From Sulfurospirillum barnesii SES-3 (GTDB lineage Bacteria > Campylobacterota > Campylobacteria > Campylobacterales > Sulfurospirillaceae), in NCBI RefSeq assembly GCF_000265295.1, contig NC_018002.1, positions 62,001 to 126,000 on the forward strand: a stretch of DNA of 64,000 nt, in the 5' to 3' direction. A model generated the notes under the pieces. It was not told where the DNA came from. It did no database searches and saw only the letters and a list, made by a program, of their open reading frames with translations. Below, one piece after another: positions 1 through 64,000 of the stretch; position 1 is the stretch's first letter; each line of letters begins with the position of its first letter. A program made the position numbers and the translations under genes.

Positions 1-33
1 TGAGCTTGGATTATAGATTTTTTTGCGATCCAC
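1..33 (-). CDS. nrdB: Ribonucleoside-diphosphate reductase beta subunit, N-terminal fragment cut by window edge
   Basis: Only the first eleven codons are visible. They begin with GTG and read VDRKKIYNPSS. This matches the way epsilonproteobacterial class I reductase small subunits begin (an RKKIYNP motif near the N-terminus, recalled from the family). An AAGGA ribosome-binding sequence lies just upstream on the minus strand. An in-frame ATG at 51 lacks one. NrdB carries the di-iron tyrosyl radical that activates NrdA, which is encoded at 4051-6417. The gene continues to the left of the window, so identity rests on eleven residues and on the ribonucleotide-reductase neighbourhood. Confidence 0.6.
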   Translation of the reverse strand, partial: MDRKKIYNPSS

Positions 34-137
34 GAGGATTCCTTGTATCATTTTTATTGTAAAATTGACGTTACCAACAAAGTTTATAAGCAGCGTTACA
101 AGAGCTTTGGTGGTTTGAGCTGTAAGCAATTATTGTA

Positions 138-833
138 TCAAAAATTTCTTAATTCTATGGGGATAATGGAGGATAATTCACTGATTTTAAACTTATTTTG
201 TTGCTCTTTTGTTTCACCGAGGGTTTGGCTTACATGTAAATAATTTTGAAGGTAGTAAATACCGCAATACCCCTTTACATGTAAATCATTAATGATAGCA
301 TTGAGGTGTTTGGGTGTTAGAAAATCACTGTGCAATGTGGTACGTACTTCAAAAGGAAATTGGCTGTGAATTAGGTAGTTGAGGCTCTCTTCAAAGTCTT
401 CAAAATGGGCATGGTGTGTTAAAGTGCTGTAGTACTCTTTGGGTGCTTTGTAATCCAGCGCAATGTAATCAACAAGCTTTTTTTCAATTAATCGTTTCAG
501 TACATGAGGATGTGTACCATTGGTATCAATTTTGATTTTGTAGTCTAACGCTTTAACGGCTTCACAAAAGCTTTCAAGATGAGGGAACAAAGTACACTCC
601 CCTCCACTTAGAACAACAGCCTCAAGCCGACCTTTACGATTTTTAAGAAATTCAAGGGCTGATTCAAGGCTTATCTCACCTTTTCCTCTTACGATCTGTG
701 GATTGTAGCAATAAGGACATGCCATATTGCATTTAGTAAACCAAAAAATAGACGCTAGATGACCTTGATAATCCAGCGTCGTAAATTTGGTAATGCTGTG
801 AATTGGCTTATTTGCAAGCACATTTTTCAACAA
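138..833 (-). CDS. nrdG: Anaerobic ribonucleotide reductase activating protein (radical SAM)
   Basis: This 231-residue radical-SAM enzyme would use a 4Fe-4S cluster and S-adenosylmethionine to place the glycyl radical on class III ribonucleotide reductase. The cluster ligands are visible as C35-x3-C39-x2-C42, followed by PYCYNP and a GGE motif near residue 77. The predicted start is TTG and overlaps the end of the 54-residue glycyl-radical ORF by 26 bp, so translation is probably coupled. Two copies of the TACATGTA palindrome lie in its 3' part (230-240 and 274-285), both read as Leu-His-Val. The exact start codon is uncertain. Confidence 0.9.
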   Translation of the reverse strand: MLKNVLANKPIHSITKFTTLDYQGHLASIFWFTKCNMACPYCYNPQIVRGKGEISLESALEFLKNRKGRLEAVVLSGGECTLFPHLESFCEAVKALDYKIKIDTNGTHPHVLKRLIEKKLVDYIALDYKAPKEYYSTLTHHAHFEDFEESLNYLIHSQFPFEVRTTLHSDFLTPKHLNAIINDLHVKGYCGIYYLQNYLHVSQTLGETKEQQNKFKISELSSIIPIELRNF

Positions 834-972
834 ATTGAATACGCTCTTTGTGCTCGCCCGTTTTGCCTACATTAAAACTCTCTACGGGTCTGTGGTAGCC
901 CATAACACGGGTATAAACAATGCATTTGGTACGTCTATCTTTTAAATGCTCTAAAATCTCAGTTTGGCTCAT
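808..972 (-). CDS. Small glycyl-radical subunit of class III ribonucleotide reductase (54 aa)
   Basis: This 54-codon ORF starts with ATG at 972. That ATG overlaps the TGA stop of nrdD by four bases (ATGA). The product contains TRVMGYHRPV with Gly25 in the glycyl-radical signature RVxGY, followed by an FNVGKTGE stretch of the kind that follows the radical glycine in full-length class III reductases. The upstream 701-residue NrdD ends right after its zinc-binding Cys/His cluster and has no RVxGY motif. The two ORFs together therefore equal one normal NrdD. It overlaps nrdG at its 3' end. The likely role is to carry the radical for NrdD in trans and be activated by NrdG. That role is inferred, not shown. 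Confidence 0.85.
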   Translation of the reverse strand: MSQTEILEHLKDRRTKCIVYTRVMGYHRPVESFNVGKTGEHKERIQFVEKCACK

Positions 973-3074
973 GATACTTCTCCTTTTTTGAATTGTTCAA
1001 GTAACTCTTCGTCACATTTTGGGCAAAATTCATGTTCTCCACTAATGTAGCCATGTTTTTCACACACAGAAAAAACAGGTGTGATAGTAAGGTATGGCAT
1101 ACGGTAGTTCGTAATCACATTTTTCACCAACTTTTTGCATGCTTCAGATGAGCTAATACGCTCTTTCATATAAAGATGCAATACGGTACCGCCAGTATAC
1201 GAACACTGCAAATCGTCTTGTAAATCTAAGGCTTCAAAAGGATCATCGGTAAAATTTGCAGGCAACTGAGAGGAGTTTGTGTAGTACACATTTCTGCCTG
1301 TACCTGCTTGAATAATTTCAGGGTATCGCTTTTTATCTTCTTTCGCAAAGCGGTACGTTGTTCCCTCCGCTGGTGTAGCTTCAAGGTTATAAAGGTTGCC
1401 TGTTGCTTCTTGATACGCCACCATTTTATTACGTACAAATTCTAAGATTTCGTGAGCAAATTCCATTCCATATTCATCAGCAATTGTGTGTTTATCATCG
1501 GTGAAATTGCGAATCATCTCATTGATACCATTGACTCCTATGGTAGAAAAATGGCTATTAAATCCTGGTAAATAGCGTGCGGTATAAGGATAGAGCCCAC
1601 GGTTATACATCTCTTGTACAAAGACGCGTTTTTTTTCTAGAGTTGATTTGGCTAAATCGAGCAAGTACTCAAAACGCTCCATCAACTCTTTTTTATTCCC
1701 TTTGTGCAGGTATCCAAGACGTGCCATATTGAGTGTGACAACACCAATACTCCCTGTCATCTCTGCACTTCCAAAAAGACCTCCACCACGTTTTAAAAGC
1801 TCTCTTAAATCGAGCTGCAAACGACAACACATGCTTCTTACATGCCCTGGTTTGTAGGCTTTTGGATTTTCAACCAATTTCCCCTCAGTATCTCTGACAT
1901 ATTGGCTTCCAATAAAATTTTGAAAATAGGATGAGCCGATTTTGGCAGTGTTTTCAAAGAGAAGTTCGGTATTTTCTCCATCCCAATCAAAATCTTCGGT
2001 AATATTGACGGTAGGGATAGGAAAAGTGAAAGGTTGTCCTGTTTTATCACCTTCTGTCATTACTTCATAGTAAGCTTTATTAATAAGATTCATCTCTTTT
2101 TGGAAATGTTTATAGGTCATGGCTTCAAGCGAGGTAACCCCACGATTTTTAGCCTCTTCAAGCAGTTCTGCATCGTCAATCTCTTTGAAAAGATGGCGTT
2201 GGCTAGATGTTGGAATTTGATCTGCCAAATCGGTTGGGACTGTCCAATCAATTGTGATATTGGTAAAAGGGCTTTGTCCCCAACGTGCTGGAACGTTAAG
2301 GTTGTAAATAAAGCTGCGAATGGCTTTTTTAATCTCTTTGTAGGAAATTTTGTCTTTAAACGCATAAGGAGCTAAGTAGGTATCAAACGAGCTAAACGCT
2401 TGTGCGCCTGCCCATTCGCTTTGTAAAATGCCCAAAAAATTTGCCATTTGACCTAATGCTTCACGGAAGTGTTGTGGCGGACGACTCTCAACTCTCCCAC
2501 GGACACCATTAAATCCTTCATCTAAAAGGACTCGTAAGCTCCACCCTGCGCAATACGCTGTGAGACAGTCCAAATCATGAATGTGGTAGTCACCGTTTCG
2601 ATGCGCTAAACCCTCTTCTTTGGAATAAATTTTATCAAGCCAGTAGTTGGCGATAACTTTTCCAGCGGTGTTATTGACAAGCCCCGCATTGGAGTAGCCT
2701 GTATTGGAGTTCGCTTTAATCCTCCAGTCACTCTTACCAATATACTCTTCAATGGTTTGTGTGGAATTAATATAGGTCGTATCTTCACTGAGCCCTAAAA
2801 TATGTTCACGTTGCATTTTGTGTGTGTGACGGTAAAGCATAAATGAGCGCATCACATCAAAATAACGTGCTTTATAAAGCTCTTGTTCAATCATATCTTG
2901 AAAATCTTCAACTGCTGCGACACGTTTTTTTTCAATACGTTTTAGAATCTCTTGAAAGATACTCTCATCGTACATCACCCCTTCACTTTTGAACGCTTTT
3001 TTAATCGCATCTTCAATTTTGTAGGGTTCAAATTCTTCAGTTGTGCCATCGCGTTTAAGTACTTTGGTTAGCAT
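969..3074 (-). CDS. nrdD: Class III (anaerobic) ribonucleoside-triphosphate reductase, catalytic part
   Basis: This 701-residue protein would reduce ribonucleotides to deoxyribonucleotides without oxygen. An ATP-cone allosteric domain covers about residues 1-90. A conserved Cys-Cys pair sits at 416-417 (SMCCRL), and the family motif GSIGVVTLNMARLGY follows. A probable zinc site C671-x2-H674-x9-C684-x2-C687 closes the protein. The usual C-terminal glycyl-radical segment is absent and is encoded by the next ORF (808-972). The gene has a GGATAATT ribosome-binding region and a TATAAT box about 29 bp upstream. It is the first gene of a minus-strand set nrdD, small ORF, nrdG, then nrdB. Confidence 0.95.
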   Translation of the reverse strand: MLTKVLKRDGTTEEFEPYKIEDAIKKAFKSEGVMYDESIFQEILKRIEKKRVAAVEDFQDMIEQELYKARYFDVMRSFMLYRHTHKMQREHILGLSEDTTYINSTQTIEEYIGKSDWRIKANSNTGYSNAGLVNNTAGKVIANYWLDKIYSKEEGLAHRNGDYHIHDLDCLTAYCAGWSLRVLLDEGFNGVRGRVESRPPQHFREALGQMANFLGILQSEWAGAQAFSSFDTYLAPYAFKDKISYKEIKKAIRSFIYNLNVPARWGQSPFTNITIDWTVPTDLADQIPTSSQRHLFKEIDDAELLEEAKNRGVTSLEAMTYKHFQKEMNLINKAYYEVMTEGDKTGQPFTFPIPTVNITEDFDWDGENTELLFENTAKIGSSYFQNFIGSQYVRDTEGKLVENPKAYKPGHVRSMCCRLQLDLRELLKRGGGLFGSAEMTGSIGVVTLNMARLGYLHKGNKKELMERFEYLLDLAKSTLEKKRVFVQEMYNRGLYPYTARYLPGFNSHFSTIGVNGINEMIRNFTDDKHTIADEYGMEFAHEILEFVRNKMVAYQEATGNLYNLEATPAEGTTYRFAKEDKKRYPEIIQAGTGRNVYYTNSSQLPANFTDDPFEALDLQDDLQCSYTGGTVLHLYMKERISSSEACKKLVKNVITNYRMPYLTITPVFSVCEKHGYISGEHEFCPKCDEELLEQFKKGEVS

Positions 3075-3102
3075 AATTATCCTAGATTTAAAAGTAAGAT
3101 TG

Positions 3103-3108
3103 ATTATA
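3103..3108 (-). promoter_or_regulatory. Putative -10 box of the nrdD promoter
   Basis: The minus strand reads TATAAT about 29 bp before the nrdD start codon. No clear -35 box is seen, which is normal for promoters of this class of bacteria. I looked for FNR-type or NrdR-type operators in 3109-3282 and found none convincing. The same gap has a CCCC/GGGG inverted repeat at about 3162-3177 of unknown role. Confidence 0.4.
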
Positions 3109-3282
3109 GTGCGAGTAAAATTTAAAGAAACTTAATGATTAAGGTGAAACAACTTTGTCACACCCCAAAATTAGGGGATTTTTATGTTTATTTATTAATG
3201 TTTACAATACCTAAAATATAGTAATTTGACTCAATTTTGTAGAGAAAATTCTAAAACTATTATATTAATTTAAATACTAATT

Positions 3283-3984
3283 TTATGTTGTTTTTAGCGC
3301 ATACTTTAATGCAGCGTTTACATGTAAAAGGGTTGTATCAAATAAGGGTAAATCTGTCATTTTTTGATCAAGTAAAAGACCAATTTCTGTGCATCCTAAT
3401 ATAACGGAATCAATACTTTTATCATCTTTTTTTAGGGTATTTATTAGGGTTAAAAAAAGTTTTTGTGAATCTGTTTTGATTTTTCCTACACACAGTTCAT
3501 CAAAGATAATACGATTAATATTCTGGATAGATTGTTCATCAGGAATGACAACATCAATGTTATGTTGGTGCAAAATATCGGTATAAAATCTCTCTTGAAG
3601 GGTGAATTTTGTTCCCAAGAGAATGGCTTTGTGTGCACCCTTTTCTTTGAGAGCCTCTGCTGTTGCTTCGGCAATATGTAAAAAAGGTATTGAAATATGT
3701 GGCGTGATGAGCGGAAGAATTTTATGCATGGTATTGGTGCATAAAAGTATAAAATCCGCACCTGCTCGCTCTAAAGAGAGGGCTGCTTCTTGAAGAATAT
3801 GCGCAGCCTCTTCCCATCTTCCTTCTTTTTGAAAGGCTGCAATAGGAGCAAAATCAACAGAATAGAGTATAACTTTTGCACTGTGAAGCCCACCTAAGTT
3901 TGCTTTAACACCTTCATTAAGGAGCGTATAATAGCTAAGTGTTGACTCCCAACTCATTCCACCAATAAGTCCTATCGTTTTCAC
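3283..3984 (-). CDS. Aspartate/glutamate racemase family protein (YgeA/RacX-like)
   Basis: The 233-residue protein belongs to the cofactor-independent Asp/Glu racemase superfamily. It opens with TIGLIGGMSWEST, carries the two catalytic-type cysteines in LLCTNTMH and LGCTEIG, and has the usual length. It would interconvert L- and D-amino acids; the substrate cannot be told from sequence. The start is GTG, preceded by AAAGGA. That Shine-Dalgarno sequence directly abuts a TTACATGTAA palindrome at 3993-4004. A second palindrome copy lies near the gene's 3' end (3317-3328) and reads LHV. It sits between nrdA and nrdD with no obvious metabolic link. Confidence 0.8.
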   Translation of the reverse strand: MKTIGLIGGMSWESTLSYYTLLNEGVKANLGGLHSAKVILYSVDFAPIAAFQKEGRWEEAAHILQEAALSLERAGADFILLCTNTMHKILPLITPHISIPFLHIAEATAEALKEKGAHKAILLGTKFTLQERFYTDILHQHNIDVVIPDEQSIQNINRIIFDELCVGKIKTDSQKLFLTLINTLKKDDKSIDSVILGCTEIGLLLDQKMTDLPLFDTTLLHVNAALKYALKTT

Positions 3985-3992
3985 AATTATCC

Positions 3993-4004
3993 TTTACATG
4001 TAAC
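3993..4004. repeat. Iterated palindrome copy abutting the racemase Shine-Dalgarno
   Basis: TTTACATGTAAC lies between nrdA and the racemase gene. On the minus strand its GTAAA end runs straight into the AAAGGA ribosome-binding site. It is one of 37 TACATGTA copies in the window. Confidence 0.7.
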
Positions 4005-4050
4005 GTGGTATGACTCAATCGTGTGTACGAAAAGTCATACCACTCTTTTA

Positions 4051-6417
4051 TTACTGACACCCCTCACATTCAATGCTGCGATCGGCGACTTCTAGTTTAT
4101 TTTCAGGAGATTGTGAACGTAAATAATAGGTCGATTTAATCCCCAGTTTCCAAGCAAGCATATAGATGTCATTAAGGTATTTACCACTAGCTTTATCCAG
4201 AGTAATAAAAATATTAAGACTTTGTCCTTGATCCACCCATTTTTGACGAATAGCACCTGCTTTGACCAAAATTCTTTGGTCTAGTTCATACGCAGGGGTA
4301 TAAAAGTTCCATGTATTTGGATTTAAATTAGGAGCAACCACTGGAATCATACCTGAGAGGTTTTCTTCAAACCATTTACGTTTATACACAGGCTCTATTG
4401 TTTGGGTGGTTCCCACCAAGATAGAGATGGAACTTGTTGGCGCAATCGCCATTAAATAACCATTACGCATACCATTATGTTTTACTTTTTCCCTTAGGCT
4501 CTCCCAGTCATAAAGGTAGCCAAAAAGACCTCCTCTATCCACCAATTTTTTAGCCTCTTCATTGGCCGAATCAATGGGGAAAATGCCTCTACTCCATTTT
4601 GAACCAGAAAATTCTGGGTATGCACCTTTTTCAATCGAGAGGTTAGATGAAGCTAAAATGGCGTTGTAGCTAATTGCTTCCATCACTTCATCAATTTTAC
4701 TAAAATGCTCATTGCTTCCCCATTCAATGCCTTGTTCTGCTAGCATTTGTGCTTCGCCCATAACCCCTAGCCCAATCGCACGTGATTTGAGGTTGGTGTG
4801 TTTGACTTTTGCATGTGGATAAAAATTTAAATCAATGACATTATCAAGCATTCGAATCGCAACAGGAACGGTGCGTTCAATATCCTCTTTGGTATTGATT
4901 TTTGAGAGATTGACACTGGCGAGATTACATACGGCTGTTTTTCCTTCTATCATCTCTTTTTCGACAATAAAAATATCTTTTCCATCAATACTATCAAGGG
5001 CAGTTACTTTTTTTGCTTCTTTGATAATGCCACTATCAACTTTAACCAAATCACTCTCTTCATAGGTTATAAAACTTTGATCGTTAAAAACAATTTTAAT
5101 TTTATAATGATTAGGCTCTGTGTTTTGAAAAATTTCTGTACATAAATTTGAGCTACGAATAATCCCTGTATGATCATTTGGGTTTACTTTATTGGCACTG
5201 TCTTTAAAACAAAGAAAAGGGCTTCCACTTTCAAAATAGCTGGTAAGAATTTTTTTCCATAGCTCTTTTGCTAAGACATGTTCTTTTGCAATTGTCTCAT
5301 TTTGTTCATATGCAAGGTAGCGTCTTTCAAACTCTTTACCATGAACTTCACATAAATCGCCTGTTTGAGCAGGGTCAAAGAGTGTCCACATGGCATTTTC
5401 TTCCACACGCTTCATAAACAGATCATTAATCCACAATGCAGGAAAGAGCTCATGGGCTCTACGTCTTTCTTCACCTGAATTTTTCTTCAAATCCAAAAAG
5501 TCGGAAATATCCATATGCCAAGGCTCTAAATAAACCGCAATGGCACCTTTTCTTGTCCCTAGCTGATCAACTGCAACAGCAATATCATTGGTAATTTTAA
5601 GAAAAGGAATCACGCCACCTGCGGCATTTTTATGCCCGTCTATCATTCCTCCCATGGAGCGAACCAAGTTCCAATCCCAGCCAATGCCTCCACCAAATTT
5701 ACTCAAAAGTGACATCTCTTTGTAGGAGTCAAAAATCCCTTCGATGTTATCAGGTGTGCTTCCGATGTAGCAAGAGCTCAGTTGATGGCGGGTAGTTCGT
5801 GCGTTGGAAAGTGTAGGTGTTGCAAGCATTACTTCAAATTTACTAATGACATCGTAAAACTTCTTGGCCCAATCCCCACAATTCAGTTCATTTTGCGCTA
5901 GGAACATTGCAATTGCCATAAACATGTGCTGAGGTAACTCAATAGGCTGGCTGTGTTTATCTTTAATCAAATAACGATCATGAAGTGTTTTAATGCCAAG
6001 GTAATTAAATTGAAGATCTCGCTCAGGTTTAATATAGGTTTCAAGCTCTTTTAAATTATACTTTTCCTTAAGGCCTAAGGCAATACGTCCCTCTTTTTCA
6101 CATCGCTCAAAATAGTCTTGAAAACTCCCATAACCTGTAAAGCCATTGACCTTATGGTACAAGTCATATAAGAAAAGCCGTGCGGCAACAAATGTCCAAT
6201 TGGGACGGTCAATATCTATTTTATCAACCGCTGTTTTGATCAATGTTTTTTGAATCTCTTCGGTGGTAATTTTATCTCGAAATTGGATTTTCGCATCGAC
6301 CTCGAGTTCGCTTTGGCTGACGTTGTCCAACCCTTGAATAGCAGAACTGGTGTATTTTTGAATTTTTGAAATGTCAAGTGGTTCTATGCGACCATTTCGC
6401 TTTAAGACGGTTAGCAT
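4051..6417 (-). CDS. nrdA: Class I ribonucleoside-diphosphate reductase alpha subunit
   Basis: This 788-residue catalytic subunit would reduce ribonucleoside diphosphates aerobically together with NrdB. It has an N-terminal ATP-cone (about 1-90), the thiol pair partner C216 (SSCYIG), and the active-site triad N424, C426, E428 in SNLCTEI. A CNLASVNLS motif follows, and a C-terminal redox pair CEGC at 784-787 would be reloaded by thioredoxin-type proteins. Its start overlaps the end of purB by 7 bp, so the two are co-transcribed. Having class I and class III enzymes side by side suits an organism that meets both oxic and anoxic conditions. Confidence 0.95.
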   Translation of the reverse strand: MLTVLKRNGRIEPLDISKIQKYTSSAIQGLDNVSQSELEVDAKIQFRDKITTEEIQKTLIKTAVDKIDIDRPNWTFVAARLFLYDLYHKVNGFTGYGSFQDYFERCEKEGRIALGLKEKYNLKELETYIKPERDLQFNYLGIKTLHDRYLIKDKHSQPIELPQHMFMAIAMFLAQNELNCGDWAKKFYDVISKFEVMLATPTLSNARTTRHQLSSCYIGSTPDNIEGIFDSYKEMSLLSKFGGGIGWDWNLVRSMGGMIDGHKNAAGGVIPFLKITNDIAVAVDQLGTRKGAIAVYLEPWHMDISDFLDLKKNSGEERRRAHELFPALWINDLFMKRVEENAMWTLFDPAQTGDLCEVHGKEFERRYLAYEQNETIAKEHVLAKELWKKILTSYFESGSPFLCFKDSANKVNPNDHTGIIRSSNLCTEIFQNTEPNHYKIKIVFNDQSFITYEESDLVKVDSGIIKEAKKVTALDSIDGKDIFIVEKEMIEGKTAVCNLASVNLSKINTKEDIERTVPVAIRMLDNVIDLNFYPHAKVKHTNLKSRAIGLGVMGEAQMLAEQGIEWGSNEHFSKIDEVMEAISYNAILASSNLSIEKGAYPEFSGSKWSRGIFPIDSANEEAKKLVDRGGLFGYLYDWESLREKVKHNGMRNGYLMAIAPTSSISILVGTTQTIEPVYKRKWFEENLSGMIPVVAPNLNPNTWNFYTPAYELDQRILVKAGAIRQKWVDQGQSLNIFITLDKASGKYLNDIYMLAWKLGIKSTYYLRSQSPENKLEVADRSIECEGCQ

Positions 6418-7745
6418 TTTGTAAAGACCCTTTTAAAGATTCTATCCACATTTTTAGTGTAGTACGTATAATCAAAGCACTCTCTAATAGCTTCTTCGCT
6501 GAGCTTTGCCCTTAAATCTTCATCACTGAGAAGATTTTGAAGGTATAAACTCTCTTTGTTTTCATTAAGTGCTGCTTTACCTTGTTGTAAATCTGCCCAG
6601 ACTTTCATGGCATTTCTTTGAACAATTTTGTAAGCATCTTCACGAGAAACACCTTTGAGTGGAAGCTCAAGTAAGATGCGTTGTGAAAAGACAAGACCGC
6701 CTGTAAGGTTGAGGTTTTTCATCATGTTCTCTGGGTAAACCACCAATTTTGAGATAACACTGTTGAGCCTGTTGAGCATAAAGTCAGTCGTAATAAATCC
6801 ATCAGGTAAGATAAAACGCTCAACGGAGCTATGGCTGATGTCTCTCTCGTGCCATAATGCCACGTTTTCCATCGCAGGAATGGCATAAGAGCGAATCATA
6901 CGGCAAAGCCCTGTGATATTCTCACTGAGCACGGGATTGCGTTTGTGAGGCATTGCAGAGCTTCCTTTTTGACCTTGTTCAAAAAATTCTTCGCACTCAT
7001 ACACCTCTGTGCGTTGGTAATGACGAACCGTAACAGCAATTTTTTCACAACTTGATGCTAAAAGAGCGAGTGCATTCATTAAAGCAGCATAGCGGTCTCG
7101 TTGAATGACTTGATTGGAAACGGGTGCTGGTTTAAGCCCTAATTCTTCACATACCAACTCTTCAAGTTCAATGGGAGAGTGTGCCATGTTACCCATTGCT
7201 CCACTAATTTGTCCCACTGAAATGACTTCCATAACATTTTCAAGGTTAGTTAGGCTTCGTTTAATCTCTTCATACCAGATTGCAAGGACTAAACCAAACG
7301 TAATAGGTTCTCCATGAATACCATGGCTTCGTCCAACCATTAAGGTCATTTTGTGTTCCATGGCTCTTTTTTTCAAAGATTCCATCAAAATTTTGACATC
7401 GTCAATAATTACATGTAAAGAATCACGCATTTGAAGAGCAACGGCAGTGTCAATACAATCTGAACTGGTCATTCCATAATGCACCCATCTGCTCTCTTCT
7501 CCTAAACTATCCGCTACGCTGGTTAAAAATGCAATGACATCATGGCGGGTTACTTTTTCAATTTCATCAATTCTCTCAATATTAAACTGAGCATTTTTGA
7601 TAATTTTTTCACAATCACTATCAGGAATAAGACCTAGTTTATTCCATGCTTTGGTGGCTGCCTTTTCTACTTTAAGCCATGCATCGTATTTTGCTTCAAT
7701 TGTCCAATGCCGTTTCATCTCTTCTCTAGCGTAGCGCTCTACCAT
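6411..7745 (-). CDS. purB: Adenylosuccinate lyase
   Basis: PurB cleaves adenylosuccinate to AMP plus fumarate and SAICAR to AICAR plus fumarate in purine synthesis. The 444-residue protein has the fumarase/aspartase superfamily signature SSAMPHKRNP at 262-271, a GMTSSD motif near 91-96 and GRSHGIHGEP near 138-147. It is the first gene of the minus-strand run that continues into nrdA through a 7 bp overlap, linking purine supply with deoxynucleotide synthesis. A TTACATGTAA palindrome at 7409-7419 lies inside the gene and is read as Leu-His-Val. Confidence 0.95.
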   Translation of the reverse strand: MVERYAREEMKRHWTIEAKYDAWLKVEKAATKAWNKLGLIPDSDCEKIIKNAQFNIERIDEIEKVTRHDVIAFLTSVADSLGEESRWVHYGMTSSDCIDTAVALQMRDSLHVIIDDVKILMESLKKRAMEHKMTLMVGRSHGIHGEPITFGLVLAIWYEEIKRSLTNLENVMEVISVGQISGAMGNMAHSPIELEELVCEELGLKPAPVSNQVIQRDRYAALMNALALLASSCEKIAVTVRHYQRTEVYECEEFFEQGQKGSSAMPHKRNPVLSENITGLCRMIRSYAIPAMENVALWHERDISHSSVERFILPDGFITTDFMLNRLNSVISKLVVYPENMMKNLNLTGGLVFSQRILLELPLKGVSREDAYKIVQRNAMKVWADLQQGKAALNENKESLYLQNLLSDEDLRAKLSEEAIRECFDYTYYTKNVDRIFKRVFTKC

Positions 7746-7862
7746 TTTTCATCCTTACCTGTTTGTGATTTTTCTGTGATAAAATACGAGGAAGTTATCC
7801 ATTAAATCGTGTTTTATGTGATGATGAATTCTAACAATTTCGGACTAAAAAAGGGTTGAATT

Positions 7863-8771
7863 TTGGCGTATACTTTGAAAAAATATCTTCTTGAAAAACC
7901 AACACCTGCCTTTCGTTTCATTATGGACACCTTTGGCGTGAGTATGGGTGAAGCACAAAAAATTATTGACAAACGGCGTGTCTTTGTAGAAGATGTACAG
8001 CTTTTGCGTAAATCAACTCTTATTTCTGGAAATATCAGTGTGGTGGTTTTTGAAGGAGATTCAAAAGGCTTAAAGCCCGTTTTTGAAACGGATGATTTTG
8101 CTGTTTTTGACAAACCAAGTGGGGTCATGATTCATCCGAGAAAGCGAAGCGATGGTTATACACTCAATGATGAGATAAAATCGCTTTATGGTAAAGATGC
8201 TAATGCTGCTCACCGTATTGATAAAAGCACAAGTGGACTTGTTTTAGTAGGAAAACACAAACAATCAGAAATTGAACTTAAGAGACTTTTTGCCACACGA
8301 AATGTACAAAAGAGTTATTTAGCATTGGTAAAAGGGTGTATTGCCTCTGAAGTGTTTATTGATGAAAAATTAAAACGGGATGTTGAAACAAGTCAGATTC
8401 GTTTAAAAGTTCATGTGGATGAGCGTGGTAAACCTTCTCAAACAAAGATTATTCCTTTGCACTATTTTGAAGATAAAGATGTTACCTTTGTTAGAGCAAT
8501 TCCTTACACGGGAAGACAACATCAAATTCGTGCACATTTGTTCCACGTGAAACATCACATTATTGGTGATCCAATTTATGGTATCAATGAAGAAGATGCT
8601 GAACGTTTTTTAGATGGTACGATGTGTGCAACAGAACAATATGAAATTACTAAAAGTTCACGTCTTCTTTTACATGCACAAAGTTTATCATTTGAGTACA
8701 AAGGGATCTCCTATAATATAGAATCTTACTTTGACGCTCAAACAGAATTTTATAAATTGATGAAAGGCTAA
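7863..8771 (+). CDS. RluA-family pseudouridine synthase
   Basis: The 302-residue protein would isomerise uridines in rRNA or tRNA. An S4-like RNA-binding region lies near residues 25-60, and the catalytic motif HRIDKSTSGLVL with its Asp follows near residue 120. A YTGRQHQIRAHL motif comes near residue 220. The start is TTG with AAAGGG upstream. The gene runs opposite to purB, and GATAAAAT in the shared upstream region may be its -10 box. An exact parS-type site (8539-8554) lies inside the gene, where it encodes part of FHVKHH. Which RNA position it modifies cannot be told. Confidence 0.88.
   Translation: MAYTLKKYLLEKPTPAFRFIMDTFGVSMGEAQKIIDKRRVFVEDVQLLRKSTLISGNISVVVFEGDSKGLKPVFETDDFAVFDKPSGVMIHPRKRSDGYTLNDEIKSLYGKDANAAHRIDKSTSGLVLVGKHKQSEIELKRLFATRNVQKSYLALVKGCIASEVFIDEKLKRDVETSQIRLKVHVDERGKPSQTKIIPLHYFEDKDVTFVRAIPYTGRQHQIRAHLFHVKHHIIGDPIYGINEEDAERFLDGTMCATEQYEITKSSRLLLHAQSLSFEYKGISYNIESYFDAQTEFYKLMKG
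8539..8554. other. parS-type centromere site 1
   Basis: TGTTCCACGTGAAACA matches the bacterial parS consensus TGTTNCACGTGAAACA at every fixed position. It lies inside the pseudouridine synthase gene. ParB binds such sites to segregate origins. An identical copy lies at 10855-10870. parA and parB are not in this window. Confidence 0.85.
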
Positions 8772-8773
8772 AA

Positions 8774-9388
8774 ATGAAAACAGTTACGGTAGATGGTAAG
8801 TGTGTAATTCCCAGTAAAGTCGTGTGTGTGGGACGAAATTATGTCGAGCATATCAAAGAGTTAAAAAATGAGATTCCTACATCTATGGTTATCTTTATGA
8901 AACCTAACACGGCAATCAGTGCAGAGCTTATAACAGGCAAACAAACACCGCTTCATTATGAAGGAGAAATCTCATTTTTAATCAAGCAAAGAAAAATAAG
9001 TGCTGTTGGTTTTGGGCTTGATTTAACTCACAGAGAACTTCAAAGTGAGCTCAAAGCAAAAGGCTTACCGTGGGAGCGTGCCAAAGCTTTTAACGGTGCC
9101 GCTGTTATGAGTTCGTTTGTAAGTATCAAAGAAGAGGATATCGATAAACTTTCGTTACAGTTGTGGATTAATGGTGTGTTAGTTCAAGAAGGTGGTGTTG
9201 AGCTGATGATATACAAGCCATTAGCCATTATTAAAGAGATAAACACTTTTTCAACGCTAGAAGACCATGATATCGTGATGAGCGGTACGCCTAAAGGTGT
9301 GGGGAGTTATGTTAAGGGTGATATTTTTGTAGGTAAAATTTTTGTTGATAAAAAAGAACTTCTTTCTCAAGAGTGGATAGCGCAATAA
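8774..9388 (+). CDS. Fumarylacetoacetate hydrolase (FAH) family protein
   Basis: The 204-residue protein matches the FAH fold used by acylpyruvate hydrolases and oxaloacetate decarboxylases: CVGRNYVEH near the start, MKPNTA near residue 41, a HYEGEISF metal-ligand stretch near residue 58, and MSGTPKGVG near residue 178. It begins 2 bp after the upstream pseudouridine synthase and probably shares its transcript. The usual AIGYT-type segment is altered to SAVGFGLDLT. The substrate is unknown. The gene ends at a palindromic terminator built around TTTACATGTAAA. Confidence 0.85.
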   Translation: MKTVTVDGKCVIPSKVVCVGRNYVEHIKELKNEIPTSMVIFMKPNTAISAELITGKQTPLHYEGEISFLIKQRKISAVGFGLDLTHRELQSELKAKGLPWERAKAFNGAAVMSSFVSIKEEDIDKLSLQLWINGVLVQEGGVELMIYKPLAIIKEINTFSTLEDHDIVMSGTPKGVGSYVKGDIFVGKIFVDKKELLSQEWIAQ

Positions 9389-9393
9389 ATCTC

Positions 9394-9421
9394 AAAGAGC
9401 TTTACATGTAAAGCTCTTTTT
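9394..9421. terminator. Bidirectional terminator with the iterated palindrome at its centre
   Basis: AAAGAGC, then TTTACATGTAAA (9401-9412), then GCTCTTTTT form one continuous palindrome with a T-run. It can end transcription of the FAH gene from the left and of the rlmN/small-peptide unit from the right. The centre is an exact copy of the window-wide repeat. Confidence 0.8.
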
Positions 9422-9518
9422 ATTTCTCTTTTTTAAAAAGAACGGAGATGAGTCCCCCTACTCCTACAATCACAACGATAATTAAAAATCCAATTTGAAA
9501 CCAATCAAGCAGGGTCAT
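9420..9518 (-). CDS. 32-residue single-pass membrane peptide
   Basis: This short ORF starts at ATG 9518, inside the last codons of rlmN, and overlaps it by 14 bp. A strong ribosome-binding site AAGGAG sits 9 bp upstream. The product is MTLLDWFQ, then a hydrophobic stretch of about 17 residues (residues 9-26), then a basic tail FKKEK. That is the shape of a small inner-membrane peptide. Its stop codon is at the edge of the terminator. I do not recognise a family. The good ribosome-binding site, the placement before a terminator and the clear membrane design argue that it is translated. Confidence 0.6.
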
Positions 9519-10581
9519 TTTTCTGCTCCTTATCTTTAAGCTGACCGCATGCGGCGCTGATGTCTAAGCCTTTTGATTGACGAATGGTACACAAAACACC
9601 ATGGTCGACAAGATACTGTTGAAAGGCTATCATATCTTTCTCTAAAGGACGTCCAAATTCACTGCCAGAATGCGGGTTAAAATAAATCAAATTCACTTTC
9701 GCTTTTATGCCATGCAGGAGCTTCACCAGCTTCTTTGCACTCCTTTGGTCATCATTGAGTCCTTTCATGACTAAATACTCAAACATGACCCGTTTACGTG
9801 CGTCTATGGGGAATGCTTTTACGGCATTAATAATAGACTCAATGTTATACGCCTTATTGATAGGCATCAGTTTTTCTCTTAGCACATCATCAACGGCATG
9901 TAGCGAAATGGCAAGTAAAACACCTAAATCCATTTTCCCTAATTTTTCTATTTGTGAACTAAGCCCACTGGTAGAAATAGTCTGTCTACGAGGGGATATA
10001 GAAAGACCATCAAGATCATTAAACATACGCACGGCTTTACTCACGTTCGTTAAATTATCCAGTGGTTCGCCCATGCCCATATAGACAATATTTACACGTC
10101 TATTCTCTGCTATAGCGTTGTCTCTTTTAATCATCAAAACTTGTGTTGTTATCTCTCCAGCACTTAGGTTGCGTTTAAAACCACTTTTGCCAGTGAGACA
10201 AAACGCACAGCCTATTTTACAGCCTACTTGAGAAGAGATACAGATGGTATATCGGGTATGATGAATTAACTTTCCCTCTTCATCGCTTTGCTCTTGCTTC
10301 ATGGGGAGAAGAACTGATTCGACGGTATTGCCATCTTTGAGTGCAAAGAGATACTTCTTACTTCCATCCCTGCTCTCTTCTACTTTTACAATAGTGAGTG
10401 GATCAAGATAGTAGTTTGCTTGAAGTTGATCTTTAAGCTCTTTAGGTAAATTTTTCATCTCCTCAAAAGAGGTGACGTATTTTTGATAGAGCCATTGGTA
10501 AATTTGTTTTGCTCTAAAAGCTGGTTTAATGACTTCAGATAACTCTTCTTTTGATAAATCAAATATATTTTGTTTGTCCAT
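9505..10581 (-). CDS. rlmN: Dual-specificity RNA methyltransferase RlmN
   Basis: RlmN is a radical-SAM enzyme that methylates C2 of A2503 in 23S rRNA and of A37 in some tRNAs. The 358-residue protein shows the cluster motif CKIGCAFC (C-x3-C-x2-C) near residue 120, [13 protein letters not shown] near residue 165, and a conserved Cys close to the C-terminus in SAACGQL, typical of the methyl-carrying mechanism. The gene lies 6 bp after the nucleoside-phosphorylase-like gene and hisF, and its 3' end overlaps a 32-residue membrane peptide ORF. Confidence 0.95.
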
Positions 10582-10587
10582 AATCCC

Positions 10588-11136
10588 TCAAATTTTCATA
10601 TTTTTTTCTACATGTAAAGTAATAAGCTCTTTTGCTTTTGCATGATTTTTGAGAAAATCATTGTGAGCATTTTTATTACAATAATTTGTAATTACAAACA
10701 AACCTGAACATGGTATATTGAAATGGTTTGCAATACTTAAAATAGAGAAAAATTCCATATTCTCAATATCGTGTTTATTCTCCAACATTTTTTTTGCTAA
10801 CGATTCGTCTGTGGTAATATAATTGCTTGAATTAACATGAACCGACGGATGATTTGTTCCACGTGAAACATGATGCGTATGAGATTCTACACGAGTCTCT
10901 AGTGGGGTATAACATGCTCCTTGCAAGAAGCCTAATTCAATATTGCTTGCACTATGGCTCACAACAATATCAAATGGACGATAATTACCATAACTACCAG
11001 CCGTTCCTACAAAAAAGAGAAAAGCAGGTTTTTCCTCCAAGATATAGCGAGTAAGGTTCATAGCGCTTTCAATGAGCCCCACACCAATTTGCTTTGCAAA
11101 GTCAAATGTTTCGTTTTTTCCTGCACATATAATCAT
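10588..11136 (-). CDS. Nucleoside phosphorylase/nucleosidase-like protein
   Basis: The 182-residue protein looks like a short member of the PNP/UDP/MTAN fold: VGTAGSYG near residue 43 (phosphate/ribose loop), NMEFFS near residue 126 (the Met-Glu ribose-binding pair) and a late VTNYCN segment. Full members are about 230 residues, so this one is compact. It may act on purine nucleosides or on methylthioadenosine-like compounds; substrate unknown. It overlaps hisF by 4 bp (ATGA). It carries an exact parS site (10855-10870) and a TACATGTA copy near its end (10609-10616, read LHV). Confidence 0.65.
10855..10870. other. parS-type centromere site 2
   Basis: TGTTCCACGTGAAACA is identical to the site at 8539-8554 and lies inside the nucleoside-phosphorylase-like gene, read there as part of HHVSRGTN. 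Chance occurrence of two identical 16-mers matching parS 2.3 kb apart is negligible. Confidence 0.87.
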
Positions 11137-11891
11137 AATCGCACCGCAATTCCCTCATTTTGGAGGTAGTGTTTTAAGTCCATAATATCAATCTCCTTAA
11201 AATGGAAAATAGATGCAGCAAGCGCTGCATCAGCACCATTTAAAAATGCTTCTTTAATGTGCTCCATACTTCCTGCTCCACCACTGGCAATCACAGGAAT
11301 ATCAAGCATTGCACTCATCTGTGATGTGAGTGCAATATCATAACCATTTTTGGCACCATCGCAATCCATGGAGGTTAAAAGAATTTCTCCTGCTCCTCGC
11401 TCCTGAGCCTCTTTTGCCCACGCAAGTGCATCCAACCCTGTGTCAATGCGCCCACCATTCACAAAAACATGCCATGAATCACCCGTACGTTTTGCATCAA
11501 TCGCAACCACAATACATTGAGAACCAAAGCGTTTGGATGATTCGTCTATAAAATGAGGATTGGCAATGGCGGGAGAATTAATGCTCACTTTATCACAGCC
11601 TACATGTAAAAGACTGTAAATATCATCGAGTGTTCGAATACCTCCTCCTACAGTAAGAGGAATAAAAACTTCACGTGCCACATTCTTAACAATTTCAACA
11701 ATCGTTCCCCGACCTTCATGGCTTGCAGTAATGTCTAAAAAAGTAAGTTCATCAGCACCCTCATCGTTATAGCGTTTGGCTATTTCAACAGGATCACCCG
11801 CATCTTTAAGACCTACAAAATTAACACCTTTAACAACGCGACCATTTTTAACATCCAAACAAGGGATAATACGCTTAGCAAAATGCTCCAT
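11133..11891 (-). CDS. hisF: Imidazole glycerol phosphate synthase cyclase subunit
   Basis: HisF closes the imidazole ring with ammonia from HisH to give imidazole glycerol phosphate and AICAR in histidine synthesis. The 252-residue barrel starts [22 protein letters not shown], with catalytic Asp11-type residues in CLDVKNG and [13 protein letters not shown] longer frame reaches 11936, but the ATG at 11891 follows AAAGAGAG and matches the family's N-terminus. hisH and other his genes are not nearby. The 3' end overlaps the next gene by 4 bp. It contains a TACATGTA copy (11601-11608) read as LHV. Confidence 0.95.
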
Positions 11892-12005
11892 GAAACTCTC
11901 TTTTTTTAGGGAATAATGAATAAAAATGATAGCCAAAGAATTAAAAAAAACTTCTGAAAATCATGAATAAATAACAAACTAACGATTTTATAAGTAATGA
12001 TTGAG

Positions 12006-12011
12006 TATAAT
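12006..12011 (+). promoter_or_regulatory. Putative -10 box of the rsmA-rnj-kdsD operon
   Basis: TATAAT lies 31 bp before the TTG at 12042. It sits inside the first codons of the longer rsmA frame that starts at 11997, which supports the later start codon. Confidence 0.45.
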
Positions 12012-12041
12012 GACTTAAATTTAGAAAATATAGGGTGCAAA

Positions 12042-12890
12042 TTGATAGAAGCAAAGAAAAAATTTGGCCAAAATTTTTTAAAAGATACGAGTGTTGTAAG
12101 TAAAATCATCCAATCGATGCCCCAGAATAACAGAAAACTGATTGAAATTGGGCCTGGATTAGGTGATTTGACGCAAGCGCTGTTAAAGGTAAAACCTGTA
12201 ACAGCTTACGAAGTCGATGAGGACTTATGCGTTTATTTGAGAAAAAAATATACGACGAAGATAGCAGAAGGGCAACTGACATTGGTGCAAACCGATGTTT
12301 TAAAGCAATTCGAAACAGGAACGCTCAGTGATGAGCCTTATGATTTGGTTGCTAATTTACCCTATTACATTGCTACAACTATTATTTTGGAAGCTTTGGA
12401 AGACCAAAATTGCAAATCGATGATTGTAATGGTTCAAAAAGAAGTGGCAGAAAAATTTGCCGCACTTCCAAAAACAAAAGAGTTTACCTCTTTGGCGATT
12501 TTGGCACAAAGTATTGGGACGGCTACCATACTTTTTGATGTATCTCCAGAATCGTTTGAGCCACAACCTAAAGTGGTGTCGTCTATTCTCAAAATTGACA
12601 AACAAACAGAGTTTGTTAATGGAAAATTTTCTGGTATTTTTGAAGATAATGAGCAATTACAAAAATTTAAAAAGTATTTGCGATGTTCCTTTCAAAGCCC
12701 TAGAAAAACTTGGTTGAAAAATATATCATCCGAGTTTGATAGAACGTGTGTTGAAGAGTTAATACACGAACAAAATCTTCCATTAACGATTCGTCCTCAT
12801 GAACTTGGCGTCTTGTCTCATCATCTACTATTTAAAACATTAAGGTTGAATGATGCAAGAAAACGAAGTAACGCAACAACAAAACAGTAA
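12042..12890 (+). CDS. rsmA: 16S rRNA (adenine1518/1519-N6)-dimethyltransferase
   Basis: RsmA (KsgA) dimethylates two adjacent adenines near the 3' end of 16S rRNA. The protein of about 282 residues has AKKKFGQNFLKD at the start, the SAM motif IEIGPGLGDLT and the catalytic NLPYYI motif. I chose TTG at 12042 because it follows AGGG, matches the family's N-terminus and lies after a TATAAT box. A frame open from ATG 11997 would add 15 residues. It is the first gene of a long plus-strand unit; its end overlaps rnj by 41 bp. Confidence 0.92.
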   Translation: MIEAKKKFGQNFLKDTSVVSKIIQSMPQNNRKLIEIGPGLGDLTQALLKVKPVTAYEVDEDLCVYLRKKYTTKIAEGQLTLVQTDVLKQFETGTLSDEPYDLVANLPYYIATTIILEALEDQNCKSMIVMVQKEVAEKFAALPKTKEFTSLAILAQSIGTATILFDVSPESFEPQPKVVSSILKIDKQTEFVNGKFSGIFEDNEQLQKFKKYLRCSFQSPRKTWLKNISSEFDRTCVEELIHEQNLPLTIRPHELGVLSHHLLFKTLRLNDARKRSNATTKQ

Positions 12891-14844
12891 CGAAGTCCAA
12901 AACAAAGAGAATGCACAAAAGCATTCAAAACCACAACACCCATCACAGTCTAACGCAAACAAAGAAGTGAGTCAAAATCCTCAACACAGCAATGCTGAAG
13001 CAACAGGTGAACAGCCTTCTAAAAAACCACGCAATAATCGAAGACGTAAAAGCAATAATAAAGCACCTACTGCTTCTATTGAAGGGAATGAAGTCTGGCA
13101 ACGGGATATGAAAAAAGCCATTGAAGCCAATCAAAAGATGCACAAAGAACGTCTCAATAAAGCTCCTTTAGTTGAGCAAAATTCTAAAGGAAAAATAAAA
13201 ATTACACCTTTAGGTGGTTTGGGAGAAATTGGTGGAAATATCTGTGTTTTTGAAACAGAAAATTCTGCCATTGTGCTTGATGTGGGTATGAGTTTTCCTA
13301 GTGAAGATATGCATGGTGTTGATATTTTGGTACCAGATTTTAGCTATTTGAGACAAATTAAGAAAAAAATTGCTGGAATTATTATTTCACATGCCCATGA
13401 AGATCATATTGGAGCCATTCCGTATTTATTTAAAGAGATGCAGTTTCCACTCTATGCGACACCTCTTCCTTTAGGGATGATTTCCAATAAGTTTGATGAG
13501 CATGGATTAAAAAATCATAAAAAGTATTTTAGACCTGTTGAAAAACGTAAAATTTACAAGATTGGTGAATTTGAAATAGAATGGATTCATATTACCCACT
13601 CTATCATTGATGCATCTTCTCTTGCAATTACCACAGAAGCTGGCACGATTATACATACAGGCGATTTTAAGATAGATCATACCCCTATTGATGGATACGT
13701 AACCGATCTAAATCGTTTTTCAGATTATGGTGAAAAAGGTGTTTTATGTTTAATGAGTGACAGTACCAACTCGTATAAAGAGGGGATTACACGTTCAGAA
13801 AGTACCGTTGGAAAGACGTTTGATTCTATTTTTTCCAAAGCAAAAGGCCGTGTAATTATGTCTACATTCTCATCGAACATTCATAGGGTGTACCAAGCGA
13901 TTGATTATGGATTAAAATACGGAAGAAAAGTAAGTGTTATTGGGCGTTCAATGGAGCGTAACCTTTTTACAGCGATTGATTTAGGGTATATTAAACTCGA
14001 TAAAAGTATCTTTATTGATCCACATGAAGTGAATAAACATCCTGATAAAGATGTTTTGATTGTCACAACGGGAAGTCAAGGTGAGACGATGAGTGCGCTT
14101 TATAGAATGGCAACCGATGAGCATCGTCATGTCAAAATTAAGCCAACGGATCAGATTATTATCTCAGCCAAAGCCATTCCTGGGAATGAAGGCAGTGTTT
14201 CAAAAGTGTTAAACTTTTTACTTAAAAGTGGTGCCAATGTGGCGTACCAAGATTTTAGTGAAATTCACGTCAGCGGTCATGCGGCACAAGAGGAACAAAA
14301 GCTTATTTTACGACTAACTAAGCCTAAATTTTTCCTTCCAGTACATGGTGAATATAATCACATCACAAAGCATAAAGAGACTGCAATGCAATGTGGAATT
14401 CCTGAGCGAAATATCTATTTGATGAGCGATGGCGATCAAGTAGAGTTATGTTCAAAATACATGAAAAAAATCAAAACAATTAAAACAGGTAAAGTGTTTA
14501 TTGATAATCAAATCAATCAACAAATTGCAGATGATGTCGTTATTGACCGCCAAAAACTTGCAGATTCAGGTTTGGTTATGTTAGTAATTCAGTTAGATAA
14601 AAGTGAGCATAAACTTATCGCAAAACCAAAAATCATTAGTTATGGGCTTGTCTCTGATAGTGAAGACAAAGCGTTTTCTGTTGAAATGGAAGGGGTCATT
14701 GATCAATTTATTGTCAATGCAAAAGCTGAATTATTAGAGAACTCACGTGCATTGGAAAATGAGTTACGTCAAGTTGTTCGTAAGCATATTTATCGCCAAA
14801 TGAAAAAATATCCAACGATTGTACCCACAATTTTCATGATGTAA
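12850..14844 (+). CDS. rnj: Ribonuclease J
   Basis: RNase J is an exo- and endoribonuclease that matures and degrades RNA; in Campylobacterota it is a main mRNA-decay enzyme. The 664-residue protein has a low-complexity Gln/Asn/Lys-rich N-terminal tail of about 100 residues (as in the Helicobacter enzyme), then the metallo-beta-lactamase core with SHAHEDHIG near residue 178 and a beta-CASP domain ending in HVSGHA and LPVHGEY motifs. Two ATGs in a row open the frame after AAGGTTG. It follows rsmA with a 41 bp overlap and precedes kdsD by 11 bp. Confidence 0.93.
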   Translation: MMQENEVTQQQNSNEVQNKENAQKHSKPQHPSQSNANKEVSQNPQHSNAEATGEQPSKKPRNNRRRKSNNKAPTASIEGNEVWQRDMKKAIEANQKMHKERLNKAPLVEQNSKGKIKITPLGGLGEIGGNICVFETENSAIVLDVGMSFPSEDMHGVDILVPDFSYLRQIKKKIAGIIISHAHEDHIGAIPYLFKEMQFPLYATPLPLGMISNKFDEHGLKNHKKYFRPVEKRKIYKIGEFEIEWIHITHSIIDASSLAITTEAGTIIHTGDFKIDHTPIDGYVTDLNRFSDYGEKGVLCLMSDSTNSYKEGITRSESTVGKTFDSIFSKAKGRVIMSTFSSNIHRVYQAIDYGLKYGRKVSVIGRSMERNLFTAIDLGYIKLDKSIFIDPHEVNKHPDKDVLIVTTGSQGETMSALYRMATDEHRHVKIKPTDQIIISAKAIPGNEGSVSKVLNFLLKSGANVAYQDFSEIHVSGHAAQEEQKLILRLTKPKFFLPVHGEYNHITKHKETAMQCGIPERNIYLMSDGDQVELCSKYMKKIKTIKTGKVFIDNQINQQIADDVVIDRQKLADSGLVMLVIQLDKSEHKLIAKPKIISYGLVSDSEDKAFSVEMEGVIDQFIVNAKAELLENSRALENELRQVVRKHIYRQMKKYPTIVPTIFMM

Positions 14845-14855
14845 TAAGGCTGGAG

Positions 14856-15821
14856 ATGGAAGATTTTAAAGCAATTGCAAAAGAGGTTTTGGCGTTAGAA
14901 GCGCAAGAGCTTTTAAACGCTGCAACGTACATCGGAGATGAGATAAATGAAGCAACACATCTTATTGCTAACCTAAAAGGGAAGTTAATTATTACAGGTG
15001 TAGGGAAGAGTGGTCTCATCGGAGCAAAGATTGCAGCAACCCTTGCTAGCACAGGGACGAGCAGTTTCTTTTTGCATCCAACCGAAGCACTGCATGGCGA
15101 TTTGGGTATGATTGGGAAAGAAGATGCCGTGTTAGCGATTAGTTACAGTGGAGAGAGTGAAGAGCTCATTAAAATTTTACCGCATGTGAAGCGTTTTAAT
15201 ATCCCTCTCATTGGTATGGCACGCACGAAAGAGTCTTCATTGGGGCATTACAGTGATATTTTTATCCCTTTACATGTAACGAAGGAAGCGTGCCCTCTTG
15301 ATGCAGCACCCACTTGTTCAACAACACTCACATTAGCTCTTGGAGATGCGTTAGCTGTTTGCTTAATGAAGAAGAAAAATTTTCAAAAAGAGGATTTTGC
15401 TTCGTTTCATCCTGGCGGGAGTTTAGGAAAAAGACTCTTTATTAAAATTTCTGATTTGATGCTCAAAGAGGGCTTACCTCTTGTACGTCAAGAAACAAAA
15501 CTTAAAGATGCCATTGTAAAGATGAGTGAGGGACGTCTAGGAAATGTTTTGATTATCGATGAGCAAAATCGGCTAAGTGCGATTTTAAGTGATGGTGATT
15601 TACGCAGGGCTTTAATGCGTGATGATTTTAGTATGGAGAAGCATGCGTATGAATACGCAACCAAAACCCCAAAGACATTAGCGGATGAGACGTTATTAGC
15701 CAGTGATGCATTAGCGTTTATTGAAAAACACAAAATACAACTTTTAGCCATTACAAACAGTGATGGCGTACTTAAAGGGGTATTACATATCCACCATTTA
15801 GTGGAAGCAGGAATAAAATAG
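14856..15821 (+). CDS. kdsD: Arabinose-5-phosphate isomerase (KpsF/GutQ family)
   Basis: KdsD converts ribulose 5-phosphate to arabinose 5-phosphate, the first step towards Kdo for lipopolysaccharide. The 321-residue protein has an N-terminal sugar-isomerase (SIS) domain with TGVGKSGLIGAKIAATLASTG near residue 47 and SYSGESEE near residue 92, followed by two CBS domains (about 205-320). It is packed between rnj and a pseudouridine synthase whose start codon directly follows its stop. A palindrome copy at 15269-15280 is read LHV. Confidence 0.92.
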   Translation: MEDFKAIAKEVLALEAQELLNAATYIGDEINEATHLIANLKGKLIITGVGKSGLIGAKIAATLASTGTSSFFLHPTEALHGDLGMIGKEDAVLAISYSGESEELIKILPHVKRFNIPLIGMARTKESSLGHYSDIFIPLHVTKEACPLDAAPTCSTTLTLALGDALAVCLMKKKNFQKEDFASFHPGGSLGKRLFIKISDLMLKEGLPLVRQETKLKDAIVKMSEGRLGNVLIIDEQNRLSAILSDGDLRRALMRDDFSMEKHAYEYATKTPKTLADETLLASDALAFIEKHKIQLLAITNSDGVLKGVLHIHHLVEAGIK

Positions 15822-16607
15822 ATGGAATTAATGAGATTAAATAAAATGATTTCGCATAACACGCACTATTCAAGGCGTGAGGCGGATGAGCTCATCAAAG
15901 CAGGTCATGTGAAAGTTGATGGCAACGTTGTGCAAGACCTAGCTATTCAGGTGAGTTTTAAAAATAAGATTGAGCTGGGTGGCAAGGCATTGTTTGAAAA
16001 GCATGGCTATTCGGTCATTGTTTATCACAAACAAAAAGGTGAGTTAGTGAGTAAAAAGGATGACCGTGGTCGTAAAACGATTTACGATACACTTCCTTCA
16101 AAATTTGCGCACTACTTGAGTGTGGGACGATTGGATTTTGCTAGTGAGGGGTTATTGTTATTGTGTGATTCCCCTTCGGTTGTTTCAGCATTAATGCATA
16201 GTGATTTAGAGCGAGTTTACTATGTCAAAATTAATGGTCAAGTAACTCCTGCAATGGAAAAAGCAATGCAAGAAGGGCTTTCTGTAGCAGATGCCCGTAA
16301 AGGTGGGCATGCGAAAAGTGAAATTTATTCAATGGATTTTGCTCCTTTTGTGGGGTACCGTATTATCAAAAATGCACCAACCTTTTCGACCATTAAAGTC
16401 GTAATTAATGAGGGGCAAAACAGAGAACTTAGACGCTTCTTTGGTTATTTTGATGTAGAAGTGATGGATCTTAAGCGAGTAAGTTATGGGAAAATTGATT
16501 TAGGAATGTTAAAGCCTGGGAAACATCGTTTTTTTACGGGAAGTGAGTACGCAGCTTTGCGTGATTATTTAGAGTATTTGAAGAAAGAACAAGGCAATGA
16601 TCAATAA
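15822..16607 (+). CDS. RsuA/RluB-type pseudouridine synthase
   Basis: The 261-residue protein has an S4 RNA-binding domain at the start (RLNKMISHN, SRREADELIKAGHVKVDG) and the RsuA/RluB/RluE/RluF catalytic motif VGRLDFASEGLLLL with its Asp near residue 106. It probably modifies 23S or 16S rRNA. ATG 15822 follows the kdsD stop directly; an ATG at 15831 is another possible start. Its end overlaps rarA by 11 bp. Confidence 0.88.
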   Translation: MELMRLNKMISHNTHYSRREADELIKAGHVKVDGNVVQDLAIQVSFKNKIELGGKALFEKHGYSVIVYHKQKGELVSKKDDRGRKTIYDTLPSKFAHYLSVGRLDFASEGLLLLCDSPSVVSALMHSDLERVYYVKINGQVTPAMEKAMQEGLSVADARKGGHAKSEIYSMDFAPFVGYRIIKNAPTFSTIKVVINEGQNRELRRFFGYFDVEVMDLKRVSYGKIDLGMLKPGKHRFFTGSEYAALRDYLEYLKKEQGNDQ

Positions 16608-17805
16608 TTTTGCCCTCTTCTTTCGCCCAAAGACGATTGAAGAGCTTTCAGGTCAAGCGCATTTAAGTGGTGAAAGCAGTCCTTTTCGAAAGCTCCTTAA
16701 ATCAGGCTCCATGAGCCATTCACTCTTCTTTGGACCTGCAGGAGTTGGTAAAACGACATTGGCTCGTATTGTAGCGCAGGCTTTGCAACTGCCCTTTTAT
16801 GAGTTAGATGCAACCAGCATTAAGGTTGATGAAATTCGTAAAATTTTGGCTCAACATAGAGGAGCGCTTCAGAAACCACTGCTATTTATCGATGAAATTC
16901 ATCGCCTTTCAAAAACACAGCAAGAAGTCTTGTTATTGCCTATGGAGAATCATGAAGCGATTGTGATTGGTGCATCCACCGAAAATCCCTATTTTGTTCT
17001 AAGCTCTGGCATTCGTTCACGGATGATGCTTTTTGAGTTTTATCCACTTGAAAGAGCGGATATGGAGGCAATTCTTAGTCGGGTCCATGATAAAATTGAC
17101 TTTATGATAGATGATGATGCCCATTCTTACCTGATAAGTTCAAGTGCTGGAGACAGTAGGTCTTTGTTGAATTTACTTGAGTTTGCACTTAAAGTGGATT
17201 TACATGTAACGTTAGAAACACTCAAAGCCTTGCGACCAAGTGCCTTAAAAGATGGGGTGAGCTCTGATAATACACATTATAATTTAATCAGTGCGATGAT
17301 TAAAAGTGTACGTGGAAGTGATGTGAATGCAGCACTTTACTATCTTGCACGTTTGATTGACGGGGGAGAGAGTCCTGATTTTATAGCCAGACGTTTGGTT
17401 GTTTTAGCCAGTGAAGATATTGGCAATGCCAATCCAAATGCGCTTAATCTTGCTAGCAGTACACTTTTAAGCGTGAGTAAGATAGGTTATCCCGAAGCAC
17501 GTATTATACTTTCTCAGTGTCTCATATATCTTGCCTGCTGTCCTAAATCTAACAGTGCGTATAACGCCATTAACAATGCGTTAGCGTATGTGAAAAATGA
17601 AAAAGCATTCAATGTCCCTGAGCATCTTAAAAGCCCCTCCCCTAAAGGCTATCTCTATCCGCATGATTTTGGCGGTTGGGTTGAGCAAGAGTATTTGGAG
17701 AAACCCCTTCATTTTTATGATAATGTGTCGATAGGGTTTGAGAAAACCATGGCAGAATGGTTGGAAAAAATTAAAAACAAAAACAAGACATCAACACACA
17801 AATAA
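16597..17805 (+). CDS. rarA: Replication-associated recombination protein A (AAA+ ATPase)
   Basis: RarA (MgsA) is a clamp-loader-related ATPase acting at stalled replication forks. The 402-residue protein has FRPKTIEELSGQ at the start, Walker A GPAGVGKTT near residue 48, Walker B LLFIDEIHR near residue 92 and GASTENP (sensor 1) near residue 128. The C-terminal part carries the conserved ARRLVVLASEDIGNANP stretch. It overlaps the pseudouridine synthase before it by 11 bp. A palindrome copy at 17199-17210 is read LHV. Confidence 0.93.
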   Translation: MINNFALFFRPKTIEELSGQAHLSGESSPFRKLLKSGSMSHSLFFGPAGVGKTTLARIVAQALQLPFYELDATSIKVDEIRKILAQHRGALQKPLLFIDEIHRLSKTQQEVLLLPMENHEAIVIGASTENPYFVLSSGIRSRMMLFEFYPLERADMEAILSRVHDKIDFMIDDDAHSYLISSSAGDSRSLLNLLEFALKVDLHVTLETLKALRPSALKDGVSSDNTHYNLISAMIKSVRGSDVNAALYYLARLIDGGESPDFIARRLVVLASEDIGNANPNALNLASSTLLSVSKIGYPEARIILSQCLIYLACCPKSNSAYNAINNALAYVKNEKAFNVPEHLKSPSPKGYLYPHDFGGWVEQEYLEKPLHFYDNVSIGFEKTMAEWLEKIKNKNKTSTHK

Positions 17806-17815
17806 GGCACTATTC

Positions 17816-19558
17816 ATGGACATTAGCACGGCTTCTTTGCTCGCCAATCAGATTCAAACACTTGATCCTAAAAAGGCAACCAAAGAGGGTATAACTAAAG
17901 TTCTTCAAGAACATGCCTCTGAACTTCCATTTTCACCATCAAATACGCAAACAAAAAGCGCACCCAGTAGTGCAGGTGAGGTGATGAGTACATTGTTAGG
18001 TGTTGCTGTTAGCGAAGTAAAATCTAAAAGTGCTATTTTTGAAATACTCAAAAGCCATCCTTTGTTTAAAAATATGGGAAATTTTGCTGAGGATATTAAA
18101 AATCTTCCTTCTTTAATTAAAGCAGATGCAGCCACAACAAAGCCACTTGCACTTTTAGAGATATTTTCCAAAAACATTCAAACAGCTGATGCTAAAACAA
18201 TACAACAGCAAGTCCAGCATTCAGGCATATTTTTTGAGTCTAAATTGGCGCAAGAGGTGACACAAAAGGGAGTTTTAGTATCAGCAAAAGAGCTTTTTAC
18301 ACAAGTGCAAACCCATCTCAAAGAGACCCATATTAATCCCACAAGCCTTAGAGACATAACCACAACATTGGAGCAATTAAGTTCAGCCTCATCTTTCTCG
18401 ACAAAAGAGGCACAAGAAGGGTTAAAGCGTTTACTTGAGCTGTTTAGGAGCAGCGTGAAGCAAGAACTTGCATCTTCTCCTGTGGGTCTATTTAAAGAGG
18501 CATATGCCAATGTTCAAAAAATAGAATATGCCATCAAACAGATGGATTTAATCAATTCAAAAGTAGAAAATTATCCACCTTCAATGCAAGTAGAGCAGCA
18601 TTTTAGTACGCAAGTCAAAGTGATTTTAGAATTATTGAAAGAGCAGTTGCCTGCATTACAGCTAAAAGAACTGCAACCTCATATCGACCAGCTTTTAGCG
18701 AAAGAGTCCCTTTTAAAAGGCTCTCTTGAGCCACCAATGACCTTAAACAAAGACGCTTTAGTCCAAGCCACACCAGAGGCGATTACGCAAGCCACGGAAG
18801 CTATAGCCCAAGCAAGGACTTCTCAAATCTATTCCTCACCAACCAAGCCTCCTGAAACAGTCGAAGAGGCTCTTAAAATGGTTGCAAATCGCATTAAAGC
18901 GCAGATTGAATTGCTTGAGCCTACGAATATTAAGCAAGCTGATTTTGTCGATAAAAGCAAGGTTTTAGAACAAAAAATTCATGAATTTATTAAACCTGAA
19001 CTTTTTGTGGGAAAAGCCATGGCTCAAAAACTCTCTTTGGATCCTACTGATGTGGAATTGCTAAGCGATATGAAGGGGGTGCTTACCAAACTCAATCACT
19101 CACTTTCACTCTCAGGGCAAAATAAAGAAGCCCTTGAGATTACCAATCGCTTGCTTGCCCAAATTGAGTATCATCAGTTAGTCTCTTATGTGAGTAGTTC
19201 AACGCACTTGTATATTCCCTTTAGTTGGGATGGGCTTAAAGGTGGCTCCATGATGATGAAAAAGAGCAATGATGAACAATTCCATTGTCAAATTGATTTG
19301 GATTTAGAGGTGTATGGCAAGTTAAATATGATGTTAGTCCTCTCTAATGAAAAATACATTGACGTCACAATTGCCACACAGAAAAAGGAGTTTAGTGATA
19401 AGCTAACGGAAAATCTTTCACTTTTAAAAAGAGCTTTCAATGAGGTAGGATTAATCACAGGGAGTGTCAAAATGTTAGAATATAAAGATGTTGAACGAGT
19501 CAAAAATGACTACTTTCAAGGCGATACACTTGAATTTGGGATTAATATTAGCATATGA
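17816..19558 (+). CDS. FliK-like flagellar hook-length control protein (putative)
   Basis: The 580-residue protein begins MDISTASLLANQIQTL after AAGG; an upstream frame from 17738 overlaps rarA and is unlikely. Most of it is a Ser/Thr/Gln/Lys-rich, weakly conserved, probably extended region. The last 100 or so residues (YIPFSWDGLKGGSM, LDLEVYGKLNMMLVLS, LKRAFNEVGL) follow the pattern of the FliK C-terminal substrate-specificity domain. The next gene encodes an FlhB C-terminal homologue, and FlhB's C-terminal domain is FliK's known partner. The two overlap by 4 bp. A true hook-length ruler or a FliK paralogue are both possible. Confidence 0.62.
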   Translation: MDISTASLLANQIQTLDPKKATKEGITKVLQEHASELPFSPSNTQTKSAPSSAGEVMSTLLGVAVSEVKSKSAIFEILKSHPLFKNMGNFAEDIKNLPSLIKADAATTKPLALLEIFSKNIQTADAKTIQQQVQHSGIFFESKLAQEVTQKGVLVSAKELFTQVQTHLKETHINPTSLRDITTTLEQLSSASSFSTKEAQEGLKRLLELFRSSVKQELASSPVGLFKEAYANVQKIEYAIKQMDLINSKVENYPPSMQVEQHFSTQVKVILELLKEQLPALQLKELQPHIDQLLAKESLLKGSLEPPMTLNKDALVQATPEAITQATEAIAQARTSQIYSSPTKPPETVEEALKMVANRIKAQIELLEPTNIKQADFVDKSKVLEQKIHEFIKPELFVGKAMAQKLSLDPTDVELLSDMKGVLTKLNHSLSLSGQNKEALEITNRLLAQIEYHQLVSYVSSSTHLYIPFSWDGLKGGSMMMKKSNDEQFHCQIDLDLEVYGKLNMMLVLSNEKYIDVTIATQKKEFSDKLTENLSLLKRAFNEVGLITGSVKMLEYKDVERVKNDYFQGDTLEFGINISI

Positions 19559-19833
19559 GTAACATAGCCCCTAAAACACAAAAAGCGGTTGCGCTTAAAT
19601 ACGACAAAGAAAAACAAGGGGCACCAAAAGTTGTCGCTTCGGGTAAGGGAGAAGTGGCAAATAATATCATTAAGCTTGCACGTGAACATGATATTTTTAT
19701 CAAAAAAGATGCTGATTTGGTTGAGCTTCTCTCCAAGATTGAAATCAACAAAGAGATTCCGCCCATGCTCTATAAAGCCGTAGCGGAAGTCTTTAGTTTT
19801 ATCTATAAAATTACCAACGATAAACGCCAATAA
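19555..19833 (+). CDS. FlhB C-terminal-domain homologue (FlhX-like)
   Basis: The 92-residue protein resembles only the cytoplasmic domain of the flagellar export switch FlhB (VALKYDKEKQGAPKVVASG, EIPPMLYKAVAEVFSFIYK). The autocleavage motif NPTH that should precede VALKY is missing; the ORF starts almost exactly where cleaved FlhB begins. Campylobacter has a similar short gene called FlhX. The likely role is in export specificity with the FliK-like protein just upstream (4 bp overlap). It ends the long rsmA operon, before a palindromic terminator. Confidence 0.8.
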   Translation: MSNIAPKTQKAVALKYDKEKQGAPKVVASGKGEVANNIIKLAREHDIFIKKDADLVELLSKIEINKEIPPMLYKAVAEVFSFIYKITNDKRQ

Positions 19834-19851
19834 TCTTTACATGTAAAGATT
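19832..19851. terminator. Palindrome between convergent genes, terminator-like
   Basis: AATC, TTTACATGTAAA (19836-19847) and GATT form a 20-bp perfect palindrome between the FlhX-like gene and the convergent ydcF-like gene. It has no long T-run, so termination is less sure than at 9394-9421. Confidence 0.5.
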
Positions 19852-20635
19852 AAATCCCCCGCAGTTGTAGACTCAAAAGCCCTGCATATTCGTGCAAAGC
19901 AATGTAACTTTTATGCAAAGCATGTGCGCTAGGAAGGTAATCCCAACCGTCTTTTGCTCGATGATTGATTTTAAAATTGGTCGCTGCGGGGATGACGTTA
20001 AAGCCAAAATACTCATAAAGCTTTGTAGCACGTCTCATATGGTATGCTGAGGTAACAAGGTAAATGGTTGGTTTATTCACTCCTGCTTTTTCAAACGCCA
20101 TTTTACTAAACTGTGCATTTTGGTAGGTATCAAGACTTTTGTCCTCTACATGTAAAGAAAACTCTTTGCTTGCAAGGTTTTTAGAGCTAGGTGTGGGAAT
20201 TTCAAGATAGGTTTTAAGCTCTTTAAGGCTCTGTAAAAACGCATCGCTTTCTAAATACGCTTTATACATCCCTCCCCCGCTAAACAAAAGGGGAATGTGA
20301 TGGGATTTTGCGACCATTAACCCCCACATCATTCGTTTGTAGGCATCACTGCTAAGGGGTAAATTGGCAACACCTTGTGTATGCCCTCCTCCTAAGACAA
20401 TCACTGCATCGACTGGCATTTCTAGGAGTGCTTGATTAAAGGGCTCTTCTAGGGGGCGCAAGAGCCAATCGGCAACGTATATATTACTCAAAAGATAAAA
20501 TAAAATGGCATTTGCACAAAAGAAAAGACGAAAACGTCGTGCATAAATGGAGGCGAAAAAGAAAAGAAGAATAAACATACCTGGTGGTAACACCAGATAT
20601 GTAAAGAGTTTTGAGAGAATGTAGAGGCTACTCAT
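19850..20635 (-). CDS. YdcF/ElyC-family (DUF218) membrane protein
   Basis: The 261-residue protein has two hydrophobic segments at the N-terminus (about residues 8-30 and 35-50) and a DUF218 domain (AVIVLGGGHTQGVANLPL, LLFSGGGMY, TYQNAQFSKMAFEKAG, LVTSAYHMRRA). ElyC of E. coli, in the same family, supports envelope peptidoglycan and lipid-carrier metabolism; the role here is not known. Its start overlaps the purM stop by 1 bp. A TACATGTA copy at 20147-20154 is read LHV. Confidence 0.85.
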   Translation of the reverse strand: MSSLYILSKLFTYLVLPPGMFILLFFFASIYARRFRLFFCANAILFYLLSNIYVADWLLRPLEEPFNQALLEMPVDAVIVLGGGHTQGVANLPLSSDAYKRMMWGLMVAKSHHIPLLFSGGGMYKAYLESDAFLQSLKELKTYLEIPTPSSKNLASKEFSLHVEDKSLDTYQNAQFSKMAFEKAGVNKPTIYLVTSAYHMRRATKLYEYFGFNVIPAATNFKINHRAKDGWDYLPSAHALHKSYIALHEYAGLLSLQLRGI

Positions 20636-21630
20636 TAGAGCATAATGGCGCTGCGCTCACCCTCTGCAAGTTCACCGATGACATAGCCATCGCTATTTTG
20701 TAAGATGGCATCCACATTTTCAGGACTTACCACTAAAATCATGCCCACACCCATGTTAAACGTACGGTGCATTTCACTCTCTTCAACGTATTGGCTCATA
20801 AAATCAAAAATTGGAAGAGTTTTGATTTTAGATTTGTAGACACGTGCTTGTAAGCCCTCAGGTAAGACACGAGGTAAGTTTTCGACAATACCACCACCTG
20901 TAATGTGCGCTAAAGCGTTAATGTTCTCTTTAAGCGCTTTAAACAGCTTCACGTAGATGCGTGTGGGTGTTAAAAGGGTTTCGATGAGGGGTTTCCCGTT
21001 AAATTCGGTTTCGAAGGTGTAGCCTAATTTATCAAAAAAGATTTTACGTACCAGTGAAAAACCATTGGAATGGACACCTGAACTTGGAAGTGCTATGAGA
21101 ACATCACCTGCTTTGACGTGGGGAAGACGGTTCATTTCATCCTTCTCAGCAATACCAACAGCAAAACCCGCAAGATCAAAATCTTTACCGTGGTACATGC
21201 CTGGCATTTCAGCAGTTTCGCCACCAATCAATGAACATTCTGCTTGAATACAGCCCTCAGCGATACCTTTAACGATATTCACAGAAGCGTCAATCTCAAG
21301 TTTGCTCATCGCATAATAATCCAAAAAGAAAAGCGGTGTTCCAAAGTTACAAATCAAATCATTGGCGCACATTGCCACCAAATCAATACCAACGGTATCG
21401 TAAATACCTGAATCAATCGCCAGTTTAAGTTTTGTGCCAACACCATCGGTTGCGCCTAAAATGACAGGTTTTTTATACCCCTCTGGTAGCTCATACGCAC
21501 CTGCAAATGAACCAATGCCTCCAATGACATTTTTATCAAAGGTAGATTTTACAAGGGGTTTAATATTTTCGACAAATTGGTTTCCTGCGTCTATATCGAC
21601 ACCAGCGTCTTTGTAGCTGACTGTACTCAT
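20635..21630 (-). CDS. purM: Phosphoribosylformylglycinamidine cyclo-ligase
   Basis: PurM makes aminoimidazole ribonucleotide in purine synthesis. The 331-residue protein has YKDAGVDIDAGN at the start, ATDGVGTKLKLA near residue 60, GGETAEMPGMY near residue 137, and AHITGGGIVENLPRVLP near residue 241, all family signatures. The gene diverges from coaE. It is followed by the ydcF-like gene with a 1 bp overlap. Confidence 0.95.
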   Translation of the reverse strand: MSTVSYKDAGVDIDAGNQFVENIKPLVKSTFDKNVIGGIGSFAGAYELPEGYKKPVILGATDGVGTKLKLAIDSGIYDTVGIDLVAMCANDLICNFGTPLFFLDYYAMSKLEIDASVNIVKGIAEGCIQAECSLIGGETAEMPGMYHGKDFDLAGFAVGIAEKDEMNRLPHVKAGDVLIALPSSGVHSNGFSLVRKIFFDKLGYTFETEFNGKPLIETLLTPTRIYVKLFKALKENINALAHITGGGIVENLPRVLPEGLQARVYKSKIKTLPIFDFMSQYVEESEMHRTFNMGVGMILVVSPENVDAILQNSDGYVIGELAEGERSAIML

Positions 21631-21687
21631 GCATAAGCCTTTAGAGGGATTGTTTAATAGATTTTAACAAAAGTATGTTAAAATCGT

Positions 21688-21695
21688 TATAAAAT
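21688..21695 (+). promoter_or_regulatory. Putative -10 region of coaE-dapF operon
   Basis: TATAAAAT lies 25-32 bp before the coaE ATG in the purM/coaE divergent gap. No clear -35 box. Confidence 0.35.
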
Positions 21696-21719
21696 ACAAC
21701 GTAAGGCAGTCTGATTACT

Positions 21720-22325
21720 ATGGCATATGAACACGCAATTGTCCTTACGGGCAGTATTGGAACGGGTAAAAGTACCGTCTCGACATTGTTGCAAAATCAT
21801 GGTTTTGATGTAATTGATGCGGACACTATTTCAAAAGAGATTTTACCTTTACATGTAAACGAGGTAAGAGAACTTTTTGGCGAGGGTGTCATTGTTGATG
21901 AAACTATCGATAGAAAAGCATTGGGTGCGATTATTTTTAACGATAAAAACGAGCGAGAGAAGCTAAATGCCTTAATGCGCCCTCTCATTCGTGAAGAGAT
22001 TTTAAAGCGCTCTGAAGTGCTTGAGCAAAAAGGGAAGCCTTACATCATTGACATTCCGCTCTATTATGAGAGTGAGGGGTATGATTGTAAATTGGTGGTG
22101 GTGGTGTATGCGCCCGTTGAAGTACAACGCAAGCGTTTAATGCAGAGGGAAAATTTTACTAAAGAAGAGGCTCAAAAACGTATCGATGCACAAATTAGCA
22201 TTGAAGAGAAGAAAATCTTAGCCGATTTTCTCATTAATAACTCGTTTGACAGAGCATTTTTACAGAGCGAGATTGAAAAATTTATACACTATGTACGGGG
22301 AAGATATGCAAATTGCAAAATATAA
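21720..22325 (+). CDS. coaE: Dephospho-CoA kinase
   Basis: CoaE phosphorylates dephospho-CoA in the last step of coenzyme A synthesis. The 201-residue protein has the P-loop GSIGTGKST near residue 12, VIDADTISKE near residue 33 and IDIPLYYES near residue 105. It overlaps dapF by 20 bp. A full TTTACATGTAAA copy at 21848-21859 lies inside the gene and is read LHV. Confidence 0.95.
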   Translation: MAYEHAIVLTGSIGTGKSTVSTLLQNHGFDVIDADTISKEILPLHVNEVRELFGEGVIVDETIDRKALGAIIFNDKNEREKLNALMRPLIREEILKRSEVLEQKGKPYIIDIPLYYESEGYDCKLVVVVYAPVEVQRKRLMQRENFTKEEAQKRIDAQISIEEKKILADFLINNSFDRAFLQSEIEKFIHYVRGRYANCKI

Positions 22326-23049
22326 TGCCAGTGGAAACGACTTTGTCATTTTTCACACTTTTTATGAGTTAGATAGAAGCAAACTCGCTCAAGAGTTATG
22401 CCACAGGCAAAAAGGTGTGGGTGCAGATGGTCTCATTGTATTGCTTCCACAGGGCGAATACGATTTTAAATGGCAATTTTATAACAGTGATGGCTCTGTT
22501 GCTTCCATGTGTGGAAATGGCACAAGAGCCTGTGCGCATTACGCCTATACGCAAGGATTAGCACCAAAACAGATGCGTTTTTTAACAGGAGCAGGCGTCA
22601 TTCAATCCGAAGTCATAGGAAGTGTTGTGGAGACAGAATTGACCACACCTAAGGTGCTAAGTGAATCCTTTGAAGAAAATGGGCTAACCTGGCATTTTTG
22701 TGATACAGGTGTGCCTCATTTGGTCACCTTTGTGGAGGATGTTGCTTTGTTTGATAAAATGATTGCACGTCAAATGCGTTACAAATACAATGCAAATGTC
22801 AATTACGCCATGCTCGAAGAAAATGCTTTACATGTAAGAACGTATGAACGGGGTGTTGAGGATGAAACCTTAGCCTGCGGCACAGGTATGGCAGCATGTT
22901 TTTACAGTGCGTATCGACAAAAGCGTGTGGGGCAAAATGCGAAGGTATATCCAAGGAGTGGCGAAGAGCTTTTTATGCGCATAGAAGATCAAACACTTTT
23001 CTTTAAAGGAGCGGTGCAGAAGGTCTTTGAAACGGTGTGGGAACACTAA
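22306..23049 (+). CDS. dapF: Diaminopimelate epimerase
   Basis: DapF converts LL- to meso-diaminopimelate for lysine and peptidoglycan. The 247-residue protein starts MQIAKYNASGNDF after GGGGAAG; a longer frame from 22246 lies inside coaE and does not match the family. The two catalytic cysteines are visible in MCGNGTRACAHYAY and ETLACGTGMAA. It overlaps coaE by 20 bp and the next gene by about 23 bp. A palindrome copy at 22827-22838 is read LHV. Confidence 0.94.
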   Translation: MQIAKYNASGNDFVIFHTFYELDRSKLAQELCHRQKGVGADGLIVLLPQGEYDFKWQFYNSDGSVASMCGNGTRACAHYAYTQGLAPKQMRFLTGAGVIQSEVIGSVVETELTTPKVLSESFEENGLTWHFCDTGVPHLVTFVEDVALFDKMIARQMRYKYNANVNYAMLEENALHVRTYERGVEDETLACGTGMAACFYSAYRQKRVGQNAKVYPRSGEELFMRIEDQTLFFKGAVQKVFETVWEH

Positions 23050-23773
23050 CTTCGTGAGGTTCTTCTCTACATTACTTATCGCCTCTTGTGTATTTTGTGC
23101 AAGCCATATATACGCAGGAGGTTTTTCTACAGAATATTATCAAATAGAAGACAGCACACAACAAAAAGAGGAATTTATTCGCCAAATGAAAAGTTTGGTA
23201 GATAAAGGCAATGATGATATTCGTAAAGATCGAGAGTTTATACGAGACTTTTTTGCCAAAGCAATGCCTGATGCATTTCGTGGACTAAATTATAAAAATG
23301 TGGGGTATTTGATTTCGCTTAGAAATAAATACGGTGTTGAAAATTTATTTGATAGAGATGAGTATTATAAGCGTATTGATGTTATCCCTACTTCTTTAGC
23401 CCTTGCTCAAGCCGCACTTGAAAGTGGATGGGGGAAGAGTAGGTTTGCACGAGAAGCCAATAACCTTTTTGGTCACTGGACCTATTCGGGTGTGGGATTA
23501 ATGCCACAAAATAGGGCCATTGGTAAAACACATATGATTCGTATCTTTGGAACGCTTCAAAAATCAGTCAATTCGTATATGTTGAATCTTAATACCAATG
23601 AAGCATATAGCCTTTTTAGAGAAAAACGCTACAAAGCACGTGAGAGTGATAAAAAATTTGGTGGAATGGAAGCCGCTTCAACGATGATTAATTATTCTGA
23701 ACGGAAAGAAGAGTATATTAAAATGCTAAAAGAGATGATTATTCAAAACAATCTTCTTCTTTACGATACATAA
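23027..23773 (+). CDS. Exported Bax-like glucosaminidase-domain protein
   Basis: The 248-residue protein has a hydrophobic signal-like segment near residues 10-30 (FSTLLIASCVFCASHIYAGG), so it is probably exported. The rest resembles Bax/FlgJ-type N-acetylglucosaminidases: TSLALAQAALESGWGKSRFAREANNLFGHW has the catalytic-type Glu in ALESGWG. It likely trims peptidoglycan. The TTG at 23027 follows AGAAGG and overlaps dapF; a GTG at 23054 would give a shorter signal peptide. The operon order coaE-dapF-this gene links it to cell-wall supply. Confidence 0.8.
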   Translation: MKRCGNTNFVRFFSTLLIASCVFCASHIYAGGFSTEYYQIEDSTQQKEEFIRQMKSLVDKGNDDIRKDREFIRDFFAKAMPDAFRGLNYKNVGYLISLRNKYGVENLFDRDEYYKRIDVIPTSLALAQAALESGWGKSRFAREANNLFGHWTYSGVGLMPQNRAIGKTHMIRIFGTLQKSVNSYMLNLNTNEAYSLFREKRYKARESDKKFGGMEAASTMINYSERKEEYIKMLKEMIIQNNLLLYDT

Positions 23774-23774
23774 A

Positions 23775-24842
23775 TTAAAGGTTTGCTTCTTTCATGAGTT
23801 CTGCTTGATAGTGTGCAATAATCGGATCAATGAGCTCATCATAAAGTCCACCTTCCATAATCGCATCCAAACGGTACAGTGTTAACCCTACCCTATGATC
23901 TGTCATCCGATTTTGTGGATAATTATAGGTACGAATACGAGCACTTCTATCCCCTGAGCCCACTTGTTGTTTTCGTGCTTCACTCTCTTTGGCATTACGT
24001 TCTTGCATTTGCATATCGTAGAGTTTTGCTTTGAGAATTTTCATTGCGGCATCTTTATTTTTATGCTGTGATTTTCCATCTTGATTCACAACAACAATAC
24101 CTGAAGGTAAGTGGGTAATACGTACAGCACTATCGGTGGTATTGACCGATTGTCCACCGTTTCCAGAAGAGCGCATTACATCAATTTTTAAATCTTTTTC
24201 TGCAATGTCAATTTCAACATCATCGACTTCTGGCATAACAGCAACCGTAACGGCTGAGGTATGTACTCTGCCTTGCGATTCTGTTAAAGGAACACGTTGT
24301 ACACGGTGAACACCACCTTCATATTTCAGGCGTGAAAAAGCCCCCTGCCCTTTAATTAAAGCAATAACCTCTTTGTACCCATTTAAAACACCTTCGCTTA
24401 AAGAGACAACCTCAACTTTCCATCCACGGTTTTCTGCATAACGTAAATAGGATTTAAAAAGATCCGCTGCAAAGATAGCTGCTTCATCACCACCTGTGCC
24501 CGCACGAATTTCTAAAAAGATATTGCGATCATCGTTGGGGTCTGTCGGTAAGAGAAGCAGTTTTATCTCTTCTTCGAGTGTTTCTTTGTGTGGTTCAAGC
24601 GTTTTAAGCTCTTCTTTTGCAAGTTCACCTAACTCTTCATCATCTAAGAGAAGTTTATTTTCTTCAATTTGTTCTAATGTAGAGAGATATTCAAGTGTTT
24701 TATCTTTAATGGCTTCTAAATTGGACTGTTCTTTAGAAAGCGCTGTCATTTTTTTAATATCGTTGGTAATATTAGGATCACTAAGCAGTGATGTCAATTC
24801 ATTGTAACGATCTAAAAATGGGAGAAGTTTTTCTTTTAACAT
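23775..24842 (-). CDS. prfA: Peptide chain release factor 1
   Basis: RF1 ends translation at UAA and UAG. The 355-residue protein has the GGQ motif in [20 protein letters not shown] near residue 228 and an [16 protein letters not shown] tail segment. The PxT anticodon-recognising region is around residue 185 (VPLTESQGR). It is encoded 34 bp after rpsT on the same strand, an order common in Campylobacterota. Confidence 0.95.
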
Positions 24843-24876
24843 AAAAGGAGACTAAAAAGGAGGATGTTGCCGCAAA

Positions 24877-25152
24877 TTATGCAGCAACAGTACCTAGTGT
24901 ATTAACAAGTTGTGCCAATCTACTTACACGGCGTGCAGCAGTATTTTTAGGTAAAATACCCTTTGTTGAGTAAGAGTGGAAACTTTTATTGACATTTTTT
25001 AACGCAAGAGTAGCCGCTACTTGGTCGCCTGCCTCAACAGCTTCTTTAACAGCTTTTGTAAGATTTTTGATTCTAGTTTTATAAAATCTATTTCTTTCTG
25101 TGCGTTTTTTAGTTTGTCTAATACGCTTTTCTGCTGACTTATGGTTTGCCAT
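24877..25152 (-). CDS. rpsT: Small ribosomal subunit protein bS20
   Basis: The 91-residue basic protein starts [21 protein letters not shown], typical of S20, which binds the 16S rRNA 5' domain. An in-frame start at 25167 (five residues earlier) contains the AAAGG ribosome-binding site, so the ATG at 25152 is preferred. It is followed by prfA. Confidence 0.95.
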
Positions 25153-25259
25153 AGATAAGCCTTTCATTATTTAAATTTAGGCGTAGATTATATAAAAATA
25201 AATATTAAATCTAACTTATTTTAAGGGCATTTTAAAATAAACTTTTTTAAAAAGAGGGC

Positions 25260-26441
25260 TTAATGCTTTTCTTTTGAAAACCATTGGCGTAAAAAACTTT
25301 TTTCTTCTCCATAATACGCAAAATAAAATTCATAAATGTTATTTGCAAGGTATTCTAAATGCTCATGAGCATTGTCATCCCCCGCAAATAAATAAATGTC
25401 GTTTTGTTCCAAGTTCGTATTCCAATCAGGCAGTAACTCAATCTCTTTATGCCGAATACGCATTAATGGAATAAGGTTGTTTGTGAAATTTCTATCTTTC
25501 AATGAGGTTCTTAAAAGAGAGAGCGGTAGATTTAATGTGGAACAATGCTTACTTAATATGAACGCTTGTTGAGAGTCAATTTTAAGGGTAAAGAGTTTTG
25601 GGTGAAGATCAATAGCCAGTAACTGTTTTATAAGAGTTGTAACGTGGATTTCATCGAGTGCATGGATATTTTTAATAAAAATATCCAAGGCAGGATTTAA
25701 AATGGCATTAATGGTTTTATTGATCAGCACTTTTGCAGGAATAAAAATGGTATCAATATTTGAGCTTTCAAAAATAGAAAAATCTTCCAGTTCATTTTCT
25801 CTTGCAATTGTGACAATATGAGGGTTGAGTTTTTTTGCTGTTGCTAGGATAGAAAGGTTGGTGGTATCATCATTGGTTCCAGCAATAATGGCAACACAGG
25901 TATCAATACCTAGGGCTTTAAGCATCTCTTTGTCGTCGCCATCACCGATTAAGACTTTTGGCTGATTTTGAAAGGTGAACTGTTCTTTCATTTTTGGATT
26001 GATTTCAGCAAAGGAAATTTCAAAATTATTGTGTTTTAGTACTTCATAAATACTTTTGCCCATACGACCGTATCCACAAACGATGTATTTACCATGAGGG
26101 AGATGCAGGGGTGGGTCATAGAGGTTACATAGGCCATAGATCCATCTTACCACTTTAAGTGTGTTGGGGTTATTTATTGCCATATGCATATGTTCTGCAA
26201 TAATATCAAAGGGATTTTCAATAATTTGAACACCAATATCCATCAGATTTTCGGTTTGGTTTTTGGTGGTTGATTTAATTGCCATGGTGATATTTGGATT
26301 GAGAACTTTTGAGGTGAGTGCGATACGAAGATTGAGTGCATCGTTTTCGAAAAGACTTACGATCGCCTTACAATAAGGAGATTTTATACCTGCCATTTCT
26401 AAGGCATCGGGGTTATGAACATCCGCATTTAAACAATACAC
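25260..26441 (-). pseudogene. K+ channel protein, C-terminal RCK/TrkA part (downstream of frameshift)
   Basis: This 393-codon frame lacks a normal start; it opens inside the upstream frame. It reads through the end of a first TrkA-N domain, then a second Rossmann domain (KYIVCGYGRMGKSIYEVLK) and TrkA-C-like tail segments. Joined to 26413-26955 it would make one channel of about 560 residues. The frames separate at a run of six C on the coding strand (26443-26448); five would restore the reading frame. The defect may be a real mutation, a phase-variable tract or a sequencing error. Without the N-terminal membrane part this product would be a soluble regulator only. Confidence 0.75.
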
Positions 26442-26955
26442 AGGGGGGTGTAAAATTTTCTAATAAAAGATGGTTACGTTTTTCTTCTTCTTTCTCGATG
26501 ACTACGGAGCGTAAGCCAGACTCATTTGCTTTTTTGATGATTTCACTGGTGATGGAGTTGTATCCTAAAATGATAATATACCGCTCTTTCAGATAAGCGA
26601 TATTGCGTCTAAATTTTGCACGAGAAAATTCTTCTAAAAAGAGTTTGTCTTGTAGCAATGCCACCAAAGAGCCTAGACTGTAAAACCATCCAGTCACGGT
26701 TATAAAAATAGCAATAGAAACCCACATACGCTGAGGATACGTGAATGTAAAAGGCGTTTCACCAAATCCTATGGTTGTTGCAGTATAGCTTATAAAATAA
26801 AACGCATCAAAAATAGTTAATTGATAGGGATTTCCCTCGTTATCAACACCTTTAATCAGTAAAAGACCAATAATGGAAATAGTGTATGTAAGAATAATAA
26901 CCAAAAAAGGAGCGCGCATCCTTTGCAAAATAAGCCATAGCGAGCTATTTTTCAC
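26413..26955 (-). pseudogene. K+ channel protein, N-terminal pore part (upstream of frameshift)
   Basis: The 180-residue frame has two membrane segments (about residues 14-34 and 76-98) around a pore loop with the filter TATTIGFGETPF, then the start of an RCK domain (RYIIILGYNSITSEIIKKA). It runs out of frame after ENFTPP and stops 26 bp into the next frame. The companion frame 25260-26441 continues the same RCK domain (CLNADVHNPDALEMAGI). A +1 shift at the C6 run would fuse them. A programmed ribosomal shift is possible but not shown. The downstream minus-strand order of genes is otherwise ordinary. Confidence 0.75.
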
Positions 26956-26964
26956 GCAAACTCT

Positions 26965-27342
26965 TTAGCGTTTCGATTTGAGTGTGTCACCAATATAGAG
27001 CAATACACTCGTAATATTCGCAAGCAAAGCACCACCGCTAAGACTAATAATCACCGATGAAATTTCTTTATCGATGGCATAAGCATAGCTTGCAATTGTC
27101 CAAATGGATGCTGCTGCGATCAGTTGAATATCAGCAACGAAACTGCTGGCTAAAAGTACAGAGCCTAATTGTGTTTTATCACCAATTTTAAGTGTTGTTG
27201 CAATGATGTTCACAACAAGGGCAGCAAAAAGTTCATATTTACTGTGTACTTCTAAATCGGTTAAATCACCGTAAAAAAAACCAAAATTAAGCGTCATCGC
27301 TAAAATAATAAAAAAACCTGAAATCACTTTATCTAAATTCAT
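26965..27342 (-). CDS. Four-helix inner-membrane protein (DUF6394-like)
   Basis: The 125-residue protein begins MNLDKVISGFFIILAM and has four predicted membrane helices. The GTG at 27354 is part of the ribosome-binding region GTGAGGAAAACA, so ATG 27342 is the start. I recall this family (DUF6394) from Campylobacterota next to TrkA-type K+ channel genes, as here (9 bp before the channel gene), but no function is known. It is probably co-transcribed with the broken channel gene. Confidence 0.6.
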   Translation of the reverse strand: MNLDKVISGFFIILAMTLNFGFFYGDLTDLEVHSKYELFAALVVNIIATTLKIGDKTQLGSVLLASSFVADIQLIAAASIWTIASYAYAIDKEISSVIISLSGGALLANITSVLLYIGDTLKSKR

Positions 27343-27385
27343 TGTTTTCCTCACTGCTGTAAGATACTATGAGGCTATTATACCG

Positions 27386-27446
27386 TTTACATGTAAAGAT
27401 TAAAAAAGTTTTGTTACAATTTGGCTAAATTATCTTTACATGTAAA
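27386..27446. repeat. Pair of TTTACATGTAAA palindromes in the glmM upstream region
   Basis: Two perfect TTTACATGTAAA copies (27386-27397 and 27435-27446) lie 37 bp apart between the DUF6394-like gene and glmM. TACAAT near 27414-27419 between them may be the glmM -10 box. The second copy would be in the 5' untranslated region. Confidence 0.7.
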
Positions 27447-27462
27447 GAGAACAGGAAAAGAC

Positions 27463-28803
27463 ATGAAACTTTTTGGAACCGATGGGGTACGAGGCAAAGC
27501 AGGCAAAAAACTGAGTGCTTTTATGGCCATGCGATTGGCAATGGCAGCAGGCATTTATTTTCGCAAGAACTCTATTACCAATAAAATTTTAGTAGGAAAA
27601 GATACCAGACGCAGTGGTTATATGATAGAAAATGCTATTGTCTCAGGACTCACAGCCGTGGGATATGATGTCAGGCAAATTGGACCTATGCCAACACCTG
27701 CCATTGCATTTTTGACCGAAGATATGCGATGCGATGCGGGCATTATGATTAGTGCATCGCATAACCCTTATTTTGACAATGGTATTAAATTTTTTGACAG
27801 CTTTGGCAATAAATTGGGCGAAAAAGAGGAAGCTGAGATTGAAAAAATCTATTTTGATGATGAATTGATTGAAAAAAATCAAAAAATGGAGTTTGATATT
27901 GGCCGTTCTAAAAGAGTGGATGATGTGATTGGTCGGTATATTGTTCAGATTAAAAACTCTTTTCCTAAAACACTGACACTCAAAGGTGTACGTATTGTAT
28001 TGGATACGGCAAATGGAGCAGCCTACAAGGTAGCCCCAACTATTTTTAGCGAATTGGGTGCGGACGTCATTATTATTAACAATGAACCCAATGGTAGCAA
28101 TATCAATTTAAATTGTGGGGCATTGCATCCTGAAGAGCTAGGTGAAGAGGTAAGACGTTTACGTGCTGATGTAGGATTTGCCTTTGATGGCGATGCTGAT
28201 AGATTGGTGATAGTAGATGAAAATGGTAATCCCGTCCATGGAGATAAGTTGTTAGGCAAAATTGCAACGTTCTTGCAAAGCCAAAATAGGTTAGCTAACA
28301 AAGGTGTGTGTGTTACGGTTATGAGCAATCAAGCGTTAGAAGATTATTTGGCAAAAACAGGGATTAAAACCTACCGTTGTGATGTGGGCGATAAAAATGT
28401 TCTTGAGTGCCTATATAAGGAAAAAATCAATTTTGGTGGTGAGCAAAGTGGGCATATTATTCTCTCTGATTTTGCTAAAACAGGGGATGCGTTAGTTGCT
28501 GCACTCGCTGTGATGCACTGTATACTCACAGAAAAGAAACGTGTGAGTGAATTATTCAATCCTTTTGAACTTTACCCTCAGCTTCAAGAAAATATTAAAG
28601 TGAATAATAAAATTCCACTTACAGAGCTTAAAGGCTATGAAGCCTTGGTTGCAGAATTGGAAACAAAAAAAATTCGTGTACTGATTCGCTATTCTGGTAC
28701 GGAAAATTTATTGCGTATTTTATTGGAGGGACAAAATGAATTGTTATTGGAAGAGGCTATGGAAAAAAGCGTGAAATTTTTCAAAAGTGCTTTAAATGAA
28801 TAG
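27463..28803 (+). CDS. glmM: Phosphoglucosamine mutase
   Basis: GlmM converts glucosamine 6-phosphate to glucosamine 1-phosphate for UDP-GlcNAc. The 446-residue protein starts [15 protein letters not shown] after AGGAAAA; the longer frame from 27421 is not supported. The phosphoserine loop is [17 protein letters not shown], the metal loop FDGDADRL, the sugar loop GGEQSGH and the phosphate site [10 protein letters not shown]. lspA follows with an 8 bp overlap, so glmM and lspA form an operon. Confidence 0.95.
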
Positions 28804-29245
28804 AACAGGGCTTAAGATTTGTATATCGCTTTGTACTATTTTTGTGATTGACCAGTTTATTAAAACTATTTTCTTAGAGGGTTTTCGTTGGCAAGGTGAT
28901 TTTTTCTCTTTGATTTTGACGTACAACAAAGGGGTTGCTTTTTCAATGTTCTCTTTTTTAGATGAGTATTTGAAGTACATTCAACTTCTTTTAATGGGGG
29001 GGCTAGGTATGTATCTTTTATTTCAAAAAGAGATAGTAGCCAAATTTGCACTTTCCATTGGACTTATTGCAGGTGCAGCACTTAGTAATATTTATGACCG
29101 TTTTATTCACGGGGGTGTTGTGGATTATTTCTTTTGGCATTATGGTTTTGAGTTTGCCGTGTTTAATTTTGCAGATGTTATGATTGATTTAGGGGTCGTA
29201 ATGATTTTATGGCACTCATGGAAAGAGTCTAAAGTCGCTAAATAG
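28796..29245 (+). CDS. lspA: Lipoprotein signal peptidase II
   Basis: LspA cuts the signal peptides of diacylated lipoproteins in the inner membrane. The 149-residue protein has four membrane helices and the catalytic aspartates in [16 protein letters not shown] and [11 protein letters not shown]. It overlaps glmM by 8 bp. Confidence 0.95.
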
Positions 29246-29260
29246 CCATTGATTGACTAT

Positions 29261-31165
29261 TTAGCGGTATAATCTTTTTTCATACAAATCGTGTAATACG
29301 TGAATAACACCCAGTGTTGTCTTTTCCAAAAGGGGATTAGGTTCTTTGGGTATCAGTTTGAAATTTTCGTATTTGAATGTTTGCATTTTCATGTTTGGAC
29401 CAATAACTGCAATTTCATCTTCTTTTCGAAGCGCATAAACATCATTAAAATTCATCAAAGCTATTTGCGGTTTAATAGGGTTAAAAATAGTGTGCCCTAA
29501 AATAGGATAATTGAAATCCAAACCCACAAGATCAAGGGCTGTGGCTAAGACATCAGGTTGACTTGAAAGCCCATGGTAGTTAAGCGGTTTTATACCCTCT
29601 GCAACAATAATAGCAGGTATTTGAAATGTTTTTACAGGAACGATATCATCCCCATAAACACGAACATTATGGTCTGCAACCACTACAAAGACGGTATCTT
29701 TATAATACGCCTCTTTTTTTGCAAGTTCAAAAAATTTCCCAATCGCATAATCAGCATATTTAATGGCATTTCGCTCACTTTGTTTAGGTTCATTGGGCTC
29801 AAATTCTATTTTGCCCTCGGGGAGTTCAAAAGGGGCATGGTTAGATTGGCTAAACATAACAGAGACAAATTTTTCATTGTTTCGTGCGTATGTTTTAAAT
29901 TTTTCATTTGCTTTTATCACCAAATCCTCATCACTGACGCCCCATGTGCTCCTAAATGAAGGATTTTTAAAATCTTTTTCCTCAATGACTTCATCAAATC
30001 CATTTCCCAAATACCAGCTTCGCATGTTATCAAAACGTGCTTCACCGCCATAAATAAAGCTTGATTTGTAACCATAGGGTTTTAACAACGTAGCGATTGT
30101 AAAGAAATCATTTTGAGATTTACTTCTTTTTAGGACACCCTCTCCAGGGATTGGTAAAAAGCCTGAACTTAATGCTGCTAATCCTCGAATACTTCGTGTC
30201 CCATTGGAATAAAGATTGGAAAATGCGATATTTTCTTCTCCGAGCTGATTCATGTTGGGGGTGAGATTTGGTTCACCTCCACTAAAACGCACAAATTGTG
30301 CGCCCATGCTTTCTTGAATAAAAATGACTAAATTTTTTGGGTTTTCACGCTTGAAATTACTTTTAATACTACGATAAAAAGGTCTTTTAGTATCATTGAC
30401 GTTTATATCTAAAAGCTGTGATGTTAAGGCATAAGCGTCATCAAGATTTATTTTTCCATACTCTTTTATCATCTCATGACTATTCTTTTGATTGCTGTAA
30501 TACGCATAACCTATAGAATAAAGTGAATTTTTTGTAATTTCATTAATGATTCTATTGGTGCTATAGAGGGCATCAGAAATATTAGCAGGGCGGTGTCCAA
30601 ACGATGAACGAATCCCAATAAATAAGAGCAATAAAAGAGGTAATAAGAGTAATAATCGGTGTATATAGGGTGTTTTTAATGTATTCTCAATGGAGATAAA
30701 ACGTGATTTCATAAACCATACGCCATAGATGACCATCATGACCAATGAGAAAAGTAACTCTTTCGCATAATCTTTCCATAAAAGGGAAATGATTTCTTTA
30801 GGAGAATCAAGGTATTGGACAAAAAGATAATTAGGTCTCACATCATATTGTGCAAAAAAGGGAAAGGTTGCATTTTCAATAAAGATGAGAATAATAAACC
30901 AGAACAAGAGATAGAACTTGATAAATTTTGTTATTTTTATAGCAACAGAATCAGGCAGAAGTGCTAAGAGGAGGGTTGGTACGACAAGAAGGAGAGACAG
31001 CACCATTGTATCCATACGCACACCATATATAAAAGTGAGTAAAGAGTGCCCCAATGATATATCGTGAAGCCTATCATTATAAGAGAGATAAAGCAAAAAT
31101 CTTCCCATGCAAAGGAGAACTAGAAATAAAAAATAGGTTTTAAAAAGTTCTTTAATAAAATGCAT
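29261..31165 (-). CDS. LTA-synthase-like sulfatase-fold membrane protein
   Basis: The 634-residue protein has about five N-terminal membrane helices (residues 1-200) and a large periplasmic domain of the LTA synthase/phosphoglycerol transferase type. NLVIFIQESMGAQFV holds the metal-binding Glu, SNGTRSIRGL the catalytic-type Thr, SQSNHAPF a His and VVVADHNVR a further Asp-His pair. In Gram-negative bacteria such proteins transfer phosphoglycerol or phosphoethanolamine to glycans or lipid A; the acceptor here is unknown. It converges with lspA, 15 bp apart. Confidence 0.85.
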   Translation of the reverse strand: MHFIKELFKTYFLFLVLLCMGRFLLYLSYNDRLHDISLGHSLLTFIYGVRMDTMVLSLLLVVPTLLLALLPDSVAIKITKFIKFYLLFWFIILIFIENATFPFFAQYDVRPNYLFVQYLDSPKEIISLLWKDYAKELLFSLVMMVIYGVWFMKSRFISIENTLKTPYIHRLLLLLPLLLLLFIGIRSSFGHRPANISDALYSTNRIINEITKNSLYSIGYAYYSNQKNSHEMIKEYGKINLDDAYALTSQLLDINVNDTKRPFYRSIKSNFKRENPKNLVIFIQESMGAQFVRFSGGEPNLTPNMNQLGEENIAFSNLYSNGTRSIRGLAALSSGFLPIPGEGVLKRSKSQNDFFTIATLLKPYGYKSSFIYGGEARFDNMRSWYLGNGFDEVIEEKDFKNPSFRSTWGVSDEDLVIKANEKFKTYARNNEKFVSVMFSQSNHAPFELPEGKIEFEPNEPKQSERNAIKYADYAIGKFFELAKKEAYYKDTVFVVVADHNVRVYGDDIVPVKTFQIPAIIVAEGIKPLNYHGLSSQPDVLATALDLVGLDFNYPILGHTIFNPIKPQIALMNFNDVYALRKEDEIAVIGPNMKMQTFKYENFKLIPKEPNPLLEKTTLGVIHVLHDLYEKRLYR

Positions 31166-31329
31166 ACACGTCCTTATTCATTGTGCTAAAGTCGTGATTG
31201 TAAGTAATGAATATGAACAGAGGATGAATCAGCGGATAGGATTGACTCAAGAGGGTTTAAGGATTAATTCAGTATTATACCGCTCTATTTTAAGTGGCTT
31301 CTCCTTGCTAGAAAGGCTTTTAATAGGAC

Positions 31330-31335
31330 TATAAT
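31330..31335 (+). promoter_or_regulatory. Putative -10 box of tRNA-Val/thrS
   Basis: TATAAT ends 6 bp before the first base of tRNA-Val, fitting transcription start at or very near the mature tRNA end. A second AT-rich candidate (TATTATA) lies near 31272. Confidence 0.45.
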
Positions 31336-31341
31336 GGAAAT

Positions 31342-31417
31342 GGTCGCGTAGCTCAGTTGGTAGAGCACTACCTTGACATGGTAGTGGTCGGAGGTTCGAA
31401 TCCTCTCGTGGCCACCA
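31342..31417 (+). tRNA. tRNA-Val (anticodon GAC)
   Basis: The 76-nt sequence folds into a full cloverleaf. The acceptor stem pairs GGTCGCG with CGTGGCC (with G-T pairs). The anticodon stem CTACC/GGTAG carries loop TTGACAT with anticodon GAC (codon GUC). The T arm is GGAGG-TTCGAAT-CCTCT. CCA is encoded. It lies 50 bp before thrS on the same strand. Confidence 0.95.
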
Positions 31418-31426
31418 TTTTTTGTT

Positions 31427-31444
31427 CTCCCGTTGGTGTGGGAG
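31427..31444 (+). promoter_or_regulatory. Small hairpin in the thrS leader
   Basis: CTCCC and GGGAG flank an 8-nt loop between tRNA-Val and the thrS start. It may help process the tRNA from the mRNA or affect thrS translation. Not long enough to be called a T-box or a terminator. Confidence 0.3.
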
Positions 31445-31467
31445 TTCATACAAGTAAAGGACTTATT

Positions 31468-33285
31468 ATGATACATGATATTATCGCCTATAAAGATGGC
31501 GCCTCTCTCGTTGATACACAAACTGCATTAGCTTCCTCTAAGACCTACGAAGACAAAATCTTGTTTGAAAACTCAAAAGACGCTCTTGAAGTGATCCGTC
31601 ACTCCTGTGCTCATTTAATGGCTCAAGCGATTAAAGCGCTCTACAAAGATGCTCAGTTTTTTGTTGGACCTGTGATTGAAGATGGTTTTTACTATGACTT
31701 CCGTGTCACTGAAAAAATTGGTGATGCTGATTTAAAAGAGATTGAAAAAAAGATGGCAGAACTTGCGAATGCAAAGCTTCCCATTGAAAAAATATATACA
31801 ACAAAAGCAGAGGCTCTTAAGCATTTTGCGAATGATGACTTAAAACAAGAGGTCATGTTACGCATTCCTGATGGTGAAGTGTCTATTTATAAACAAGGTG
31901 ATTTTGAAGATCTTTGCCGTGGTCCTCATGTGCCCAATACTAAATACCTTCGTTTCTTTAAATTAACAAAAGTTGCAGGTGCGTATTTGGGTGGCGATGA
32001 AAAACGTGAGATGCTTACACGTATTTATGGCATTGCGTTTGCAGATAAAGAGAGTCTAAAAGATTATGTCACCATGATTGAAGAGGCTAAAAAAAGAGAT
32101 CATCGAAAAATTGGTAATGAACTGAAACTATTTACGTTTGATGAAGAAGTGGGTGCAGGACTTCCCATTTGGTTACCACAAGGTGGCAAGTTACGCTCTA
32201 AGCTAGAAAAATTATTATTTTCTGCACACCGCAAACGTGGGTATCAGCCTGTACGTGGCCCTGAACTTTTAAAATCAGATGCATGGAAAATAAGTGGTCA
32301 CTATCAAAATTACGGCGAAAACATGTATTTTACCGTGATTGATGAAGCAGAATATGGCATCAAACCAATGAATTGTTTGGGACATATCAAAGTATTTCAA
32401 AGCGAAGTCCGAAGCTATCGTGATTTACCGCTCAAATTTTTCGAATACGGTGTCGTGCATCGTCATGAAAAGAGTGGCGTGTTGCATGGTCTTTTTAGGG
32501 TTCGAGAATTTACCCAAGATGATGCGCATATTTTTTGTACTCCAGAGCAAATCAAAGAAAATGTTATAGAAATTTTAAGTTTTGTCGATTCTATCATGAG
32601 TGCTTTTGGATTTAAATATGAGATGGAAATCTCGACACGACCTGAAAAATCAATTGGTGATGAAGCGTACTGGGTAGCTGCAACTGAGGGCTTAAAAAAT
32701 GCATTGGATGAAAATGGCATTAAGTATGGCATTGATGAAGGTGGTGGAGCGTTTTATGGTCCGAAAATTGATATTAAAATTACGGATGCGTTAAAACGTA
32801 AATGGCAGTGCGGAACGATTCAAGTCGATTTTAATTTACCAGAACGTTTTGACATTTCTTATGTGGATGCCAATAACGAACATGCACGACCTGTGATGTT
32901 ACACCGTGCCATTTTAGGTTCTTTTGAACGATTTATTGGTATTTTGATTGAGCATACTTCTGGCGAGTTTCCATTTTTTATTGCACCAACGCAGGTAGTG
33001 ATTGTCCCTATTTCAGATGCACATCTTGCGTATGCAAAATCATTAGCAAATGCCTTAATGGCAGAAGAGATTGATGTTGAAGTTTCATCAAAAAATGAGA
33101 GTTTAAATAAACGTATTCGTAACGCTGAAACCATGAGAGTTCCTATGATTTTGGTTGTTGGGGATGCTGAAGTTCAGAATGAAACAGTAGCAGTACGTGA
33201 CAGAAGAGAAAGAACACAGTATAATTTGGGTAAAGTTGAATTAATCAAAATCTTAAAGGAGAAGCTTAGTGAGGTACACTTTTGA
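31468..33285 (+). CDS. thrS: Threonyl-tRNA synthetase
   Basis: ThrRS charges tRNA-Thr. The 605-residue protein has the editing-domain motif [10 protein letters not shown] near residue 45, the class II motifs including [11 protein letters not shown] and [20 protein letters not shown], the zinc ligands Cys/His/His of the family, and an anticodon domain ([20 protein letters not shown]). ATG 31468 follows AAAGGA; the frame open from 31357 overlaps the tRNA. The N-terminal TGS domain appears short or absent (family length 640 or so). The stop codon overlaps the infC TTG start. Confidence 0.95.
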
Positions 33286-33797
33286 GTAAAGACAAAGAAG
33301 TCCTACTGAACGAAGAGATCAGAGCAGTAGAAGTAAGGTGTATGGGAGATGATGGTACCCAATATGGTATTATCACCAGAAATGAGGCTCTTGCGAAAGC
33401 AGATGAGCTAGGTTTGGATTTGGTGCTCATTGCGCCTGATGCAAAACCTCCTGTATGTAAAATCATGAACTATGGAAAGTTCAAGTATCAGCAAGAAAAA
33501 AAGCTCAAAGAAGCACGAAAAAACCAGAAAATAATCGAAATTAAAGAGATTAAGCTTTCTGTCAAAATTGCTTCAAACGATGTCAATTATAAAATAAAAC
33601 ATGCACGTGAGTTTCTTTTAGAAGGAAAACATGTGCGTTTTAGAGTCTTTTTGCGTGGTCGAGAGATGGCAAATCCAGAAGCAGGAGAGCATGTATTGGA
33701 GAGTTTGTGGCCAATGCTTGAAGATATTGCGGAACGTGAGAAAACACCAAAACTTGAAGGTCGATACATTAATATGCTGGTCACTCCTAAAAAGTAA
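33282..33797 (+). CDS. infC: Translation initiation factor IF-3
   Basis: IF-3 checks the initiator tRNA and keeps 30S subunits free. The 171-residue protein has [21 protein letters not shown] at the N-terminal domain and the [22 protein letters not shown] segments of the C-terminal domain. The start is TTG, overlapping the thrS TGA by three bases. IF-3 genes commonly use non-AUG starts for self-control; here translational coupling with thrS is added. rpmI and rplT follow. Confidence 0.95.
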
Positions 33798-33829
33798 GCC
33801 TAGAAAATTTGCATTTTCTTCATTTTAAT

Positions 33830-33888
33830 CCCCTCTAAGGAAAATTGAGCTATTATAGCCGTTTTCTAATGCTAGAGGGGATATTTTT
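33830..33888 (+). promoter_or_regulatory. Long hairpin between infC and rpmI, attenuator-like
   Basis: CCCCTCTA (33830-33837) pairs with TAGAGGGG (33873-33880), followed by a short T-run. The 35-nt loop itself contains TATTATA, a possible -10 box. It could be a leaky terminator or an L20-controlled site setting the rpmI-rplT level against infC; this is inference from position. Confidence 0.45.
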
Positions 33889-33923
33889 CCATTTAGATTT
33901 TAGAATAATCACAAGGAGTAAGC

Positions 33924-34118
33924 ATGCCGAAAATGAAAACGGTACGCGGTGCAGCCAAGCGTTTTAGATGCGCAAAGAATAAGATTAAAAGAGGCGCAGC
34001 CTTTAGAAGTCATATTCTTACTAAAAAACCAACGAAAAGAATGCGTGGTTTGAAAGTCGCTAAAACTGTTGATGCACGCGATGAGAAGTCCGTTAAATTA
34101 ATGCTTTGTAAAGCATAA
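33924..34118 (+). CDS. rpmI: Large ribosomal subunit protein bL35
   Basis: The 64-residue, very basic protein ([33 protein letters not shown]) is L35. The start follows AAGGAG. It lies between infC and rplT, the usual order. Confidence 0.95.
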
Positions 34119-34152
34119 ATTCAAAAGAGTTTTTGACAAGAGTCATTCACCC

Positions 34153-34200
34153 TACATGTAATGTTCCCCTCTTAATGAGGGTAAGTTCCCGAGACGGGAC
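34153..34200 (+). promoter_or_regulatory. Structured leader of rplT with one palindrome copy
   Basis: The 115-nt gap between rpmI and rplT holds TACATGTA (34153-34160), a hairpin CCCTC-TTAAT-GAGGG (34167-34181) and a second hairpin GTTCC/GGGAC with a six-base loop (34185-34200). No T-run follows, so these are not terminators. L20 represses its own operon in other bacteria by binding an rRNA-like fold; this leader is a candidate. Confidence 0.4.
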
Positions 34201-34233
34201 ACCGACATTGATTTATTTGGTCAAGGAGACACC

Positions 34234-34587
34234 ATGGCAAGAGTAAAAACAGGTATCGTCAGAAGAAGACGTCACAAGAAAATTTTAAAGATGGCAAGAG
34301 GCTTCTTTAGTGGAAGAAGAAAACACTTTAGAAAAGCGAAAGAGCAATTAGAAAGAAGTTTAGTTTACGCATTTCGTGATCGAAGACAAAAGAAAAGAGA
34401 TTTTAGAAGACTTTGGATCACACGTATCAATGCAGCATGTAGACTGAACGACATTAGCTACTCACGCTTCATCAATGCCCTAAACAAAGCTAATATTGAT
34501 TTAGACAGAAAAATTCTTGCAGATATGGCGATGAATGACCCTGAATCCTTTGCAACTGTTGTAAAACAAGCAAAAGCAGCGCTTTAA
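34234..34587 (+). CDS. rplT: Large ribosomal subunit protein bL20
   Basis: The 117-residue protein ([52 protein letters not shown]) is L20, a 50S assembly protein and known translational repressor of its own operon in several bacteria. It starts after AAGGAG and ends just before a strong terminator. Confidence 0.96.
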
Positions 34588-34591
34588 ATAG

Positions 34592-34623
34592 AAAAACCTT
34601 AGGATAATAATCCTAAGGTTTTT
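34592..34623 (+). terminator. Rho-independent terminator of the thrS-infC-rpmI-rplT unit
   Basis: AAAAACCTTAGGA and TCCTAAGGTTTTT form a perfect 13-bp stem with a 6-nt loop and a T-run right after the rplT stop. Confidence 0.92.
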
Positions 34624-34674
34624 ATTCTACAGCCCCTCTTTTTTTAAATTTCCTAAAATTATTTATTTTTTTGT

Positions 34675-34680
34675 TACAAT
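34675..34680 (+). promoter_or_regulatory. Putative -10 box of pdxY
   Basis: TACAAT lies 28 bp before the pdxY ATG, preceded by a T-rich tract as is usual in this phylum. Confidence 0.4.
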
Positions 34681-34708
34681 AAGCCTTATTTTTTTCAAGG
34701 CTCACACA

Positions 34709-35557
34709 ATGAATATTTTATCGATTCAATCGCATGTTGTATTTGGTCATGTCGGCAATGCCGCGGCAGTTTTTCCCATGCAACGCTTAGGGGTTGAAGT
34801 GTGGCCACTGCATACCGTACAGTTTTCCAACCACACAGGCTATGGTTCGTGGAAAGGGAGAGTATTTGACGGCTTTTTTGTCGATGAACTCTTAGAGGGT
34901 TTAGCGCAACGAGAGATACTGCACACCTGTGATGGCGTGGTCTCTGGTTACATGGGCTCACCCGATTTGGGGTATGCCATTTTAGGAGCAGTGGAGAGAG
35001 TCAAAAAAGAAAATCCCAAAGCGCTGTATTGTTGTGACCCTGTCATTGGCGATGTAGGACGTGGCATTTTTGTACGCCAAGGTATCCCTGAATTTATGGC
35101 AGAACATGCGTGTAGCGTAGCAGATATTATGACTCCAAACCACTTTGAGCTTGAATACCTCACCCAGCAGAGCATTCACACCAAAGAAGCGCTGAAACAT
35201 GCGATAGAAAGCTTGCACGCCAAAGGTCCTCACATTGTGCTCGTCACTTCAGTGCATTTGGAGGATACCCCACACGATGCCTTAGATTTGGTGGTTTCTG
35301 AACAAGGTCAATTGTTTAGAATTCGCACGCCAAAACTGGATATTGTTTTAAATGGAACGGGCGATACCATTACCGCGCTCTTCTTTGTGCACTATTTACG
35401 AACACGTTGTATCAAAACGGCTCTGTGCAATGCGACCTCATCGGTCTATGGATTGCTTAAAAAAACGGAACTTGCCTCTTCACGGGAGATTTTACTCATT
35501 GCCGCACAAGAGGAGATTGTCTCGCCTTCGTGGTATTTTGAAGCGGTGCCATTGTAG
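34709..35557 (+). CDS. pdxY: Pyridoxal kinase
   Basis: PdxY phosphorylates pyridoxal to pyridoxal 5'-phosphate (salvage). The 282-residue ribokinase-fold protein has ILSIQSHVVFGHVGN at the start, CCDPVIGD near residue 109, TPNHFELEYLT near residue 142 and the anion-hole motif LNGTGDTITALF near residue 214 with the catalytic Asp. It has its own promoter between the rplT terminator and hemJ. Confidence 0.92.
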   Translation: MNILSIQSHVVFGHVGNAAAVFPMQRLGVEVWPLHTVQFSNHTGYGSWKGRVFDGFFVDELLEGLAQREILHTCDGVVSGYMGSPDLGYAILGAVERVKKENPKALYCCDPVIGDVGRGIFVRQGIPEFMAEHACSVADIMTPNHFELEYLTQQSIHTKEALKHAIESLHAKGPHIVLVTSVHLEDTPHDALDLVVSEQGQLFRIRTPKLDIVLNGTGDTITALFFVHYLRTRCIKTALCNATSSVYGLLKKTELASSREILLIAAQEEIVSPSWYFEAVPL

Positions 35558-35574
35558 GCAAAGTTTTTGGGTGT

Positions 35575-35580
35575 TATAAT
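35575..35580 (+). promoter_or_regulatory. Putative -10 box of hemJ
   Basis: TATAAT lies 28 bp before the TTG start of the hemJ-like gene and after the pdxY stop. Confidence 0.45.
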
Positions 35581-35608
35581 GGGTTTACGAATCTAAAAAG
35601 GATAGCCT

Positions 35609-36121
35609 TTGGACTACTACAAATGGGTTTTAGCCTTCCATGTGATGGCATTTCTTTCGTGGATGGCAATGCTTTTCTATTTGCCTCGTCTTTTTGTTTA
35701 CCATGTTGAATATGCTGAAAAAAAAGGCTTTGTGGAAGTGGTGAAAATTCAAGAGTACAAAATCTACACCTACATTGGGCTTCCTGCCTTTTGGGCAACC
35801 CTTGCGAGTGGTCTTTTAATGATTGCACTCGATACGCAACTACTCTCAAGCGGTGGATGGATTTACGCTAAATTTGCTGTTTTAATCATTCTTGCACTCT
35901 ACTCTTTTTCCCTTGAAAAGTACCGCCTAGAGCTTGCCAATGGCACCTGTACCAAAAGTGGAAAATTCTTTCGAGCCTATAACGAAGTACCGACTGCTTT
36001 AGCCATTTTAATTGTGGGGTATGTCATCACCAAAAGTTTTTCATGGGCATTTACACTCATTACACTGGGTGTTTTAGCGATGATTATGGATGTGATTTTG
36101 GATGGAAAAGAGAAAAAATAA
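35609..36121 (+). CDS. hemJ: Protoporphyrinogen oxidase HemJ
   Basis: HemJ oxidises protoporphyrinogen IX in haem synthesis. The 170-residue membrane protein has about four helices and the family start WVLAFHVMAFLSWMAMLFYLPRLFVYH with its conserved His residues. The start is TTG after AAAGGA. It converges with the cytochrome b/Rieske operon; a TTACATGTAAA copy (36125-36135) lies in the 21-bp gap. Confidence 0.85.
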   Translation: MDYYKWVLAFHVMAFLSWMAMLFYLPRLFVYHVEYAEKKGFVEVVKIQEYKIYTYIGLPAFWATLASGLLMIALDTQLLSSGGWIYAKFAVLIILALYSFSLEKYRLELANGTCTKSGKFFRAYNEVPTALAILIVGYVITKSFSWAFTLITLGVLAMIMDVILDGKEKK

Positions 36122-36124
36122 TCC

Positions 36125-36135
36125 TTACATGTAAA
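36125..36135. repeat. Iterated palindrome copy between convergent hemJ and the bc-operon
   Basis: TTACATGTAAA lies in the 21-bp gap between two convergent stop codons. With flanking ATC/GAT it can fold into a near-perfect stem, so it may act as a weak terminator. Confidence 0.6.
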
Positions 36136-36142
36136 GATGGTT

Positions 36143-36418
36143 TTAGAGCTCTTTAGAGTGGTTGCGTTGCAAAATAATTTTAGTGTACAGCAACAAAGAG
36201 AGCACCAAAAAATAACTCACAATGCTATAACCCATGGTATCTCGCTTTAGTTGCTCTTTGGGTTCCACTGCCTGTACCCCCTCTTTTTTATGCTCACTAT
36301 GACTTAGCTCAACGTGTTTGGCCTTTGTGCTAGGGTAGTGGTGAGGCAAGACCTCTAAGCCGACATACAACATACTCATGAAAAAGAGAATGAGCATAAA
36401 AATTTTAAGATTTGGCAT
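36143..36418 (-). CDS. Small two-helix protein of the cytochrome b/Rieske operon
   Basis: The 91-residue product begins MPNLKIFMLILFFMS; a frame from 36451 is longer but lies in the cytochrome b gene. It has a membrane helix at each end (about residues 5-22 and 60-80). Between them lies a polar stretch rich in His and Lys (LPHHYPSTKAKHVELSHSEHKKEG). It has no CXXCH haem motif, although it sits where a cytochrome c1 gene normally follows petB. It overlaps the cytochrome b gene by 14 bp. I do not recognise the family; an accessory subunit is likely. Confidence 0.65.
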   Translation of the reverse strand: MPNLKIFMLILFFMSMLYVGLEVLPHHYPSTKAKHVELSHSEHKKEGVQAVEPKEQLKRDTMGYSIVSYFLVLSLLLYTKIILQRNHSKEL

Positions 36419-37565
36419 GGGTTTCCTTTTGAGATAAAAACGGTAAAACAATAAAAAGTACCATCATCAGGGTTGAAAAAACAAATCCCAACCACAACGT
36501 CAGCTCTGTCGTGGGAAGTTTGCCCAAAATACTCAGTGCAACCAAAGAGAGCACCAATGCCCAGAACCACACCGAAAAGTAGGGGCGTTGGTGTGCTGGA
36601 ATACGCCTTGGGTTTTTATCTAAAAGTGGCATAAAGAGTAGTCCTGCATTCACCACCACCAACGAAGCCATACCAATGTAAGAGCCTTTGATAAATCCGA
36701 TGTCAAAGAAAAAACTTTTCAGCAGTTGCAGCATCCACAAAAAATACCACTCAGGATAGATATGTGCTGGGGTATCGGAGGGATTGGCAGGGGTGAGGTT
36801 TAGAGCGTCAAAGGCAATGGAGCTTTGAAAAAAGACACAATAAAAAAAGAATGCCAAAAAGAGTGTGCACGCCAAAAGCGGTTTTAAAACGGCATTGGAG
36901 AAAAAGGGTTTTGACTCTTTTGGGGGGAGGGCATGTTTGCTAAAACGCTCCTCTTTGCTTACATGTAACCCTTTTCGATTCCATGAAAGTTTGGTGGTTG
37001 CGTACCATTTCATAAAGTCGACGTGTACCAAAACCATTATGACAATGAGTAACGGCATAACCACAATATGCAGCGTGTAAAAACGAAGAAGCGTAATGCC
37101 ACTCACGCTAAAATCGCCTCGCACCCAGAGCATAATATCTTCCCCAGCCCCTGGGATATACTCCAACAAACTGGTAATCACCTGTGCCGCCCAGTAGCTC
37201 ATTTGCCCCATTGGAAGCACGTACCCTGTAAAACCAATCACCATACAGCAAAAGTAGAGCACCATGCCGTTGTACCAATACTTCGTTTTACCGTGTTTGT
37301 AAAATCCAAAATAGAGCATGCCCAAAAGATGAATGTAGAGCAGTAAAAAGAAAAGGGTTGAACCCACCGCATGCATGCTTCGCCACAACCAACCGTACGC
37401 TACGTCGTGCATAATGGTTGTGTGCACACTCTCAAACGCTTGAGCGGCATCAGGGATGTAGTGCATTGCCAAAAAAATGCCTGAAACCAAAAGCAAAAGG
37501 CACAAGAGCACCATAATGGTACCTGTGTAGAGGAGGATGTTGAAATTGCTCAGTTTTACATTCAT
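36405..37565 (-). CDS. Cytochrome b of a Rieske/cytochrome b complex
   Basis: The 386-residue protein combines the N-terminal (b6-like) and C-terminal (subunit IV-like) parts of cytochrome b. Haem ligands are visible as a His pair 14 apart (SMHAVGS...LYIHLLG) and a second pair 15 apart (TLHIVVMP...LVHVDF). The quinol-site motif PEWY is in YPEWYFLWML. It would move electrons from menaquinol across the membrane. It starts 4 bp into the Rieske gene's end (ATGA-type overlap). A palindrome copy at 36959-36969 is read LHV. No cytochrome c gene is in the operon. Confidence 0.88.
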   Translation of the reverse strand: MNVKLSNFNILLYTGTIMVLLCLLLLVSGIFLAMHYIPDAAQAFESVHTTIMHDVAYGWLWRSMHAVGSTLFFLLLYIHLLGMLYFGFYKHGKTKYWYNGMVLYFCCMVIGFTGYVLPMGQMSYWAAQVITSLLEYIPGAGEDIMLWVRGDFSVSGITLLRFYTLHIVVMPLLIVIMVLVHVDFMKWYATTKLSWNRKGLHVSKEERFSKHALPPKESKPFFSNAVLKPLLACTLFLAFFFYCVFFQSSIAFDALNLTPANPSDTPAHIYPEWYFLWMLQLLKSFFFDIGFIKGSYIGMASLVVVNAGLLFMPLLDKNPRRIPAHQRPYFSVWFWALVLSLVALSILGKLPTTELTLWLGFVFSTLMMVLFIVLPFLSQKETHAKS

Positions 37566-38062
37566 GCGTGCGCCCTTTCCATCAGGCTCAAATAGGCTTC
37601 GCCCACTTCACCCACAATGAGCATTTCACCCTCTATTTTAAAAGGAGGAATGACGAGGGGTTTACTCACGGGACCTGAAAGGGCAATGCCATTTTGGTCA
37701 AATTGTCCGTTGTGGCAGGGACAAATAAACTTTTTTTCTTTGCTTTCATACTTTGGGACACAGCCTAGATGCGTACAAATGCCTATCATCACCGTGTAAA
37801 AATAGTCACCAATGTGAATATCACGCTTTGCATCTAACGCCAAAGAGGCATCTTTTTTGAGAATAAAAAGGGGCTTTTTTTGCCATGTGAAAAAGGAAAT
37901 TTCATTAAGGGGGAGGGTGGTTGTGTCAATAAACGTCGCTGCATCCAAACGGGCTTTTTTAGGTGGTTCTAAAGATTTAAACATGGTCTCTACGCTAAAA
38001 TAAACACCGCTTCCAGCCAAGGCTATTAGCGAATAATTCACAATCCTACGGTTTCTATCCAT
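37562..38062 (-). CDS. Rieske iron-sulfur subunit
   Basis: The 166-residue protein has one N-terminal membrane anchor preceded by RNRR, a possible twin-arginine signal. The 2Fe-2S ligands are in CTHLGC and CPCHNGQF, with the closing GPVSKPL proline loop. It would shuttle electrons from quinol at the Qo site to a soluble acceptor. It is first in the operon, followed by cytochrome b with a 4-bp overlap and by the two-helix protein. Confidence 0.9.
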   Translation of the reverse strand: MDRNRRIVNYSLIALAGSGVYFSVETMFKSLEPPKKARLDAATFIDTTTLPLNEISFFTWQKKPLFILKKDASLALDAKRDIHIGDYFYTVMIGICTHLGCVPKYESKEKKFICPCHNGQFDQNGIALSGPVSKPLVIPPFKIEGEMLIVGEVGEAYLSLMERAHA

Positions 38063-38127
38063 TCACGCTTTCCTTTACACGGCTTCACTGAACCCATTTT
38101 ACCAAAAACTTACCCTGAGTCACATTT

Positions 38128-38216
38128 TTTACATGTAAAAGCTAAAAATCACACACAAAGCACGAAAAACATCAAAAATTATGTGCTACAATCCACACAA
38201 CTATTTTACATGTAAG
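38128..38216. repeat. Pair of palindromes in the Rieske/YitT divergent gap, with YitT promoter
   Basis: TTTACATGTAAA (38128-38139) and TTTACATGTAAG (38205-38216) flank a TACAAT -10 box at 38187-38192. The right copy runs into the AAGG ribosome-binding site of the YitT-like gene (GTG 38224), the same layout as at the racemase gene (3993). Confidence 0.65.
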
Positions 38217-38223
38217 GCTTAGC

Positions 38224-39063
38224 GTGCATCTTTCTACGGAATTTAAAAATTATGGTTTTATTGGGGTGGGTTCTTTATTTTTAGCGTACGGTGTTGTGGC
38301 ACTTTTTATCCCAAATGCCCTTGTTACAGGAGGCACGAGCGGTATGGCGCTTCTCATGCACTACATTTTTCACTACCCAGTCGGTGTGATGATGATGGCG
38401 ATTAACGCACCGCTACTTCTTTTAGGAACGAAGTTTTTTGGCAAGCATTTTACCGTTCGAAGTATTGTTGCCATTGGGTTTACCTCCGTGTGTATTGATG
38501 GCATGCGTGCGTGGATGAACGTGCTACCTCTTAGCCACGATGTGATTTTAGCTTCTATTTTTGGTGGTATTTCTGTGGGCATTGGGCTGGGATTTATCTT
38601 AAGCGCACATGCTTCTGCGGGTGGCTCGACCATCATCGCCAAAATTGTCGCCTCAAAAACAAGCATCAAAGCCTCAACGGTGATGCTTGTTATTGATATG
38701 CTCATAGTGATCGCCATTGCGCTTATCTCTAAAAATGTGGATTTAGCACTGTGGAGTTTGGTGAGTATCTACATCTCCGCTAAAAGCATTGATATGTTCC
38801 TCACGAGGGGACCTTCCAAAAAAGTGGTGCACATTGTCTCAAGCCAAATCGAGGCATTGTGCGAGACCATTGTGCATCATTTAGGACCGTATGGCACCAT
38901 CGTGCAAGGCAGTGGCATTTTTGAACACGAAGAAAAACGTATGATATTTTTAGTCGTCGAAAACAGCCGTATCCCTAGACTTAAAGAACTCATTCAAAGC
39001 GTGGATGATGAAGCGTTTATGGTGGTAATGGAAGCTTCCGAACTTTTAGGAAGAGGGCATTAA
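38224..39063 (+). CDS. YitT-family (DUF2179) membrane protein
   Basis: The 279-residue protein has about five membrane helices followed by a C-terminal cytoplasmic DUF2179 domain (about 200-279). Family features include ALVTGGTSGMALLMHYIF, GLGFILSAHASAGGSTIIAKIV and THAL-like spacing. Substrate and function are unknown for most members. The start is GTG after AAGG. It ends just before a 12-bp-stem terminator with the iterated palindrome as loop. Confidence 0.85.
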   Translation: MHLSTEFKNYGFIGVGSLFLAYGVVALFIPNALVTGGTSGMALLMHYIFHYPVGVMMMAINAPLLLLGTKFFGKHFTVRSIVAIGFTSVCIDGMRAWMNVLPLSHDVILASIFGGISVGIGLGFILSAHASAGGSTIIAKIVASKTSIKASTVMLVIDMLIVIAIALISKNVDLALWSLVSIYISAKSIDMFLTRGPSKKVVHIVSSQIEALCETIVHHLGPYGTIVQGSGIFEHEEKRMIFLVVENSRIPRLKELIQSVDDEAFMVVMEASELLGRGH

Positions 39064-39067
39064 AAAT

Positions 39068-39103
39068 GGAAGAAAAAGCTTTACATGTAACGCTTTTTCT
39101 TCC
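39068..39103 (+). terminator. Terminator with the iterated palindrome as loop
   Basis: GGAAGAAAAAGC (39068-39079) and GCTTTTTCTTCC (39092-39103) form a perfect 12-bp stem. Its 12-nt loop is TTTACATGTAAC, a copy of the window-wide repeat. It follows the YitT-like gene. Confidence 0.82.
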
Positions 39104-39141
39104 AGTAAAACCACAAAATTTCGCCCTTATTCGCCTTATGT

Positions 39142-39147
39142 TATAAT
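39142..39147 (+). promoter_or_regulatory. Putative -10 box of the mla operon
   Basis: TATAAT lies 22 bp before the mlaE ATG (39170), giving a short leader. Confidence 0.45.
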
Positions 39148-39169
39148 AAACAAAAACAGGTTGCACGCG

Positions 39170-40300
39170 ATGAAAAAACAGCCTCCGCTTCTTGTCTCGC
39201 AAAGCTCTGAGGGGTTTCATATTGCTTTGGGTGGGCATTGGGTTAAAGAGTCAGTTGTGGTGCTTGAGAAGGCATTTGCAACCCTTACATGTAACCCTCA
39301 GTCCACGTATATTTTTAATGCAAGCCGTATTGAGACGTTTGATACGCATGGTATTTTGCTGTTGTTGTATCGGATTCAAGAACTCGAAAAAAAGCATTGT
39401 GTGGTTCGTATTGAAGGGACAAACCCCTCTTTTGAAGAACTGTTAAATGTCTGCAAGGAGCATTATCCTCATGAAATCCCCCCTCAAAAAAAAGAGCTAG
39501 CCTTATTTACTTTTTTAGAAAATGTGGGGAAAGAAATGGTAGCAGGGTATAAAACACTTGCCTCTTTTTTCTCTTTTACAGGAGAGCTTTCTCATGCAAT
39601 AAGTGCACTTTTCTTGAAACCTGCCAATATTCGCCTTAAAGCGACACTGTATCATATTGAACAAAGTGGTGCAGGGGCGATTCCTATTATTTTATTGACA
39701 TCCTTTTTAATTGGCATTGTCATTGCCTATCAGGGGGCAGCACAGCTTGAAAAGTTTGGAGCAAATATTTTTATTGTCGAGATGATTACGATTTCAGCGG
39801 TGCGAGAACTTGCTCCCTTGCTTACTGCCATTGTGGTAGCGGGACGAAGTGCCTCTTCGTACACGGCGCAAATTGGGGTGATGAAACTCACCGATGAAAT
39901 TGATGCGATGAGTTCTATGGGCTTTTCTCCATGGAATTTTTTGGTACTTCCTCGTTTGTTCGCGCTCATTATTTCGCTTCCTTTGTTAGTCTTTTTTGCC
40001 GATGTTGTCTCCATTTTTGGGGGTATGGTCATTGCTTCAACACGTTTGGATGTGAGTTTTGTAGAGTTTATAGACCGTATTCAAGAGACGGTTGCGTTAA
40101 AGCATCTGATGATTGGTTTGATAAAAGCGCCTATTTTTGGGTGTATTATTGCTACTATTGGGTGTTTTAGGGGATTTCAAATTGATAGTAACACAGAGAG
40201 TGTTGGAAAATACACGACGATTAGTGTTGTAAATGCTATTTTTTGGGTCATTGCGATGGATGCCATTATCTCTGTTATTTTAACGGAGCTTAAATTATGA
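39170..40300 (+). CDS. mlaE: MlaE-type phospholipid ABC transporter permease with N-terminal STAS domain
   Basis: The 376-residue protein has an N-terminal STAS-like domain (about 1-110; TYIFNASRIETFDTHGILLLL) fused to the MlaE permease (about 120-376; GAIPIILLTSFLIGIVIAYQGA, VAGRSASSYTAQIGVMK, EIDAMSSMG). In enterobacteria the STAS part is a separate protein, MlaB. The complex moves phospholipids between outer and inner membrane. ATG 39170 is preferred over the TTG at 39161. mlaF overlaps by 4 bp. A palindrome copy at 39285-39295 is read Thr-Cys-Asn. Confidence 0.9.
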   Translation: MKKQPPLLVSQSSEGFHIALGGHWVKESVVVLEKAFATLTCNPQSTYIFNASRIETFDTHGILLLLYRIQELEKKHCVVRIEGTNPSFEELLNVCKEHYPHEIPPQKKELALFTFLENVGKEMVAGYKTLASFFSFTGELSHAISALFLKPANIRLKATLYHIEQSGAGAIPIILLTSFLIGIVIAYQGAAQLEKFGANIFIVEMITISAVRELAPLLTAIVVAGRSASSYTAQIGVMKLTDEIDAMSSMGFSPWNFLVLPRLFALIISLPLLVFFADVVSIFGGMVIASTRLDVSFVEFIDRIQETVALKHLMIGLIKAPIFGCIIATIGCFRGFQIDSNTESVGKYTTISVVNAIFWVIAMDAIISVILTELKL

Positions 40301-41031
40301 AACAAAATAATGTTATTGAAGCTAAAGGTATCATAACACGTTTTGGAAAGCATACCATTCACGATGGTGTCAGTTTTTCGATTGCTAAAGGGGAGATTTT
40401 TGGGCTTTTAGGCGGAAGTGGAAGTGGCAAAACCACGCTATTAAGAGAGATGATATTGCTTCAAAAAGTTCATGGTGGGTCGATGCACGTTTTAGGGTGT
40501 GATGTGGCAAATGTGTCCCAACAAATGGCGCAAGATTTGCGCAAACAATGGGGTGTACTGTTTCAATTTGGTGCACTGTTTACCTCGTTGACAATCTTAG
40601 AAAATGTCAGCATCGCAATGAAAGAGTACACCAACCTACCTGCATGGCTTATTGAGAAGTCTGCACTGATGAAACTCTCTATGGTAGGGCTTCCCTCAAA
40701 AGTTGCCACGATGTACCCCTCGGAGCTCAGCGGTGGTATGAAAAAAAGAGCCGCATTGGCAAGAGCCCTTGCCCTAGATCCAAAACTCCTTTTTTTGGAT
40801 GAGCCAACCTCGGGGCTTGATCCGCAAAGTGCCCGTGCCTTTGATGCATTGATTCAGACCTTGCGTGATACCTTAGGCATTAGTGTTGTGATGGTAACAC
40901 ACGACAAAGAGACTATTGCGCAGGTCTTGGATCGTTTTATTATTTTAGGGGATCAAAAGGTCAAGTTTGAGGGTACAATGGCATTATTAAAACAAACCAG
41001 TGATGAAACGTTGAAAAATTTTCTAAGTTGA
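40297..41031 (+). CDS. mlaF: Mla ABC transporter ATP-binding protein
   Basis: The 244-residue ATPase has Walker A LLGGSGSGKTT near residue 34, signature LSGGMKKRAALARAL near residue 145, and Walker B LLFLDEPTSGLDP near residue 164. It powers the MlaE permease. It overlaps mlaE by 4 bp and is followed by mlaD. Confidence 0.93.
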   Translation: MKQNNVIEAKGIITRFGKHTIHDGVSFSIAKGEIFGLLGGSGSGKTTLLREMILLQKVHGGSMHVLGCDVANVSQQMAQDLRKQWGVLFQFGALFTSLTILENVSIAMKEYTNLPAWLIEKSALMKLSMVGLPSKVATMYPSELSGGMKKRAALARALALDPKLLFLDEPTSGLDPQSARAFDALIQTLRDTLGISVVMVTHDKETIAQVLDRFIILGDQKVKFEGTMALLKQTSDETLKNFLS

Positions 41032-41038
41032 GGCTGTC

Positions 41039-41989
41039 ATGGAAAATCGCTTAAGTTATAGTATTGTAGGTGCATTTGTCTTTCTTCTGCTCATAGGAAG
41101 TGTTATTTCTATTGTGTGGCTAGGGCGTTATTCAGAAGAGGGAAATTTTAAATTTTATCATGTGGCGACCAAAGAGTCTGTCTCAGGGCTGAATGAAAAA
41201 GCACCTGTCAAATTGCATGGCGTGCAAATTGGAGAAGTACGAGATATTGCCATTAATCCTAAAAATGCTGAAGAGGTTTTGGTGATTATTCGTGTGCAAG
41301 AAAGCGCGCCGATTAAAGAGAGTACTTATGCCATTATTGAAGCGCAAGGCATTACGGGTCTTAGTTTTATTCAGCTTCAAGGTAGCACAAACGACTCTAA
41401 AGATCTTAAAACAGGTTCCAATAAAGACGAATACGGCATTATTTACTCACGCCCCTCTACCTTTTCACGCATCGATAAGACCATTACCTCTGTGAGTTTG
41501 AAAGCCGAGAAGATTTTTGAAAGAGCTGAAGAGATTATGAGTGATAAAAACCTCAAGAACTTTGAACGCATTTTAGAAAACAGTGCAAAAATCGCTGAAT
41601 CTACGAGTAAGACGATGGCAAACATTGAAACACATAATCACGAAATTAACACCCTTCTCAAAGAGTCTATTGAAGCAGCCCGTGGCATTAAGGCGATGTC
41701 TTACTCCTTTACCTCCGCCATCGATAATACAGGTATTGACACGATGAATAATGTACGAGAGGCTTCCAAAAGTGTTAAGAGTGTGATGGGCGGACTCAAT
41801 GAGAAAATGGAAAAAGGTGCATTTGATTTGGATATATTGGTGAAAGAAAATCTCTTACCCCTTCAAAATACTCTAAAAGAATTAGAATTCGTGTTGCGTG
41901 AAACCAGAGATTTGGTGGGCAATCTTAAAGATAGCCCCAGTGATTTACTCTTTAAATCAGAAACAACCCCGCCAGCCCCGAATGAATAA
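41039..41989 (+). CDS. mlaD: MCE-domain protein MlaD
   Basis: The 316-residue protein has one N-terminal membrane helix (about 8-28), an MCE domain (about 40-115; KESVSGLNEKAPVKLHGVQIGEV, IIEAQGITGLSFIQL) and a long helical tail. It would form the lipid-binding ring on the permease. It lies 7 bp after mlaF. Confidence 0.92.
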   Translation: MENRLSYSIVGAFVFLLLIGSVISIVWLGRYSEEGNFKFYHVATKESVSGLNEKAPVKLHGVQIGEVRDIAINPKNAEEVLVIIRVQESAPIKESTYAIIEAQGITGLSFIQLQGSTNDSKDLKTGSNKDEYGIIYSRPSTFSRIDKTITSVSLKAEKIFERAEEIMSDKNLKNFERILENSAKIAESTSKTMANIETHNHEINTLLKESIEAARGIKAMSYSFTSAIDNTGIDTMNNVREASKSVKSVMGGLNEKMEKGAFDLDILVKENLLPLQNTLKELEFVLRETRDLVGNLKDSPSDLLFKSETTPPAPNE

Positions 41990-42002
41990 ATTTAAAGGAT
42001 AG

Positions 42003-42602
42003 ATGATGAAAAAAGAACTCTTAAGTGTCTGTGCTCTTTTGCTTTTAAGTGGATGTAGCCTGAAAGAGACCACGGTTAAACCGTATAATTACTCTTTAGA
42101 GCCTATGGTAAAATTGGAGCGTTATCGTAGCCACAATAAAGATGTCCTCAAAATTGCACGCATAGACACTCCTAGTGGGCTTAATTCCAGAGCGATTCAA
42201 TACAAAAAGGGCGGAGCTATCTTGCCCTACAAATATGGAACATGGAGTGAGACGCCTAGTTTAAAACTTCAACACCTCATCACCGAAGCCTTGCAAGATC
42301 AAAACCATTTTGAATCGGTCATCTCTGGGACGTCAATGGCATCCAATAATCTTGTCCTTGAATCGGTACTACAAAACTTTGAAGAAGTATTTGATGAAAA
42401 TGGAAAGTCACATGTTTATGTGAGTCTTCGTGTACATCTTGTGGAGCTTAAAAGCGGTGAGGTCTTAGGCAGTGTGCGCCTCTCTTCTAAAAAAGAGGTT
42501 ACCAACACCAACGGTGCTGCAGGGACAGTGGAAGCGTTTAACCTTGCTACTGCTGAGGTGATTAGCCATCTTGCCACATGGCTAAATGAGGTTCGCAAAT
42601 AA
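42003..42602 (+). CDS. ABC-type transport auxiliary lipoprotein
   Basis: The 199-residue protein has a lipoprotein signal with lipobox LLLSGC (Cys near residue 19) and the ABC_trans_aux pattern (YSLEP, LKIARIDTPSGLNSRAIQYKK, LQHLITEALQ). Related PqiC-like lipoproteins work with MCE transporters at the outer membrane. It is the fourth gene of the mla operon, 13 bp after mlaD. Two ATGs stand in tandem at the start. Confidence 0.82.
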   Translation: MMKKELLSVCALLLLSGCSLKETTVKPYNYSLEPMVKLERYRSHNKDVLKIARIDTPSGLNSRAIQYKKGGAILPYKYGTWSETPSLKLQHLITEALQDQNHFESVISGTSMASNNLVLESVLQNFEEVFDENGKSHVYVSLRVHLVELKSGEVLGSVRLSSKKEVTNTNGAAGTVEAFNLATAEVISHLATWLNEVRK

Positions 42603-42604
42603 GA

Positions 42605-42832
42605 ATGCAAAAAGCGCTTTTTATTTTACTTCTCTTCCTAGGGGTGCTTTTTGCAAAAGCCGATTTTAGCGAAATGAGCACAGAAGAGCTTATTGCACTT
42701 ATAGGGTATGTGGAACCGCATAAAGAAGAGCGTTTTTTTAAAGAGTTGCAACGTCGTGAAGCTCAAATGAGTGAAGAGCAAAAAGCACTCTATGAGAGCC
42801 AAAAACAAAAAAGAGACAGTGGTGAAAAATAG
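42605..42832 (+). CDS. Small periplasmic DUF1104-like protein
   Basis: The 75-residue protein has a signal peptide (LFILLLFLGVLFAKA) and a short mature helix-rich part FSEMSTEELIALIGYVEP...FFKELQRREAQMSEEQ, resembling DUF1104 proteins of Campylobacterota. It overlaps the response regulator gene by 11 bp. Small helical periplasmic proteins beside two-component systems often modulate the sensor (CpxP style); this is inference. Confidence 0.6.
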   Translation: MQKALFILLLFLGVLFAKADFSEMSTEELIALIGYVEPHKEERFFKELQRREAQMSEEQKALYESQKQKRDSGEK

Positions 42833-43490
42833 ACTTTTATTGTTAGAAGATGACACCAATTTAAGTGAAACGGTGTGTGAATTTTTAGAATCCAAAGGCT
42901 ATGAAGTACTCCCTGTTTATGATGGGGAAGAGGCTGAAGAGAAAATGTACGAAGGTGCGTTTGATCTTTTGTTACTTGATGTCAACGTGCCTGTGCTCAA
43001 TGGGTTTGAACTTCTCAAAAAACGTCGCAATGAGGGCGATACCACACCTGCAATTTTTTTAACTTCGCTTAATGCCATTGAAGATTTAGAACATGGGTAT
43101 GCGAGTGGATGTGATGATTATTTGCGCAAGCCTTTCGCACTGAAAGAGCTTCTTTTTCGCATTGAAAGTCTTTTGAGAAGAGAGTTTTTTCACCCACAGA
43201 CAACGCACATTGTGATTCATGAAACCATGACATATGATTTGCAAACGCATCAGCTTTTTAGTGACAATCATCCGATACAATTGCAAAACAAAGAGGCAAA
43301 ATTGCTTAAACTTTTTTTGCAAAAGAAAAATGAAATTATCAGCCATGAGACACTCATGTCGCACGTGTGGACGTATGAAGAACAAGGCAGTGATGAAGCG
43401 TTGCGTACGTACATTAAAAATCTTCGAAAACTGATAGGGAAAGAACACATTGTTAGCATTAAAAAATTGGGATATAAATTTACGCTCTAG
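42822..43490 (+). CDS. OmpR-family response regulator
   Basis: The 222-residue protein has a receiver domain with LLLEDD acid pocket and phospho-acceptor Asp in FDLLLLDVNVPVLNG, and a winged-helix output domain ending in YIKNLRKLIGKEHIVSIKKLGYKF. I chose GTG 42822 (VKNRLLLLEDD); the frame from 42771 reads through the previous gene. It is coupled to the DUF1104-like gene before it and to the sensor kinase after it. Confidence 0.9.
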   Translation: MKNRLLLLEDDTNLSETVCEFLESKGYEVLPVYDGEEAEEKMYEGAFDLLLLDVNVPVLNGFELLKKRRNEGDTTPAIFLTSLNAIEDLEHGYASGCDDYLRKPFALKELLFRIESLLRREFFHPQTTHIVIHETMTYDLQTHQLFSDNHPIQLQNKEAKLLKLFLQKKNEIISHETLMSHVWTYEEQGSDEALRTYIKNLRKLIGKEHIVSIKKLGYKFTL

Positions 43491-44637
43491 TGAAAAAAAG
43501 ACATTGTGGTCTTTTTTGGGGCTCTATGCCTTTTTAACCTTGCTTATTTTAGCATTTGTGGCATTTTTATATTATGGGTTTGAGCGTGATTTGATGCTTC
43601 AAAATGAACGAGAAAGCCTTTCCAATCTTACCAATGAGCAAATCCTAAGGCTAAAATCGTTACATGTAAACTTTGACAAAGAACAAACCTACCCGAGAGA
43701 TGAGCGTTTTAATTCTGCTATTTACGACAGTTCTCTAAAACAGATTTTCTCAACCATGAGGGCCAAAAATGTTAATTTGTATGAAGATATTTACTTGAAA
43801 AATAGGCATATTTATTTTATTAAGGAGTTAGAATCGTACTATTTGGGGGCTCGTTATATTGCTCTTGAAGTTCCAGAGCCACAGGGATGGAATCACAAAC
43901 TCTACCGTAAACTTTTGCTGTATGGGTTGCTCATTTTTACGGTTCTAGGGCTGATTGGCTATGTTTTATTGAATTTACTCTTACGTCCTATGCGAGAGAC
44001 TATTGCACTCTTAGATGGGTTTATTAAAGACACTACACACGAATTAAACACTCCTATTAATGCCATTCTCTCAAACATTGAGATGATAGAGCTGGAAAGC
44101 CTTGACGCACCTTTGGCACAAAAGATTAAACGCATGAACATTGCGTCCAAAACCATCTCCAATCTTTACGATGACTTGACCTATTTGGTACTTTCCCATA
44201 CGCTTCAAAATTTTGATCAACCTGTGGAACTTAAAAGTCTTATTGAAGAGCGTATTGAATACTTCTCTCTTTTGCTTGAATCTAAAAAAATTACACTTAC
44301 AATGACGCTTCAAGAGGGTGTTCTTCTTAACATTGACCCCAAAAAAATAGCAAAATTGATTGATAATGTTCTTAGTAATGCCATTAAATATAACACCATT
44401 AAGGGGCATATTTTTATTCGTCTTGATCAAGAAGGTATTGAAATTCGTGACAGCGGTAGAGGGATAGAGGAGGGCAAACTGTCTCAAGTGTTTGAGCGTT
44501 ACAGCCGTTTTGATAAAAGTGTAGGAGGGTTTGGTATAGGGCTTAATATTGTGGCATCCATTGCCAAAGAGTATGGATTACATGTAAAGATTGATTCCAA
44601 ACCCAATGAAGGTACATGTGTGAGGATTTCATGGTAA
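43450..44637 (+). CDS. Sensor histidine kinase
   Basis: The protein of up to 395 residues has two membrane helices (about 20-42 and 152-175), a short periplasmic loop, a dimerisation His in DTTHELNTPINAILSN and ATPase boxes DNVLSNAIKY, IEIRDSGRGI and GGFGIGLNIV. It pairs with the OmpR-type regulator. The start is uncertain: a TTG near 43450 after AGGGAAAG overlaps the regulator, and later TTG codons are possible. Two palindrome copies (43660-43670 and 44578-44588) are both read LHV. Confidence 0.88.
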   Translation: MLALKNWDINLRSSEKKTLWSFLGLYAFLTLLILAFVAFLYYGFERDLMLQNERESLSNLTNEQILRLKSLHVNFDKEQTYPRDERFNSAIYDSSLKQIFSTMRAKNVNLYEDIYLKNRHIYFIKELESYYLGARYIALEVPEPQGWNHKLYRKLLLYGLLIFTVLGLIGYVLLNLLLRPMRETIALLDGFIKDTTHELNTPINAILSNIEMIELESLDAPLAQKIKRMNIASKTISNLYDDLTYLVLSHTLQNFDQPVELKSLIEERIEYFSLLLESKKITLTMTLQEGVLLNIDPKKIAKLIDNVLSNAIKYNTIKGHIFIRLDQEGIEIRDSGRGIEEGKLSQVFERYSRFDKSVGGFGIGLNIVASIAKEYGLHVKIDSKPNEGTCVRISW

Positions 44638-44966
44638 GAAAAACCTTTTTCCTTCTTTGTATTGGCACGCTTGTATGGGCAAAGCCCAGTGTCTATGAAC
44701 GTAACTGCATTCCTTGTCATGAAGATTTGGCGGTGAAAATCGATAAATTTTTCTACCGTTATCTTTTAAAATACAGCTCAGAAGCTGAGGTTAAAAAAAC
44801 GATGATTGCCTACCTCAAAGCCCCAAAAGCAGAAACGTCTATTTTGCAAGATGGGCTGATTCAGCGCTTTGGGGTCAAGAAGAAAAGTACCTTGAAAGAA
44901 GAAGAACTCACCCAAGCGATTGATGAGTATTGGAAACGCTACAACGTTTTTGAGCGTCTCCAATAG
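44631..44966 (+). CDS. Exported monohaem c-type cytochrome-like protein
   Basis: The 111-residue protein starts MVRKTFFLLCIGTLVWAKP, a signal peptide, and has one haem-binding motif CIPCH soon after. The rest is helical and charged with no obvious Met ligand motif. It overlaps the kinase gene by 7 bp, so it belongs to the same operon as the two-component system. It may be a redox partner or a sensed component; function unknown. Confidence 0.7.
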   Translation: MVRKTFFLLCIGTLVWAKPSVYERNCIPCHEDLAVKIDKFFYRYLLKYSSEAEVKKTMIAYLKAPKAETSILQDGLIQRFGVKKKSTLKEEELTQAIDEYWKRYNVFERLQ

Positions 44967-44967
44967 T

Positions 44968-44979
44968 TTTACATGTAAG
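44968..44979. repeat. Iterated palindrome copy between convergent genes
   Basis: TTTACATGTAAG begins 2 bp after the stop of the CXXCH-protein gene and overlaps the stop region of dgkA from the other strand. It may serve as part of a short terminator. Confidence 0.6.
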
Positions 44980-45331
44980 CTTTAAAGAGGCAAAAAAACC
45001 ACACCACAACAAACACGACAATACTTAAAAACACAACTGCACTGCCCACATCCTTTGCTCGTCCTGCCATTTCATGGTATTCAAGCGTCACCAAATCGGT
45101 CACCCGCTCAATGGCACTGTTCATTGCCTCAGCAATGGGCATCCCCATCAAGGCAATAAACATTAAGAGTTGATAACTAAGCTCCAGTGGCACAAAGTAG
45201 ATCAAAGGGCTTAGGATAAGCACAAGGATAAGTTCTAAACGAAACGATGTCTCATGGGTGATAATATCTCTTAATCCTTTGAGCGCATAGCTTGTATTTT
45301 TTAAAAAATGGTATTTAGGTTGATTTCTCAT
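44969..45331 (-). CDS. dgkA: Diacylglycerol kinase
   Basis: DgkA recycles diacylglycerol to phosphatidic acid in the inner membrane. The 120-residue protein has an N-terminal amphipathic part, three membrane helices and the signature ITHETSFRLELIL and PIAEAMNSAIERVTDLV. It is the last gene of a minus-strand run. Confidence 0.93.
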   Translation of the reverse strand: MRNQPKYHFLKNTSYALKGLRDIITHETSFRLELILVLILSPLIYFVPLELSYQLLMFIALMGMPIAEAMNSAIERVTDLVTLEYHEMAGRAKDVGSAVVFLSIVVFVVVWFFCLFKAYM

Positions 45332-45340
45332 GCTTTGCCT

Positions 45341-45640
45341 CTAGTGTAGACAGATATTTTTTGCCACGTACCATTTGACAATGGCCATAGTCGAGTAGTT
45401 CATTTCTTGTTGTTCAAAGGGAATGGAAGCAATGCGCATTTTAGAACTCACCACTCCGCTTACGAGGGTAAAAAAGAGAAAAAACGCAATGCCTATCCAT
45501 AGATTATAAGCATATCCCACCCACGCCCCAACACCAAAAGGTGTGAGGGTTAAGAGCCCGTATAACGTCACTTGAAGTACCTTGCACCAAAATCCGTGAA
45601 TTTTAGGAACAAGCTCAATACGAGGGGGAAGATGTTCCAT
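45341..45640 (-). CDS. Hypothetical two-helix membrane protein
   Basis: The 99-residue protein has two membrane helices (about residues 24-46 and 50-68) and conserved-looking ends rich in Pro at the N-terminus. I do not recognise a named family. It lies directly after the yajQ-like gene (3 bp) and 9 bp before dgkA, within a gene block also found in Campylobacter. Confidence 0.6.
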   Translation of the reverse strand: MEHLPPRIELVPKIHGFWCKVLQVTLYGLLTLTPFGVGAWVGYAYNLWIGIAFFLFFTLVSGVVSSKMRIASIPFEQQEMNYSTMAIVKWYVAKNICLH

Positions 45641-45642
45641 GT

Positions 45643-46140
45643 TTATTTAAGATTTGTAAAGTTGACAGGAAAGTCAAATTCACACCCACGAATCGCAGCA
45701 ATCGCCTCTTGCAAATCATCAATGCTCTTACCCTCAACCCTAACCACATCACCACGAATAGAGGCTTGAACTTTAAGTTTAAGCTCTTTAATCTCTTTGA
45801 CAATTTTTTTGGCATCATCGCTGGAAATCGCATCAACAATACTCACCGTTACTTTTACTTTTGAACCACCTGCTGGTTCACGTTTAAGCTCTTTAAGTGC
45901 CTTACCTGAAATACCTCGCTTAATTGCCTCAGAGACCAATGCATCAACCATTGCATCTGCTTTTGTATCTGTTGTGGTCACCAAGGTAACCGTTTTCGCT
46001 TTTTCATTGTGGTCAAACTCACACGCAATGCCTTTAAAATCCCAACGATTGGTAATGACTTTTTTAGCTTGCTCGTACGCATCTTTAAACTTTTGCTTAT
46101 CAATCTCTGCACTAATGTCAAAACTATGCTCTTTTGCCAT
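45643..46140 (-). CDS. YajQ-family nucleotide-binding protein
   Basis: The 165-residue protein (HSFDISAEIDKQKFKDAYEQAKK, RWDFKG, KEIKELKLKVQASIRGDVVRVEGKSIDDLQEAIA) is YajQ/UPF0234. Members bind cyclic di-GMP in some bacteria and nucleic acids in others. It is 9 bp after the hydroxyacid dehydrogenase gene. Confidence 0.92.
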   Translation of the reverse strand: MAKEHSFDISAEIDKQKFKDAYEQAKKVITNRWDFKGIACEFDHNEKAKTVTLVTTTDTKADAMVDALVSEAIKRGISGKALKELKREPAGGSKVKVTVSIVDAISSDDAKKIVKEIKELKLKVQASIRGDVVRVEGKSIDDLQEAIAAIRGCEFDFPVNFTNLK

Positions 46141-46149
46141 ACTCTCTCC

Positions 46150-47082
46150 TTATTGTCTTAAAAAATCTTTGATATTTTCACCCACCAAACGAATGAGCTC
46201 ACGCCTTGCCTCCACACTCGCCCATGCAATATGCGGGGTGAGTATTAAGCGCTCTTTGTGCTTTACATGTAAGAGTGGATGATTTGCTTGCATCGGCTCT
46301 TTTTCTAGGACATCAAGCCCTACAAAAAGCTCTTTTTCATCAAGAATATTTGCTACATCAGCTTCATGTACAATGCCTCCACGTCCAACATTCACAAGAA
46401 TCGCACCTTTTTTCATCAAAAGCAATTGTTCTTTGGCAATAAGATACTGTGTTTTTTCATTTAAGGGCGCATGGATAGTGACAATATCACACGTTTGCAG
46501 CATGTCTCTTAGGGAAATTTGCTGATACGCAGTATCTTTATTCGCTCCGCTGGTGGAATAATAAACCACTTCAGCGCCAAAAGCCGTAGCAATTTTAGCC
46601 ACCTCTTTGCCAATATTTCCCAGTCCAATAATCCCCCAACGCTTCTTTTTGATTTCACAAAAAGGTTCTTGCAAATGGGTAAAAATAGAGCTATTGACCC
46701 ATGCACCTGATTGTACATAGGCATCATAATAGGCCGCTTTTCCTAAAAGATTTAGCACTAACATAAACGTCGTTTGTGCTACAGATGCACTAGAATACCC
46801 TGCCACATTCTTAACCACAATGCCTTTATGGTTGGCATACGCTAAATCAACATTGTTCATGCCTGTTGCGGTAATGCAAATTAAGCCTAAATTAGGGCAC
46901 GCATCCATCACTTCTTTGTCGATTAACACCTTATTGCTTAAAACAATTTTGGCATCCCCAATATGCTCAATTCTTTCATGAAGTGCTGTTGTATCAAAAG
47001 CCTCAAAGGTTCCAAATTGTTTAAAAAGACTTAAATCCGCATCATCACCCAATGTTTTTGCATCTAAACAAACGATTTTCAT
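46150..47082 (-). CDS. D-2-hydroxyacid dehydrogenase
   Basis: The 310-residue NAD-dependent enzyme has the nucleotide loop GIIGLGNIGKEVA near residue 150 and the catalytic Arg/Glu/His set in NVGRGGIV, DVLEKEPM and LTPHIAWAS. It would interconvert a 2-keto acid and a D-2-hydroxy acid; glycerate or lactate-like substrates are possible. It is 3 bp after the glutathionylspermidine-synthase-like gene. A palindrome copy (46262-46273) is read LHV. Confidence 0.9.
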   Translation of the reverse strand: MKIVCLDAKTLGDDADLSLFKQFGTFEAFDTTALHERIEHIGDAKIVLSNKVLIDKEVMDACPNLGLICITATGMNNVDLAYANHKGIVVKNVAGYSSASVAQTTFMLVLNLLGKAAYYDAYVQSGAWVNSSIFTHLQEPFCEIKKKRWGIIGLGNIGKEVAKIATAFGAEVVYYSTSGANKDTAYQQISLRDMLQTCDIVTIHAPLNEKTQYLIAKEQLLLMKKGAILVNVGRGGIVHEADVANILDEKELFVGLDVLEKEPMQANHPLLHVKHKERLILTPHIAWASVEARRELIRLVGENIKDFLRQ

Positions 47083-47085
47083 GTC

Positions 47086-48270
47086 TTAATCCTTGATGCG
47101 ATGTGCCACAAATTTTGAGAAATTTTCCATGATAAGCCCACCTCGCCTAAACCCTAAGCCACATCCCTCATACGCAAAGAAGACGCCTGCTTGATAGGAG
47201 CGACCCTCACTGTCTTTTGGAAGTTCTACATAAGCTTGATAAATAGGCTTAAAATTACCGTATTCACCTTCGGTTTGTTCGATAACAGACATATCACGCT
47301 CATAAATAACCGTGTTAGCCCCTTCCCTTCCAAACGCTCTTTTTTCAACTTGTTTTTGACCTTTTAGAGGTTCAAACGAGGTTTCTAACAACAAGGGATG
47401 GTTTGGAAACATATCCCATAACACTTTCATAAAGGCTTTGCTTTGAAAGAGTAGGGTATAGGCAGGGTTGAGGATGATGGCTTTTTGTTCACGTACTATC
47501 TCATCCAATAAAAGTGCTAAATCACCCTCTTCAATGGCAATATTTTCCCAAGGAATGAGTTTAAACCAATACTCAAAATTTTCATCGCCCTTAAACACGC
47601 CCTCTTGATTAAATCCTACTTCATCCACATAGGCAAAATCGGTGTGAAAACCCGCTTCATTGGCGGCACTTTGAAGCAAACGCGTGGTATTCTCATCTTC
47701 AATATTCCCACGAATAGAGGAGAATAAAATCTTCCATCCCTCATAGTAGTGTGAAAAATCTTCTGTATCACCACCTAAGACCACCAGACGTTTAAAATTC
47801 TCTTTTAAAGCTTCAAAAACAGTGTTAAACTGTTTGGCTTCATCCATGCCATTGGCTTTAAGCATCGCCCATTGAATAATGGCTGTTTCATACAAAGACG
47901 TTGGTGTATCGGCATTAAACTCCATCAGTTTAATTGGCTTACCATCAATGCCTCCTGCAAAATCAAACCGCCCATACAAATGCCAATGCACATCATTTTC
48001 CCATGAATTTTTAATCAATTCAACCAAATTAAACGGGATATTAAGCTCATGAAAGAGATTGTTATCAATGACATATTGACCTGCCTGCGCAAACATATCA
48101 TAAAGTTCATTCGCTGCTTCATAATAGGCTTCTACCTCTTCGTTGCTAACCAAAACTAACTCATCGGCAACGTAGGATGTGTTATCGTTGTCCGTGTGCC
48201 AATAAAAGCCAATAGATTCTAAAAATTCTTTGGTTAATGGCTTAATTTTTTCTACATGTAACATGATCAC
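47086..48270 (-). CDS. Glutathionylspermidine synthase family protein (ATP-grasp)
   Basis: The 394-residue protein matches the pre-ATP-grasp/ATP-grasp glutathionylspermidine synthase family: YGRFDFAGGIDGKPIKLMEFNADTPTSL, ILNPAYTLLFQSKAFMKVLWD, YEGCGLGFRRGG. Such proteins in bacteria without glutathionylspermidine form other amide bonds. The start overlaps the UPF0323 gene by 4 bp. The opening codons hold a TACATGTA copy (48253-48260) read LHV. Confidence 0.85.
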   Translation of the reverse strand: MIMLHVEKIKPLTKEFLESIGFYWHTDNDNTSYVADELVLVSNEEVEAYYEAANELYDMFAQAGQYVIDNNLFHELNIPFNLVELIKNSWENDVHWHLYGRFDFAGGIDGKPIKLMEFNADTPTSLYETAIIQWAMLKANGMDEAKQFNTVFEALKENFKRLVVLGGDTEDFSHYYEGWKILFSSIRGNIEDENTTRLLQSAANEAGFHTDFAYVDEVGFNQEGVFKGDENFEYWFKLIPWENIAIEEGDLALLLDEIVREQKAIILNPAYTLLFQSKAFMKVLWDMFPNHPLLLETSFEPLKGQKQVEKRAFGREGANTVIYERDMSVIEQTEGEYGNFKPIYQAYVELPKDSEGRSYQAGVFFAYEGCGLGFRRGGLIMENFSKFVAHRIKD

Positions 48271-48890
48271 CCTCCTGAACTTTTAGGTACGCTTGATGTG
48301 GTTGCTGAGGATGAGGTGGTGCTTCCTGATTTGGAGCCAAAAAAGCCACTATTTTTAGTCGCACTGCTTGTAGTTGAGCTTGACATCGGTTTGTTAAAAC
48401 TGCTTGTGCTTCTGCTATACGCTTGAGGGCTTTTATAATTGGCAGCTCTTTGATTTTGGTAGTTTTGGTTATTAAAAAGTTTATTACCAATCCAACTTCC
48501 AATCATCGCACCTGCAATGCTTGAGAGTAAAATACCTCCTAGACCCATATGTCCTGAGCTTAGCTCAGGGTTGGTCAACGCTGAGGTGTTGTTATCAATT
48601 TTAGCCGCTTCTTCTTTAACTAACGCATCAATTTCTGTTTGTGATAAAATACGCTCACTCCCATCTTTACTTCGTACAATGACACGGGTAGTAGAGCTAG
48701 GGTACTCCTCAGCAATTTTATACTCTCCTGGGGCTATTTCATCAACAATGACCAAGGCACCTTGTGTTTGTGCAGCTTCGGCTAAGACATTTTTATCTTC
48801 TTTTTGCTCACACCCTTGCATGGAAGCAATAACCATTACACCAATACCACCTGCAATCATATAATCTGAAATTTTACGAATATACTTCAT
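48267..48890 (-). CDS. UPF0323 family lipoprotein
   Basis: The 207-residue protein has a signal helix and lipobox ASMQGC (Cys27), a conserved middle part (VDEIAPGEYKIAEEYPSSTTRVI), a Gly-rich glycine-zipper-like segment (GGILLSSIAGAMIGSWIGNKL) and a Ser/Thr/Asn-rich low-complexity tail. It resembles Campylobacter Cj0371 and Helicobacter HP0232, envelope lipoproteins. It overlaps the next gene by 4 bp and follows the HTH gene by 1 bp. Confidence 0.88.
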   Translation of the reverse strand: MKYIRKISDYMIAGGIGVMVIASMQGCEQKEDKNVLAEAAQTQGALVIVDEIAPGEYKIAEEYPSSTTRVIVRSKDGSERILSQTEIDALVKEEAAKIDNNTSALTNPELSSGHMGLGGILLSSIAGAMIGSWIGNKLFNNQNYQNQRAANYKSPQAYSRSTSSFNKPMSSSTTSSATKNSGFFGSKSGSTTSSSATTSSVPKSSGG

Positions 48891-48891
48891 T

Positions 48892-49599
48892 TTATGAATC
48901 TCCTAATATCTCTTTGAGTTTTTTACCTTTCTTAATAAATAACGTACCATTTTTGTCCATAACATTATTTAATTGGGATGCTTTTTTACTAAGAGTATCA
49001 CTAATGTGTTGTTTCTCTTTTTTTGAAAAGCCTTTTTCTTTTAAATAGCTTCTCAAATCTCTCCAGTCACTATAGGTTTCAAAACAAACACTGGTTTCTT
49101 GATATATTTCCTCTTCTTCTAAAACATCTGCTTCTTCAAAGGGATGTACCACAGGGGGTGTTGGTATAGGTGTGTTTTGAAAGGAAGAGGGTGGCACAGG
49201 AGTTTCTGTTTGTGTAATTTGTCGATTTGCCAAAGAGAGTATGGCCTTGAGTTGCTCATCCCGCTCTTTATAAATCATTTCAATTTTCTCTTTTGATTCA
49301 ATGAGCATTCTCTCTTTATCGGCAATGAGTCGCTCTTTATCGGCTTCTAATTTTTCGTTTTTATGCTTCATCTCTTCTAGTTGTGTTTTAAGAAGCTCAA
49401 TATAGGCATTGTGCTCAGCGCTGGTATCATTTCTGCGCAGAGGAGCACTCTCTTTGAGAGAAGTTTTTGTTAACACAATATACTTCACCCCATCTTCAAC
49501 GACACTTTGCAAAGAACCTCGTCGTAAACGATTGTAAATTGCCTCTTTACTAACACCCAAAAGTTTTGCCGCTTCTATAACCGTGAGTTTTTTATCCAT
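48892..49599 (-). CDS. HTH DNA-binding protein with coiled coil
   Basis: The 235-residue protein begins with an excisionase/MerR-like helix-turn-helix (TVIEAAKLLGVSKEAIYNRLRRGSLQSV, residues 6-33). A long charged coiled coil follows (about 68-125) with repeated ADKER units, then a Pro-rich linker and a basic helical C-terminal domain (SDWRDLRSYLKEKGFSKKEKQ). Not a known regulator by name. It heads the operon with the UPF0323 lipoprotein (1 bp gap). TATGAT upstream may be its -10 box. Confidence 0.65.
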   Translation of the reverse strand: MDKKLTVIEAAKLLGVSKEAIYNRLRRGSLQSVVEDGVKYIVLTKTSLKESAPLRRNDTSAEHNAYIELLKTQLEEMKHKNEKLEADKERLIADKERMLIESKEKIEMIYKERDEQLKAILSLANRQITQTETPVPPSSFQNTPIPTPPVVHPFEEADVLEEEEIYQETSVCFETYSDWRDLRSYLKEKGFSKKEKQHISDTLSKKASQLNNVMDKNGTLFIKKGKKLKEILGDS

Positions 49600-49701
49600 T
49601 GTGTAACCTTTATGCTAACAAAAGAGATCTATTTGTTCTTAATGTTATCATAGCTTTGATTAGTTTATTTTGAGAGAGTGAAAATAAGGGAAATAAAGAG
49701 A

Positions 49702-49723
49702 GCCAAGAAGCTAACTTCTTGGC
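49702..49723 (-). terminator. Rho-independent terminator of rpsU
   Basis: GCCAAGAAG and CTTCTTGGC form a 9-bp stem with a 4-nt loop, followed on the minus strand by CTCTTTATTT. It lies 9 bp after the rpsU stop and separates rpsU from the HTH gene operon. Confidence 0.8.
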
Positions 49724-49731
49724 CGTGTGTG

Positions 49732-49944
49732 TTAGAGTCTTGACTCGTAACGGCGAAGCATATAAAGTTTTTTCAACTGTTTTTTGCGAGCGCTAATTTT
49801 ATCTTTTTTGCGTTTTTCGGTTGCTGTTTCATAGAAACGTCTTGCACGCACTTCAGTTACAACTAGGTTACGATCAACTTGTTTTTTAAACTTTCTATAC
49901 GCTTCGTCAAACGATTCGTTAGGATGTAATTTAATTCCTGGCAT
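49732..49944 (-). CDS. rpsU: Small ribosomal subunit protein bS21
   Basis: The 70-residue basic protein ([41 protein letters not shown]) is S21, a late-assembling 30S protein. It starts after AAAGG and has its own terminator. The order rpsU, UPF0323 lipoprotein, glutathionylspermidine-synthase-like, hydroxyacid dehydrogenase and YajQ is also known from Campylobacter jejuni (Cj0370-Cj0374, from memory). Confidence 0.94.
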
Positions 49945-49997
49945 ACTCTATCCACCACCTTTCTGATGAATTTGAAGTGGCATTGTATCAAAGAGCT

Positions 49998-50009
49998 TTT
50001 ACATGTAAG
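49998..50009. repeat. Iterated palindrome copy in the rpsU/50119 divergent gap
   Basis: TTTACATGTAAG is flanked by AGCT on the left and CTT on the right (AGCTTTTACATGTAAGCTT), forming an imperfect longer stem. The surrounding 174-bp gap is AT-rich and must hold both promoters. Confidence 0.6.
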
Positions 50010-50118
50010 CTTAAAATAGTGTAAAATGTATATTTTGACGATAAAAATATATTTTATATTGACTTCATACGTCAATATTTGTATACTTACATAAAAATGA
50101 CAAAAAGGTGACAATTTT

Positions 50119-50787
50119 ATGAATATTGCGCTTTTAAAAAATCAAAACAGAATAACGCCTGTTACGACACAACAAAAACAGATTTTAAAATATGCCCACC
50201 ATCATAGTATGAGTGTTGATTCCACAGAAATTGAAAATTCTGAGTTTAGTTTTAGCCTAGAAGAGAGAAGAGAATTTCGAGGGTTTTTACGCTCTTTAAA
50301 TGAAAATGATCATTTGATTATTTTTGATTTGCATACATTTTCAGAAAATACGATGGAGCTTATTAAGATTTTTGAATGTTTACTCAAGCGTTCTATTTCC
50401 GTTCATATTGCAGATATTAATGCGTGCATTCACGTTAAAAGTGAACCAGTGGCTTTGCTTGAACTTTTACTTAGACATCAAGAATTTCAACAAAATGATA
50501 TGAAAGAGAAAAAAAATGGACGTCCAAAAGGGCGCATTTCAAAATCAAAATTTGATGTTCACCGCTCTTTAATTATTGAATTGCTTGAAGCCAAAGAGCC
50601 TATTACGCAAATTGCAAAAACATTGCATGTTAGTCGAACATCACTCAAAGATTATGTCAATTCACGGGGCTTAAAAGAACTTGTCAAAGCCAAGGTTTCT
50701 CTCTTAAAAACGCATAATGAAAAACTCTTTATGCCTAAACACACACATGAAAAAGAGTGTTCACTCAGTCAAATACTATCTGATTAA
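50119..50787 (+). CDS. Resolvase/invertase-like protein lacking the catalytic serine (putative regulator)
   Basis: The 222-residue protein looks like a serine recombinase: a middle part RREFRGFLRSLNENDHLIIFDLHTFSEN...IKIFECLLKRSISVHIADIN matches the resolvase fold, GRPKGR marks the linker and SLIIELLEAKEPITQIAKTLHVSRTSLKDYVNSRG is a helix-turn-helix. The N-terminal segment where R-x-S should lie reads ALLKNQNRITP, without the catalytic Ser/Arg. It is therefore probably a DNA-binding regulator rather than an active recombinase. It is 11 bp upstream of ccoG, a gene for cytochrome oxidase assembly, which it may control. Confidence 0.6.
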   Translation: MNIALLKNQNRITPVTTQQKQILKYAHHHSMSVDSTEIENSEFSFSLEERREFRGFLRSLNENDHLIIFDLHTFSENTMELIKIFECLLKRSISVHIADINACIHVKSEPVALLELLLRHQEFQQNDMKEKKNGRPKGRISKSKFDVHRSLIIELLEAKEPITQIAKTLHVSRTSLKDYVNSRGLKELVKAKVSLLKTHNEKLFMPKHTHEKECSLSQILSD

Positions 50788-50797
50788 AGGAATTCAT

Positions 50798-52156
50798 ATG
50801 AATCAATCTGTCACTACGACCTTGTATAGGCAAAAACGCTATATTGTCTTTGGTATTATCACGCTTATTGCCCTTACTTTGCCATTTATTACCATAGATG
50901 GGAATCATTTTTTTCTATTGAGTTTTGATAGAAAGCAACTCCACCTTTTGTTTACCACCTTTGATATGCAAGAGCTTTATTTGATGCCGTTTGTTTTGAT
51001 GTTCTTTTTTTTAACCATTTTCTTTGTCACAACATTGGGTGGGCGAGTTTGGTGTGGATGGTCCTGTCCTCAAACCATTTTTAGGGTTATCTTTCGTGAT
51101 TTTATTCAAACAAAATTATTGGGTATTCGAAAAAGTATTCAGAACAAACAGCAAGAACCTAAAGAAAACTCTGTCTTAAAACGGATTCTTGCTATTTTGA
51201 TTTGGGGTATGTTAGCACTCATTGCGGCTTCGAATTTTTTATGGTATTTCATTCCCCCTGAAGATTTTTTTGCCTATGTGCAAGATCCACTTGAACACAC
51301 AGTGTTATATGGATTTCTTTTAGGGATTACTGCCTTTTTAATTTATGATGTGGTGGCACTAAAAGAGAATTTTTGTGTCTACATTTGCCCTTATTCTCGT
51401 ATTCAGTCTGCCCTTTTTGATGAACATACAATTCAAACCATTTACAATGAAAAACGCGGTGGGCAAATTTACAATGCACAAGGGACAAAGCTCAGCAATA
51501 AACCACCACTTGAGAGTGATGATTGTACAGGGTGTGAAGCCTGTGTAAGGGTGTGTCCTACGCATATTGATATTCGAAAAGGTATGCAATTGGAGTGTAT
51601 TAACTGTCTTGAGTGTGCGGATGCATGTACGCCAATTATGGCTAAACTGGGTAAAACGTCTTTGATTACATGGACCAGTTCGATTGAAGTTGAAAAAAAC
51701 AAAAAAACAAACTATTTACGTTTTAGAACCATTGCATACATGGTTGCTTTGAGTTTGGTTTTGGTTGGACTTTTTGTTATGGGAAGCAAAAAAGAGTATA
51801 TGCTTTTAAATATTAACAGAACCAGTCAACTCTATAAAATGAGTTCAAACAATCAAAGCGTTGAAAATGTTTATACCTTCTTATTTCAAAATACTGAAGC
51901 AAAAGACCACTCTTATTATTTTGAGCTTTCGCATCCTGAGTTAAAAATTGAAAAGCCAACAGAGCCATTTTTATTAAAAGCAGGAGAGAAAATCAAAAAA
52001 ATTGTCATTATTTCTGCACCAGCCAAGGTTTTTAAGGAAGAAAATGAGAATCTTCCAGTTATCGTTAAAGCCTTTGCGTTAGAGGATAAAGAGAAAATTA
52101 CTGTAGAGAGAAAGACTATTTTTATCTATCCTAAAAAGAGTGAAGTTCAACCCTAA
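50798..52156 (+). CDS. ccoG: Cytochrome c oxidase accessory protein CcoG (FixG/RdxA)
   Basis: CcoG is a membrane ferredoxin-type protein needed for cbb3 oxidase assembly (copper reduction). The 452-residue protein has about five membrane helices, WCGWSCPQT near residue 85, YICPYSRIQ near residue 195, two 4Fe-4S motifs (CTGCEACVRVCPT and CINCLECADACTP near residues 240-280) and a periplasmic Ig-like C-terminal domain. ATG 50798 follows AAAGGA. The cbb3 structural genes are not in the window. A terminator follows. Confidence 0.93.
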   Translation: MNQSVTTTLYRQKRYIVFGIITLIALTLPFITIDGNHFFLLSFDRKQLHLLFTTFDMQELYLMPFVLMFFFLTIFFVTTLGGRVWCGWSCPQTIFRVIFRDFIQTKLLGIRKSIQNKQQEPKENSVLKRILAILIWGMLALIAASNFLWYFIPPEDFFAYVQDPLEHTVLYGFLLGITAFLIYDVVALKENFCVYICPYSRIQSALFDEHTIQTIYNEKRGGQIYNAQGTKLSNKPPLESDDCTGCEACVRVCPTHIDIRKGMQLECINCLECADACTPIMAKLGKTSLITWTSSIEVEKNKKTNYLRFRTIAYMVALSLVLVGLFVMGSKKEYMLLNINRTSQLYKMSSNNQSVENVYTFLFQNTEAKDHSYYFELSHPELKIEKPTEPFLLKAGEKIKKIVIISAPAKVFKEENENLPVIVKAFALEDKEKITVERKTIFIYPKKSEVQP

Positions 52157-52160
52157 GAAT

Positions 52161-52203
52161 AAAGCGGATTTGATGTAAGGTCAAATCCGCTTTTACATGT
52201 AAA
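52161..52203. terminator. ccoG terminator followed by iterated palindrome
   Basis: AAAGCGGATTTGA and TCAAATCCGCTTT form a perfect 13-bp stem (52161-52193) with a 7-nt loop and TTTT, ending ccoG. A TTTACATGTAAA copy (52192-52203) overlaps the T-run and lies 4 bp from the stop of the convergent chemoreceptor gene. Confidence 0.85.
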
Positions 52204-52206
52204 GAG

Positions 52207-53898
52207 TTAGGTTCTAAATTCAGAGAGCTTGAGATTGAGCATTTCGGTCATTTTGCTTAAGTGCTCAGCCGCACCTGCTATTTCTTCAACACTTCTAGCA
52301 TTCTGCGCAGAAATATCGTTAATCTGAGCTACATCATTGATCATTAATTCAATGTCCGCCCCAGTGTTGAGATAATTTTCAGCGGTTTTATCGGAGACCT
52401 TTGTGGCATTATTCATCACATTAAACATATTGCCAATTTTATTTTCAACCCCTGTGGCTGTTGTGGCTAAAGATTCAACCTTCTTAGAATTAGAACTCAT
52501 CTGCTCTGAACTATCCATAATGGCTTGAACAATAACGTTAATCGTAGCATTGATTTCTTGAAGGCTTTTTTGTGTTCGCTCTGCTAGTTTTCGTACTTCA
52601 TCGGCGACAACAGCAAAGCCCCGACCATGCTCACCTGCACGTGCTGCTTCAATGGCAGCATTCAAAGCTAAAAGGTTGGTTTGATCGGCAATATCACCAA
52701 TAACAACTAAAATATCTTTGACCTGTGAAGCATCTGAGCTTAACTGTTGAATTTTATGGGCAAGCTCAATTTCTGTAGCCGCACTGGTTTGAATTTCACG
52801 AGTCAGTTCTAAAATGGCCGTGTTGGCTTCTTTAAGGAATTGATTGGCTTTGAGTAACTCTTCTTTTCCTGCCTTTGCCTCAGTAATGCCTGTGCTCATC
52901 TCTTGTTTGAGGGTTTGTGCTCGTGTGGTTGTGTTTCCAACAATTTGCATGGATGTTTCTACAGAACGTCCTACTTCAAGAGAGGTTGAAGAGAGTTCAT
53001 GAGAAATAGAAGAGTTTTCATTGGAAAGATTTTTTGCCTCACTGATAAGAATGCGTACCTTTTCAATAAAGCGATTAATGCTTTTACTGGCAAGCGCAAT
53101 TTCATCATTTCCAATGACTTCTAATGTTCGAGTTAAATCTCCATCTCCACTGGAAAGATTATCCGCACGCATAATAAGTTCATTGAGAGGTTTAGAAATC
53201 GTACGGGTGATCATATACAACGTCACACCCAAACTGAGCAAAAGGAGCACAATGGAAATGCTTAGAAACGATTTTATTTGCGAAGCGGTGTTCTTATCTA
53301 TGTTTGTTTGTAGCTTTTGGACTTCTTTTTGAACATTATCGACATAAATGCCTGTACCTAGCATCCAATTAAAGGGCTCAAAAGGGATAGCATACGCATA
53401 TTTTAAAAAGGGTTCGCCATCTTTGACTTTTGGAAAGTAGTATTTTACAAGACCTCCCCCTTTTTTTGCAATCTCTAACATTTCCTTAACAAAAAAGACA
53501 CCGTTCGTGTCTTTAAGCCCACTGAGATTTTTACCTTCTAGGGATTTGTTGGTTGGTAAAAGAACATTAGTGCCATCAGGGTCGTACACAAAGATATAGC
53601 CACTTTTATCATTAAAAAAACGTAGTACATCCAGTTTTGATAAAATGGCTTTTTTAATTTCATCATCGCTTGCACCTTTCGCTTTTTGGTCTTTATAGAT
53701 AGCGTGTGCGGTTTGTTGCATCATCTCCATAATGGTTTTTAGCTCATTCTCATGAAATGAAAATGCACTTGTTTCATACTCTTGAAGAAACATTGTGGCA
53801 TTGTTTTTTGTGTTGCTATAGGAAATAACAATAACACTTGTTCCTAAGAGTATCAATGACAGAATGAGTAAGAGTATCATTCGTGTTGATATTTTCAT
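52207..53898 (-). CDS. Methyl-accepting chemotaxis protein 1 (sCache_2 sensor)
   Basis: The 563-residue chemoreceptor has an N-terminal membrane helix, a periplasmic single-Cache domain (about 35-190; [35 protein letters not shown]), a second helix (about 210-230), a HAMP domain and a long signalling hairpin with the tip [37 protein letters not shown]. From about residue 205 to the end it is almost identical in DNA to the neighbour 54095-55786. The Cache domains are diverged, so the two probably sense different ligands. It converges with ccoG. Confidence 0.93.
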
Positions 53899-54050
53899 AC
53901 GATTGCTCCTTTTTTATTAGCTTTGTGAGTTTGTAACATTCTATCATAAAAAAAATTTGATAGTAAAAAAATACTTCAGGATAGAATTGTACTTTTGGGA
54001 TGTAGTGGATTGAATGCTTTAAGCGAAGGGGTTTTATTTACGTCCTGAAA

Positions 54051-54091
54051 AAGGGGAAATAAGTGTGTCTCCCCCTTCTTTTACATGTAAA
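54051..54091 (-). terminator. Terminator-like hairpin plus iterated palindrome after chemoreceptor 2
   Basis: On the minus strand a TTTACATGTAAA copy (54080-54091) lies 4 bp after the stop codon, as it does after chemoreceptor 1. A GGGG/CCCC stem (54051-54077) follows, ending in a T-run. The palindrome belongs to the duplicated block shared by both genes. Confidence 0.55.
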
Positions 54092-54094
54092 GAG

Positions 54095-55786
54095 TTAGGT
54101 TCTAAATTCAGAGAGCTTGAGATTGAGCATTTCGGTCATTTTGCTTAAGTGCTCAGCCGCACCTGCTATTTCTTCAACACTTCTAGCATTCTGCGCAGAA
54201 ATATCGTTAATCTGAGCTACATCATTGATCATTAATTCAATGTCCGCCCCAGTGTTGAGATAATTTTCAGCGGTTTTATCGGAGACCTTTGTGGCATTAT
54301 TCATCACATTAAACATATTGCCAATTTTATTTTCAACCCCTGTGGCTGTTGTGGCTAAAGATTCAACCTTCTTAGAATTAGAACTCATCTGCTCTGAACT
54401 ATCCATAATGGCTTGAACAATAACGTTAATCGTAGCATTGATTTCTTGAAGGCTTTTTTGTGTTCGCTCTGCTAGTTTTCGTACTTCATCGGCGACAACA
54501 GCAAAGCCCCGACCATGCTCACCTGCACGTGCTGCTTCAATGGCAGCATTCAAAGCTAAAAGGTTGGTTTGATCGGCAATATCACCAATAACAACTAAAA
54601 TATCTTTGACCTGTGAAGCATCTGAGCTTAACTGTTGAATTTTATGGGCAAGCTCAATTTCTGTAGCCGCACTGGTTTGAATTTCACGAGTCAGTTCTAA
54701 AATGGCCGTGTTGGCTTCTTTAAGGAATTGATTGGCTTTGAGTAACTCTTCTTTTCCTGCCTTTGCCTCAGTAATGCCTGTGCTCATCTTTTGTTTGAGG
54801 GTTTGTGCTCGTGTGGTTGTGTTTCCAACAATTTGCATGGATGTTTCTACAGAACGTCCTACTTCAAGAGAGGTTGAAGAGAGTTCATGAGAAATAGAAG
54901 AGTTTTCATTGGAAAGATTTTTTGCCTCACTGATAAGAATGCGTACCTTTTCAATAAAGCGATTAATGCTTTTACTGGCAAGCGCAATTTCATCATTTCC
55001 AATGACTTCTAATGTTCGAGTTAAATCTCCATCCCCACTGGAAAGATTATCTGCACGCATAATAAGTTCATTGAGAGGTTTAGAAATTGTACGGGTGATC
55101 ATATACAACGTCACACCCAAACTGAGCAAAAGAAGCACAATGGAAATGCTTAGAAACGATTTTATTTGCGAAGCGGTGCTGTGTTGGATTTGTGTTTGAA
55201 GTTTTCCCACTTCCATCTCAACCGTATCGACATAAATACCTGTCCCAATCATCCAATTAAAGGGTTCAAAAGAGACGGCATAAGAGAATTTTGGTAAAGG
55301 TTTTCCCTCTTTTACTTTTGGAAAATGGTATTTGACTAAACCACCACCTTTTTTGGCGACATCAATCAACTCTTTAATCAAAAAAACGCCGTTACTGTCT
55401 TTGAGACCTATAAGATTTTGACCTTGAAGTGCCCGATTGGTTGCTGTTAAAATATTTGTACCCGCATAGTCATACACAAAGATATAGCCGCTTTTATCAT
55501 CAAAAAATTGTAAGACATCTAGTTTTGATAAAATGGCTTTTTTAATTTCATCATCACTGAAACCTTTAGCTTTTTGGTCTTTATAGATAGCGTGTGCAGT
55601 TTGGTGAACGATTTCCATGATAGTTTTTAGCTCATTTTCATAAAACGAATAAGAACTTTTTTCATAATCAGCAATAAAAGAGTTTGCATTCTCATTGGTG
55701 TTACTATAGGAGACACTAATGATGCTTATGGATAAAAGCAATAATGACAATACAAGTAATACGAGAATTCGTGTTGAAATCTTCAT
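54095..55786 (-). CDS. Methyl-accepting chemotaxis protein 2 (sCache_2 sensor)
   Basis: This 563-residue receptor has the same plan as its neighbour 52207-53898: membrane helix, periplasmic single-Cache domain (about 35-190; [35 protein letters not shown]), second helix, HAMP and signalling hairpin. About 1.09 kb of the 3' part matches chemoreceptor 1 with about five base differences (one changes Glu to Lys, QKMSTG). The sensor part differs clearly. A tandem duplication with later gene conversion is the simplest reading. It is divergent from the MFS gene. Confidence 0.93.
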
Positions 55787-55869
55787 CTTTTTTCACCTTT
55801 TTGTGGTAGTTTTTGGCTTAAGATGGCTATTCTAGCATAAAAAAATTATTCATGAAAAATAAAAAGCGC

Positions 55870-55875
55870 TACAAT
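55870..55875 (+). promoter_or_regulatory. Putative -10 box of the MFS transporter gene
   Basis: TACAAT lies 27 bp before the ATG, which is preceded by AAAGGAG. Confidence 0.4.
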
Positions 55876-55901
55876 GGCAGGCAAATTCTAAAGGAGAAGA
55901 A

Positions 55902-57092
55902 ATGAAGCAGTATGTTACATTACTTCACTCCCATGCAACGCTTAGACGCTTGAGTTTAATACAGCTTATTTGTTATTTTGGCGCATGGTTTAGTCATATG
56001 GCTATTTTTACACTTTTAATTGAGTTGGGAGCGCCTGTGTGGGCACTGAGCACAGCAGCTGCATTTACGTTTTTGCCCTCAATGCTTTTAGCTCCTTTTA
56101 GTGGAGCGATTATTGACAAGGTCAATACCAAACGCTTTATGCTTTTTCTTACGGCTATTGAGATTGTAACTGTTTTTTGGCTCATGTTTATTCACTCTTT
56201 AGATGCGCTGTGGATTTTATTGGGGCTTATTTTTGTACGTATGGGTACAGGGAGTATTTATTTTCAAACCGAAATGTCACTGTTGCCAAAACTTTTAAAT
56301 AATAATGAATTGAAACTCGCCAATGAAATTCACTCAATTATTTGGTCGATTTCTTATGCCTTTGGAATGGCAGTGGGAGGATTTTACATTCATTACTTTG
56401 GAACGACCAGTGCATTTATGGCCGATATGGTTCTTTATGGAATTGGATTTTATTTGCTTTTAGGACTTGAGATTCCTTCTTTAGAGAACAAATATGCTTT
56501 ACATGTAAAAGAGATGATTGTGGGTGGTTTTGTTTATTTAAGGGAACATCCAAAAATTATACATCTTATTTTATTGCATGCCAGTGTAGGACTTAGTGCA
56601 TACGATGCGCTGATTGCTCTTTTGGCAGATTATCAATACAAACACCTCCTTTCTGTCCCCTTAGTTATTGGTTTTATCAATGCCACACGAGCACTCTCTT
56701 TGGTATTGGGGCAGTTTTTTTTAAGTCGTTATATTAATTCAAGAAGCCTTTTTTACATTTTTGTGGCACAAGGGGTTAGTATTATGATTTGGGCACTCTT
56801 TCAGTATAACTTTTATCTGAGTTTTATAGGAATTTTATTGTGCGGGCTTTTTACCACAACCTTATGGTCGTACACCTATACCCTCTTGCAGTATGAAACC
56901 GATGAAGCATTTTATGGCAGAGTCATTGCGTATAATGATATGGTTTTTATGGGAGTCAGTACATTGGTTTCTTTTGCTATTGGTGCTTTCTTTGAGTGGG
57001 GTATGCCTTTGTCTATTATTACCTCTCTTTTAGGTGCAGGTTTTATCTTTTTTGCATTTTATTGGAAATGGGTGCAAAAAATTCACGACTGA
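55902..57092 (+). CDS. MFS transporter
   Basis: The 396-residue protein has about twelve membrane helices and the MFS cytoplasmic loop pattern PFSGAIIDKVNTKRFML near residue 68. The family of this shape (MFS_3-like) includes macrolide and small-molecule exporters; the substrate is unknown. It has a clear AAAGGAG ribosome-binding site. A TTTACATGTAAA copy (56498-56509) is read LHV in the central loop. Confidence 0.85.
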   Translation: MKQYVTLLHSHATLRRLSLIQLICYFGAWFSHMAIFTLLIELGAPVWALSTAAAFTFLPSMLLAPFSGAIIDKVNTKRFMLFLTAIEIVTVFWLMFIHSLDALWILLGLIFVRMGTGSIYFQTEMSLLPKLLNNNELKLANEIHSIIWSISYAFGMAVGGFYIHYFGTTSAFMADMVLYGIGFYLLLGLEIPSLENKYALHVKEMIVGGFVYLREHPKIIHLILLHASVGLSAYDALIALLADYQYKHLLSVPLVIGFINATRALSLVLGQFFLSRYINSRSLFYIFVAQGVSIMIWALFQYNFYLSFIGILLCGLFTTTLWSYTYTLLQYETDEAFYGRVIAYNDMVFMGVSTLVSFAIGAFFEWGMPLSIITSLLGAGFIFFAFYWKWVQKIHD

Positions 57093-57140
57093 TTCACAAT
57101 TTTACATTAAAATGCTCACATTATTATTAAGGAGTTCCAG

Positions 57141-57494
57141 ATGAAAATCTTAAAAACCGTTTTACTCTGTGTAGGATTGCTGGTAAGTGGTATGACAAGT
57201 GCCCATGCAATGGGCGATAGAGAAAGAGGTGCTCTTATTGGTGCAGGAGCGGTTCTCTTGTTACCCTCTTTAATTGAAGGTGCTGGAAATCTTTTTGGTG
57301 GAACACCACAGAGAAATTATACAACAACCCATTATGTGGAAGAACCTCGTCCTAGAGTGGTTTATACAGAGCCTTATGTACGAGAAAGAGTGATTATTAT
57401 TGACAATACACCTCGTCATCGTTATGAGTCTCCAAGGTATGAGAGAGATCGCTCTTATTATCATAGCTATGATCGAGATCGTTACTACCGATAA
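57141..57494 (+). CDS. Small exported protein with Arg/Tyr-rich tail
   Basis: The 117-residue protein has a signal peptide (MKILKTVLLCVGLLVSGMTSAHA), a Gly-rich hydrophobic segment (GALIGAGAVLLLPSLIEGAGNLFGG) and a tail rich in Arg, Tyr and acidic residues (YESPRYERDRSYYHSYDRDRYY). No family recognised. The glycine-rich segment may insert in or lie against a membrane. It follows AAGGAG and ends before a shared bidirectional terminator. Confidence 0.6.
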   Translation: MKILKTVLLCVGLLVSGMTSAHAMGDRERGALIGAGAVLLLPSLIEGAGNLFGGTPQRNYTTTHYVEEPRPRVVYTEPYVRERVIIIDNTPRHRYESPRYERDRSYYHSYDRDRYYR

Positions 57495-57511
57495 TTTCTG
57501 CACCTTTACCC

Positions 57512-57541
57512 AAAAGTAGCGCTTAGTGCGCTACTTTTTTT
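57512..57541. terminator. Bidirectional terminator
   Basis: AGTAGCGC and GCGCTACT pair over a 5-nt loop, flanked by A-run and T-run, between the small exported protein gene and the convergent methyltransferase gene. The methyltransferase stop codon lies in the loop. Confidence 0.82.
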
Positions 57542-58179
57542 AAAATAACAATGCGTTTTCCATCCGTTTTAAGAGAGATTAAGCCACATTTTTTTGCCAA
57601 TAATTCCATGGTTTTAGGCGTGTAAAAAAGAATATGTGTTGGGTCTCTTCGGTACCACCATTGTAAAAAATGCGCTTCATCGTTGCTGTGAAAGAGTGTC
57701 ATTAAGGCAATAATACCATTGGGTTTAAGATGCTGGCTCAAGAGAGATAAAGTTTCTAGCGGATTGTCTAAGTGCTCAAAAACTTCTGTAGACGTAATAA
57801 AATCATACTCTTTTCCTTCATAGCATTTTTGAGGTTGGTAAAATTTATCATAACAATCCACATTGACCTCTCTTCTTTGGAGAAGATAACTTAAAACAGG
57901 GCTAGGCCCTGAGCCAAAGTCAAGCGATTCTTTTTTACATGTAAGTTCATCCCAAAAAAAATTCAAAAAATTTTCAAACATAGTCACATATCCTTCATTT
58001 TCGAGACTATTGTTATGATTATCATACAAAGCATGTTCTTTTTCTAGGCAGAGTTGGTAGTGTGGATCAAGCCAAATAGCATCGCAATGAGGACAGATAT
58101 AAAAAACTTTTTTTAAAGCCCTGTCTTCAATGCTTCTCATGTGTGAGTCACAAATTTTACAAATCATCATTTTATTCAC
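57523..58179 (-). CDS. SAM-dependent methyltransferase with N-terminal zinc-ribbon-like motif
   Basis: The 218-residue protein starts with a C-x2-C...C-x2-C pattern (CKICDSHMRS...YICPHCDAIW, residues 7-34), then a class I methyltransferase core (SLDFGSGPSPVLSYL near residue 95; FDFITSTEVFEHLDNP near residue 130). The substrate is not known. A palindrome copy at 57934-57945 is read Leu-Thr-Cys-Lys. TTG or ATG alternative starts exist nearby. Confidence 0.8.
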   Translation of the reverse strand: MNKMMICKICDSHMRSIEDRALKKVFYICPHCDAIWLDPHYQLCLEKEHALYDNHNNSLENEGYVTMFENFLNFFWDELTCKKESLDFGSGPSPVLSYLLQRREVNVDCYDKFYQPQKCYEGKEYDFITSTEVFEHLDNPLETLSLLSQHLKPNGIIALMTLFHSNDEAHFLQWWYRRDPTHILFYTPKTMELLAKKCGLISLKTDGKRIVILKKVAH

Positions 58180-58243
58180 TTTTTTCTCTTTTAAGTAAAT
58201 ATTTTTTTACTAATTAAGTCATTTTATAAAAAAATATGGCTAT

Positions 58244-58249
58244 TATAAC
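58244..58249 (+). promoter_or_regulatory. Putative -10 box of the binding-protein/kinase/regulator operon
   Basis: TATAAC (within TATTATAAC) lies 30 bp before the ATG at 58279 in the divergent gap with the methyltransferase gene. Confidence 0.4.
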
Positions 58250-58278
58250 GCTAAACTCACAAGAAAGCGACAGTAACA

Positions 58279-59445
58279 ATGCGTTATATTGCCAGTATCC
58301 TTTTTTTCATCTTCGCTTTGGTATTGCTTGGTTACGTTGTATCCCATAAAAAATTTGAGGGCGATGTGATTCGTCTAGGCATGAGTGGGCCTTTTAGTGG
58401 AGGCTTGAACAGCGTTGGTAATCAATTTTTATTGGGCAGTGAGATTTATTTAAAAAATCTAAATGAAGAAGGTGGAATACACGGTCGTAAGATTGAAATT
58501 ATTGCTAAAGACGATCGGTATGAGCCAAAATTAGCCATAGAAAATGCACATGCTTTTATAAAACAAGAGAAAGTTTTTGCTTTTTTTGGCATTATTGGAA
58601 CGCCTTCTGCGGAAGTGATGTTCCCTATTGCAATTAAAGAACGTATTCCTTTTGTTGGGGCGTATTCGGGTGCAGAATTTCTACGCAAACCTGTTAACCC
58701 TATTGTGTTAAATGCGCGAGCCAGTGATTTAGATGAAATTGAAAAATTAGTGCAGTATTACACCAGTGTTTTTAACCACAAACGTTTTGCTATTTTTTAT
58801 CAAAACGATGGTTATGGGATGGCAGCTCTTACTGGAGCAAAAAGCGCCCTTGCAAAACACAATCTTATTTTGGTAGGTGAGGGGAGCTATCGACGCAATA
58901 CGCTTTCGGTAGGAAACGCACTGTACGAAATTGAACAGAGTAATCCCGAAGTTATTTTAATGGCAGGCTCAACCCACGCCGTGGCAGAATTTATAAAACG
59001 TGCTCGAAAAAGTGAGAAAATTCGTAAAGAGGTCAAATTTGGTCTCTCTTCTTTTGTGGAACCAAAACCACTGATTGAGCTTCTTAAAGGAGAAGGTGAG
59101 GGAATAGTGTTCGCACAAGTCGTCCCATCTCCTTGGACATCTGAAGTACAAGAAGTAGAAGATTACCGTGCATTGATGCATAAATATTATCCTCAAGAAG
59201 ACCTAAGCCATGTTTCACTTGAAGGTTACTTTGCTGCACGTATGATTAGCGAAGTTTTCAAAAGCATTGGTAGATCCTTTAGCAAAGAAGATTTTATTGA
59301 TGCATTAGGAGCTTTTTCTAAGAGTTTAGATGAAAATAGTCTTCCTAAAAATAGAGATGAGCGTTGTAAATGCTTACACAATGTGCATTTAAGTGAATAC
59401 GTTGAAGAGGACTTTTACTCGGTAGGAAACAGTCGTGAAAAGTAA
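58279..59445 (+). CDS. Periplasmic branched-chain amino acid-type binding protein (membrane-anchored)
   Basis: The 388-residue protein has a hydrophobic N-terminus (YIASILFFIFALVLLGYVV) and a type I periplasmic binding fold (VIRLGMSGPFSGGLNSVGNQ, KIEIIAKDDRYEPKLAIENAHAFI, FAFFGIIGTPSAEVMFPIA). It overlaps the sensor kinase gene by 11 bp and no transporter genes are present. It therefore probably presents a ligand to the kinase rather than to a permease. Confidence 0.85.
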   Translation: MRYIASILFFIFALVLLGYVVSHKKFEGDVIRLGMSGPFSGGLNSVGNQFLLGSEIYLKNLNEEGGIHGRKIEIIAKDDRYEPKLAIENAHAFIKQEKVFAFFGIIGTPSAEVMFPIAIKERIPFVGAYSGAEFLRKPVNPIVLNARASDLDEIEKLVQYYTSVFNHKRFAIFYQNDGYGMAALTGAKSALAKHNLILVGEGSYRRNTLSVGNALYEIEQSNPEVILMAGSTHAVAEFIKRARKSEKIRKEVKFGLSSFVEPKPLIELLKGEGEGIVFAQVVPSPWTSEVQEVEDYRALMHKYYPQEDLSHVSLEGYFAARMISEVFKSIGRSFSKEDFIDALGAFSKSLDENSLPKNRDERCKCLHNVHLSEYVEEDFYSVGNSREK

Positions 59446-61048
59446 TCTTTTACGTGATTTAATGCATCGCATTAATGAAACCACGATTGCGACTAAAACG
59501 ACCCTACTTTTTTTTATTATGCTCACAGGAATGCTCTTTATTGGTAGTTTTGCGCATATGAGTATCAATCGTATTAAAAATAATTTTGATATTTTATACA
59601 CCAAACGCATGCTTCCTACAATTCGTTTAGAGAACTTAAAAGATATTTATACGGTGAATGTACTTGATACCATTCGTGATATAGAAAAGGGTTTAATCAG
59701 CGCATCTGAGGGACAAGTGATTATTTTGCTTGCGCAAGAACTAATTCAAATTGAGCTTCAAGAGTATAAAAAAAGTTTAGAAATTGACGAAAGTGATTGG
59801 TTAGTTAAGTTAGCACGTTCATGGGGCGTTTTAAAACCAAAGACGCAAGAGTATTGGCGTATGGAAGAGCATGGGTTTATGTTTAAAATTGAACAGAAAA
59901 TTCATACAATAGATGGCATTTTACTAAAAATGTTTCGTTATTTTGATTCGAATCAACCTTTTAAAGCGATTGAAATTTTGCAAAATGAGCTTTATCCCAG
60001 TGTTTATTCGATTAATATTGATTTAACAGGGCTTATCAATCAAAATTTGAAAAATGCCAAAGAGGGATTTTTACAGACAGAAATTGTTTATGACAATACG
60101 TTTGAATGGATTGTTCTAGCCACTGTTGGCACGACGCTTGTTGCGGGTTTATTGGCTCTTTTGTTGTTGCGCAATATTCGGCTTTTGCATAGCAAACTTG
60201 CCAATGTGATTGATGAAAAGACGAAAGAACTGCAAAAACTCAATGATGACTTAAAAGAAAAAGTGCGCTATGAAGTGGAACAGAGTCGGCAAAAAGACCA
60301 AATTATGTTTCGTCAATCAAGGCTTGCTTCCATGGGTGAAATGATAGGAAATATTGCGCATCAGTGGCGACAGCCATTAAGTGCAATGGTGCTCATTCTT
60401 CAAAGCTTTCAAATGAAGCGAATGGCAGGCATAGAGCTTAGTGATGCTTTTATCGAGAAGCAGGTAAATGAGGGGATGGCACTGGGAACACTCATGTCAA
60501 ATACCATTGATGATTTTCGTAATTTTTTTAAACCCAATCAAAGTGAAGAGCCTTTTAGTTTAAAAGAGACGGTTACCTACAGTGTTAAGTTAATTAAAGC
60601 CTATTATGCAAAGGCAGGAATTAAAATATTGATTACATGTAAAAACGATTCGATTGTACAAGGCTATCCTAATGAGTTTTCTCAAGTAATGATGAATTTG
60701 CTCTCCAATGCCAAAGATGCTTTTGAGGAACGTGATAGCGAGGAAAAATACATAGAAATCGTGATTTCAAAAGAGGCAAATACGGGTGTGATTTGGGTGA
60801 TTGATAATGCAGGAGGGATGAGCGAGGAGGTTCAAGATAGAATTTTTGAGCCCTATTTTACAACGAAACATAAATCAACAGGAACGGGTATTGGGCTTTA
60901 TATGTCAAAGCAGATTATTGAAAAACAGATGACAGGGAGCATTGGTGCTAGCAATAGCTCTTACACCTTTAGCAATGGAAAGTTTTACGAAAAGTGTATG
61001 ATTATGACAATTGTGATGCCAATTGTCGAGAAAGAGGAGGAGGCGTAG
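59435..61048 (+). CDS. Sensor histidine kinase
   Basis: The 537-residue kinase has two membrane helices (about 25-45 and 225-248), a helical periplasmic domain of the four-helix-bundle type between them, a coiled coil, the phospho-acceptor box GNIAHQWRQPLSAM near residue 305 and ATPase boxes MMNLLSNAKDAF, VIDNAGGM, GTGIGLYMSKQ. It is fused by overlap to the binding-protein gene before it and is followed 1 bp later by a response regulator. A palindrome copy at 60633-60643 is read Thr-Cys-Lys. Confidence 0.92.
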   Translation: MKSNLLRDLMHRINETTIATKTTLLFFIMLTGMLFIGSFAHMSINRIKNNFDILYTKRMLPTIRLENLKDIYTVNVLDTIRDIEKGLISASEGQVIILLAQELIQIELQEYKKSLEIDESDWLVKLARSWGVLKPKTQEYWRMEEHGFMFKIEQKIHTIDGILLKMFRYFDSNQPFKAIEILQNELYPSVYSINIDLTGLINQNLKNAKEGFLQTEIVYDNTFEWIVLATVGTTLVAGLLALLLLRNIRLLHSKLANVIDEKTKELQKLNDDLKEKVRYEVEQSRQKDQIMFRQSRLASMGEMIGNIAHQWRQPLSAMVLILQSFQMKRMAGIELSDAFIEKQVNEGMALGTLMSNTIDDFRNFFKPNQSEEPFSLKETVTYSVKLIKAYYAKAGIKILITCKNDSIVQGYPNEFSQVMMNLLSNAKDAFEERDSEEKYIEIVISKEANTGVIWVIDNAGGMSEEVQDRIFEPYFTTKHKSTGTGIGLYMSKQIIEKQMTGSIGASNSSYTFSNGKFYEKCMIMTIVMPIVEKEEEA

Positions 61049-61705
61049 ATGGATTTTAATGGTTTAAAAGATTGTGTTGTATTGTATGTAGAGGATGAAA
61101 AATCGGTACGAGATCAAACGTATATGATTTTAAAAGATTTTGTAAAAGAGGTGTATTGTGCAAGCAATGGAGAAGAGGGGCTCAGTCTTGCATTGCAAAA
61201 AGATGTCGATGTTATTATCACTGATATTTTAATGCCCACTATGAATGGCATTGAGATGCTTAAAAAATTAAAACTCGAATACCATCGAACCATCCCTGCA
61301 ATTATTACAACCGCATTTACGGAGACAGAGTATTTATTGGAAGCAATTACACTGAAAGTAGATGGGTTTATCATGAAGCCTATCAATATGAAAGATTTAA
61401 TCAGCGCTCTTTACAGTGCCATGCTCCCTAAATTACAGAGTAAAGAAATTCAAGGTTGCTCCTTTATTATTGAAGGGCTTGCCGCACTCATTGGCGGTAA
61501 AAAGATAGAAATTTTAAAATACATCATCAATCATTTGGATGAAGATAAAGTTTTTAATGGTTCCTATCAGGATATAATTGATAATATTGGCGTGAGTAAA
61601 CCCACTGTGGTGCATATGTTTCAGCAGCTTATCAAAGTGGGAATCTTAGAGAAAGTAAAAAATAAAATGTATCGCTTTCGCAATACAAAATTAGTAGGAG
61701 ATTAA
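61049..61705 (+). CDS. Response regulator with winged-helix-like output domain
   Basis: The 218-residue protein has a receiver domain (VEDEKSVRDQTYMILK; phospho-acceptor Asp in DVDVIITDILMPTMNG) and a C-terminal domain with SYQDIIDNIGVSKPTVVHMFQQLIKVGILEKVKNKMYRF, a RepL/winged-helix-like DNA-binding pattern and not OmpR, NarL or NtrC type. It completes the binding-protein/kinase/regulator trio. Confidence 0.85.
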   Translation: MDFNGLKDCVVLYVEDEKSVRDQTYMILKDFVKEVYCASNGEEGLSLALQKDVDVIITDILMPTMNGIEMLKKLKLEYHRTIPAIITTAFTETEYLLEAITLKVDGFIMKPINMKDLISALYSAMLPKLQSKEIQGCSFIIEGLAALIGGKKIEILKYIINHLDEDKVFNGSYQDIIDNIGVSKPTVVHMFQQLIKVGILEKVKNKMYRFRNTKLVGD

Positions 61706-61709
61706 GGGT

Positions 61710-62228
61710 ATGAAAAAGGTGTTAGCCTTGTGCGTGTTGGGTGTGTGGAGTGCGTTGTGTGCAGCGCAAGTGGTGTTTGAAACAACACAAGGTACGATTG
61801 TTTTAGCATTAAAGCCAGAAATTGCACCAAAGGCATGTGAAAATTTTGAGGGGTTGGTGAAAAAAGGGTATTACAATGGGGTCTCTTTTCACCGTGTGAT
61901 TAAAAACTTCATGATTCAAAGTGGTGATCCAACAGGGACAGGACGTGGCGGAGACTCTATTTTTGGCGGAGCATTTGAGGATGAATTTAAGCCCTTCGTG
62001 ATGTTCAATAAAGCAGGCATGCTTGCCATGGCAAATGCGGGGCGCAATAGCAACCGCAGTCAATTTTTCATAACAACAGTCCCTACACCGCATTTAAATG
62101 GCAGACACACTATTTTTGGTGAAGTCGTTGAGGGAATGGATGTGGTGCATAAACTTGAAAATGTTGCTACCGATGGACGCGATAAACCGCTTGAGCCACA
62201 GCTGATTCTCAAAGCGTATTTAAAATAA
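61710..62228 (+). CDS. Periplasmic cyclophilin-type peptidyl-prolyl isomerase
   Basis: The 172-residue protein has a signal peptide (KVLALCVLGVWSALCAAQ) and the cyclophilin core (YYNGVSFHRVIKNFMIQSGDPTGTGRGG, MANAGRNSNRSQFFIT, LNGRHTIFGEVVEGMDVV). It speeds proline isomerisation in exported proteins. It starts 4 bp after the response regulator. Confidence 0.92.
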   Translation: MKKVLALCVLGVWSALCAAQVVFETTQGTIVLALKPEIAPKACENFEGLVKKGYYNGVSFHRVIKNFMIQSGDPTGTGRGGDSIFGGAFEDEFKPFVMFNKAGMLAMANAGRNSNRSQFFITTVPTPHLNGRHTIFGEVVEGMDVVHKLENVATDGRDKPLEPQLILKAYLK

Positions 62229-62261
62229 TTTAAGATAAAATAATTTTTAGCAAAGCGATAA

Positions 62262-62615
<354 letters not shown>

Positions 62616-62625
62616 GAAAACAGAC

Positions 62626-62660
62626 AGAGTGATTAGCCCTAATCACTCTGGATTTTTCTC
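62626..62660 (+). terminator. Rho-independent terminator of the PII gene
   Basis: AGAGTGATTAG and CTAATCACTCT form a perfect stem of at least 10 bp with a very small loop, followed by a T-rich run, 10 bp after the PII stop. Confidence 0.88.
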
Positions 62661-62948
62661 TTTCTTGTAACATTATTCCTTCTAAATCTCTGTAAAAAAA
62701 GTTTACATGTAATGGATACTGCGCATTTTTTCTGTTTTAATTTTGCTCATGATATTTGGATTTGAAATGCTGAAGTAGGATTGGTGCGCAATAAAAACGT
62801 TTTACATGTAAATTCCTCGATTTCTTTTTATTACATGATGAAATATTTTTCAACAATCCGTAAAATTTATGCTATTTTGTAGTCCTTATTCCGTAGAGCT
62901 TTTGGAGCGCTATTTGCAGAATTGAAGATTAAGAAAGAAGGAGTTGAA
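62661..62948. repeat. AT-rich intergenic stretch with two iterated palindromes
   Basis: No gene is seen in this stretch. It holds TTTACATGTAAT (62702-62713) and TTTACATGTAAA (62801-62812), and TGCGCA twice (near 62721 and 62786). TATGCTATTTTGT near 62869 may be the promoter of the peptidase-like gene, whose AAGGAG lies at the right end. A small RNA cannot be excluded. Confidence 0.55.
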
Positions 62949-63587
62949 ATGAAAAAAATGTTTTTGTCCTCGTCTTTCAAAGATGTTGCAGAACTTTTGC
63001 CTCATTTTATGGAAGAATCATTGGAGGGGAAAACCGTCAGTTTTATCCCCACGGCAAGTATCCCAGAAAGTGTCACATTTTATGTTCAAGCAGGGAAAAA
63101 AGCACTTCAAAAACTAGGAATGATCGTCGATGAAGTAGAGTTAACGGCATTAAGCCCTGAAGAAATTACACGCAAACTCAAGGCAAATGATAGTATTTAT
63201 ATTACAGGAGGCAATACGTTTTTTTTACTGCAAGCCTTAAGACAAACAGGAGCAGATCGGCTCATTGTTGAGCATATTAAAGCAGGGAAACTATACATCG
63301 GTGAGTCTGCTGGCGCGATGATCGTCTCGCCAGATATAACGTATGCCAAAGCCATGGATGACTTTAAACAGATAGAATCCTTAGACTATACAGCACTTAA
63401 GAGTGTGGATTTTTACCCTTTACCACACCACACCAATTTTCCGTTTAAAAAAAGTGTGGAAAAAATTATCGCTGAGTATCAGTTTGATTTGAAGTTATGT
63501 CCCATTTCAAATACCCAAGCGATTTTAGTGAGTGGGGAGGATGTTCGCATTGCGGATAAAAAGTTGGGAGAAGTGCCTTTTCAATAG
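62949..63587 (+). CDS. Peptidase E-like (S51 family) protein
   Basis: The 212-residue protein has the S51 fold features TGGNTFFLLQALRQTG and GESAGAMIVSP with the nucleophile Ser, and a late DFYPLPHH stretch. Peptidase E cleaves dipeptides with N-terminal Asp. ATG 62949 follows AAGGAG; the longer frame from 62922 is not supported. It converges with an aldo/keto reductase gene. Confidence 0.85.
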   Translation: MKKMFLSSSFKDVAELLPHFMEESLEGKTVSFIPTASIPESVTFYVQAGKKALQKLGMIVDEVELTALSPEEITRKLKANDSIYITGGNTFFLLQALRQTGADRLIVEHIKAGKLYIGESAGAMIVSPDITYAKAMDDFKQIESLDYTALKSVDFYPLPHHTNFPFKKSVEKIIAEYQFDLKLCPISNTQAILVSGEDVRIADKKLGEVPFQ

Positions 63588-63595
63588 GGTAAAAC

Positions 63596-63641
63596 AGCGG
63601 CTAACAATGCAAACGTTAACCGCTATCTTTTTACATGTAAT
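63596..63641. terminator. Terminator between convergent genes, with iterated palindrome in its T-run
   Basis: AGCGGCTAAC (63596-63605) pairs with GTTAACCGCT (63615-63624) with one mismatch, followed by ATCTTTTT. A TTTACATGTAAT copy (63630-63641) overlaps the T-run and lies 3 bp from the stop of the aldo/keto reductase on the other strand. Confidence 0.7.
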
Positions 63642-63644
63642 GAC

Positions 63645-64000
63645 TCATCCCATGGGGTACAAAATCTCTTTTTGGATGGTTTCAATTTCACGCAGTATCT
63701 CAGCGCTAAGGGTAGTCTCCAGTGCTTTAAAGCTCTCTTCAAGTTGATGGGCATAGCGTGCACCGATGATCGTGGAGGCGACAAAATCAAAGTGCATACT
63801 CCATGCAACAGCAAGTGTGACAGGACTCATCCCGTGTTGGTTGGCGATTTCTATGTATTTTGAGGTCGCTAAAAGGGTTTTTTCATTGACAAAGCGTTGG
63901 CTCATTGCTCTTTGGCGAGGCTCATCAATTTTCATGTATTCACCAAAACGTGTTTTTGGGTCAATAAACGCTTGATTGTATTTACCGCTTAAAACACCCC
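63645..64000 (-). CDS. Aldo/keto reductase, C-terminal part (cut by window edge)
   Basis: The visible 118 codons read GVLSGKYNQ at the window edge, then RFVNEKTLLATSKYIEIANQHGMSPVTLAVAWSM and STIIGARYAHQLEESFKAL. These are the closing motifs of AKR-family oxidoreductases of the Tas/YghZ type (GxLSGKY; PVTLAVAW; IIGAR NADPH-binding). The start and the catalytic Asp-Tyr-Lys-His set lie to the right of the window. Confidence 0.88.
   Translation of the reverse strand, partial: GVLSGKYNQAFIDPKTRFGEYMKIDEPRQRAMSQRFVNEKTLLATSKYIEIANQHGMSPVTLAVAWSMHFDFVASTIIGARYAHQLEESFKALETTLSAEILREIETIQKEILYPMG

Follow-up and report, generated by a model that had tools for sequence, protein, structure and literature searches.

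A second Rieske/cytochrome b operon in Sulfurospirillum barnesii with a third gene best read as QcrC lacking its dihaem domain

Introduction

In complexes composed of a Rieske protein and cytochrome b, the Rieske electrons are generally assumed to have a fixed exit, namely the subunit with c-type haem. The window analysed here, a 64-kb stretch of the genome of Sulfurospirillum barnesii SES-3 (a single contig of 2,510,109 bases), contains an operon that raises the question how these electrons leave when such a subunit is missing: the genes for the Rieske protein and cytochrome b are followed by a small gene whose product is devoid of a CXXCH motif. An earlier note on this DNA had interpreted the small protein as a new His-rich subunit in place of cytochrome c, and had concluded that either another carrier must accept the electrons or the complex is of a type different from QcrABC. 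According to a passage in PMC6195509, which cites ten Brink et al. 2013, some bacteria possess several Qcr complexes whose roles are largely unknown. The accessible parts of the open-access literature on Rieske/cytochrome b complexes in Epsilonproteobacteria and Sulfurospirillum, on HemJ in combination with Rieske proteins and on haem-less cytochrome c1 yielded no description of a complex of the type considered here.

Results

The operon encodes a Rieske protein and a full-length cytochrome b with intact cofactor motifs

The features of the operon and its neighbour are compiled in Table 1. Pfam searches recognized the Rieske domain (32.8 bits) as well as the N- and C-terminal domains of cytochrome b (164.5 and 88.7 bits, respectively). 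As both of the latter reside on one protein, the operon does not encode a cytochrome b6f complex with its split b6 and subunit IV. Both ligand motifs expected of the Rieske subunit of a Rieske/cytochrome b complex are present. Likewise, cytochrome b retains H65, H79, H166 and H181, which by their positions we take to be the haem ligands, as well as the PEWY motif, and all of these are invariant in the 13 window-type cytochrome b sequences that were aligned. In one of the latter (G014, locus L017), the C-terminal frame deviates from the 12 others, reflecting a frameshift or a sequencing error. The Rieske and cytochrome b genes share 4 bp in each of the 13 genomes compared, and the overlap of cytochrome b with the third gene amounts to 14 bp in 12 of them and to 34 bp in G014. 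The operon ends with the third gene, since the next gene is located 21 bp away on the opposite strand. Promoter- and terminator-like sites were not in excess over shuffled sequences. Thus, the 4-bp overlap, the full-length cytochrome b, the end of the operon and the absence of an encoded cytochrome c, all of which had been reported in the earlier note, were borne out.

Table 1. Features of the Rieske/cytochrome b operon and the adjoining gene (positions within the window)
Feature	Position	Strand	Size	Remarks
Rieske [2Fe-2S] protein	37562-38062	-	166 aa	CTHLGC and CPCH ligand motifs; Pfam
Cytochrome b, full-length	36405-37565	-	386 aa	Pfam; four His and PEWY
Third gene	36143-36418	-	91 aa from ATG	no CXXCH; best read as haem-less QcrC remnant
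N-terminal segment of third protein	36344-36418	-	residues 1-25	aligned to QcrC columns 1-25
Variable linker of third protein, replacing the dihaem domain	36257-36343	-	residues 26-54	His-rich in SES-3, not conserved
C-terminal segment of third protein, with second helix	36146-36256	-	residues 55-91	residues 55-78 aligned to QcrC columns 304-327 of 343
HemJ2, second HemJ/UPF0093-family gene	35609-36121	+		convergent (tail-to-tail) with the operon; PF03653

Both proteins differ from their ordinary counterparts. The Pro loop of the window Rieske protein reads GPVSKP, as compared to GPPP in ordinary Campylobacterota copies. More generally, [GS]PV[ST]KP is found in the 15 full-length window-type copies, and all 26 copies of the ordinary Campylobacterota type that were compared show GPPP, the other Rieske copies in this comparison having been picked by motifs of the CTHLGC/CPCH type. 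Five shortened window-type Rieske ORFs, which a crude rule had labelled ‘CAN’, were counted as window-type; a further row with this label stems from Azospirillum. Comparison of 15 window-type with 32 ordinary cytochrome b sequences revealed that the former start ~30 residues later and carry fixed differences from QcrB, e.g. a change from W to M at position 119. The altered residues of the Rieske protein and cytochrome b would fit an adaptation to a different electron partner. Because the Pro loop, conserved cytochrome b residues and the cytochrome b N-terminus are all changed, turnover through a normal Q-cycle is not assured.

The small third protein matches both membrane ends of QcrC

The ORF listing places the start of the third gene at an upstream TTG (102 aa), whereas reading from the ATG yields the 91 residues considered here; an AGGA sequence precedes the start of the small gene in all 13 genomes inspected. 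No Pfam family matched the small protein at E≤1. None of 15 homologous small proteins contains a CXXCH motif, two of which characterize the third subunit of QcrABC, and none matched the cytochrome c1 family PF02167; the copy of G444 is incomplete. A structure model of low confidence (mean pLDDT 61.1), which served for helix positions only, predicts two long helices at residues 2-27 and 52-90. The small proteins start with MPN(L/R)KIF...GLE.LP and finish with R..GY...(G)YFL.LS.L.Y.KI.L.R, and invariant residues are found at both ends, whereas variation is concentrated in the His/Lys-rich loop. Hence, the length, the lack of CXXCH and, at the confidence of the model, the two helices described previously hold; the His/Lys-rich loop turned out not to be conserved. 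A metal-binding role for this loop was rejected for the same reason.

Ordinary QcrC proteins typically start with M(K/R)ELKI...YWGVEPFAHS and end with ...ER..LG.K.IGFM.IFT.LAYLWK, as seen from 24 different proteins. In a profile-profile alignment, the small proteins matched QcrC collinearly at both ends (Table 1), with scores of 39.9 for the N-terminal and 36.7 for the C-terminal segment, as compared to maxima of 20.7 and 19.2 in 200 shuffles of the alignment columns within three segments. Individual sequences scored more weakly. At the C-terminus, all 15 small proteins matched and 14, the exception being that of G383, surpassed the top control value of 8.5 bits. N-terminal matches were obtained for 14 of the 15, six of them above, two level with and six below 12.7 bits, which is the best value among 844 control ORFs and 1500 shuffles; as control ORFs served all others with a length of 60 aa or more in the window and the further loci, rather than membrane proteins specifically. 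Alternatively, the two helices might have no relationship to QcrC, the resemblance being due to chance or to a common transmembrane composition, as the segments are short and hydrophobic and some shuffled sequences score level with some single members. We regard this as highly improbable, given that the profile scores clearly surpass the shuffle maxima, and that the segments match in the right order, from residue 1 onwards and in a gene occupying the QcrC slot of the operon.

A six-frame search with the profile of the small proteins alone, which does not depend on expected QcrC positions, also argues against chance. Among 16 fetched matches other than the small proteins themselves, 14 are 325-491 aa long and carry two CXXCH motifs as well as QcrC-type ends (5 of 7 from the phylum sample and 9 of 9 from the sample of the G383 family); the exceptions are loci L081 and L082. 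In G277 and G396, the profile matched both ends within a single frame, at E values from 0.0016 to 0.0044, and within the own genus it reached the C-terminus of QcrC only, and weakly (G019, G020 and G004; E 7e-4 to 9e-4). The C-terminal end of intact QcrC in turn matches the last part of PF02167, the cytochrome c1 family (positions 172-218 of 219). Since both ends align with the ends of QcrC above shuffles and the profile search leads to QcrC, the small gene is best read as a QcrC from which the dihaem domain was removed, while both membrane ends were kept. As in QcrABC, the third subunit starts and finishes with QcrC-type membrane segments. The previous interpretation as a new His-rich subunit in place of cytochrome c is thus superseded by that of a reduced QcrC.

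An ordinary QcrABC complex is encoded elsewhere in the genome

The earlier note had proposed a search for a second Rieske/cytochrome b set with cytochrome c, and such a set indeed exists. The genome of S. barnesii (G000) contains three Rieske loci, one of which is an ordinary operon for a Rieske protein of 173 aa, a cytochrome b of 418 aa and a third protein of 288 aa that contains two CXXCH motifs. Therefore, the window operon would encode a second, specialised Rieske/cytochrome b complex. The two cytochrome b proteins of this genome are 43% identical.

Using a QcrC profile, QcrC was detected in 27 of 27 genomes searched, including all 17 known to carry the window-type operon. The constant availability of QcrC is what could be expected if the window-type complex borrowed this subunit from ordinary QcrABC or formed mixed dimers, with the haem-less protein acting as an assembly or chaperone factor only. 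However, the small protein resembles the QcrC anchors and would compete for the same site, and the 43% identity of the two cytochrome b proteins likewise speaks against borrowing. Moreover, at E≤1e-10 S. barnesii possesses a single, full-length QcrC locus for its two cytochrome b genes, located directly behind the ordinary one. Altogether, we consider borrowing unlikely. A second possibility is that QcrC was split rather than shortened, the dihaem domain persisting as a soluble protein of its own. The position of the linker would suit such a split, but at the same threshold the QcrC profile detected no detached dihaem domain in S. barnesii, only the ordinary full-length protein; a diverged domain could fall below this threshold. 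A split gene appears quite improbable to us, and we retain the reading of the small gene as a shortened QcrC.

In G012, the sole cytochrome b match is of the window type. The idea that the window-type complex is the only one in this genome was rejected, as the QcrC matches there are interrupted, in one case by the end of a contig; the ordinary copy was probably lost in assembly gaps. The same caution applies to G010, which yielded no cytochrome b match. G015 carries two ordinary qcr operons (contig C1, 740445 and 1859413) with equal cytochrome b and QcrC scores, and duplicates of this kind may break draft assemblies such as that of G012. Haem-copper oxidases were considered as enzymes that track the operon and were rejected, as PF00115 scored above its cut-off in 27 of 27 genomes, in some with weak or partial matches only.

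The operon is under purifying selection and occurs in two families

Window-type cytochrome b is present in 15 of 24 genomes of the genus, S. barnesii included, and in the same 15 genomes the small gene follows directly behind. The operon was not found in the remaining nine, three of which are <90% complete. In a phylum sample of 397 genomes, cytochrome b matches at E≤1e-110 were obtained in 13, that is 12 of the genus and G383. The profile of the small proteins matched 20 genomes of such a sample, and the 13 with a short gene are the same as for cytochrome b, the other seven accounting for the phylum-sample matches outside the small proteins mentioned above; as the two samples of 397 genomes appear identical, these searches are not independent. 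Among 150 genomes of the family of G383, which is distinct from that of Sulfurospirillum, short-gene matches were found in G383 and G444. The identity of their cytochrome b proteins is 75% and 66%, respectively, and the overlaps of 4 and 14 bp recur in both, the small gene of G444 being interrupted at contig ends. The small gene is thus conserved behind cytochrome b beyond the genus, a point that the earlier note had suggested to check. In addition, a scan of named genomes with two peptide patterns returned at least six loci.

Median pairwise dN/dS values were 0.12 for the Rieske gene, 0.06 for cytochrome b and 0.19 for the small gene, as determined for 13 of the 17 operon-bearing genomes (G003, G016, G383 and G444 were left out) from 51, 63 and 36 usable pairs out of 78, respectively. 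These ratios show that purifying selection acts on all three genes. Its occurrence in 15 of 24 genomes of the genus, the invariable AGGA and its median ratio indicate that the small ORF did not arise by chance.

Nevertheless, the small gene could be a functionless, decaying remnant and the whole second complex on its way out. Decay would account for the highly variable linker, the nine genomes of the genus in which the operon was not found and the disturbed cytochrome b frames in G003 and G014. It is at odds with dN/dS values not exceeding 0.47 for the small gene (36 of 78 pairs) and 0.10 for cytochrome b (63 of 78 pairs), with the invariant residues at both ends of the small proteins and with the maintenance of the same overlaps in two families. 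This makes decay very improbable, and we favour a small protein that is maintained by selection.

In a cytochrome b tree, from which G016 (identical to G023) and G003 (frame-broken) were omitted, the 15 window-type rows formed one clade with 100/100 support, the two families being its two sub-branches. With 3.3 changes per column, this clade has a very long stem, and the program warned that the stem joins the likewise long branch of the outgroup; consequently, the tree does not fix the position of the clade relative to ordinary QcrB, nor does it root the clade. Since one clade spans two families, the loss of the haem domain is most simply explained by a single old event. No intermediate with one haem motif was seen among the third genes inspected.

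A distinct HemJ paralogue accompanies the operon

The convergent gene hemJ2, which is absent from the account given in the earlier note, lies downstream of the operon on the opposite strand in 13 of 13 operon-bearing genomes. Searching 26 genomes for PF03653 showed that the 15 with the operon each harbour two or more members, including one adjacent or close to the operon, whereas 11 operon-less genomes have zero to three. Thus, HemJ also occurs in genomes lacking the operon, and it is not the member count but the HemJ tree that separates the two groups: 14 operon-linked rows, including one of G383, are set apart by a branch with 99/99 support that covers two families, to the exclusion of all 28 other rows. 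The program warned of long branches among these other rows; two readable pieces of G444 HemJ2 were left out of the tree, and weak third HemJ-family matches (E about 1e-25 to 1e-31) as well as some stronger ones were not taken as separate loci. The linked HemJ of G383 is 78% identical to the window copy, as compared to 65% for the best HemJ in operon-less genomes of the genus (G002, G007, G017 and G021) and 36% in G011; G010 had no HemJ match to the window copy.

HemJ1 and HemJ2 of S. barnesii are identical at 112 of 170 positions. When ten distant HemJ rows were additionally dropped, 76 positions were invariant in 18 HemJ1 rows, and 67 of these are unchanged in all 14 HemJ2 rows, whereas at five positions HemJ2 has a different residue that is fixed or almost so. 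Relative to the known HemJ family (TIGR00701/PF03653), HemJ2 is a distinct, operon-tied paralogue that, having kept these 67 positions, may still be a protoporphyrinogen oxidase. Its TIGR00701 score of 135.8 is just under the cut-off of 138.05, as holds for 3 of 4 HemJ2 proteins tested, while the orthologue of G008 reaches 141.6 and 4 of 4 HemJ1 proteins are above. A section of the 2015 review PMC4500134 introduces HemJ as a third protoporphyrinogen oxidase and mentions an assay of a Rhodobacter sphaeroides homologue that suggests oxygen dependence.

The operon together with hemJ2 occurs in at least two genomic contexts. The first is beside pdxY and a YitT-family gene (the window and L064; L069 shows pdxY only) and the second beside a helicase-like gene and others (L065-L067, assigned by reading the sequences). 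A few genes separate hemJ2 from the small gene in G383, and pdxY does so in G444. Taken together, tree and gene order indicate that HemJ2 is linked to the operon across different contexts and co-inherited with it as a distinct paralogue. This linkage could reflect shared transfer rather than shared function.

Discussion

Judged from the gene comparisons, QcrC of this operon has lost its dihaem domain and kept its membrane ends, the cofactor motifs of the Rieske protein and cytochrome b are intact and under selection, and a distinct HemJ paralogue is co-inherited. We think it probable that the operon specifies a second, specialised complex of the QcrABC kind in Campylobacterota, consisting of a Q-cycle core without fixed c-haems, using an unlinked acceptor for the Rieske electrons and being genetically tied to HemJ2. 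With regard to the different complex type suggested in the earlier note, this would be a second, specialised complex of the QcrABC kind with a reduced QcrC. The view that the Rieske electrons need another carrier is supported.

Loss of the haem part and co-inheritance with an extra HemJ suggest that electrons leave by a route other than a fixed c-haem. In the complex that we propose, the two-helix protein would fill the place of the QcrC membrane anchors and hold the complex together. Menaquinol would be oxidised at the Qo site, one electron passing via the b haems and the other to the Rieske cluster. The Rieske head, facing no fixed c-haem, would be discharged by an unlinked periplasmic carrier, the simplest candidate being a monohaem cytochrome c of the soluble type. 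HemJ2 probably acts together with the complex, feeding electrons from protoporphyrinogen oxidation into the quinone pool served by the complex. Its role as a functional partner is our weakest inference, because shared transfer may underlie the linkage. A more far-reaching idea is that service to HemJ2 is the reason why the complex gave up cytochrome c, both forming a joint membrane unit for anaerobic protoporphyrinogen oxidation in which electrons pass via HemJ2 into the quinone/cytochrome b side. This seems doubtful to us; if true, it would reveal a physiological electron partner of a HemJ-type enzyme. The removal of the haem domain with retention of its anchors represents a natural experiment, separating the structural role of the anchors from the electron-transfer role of the haems. 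It provides a testable case for two questions, namely how a Rieske cluster is discharged when no cytochrome c is bound, and whether a quinone/cytochrome b complex can have a HemJ enzyme tied to it.

Among known systems, QcrABC (formerly PetABC) of Campylobacterota shares with the window operon the order Rieske protein, cytochrome b and third subunit as well as a full-length cytochrome b. The third subunits have the same N- and C-terminal membrane segments, but the whole dihaem domain is absent here; the divergent cytochrome b with its later start and the altered Rieske Pro loop are further differences. The cytochrome bc1 complexes of mitochondria and Rhodobacter also combine a Rieske protein with a fused cytochrome b, and the best-scoring solved chains for the window cytochrome b were from 29ye, 1zrt (presumably of Rhodobacter capsulatus) and 29xz. 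The window complex lacks the cytochrome c1 haem, and it is the end of intact QcrC, not that of the small protein, that matches the cytochrome c1 family. Rieske/cytochrome b complexes without a c-type cytochrome also occur in the Sulfolobales. There, the c-subunit is absent or replaced, whereas the window complex would keep its membrane shell.

Further observations

The third Rieske locus of S. barnesii (L090, 3364-6334; G000 contig C1, about 2357363-2360333) encodes a small Rieske and a large molybdenum subunit of the arsenite-oxidase type. The large subunit scores above the cut-offs of TIGR02694 and TIGR02693, and a gene resembling response regulators adjoins. At locus L131, on a plasmid of Nitratireductor rhodophyticola, a 4-kb stretch comprises a cytochrome b gene and no annotated Rieske or cytochrome c1 gene; a heavy-metal ATPase is encoded nearby and a gene for a universal stress protein adjoins. 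Literature linking ACATGTAA with Sulfurospirillum was searched for and none was found. The palindrome TTACATGTAA occurs at 32 sites in the 64 kb as compared to 0.12 expected, e.g. at 36125-36134, 36959-36968, 38129-38138 and 38206-38215. Some sites are intergenic and at least one lies inside a gene, namely that of cytochrome b. Nine other loci of 8-16 kb, including that of G383, contain 2 to 9 sites each.
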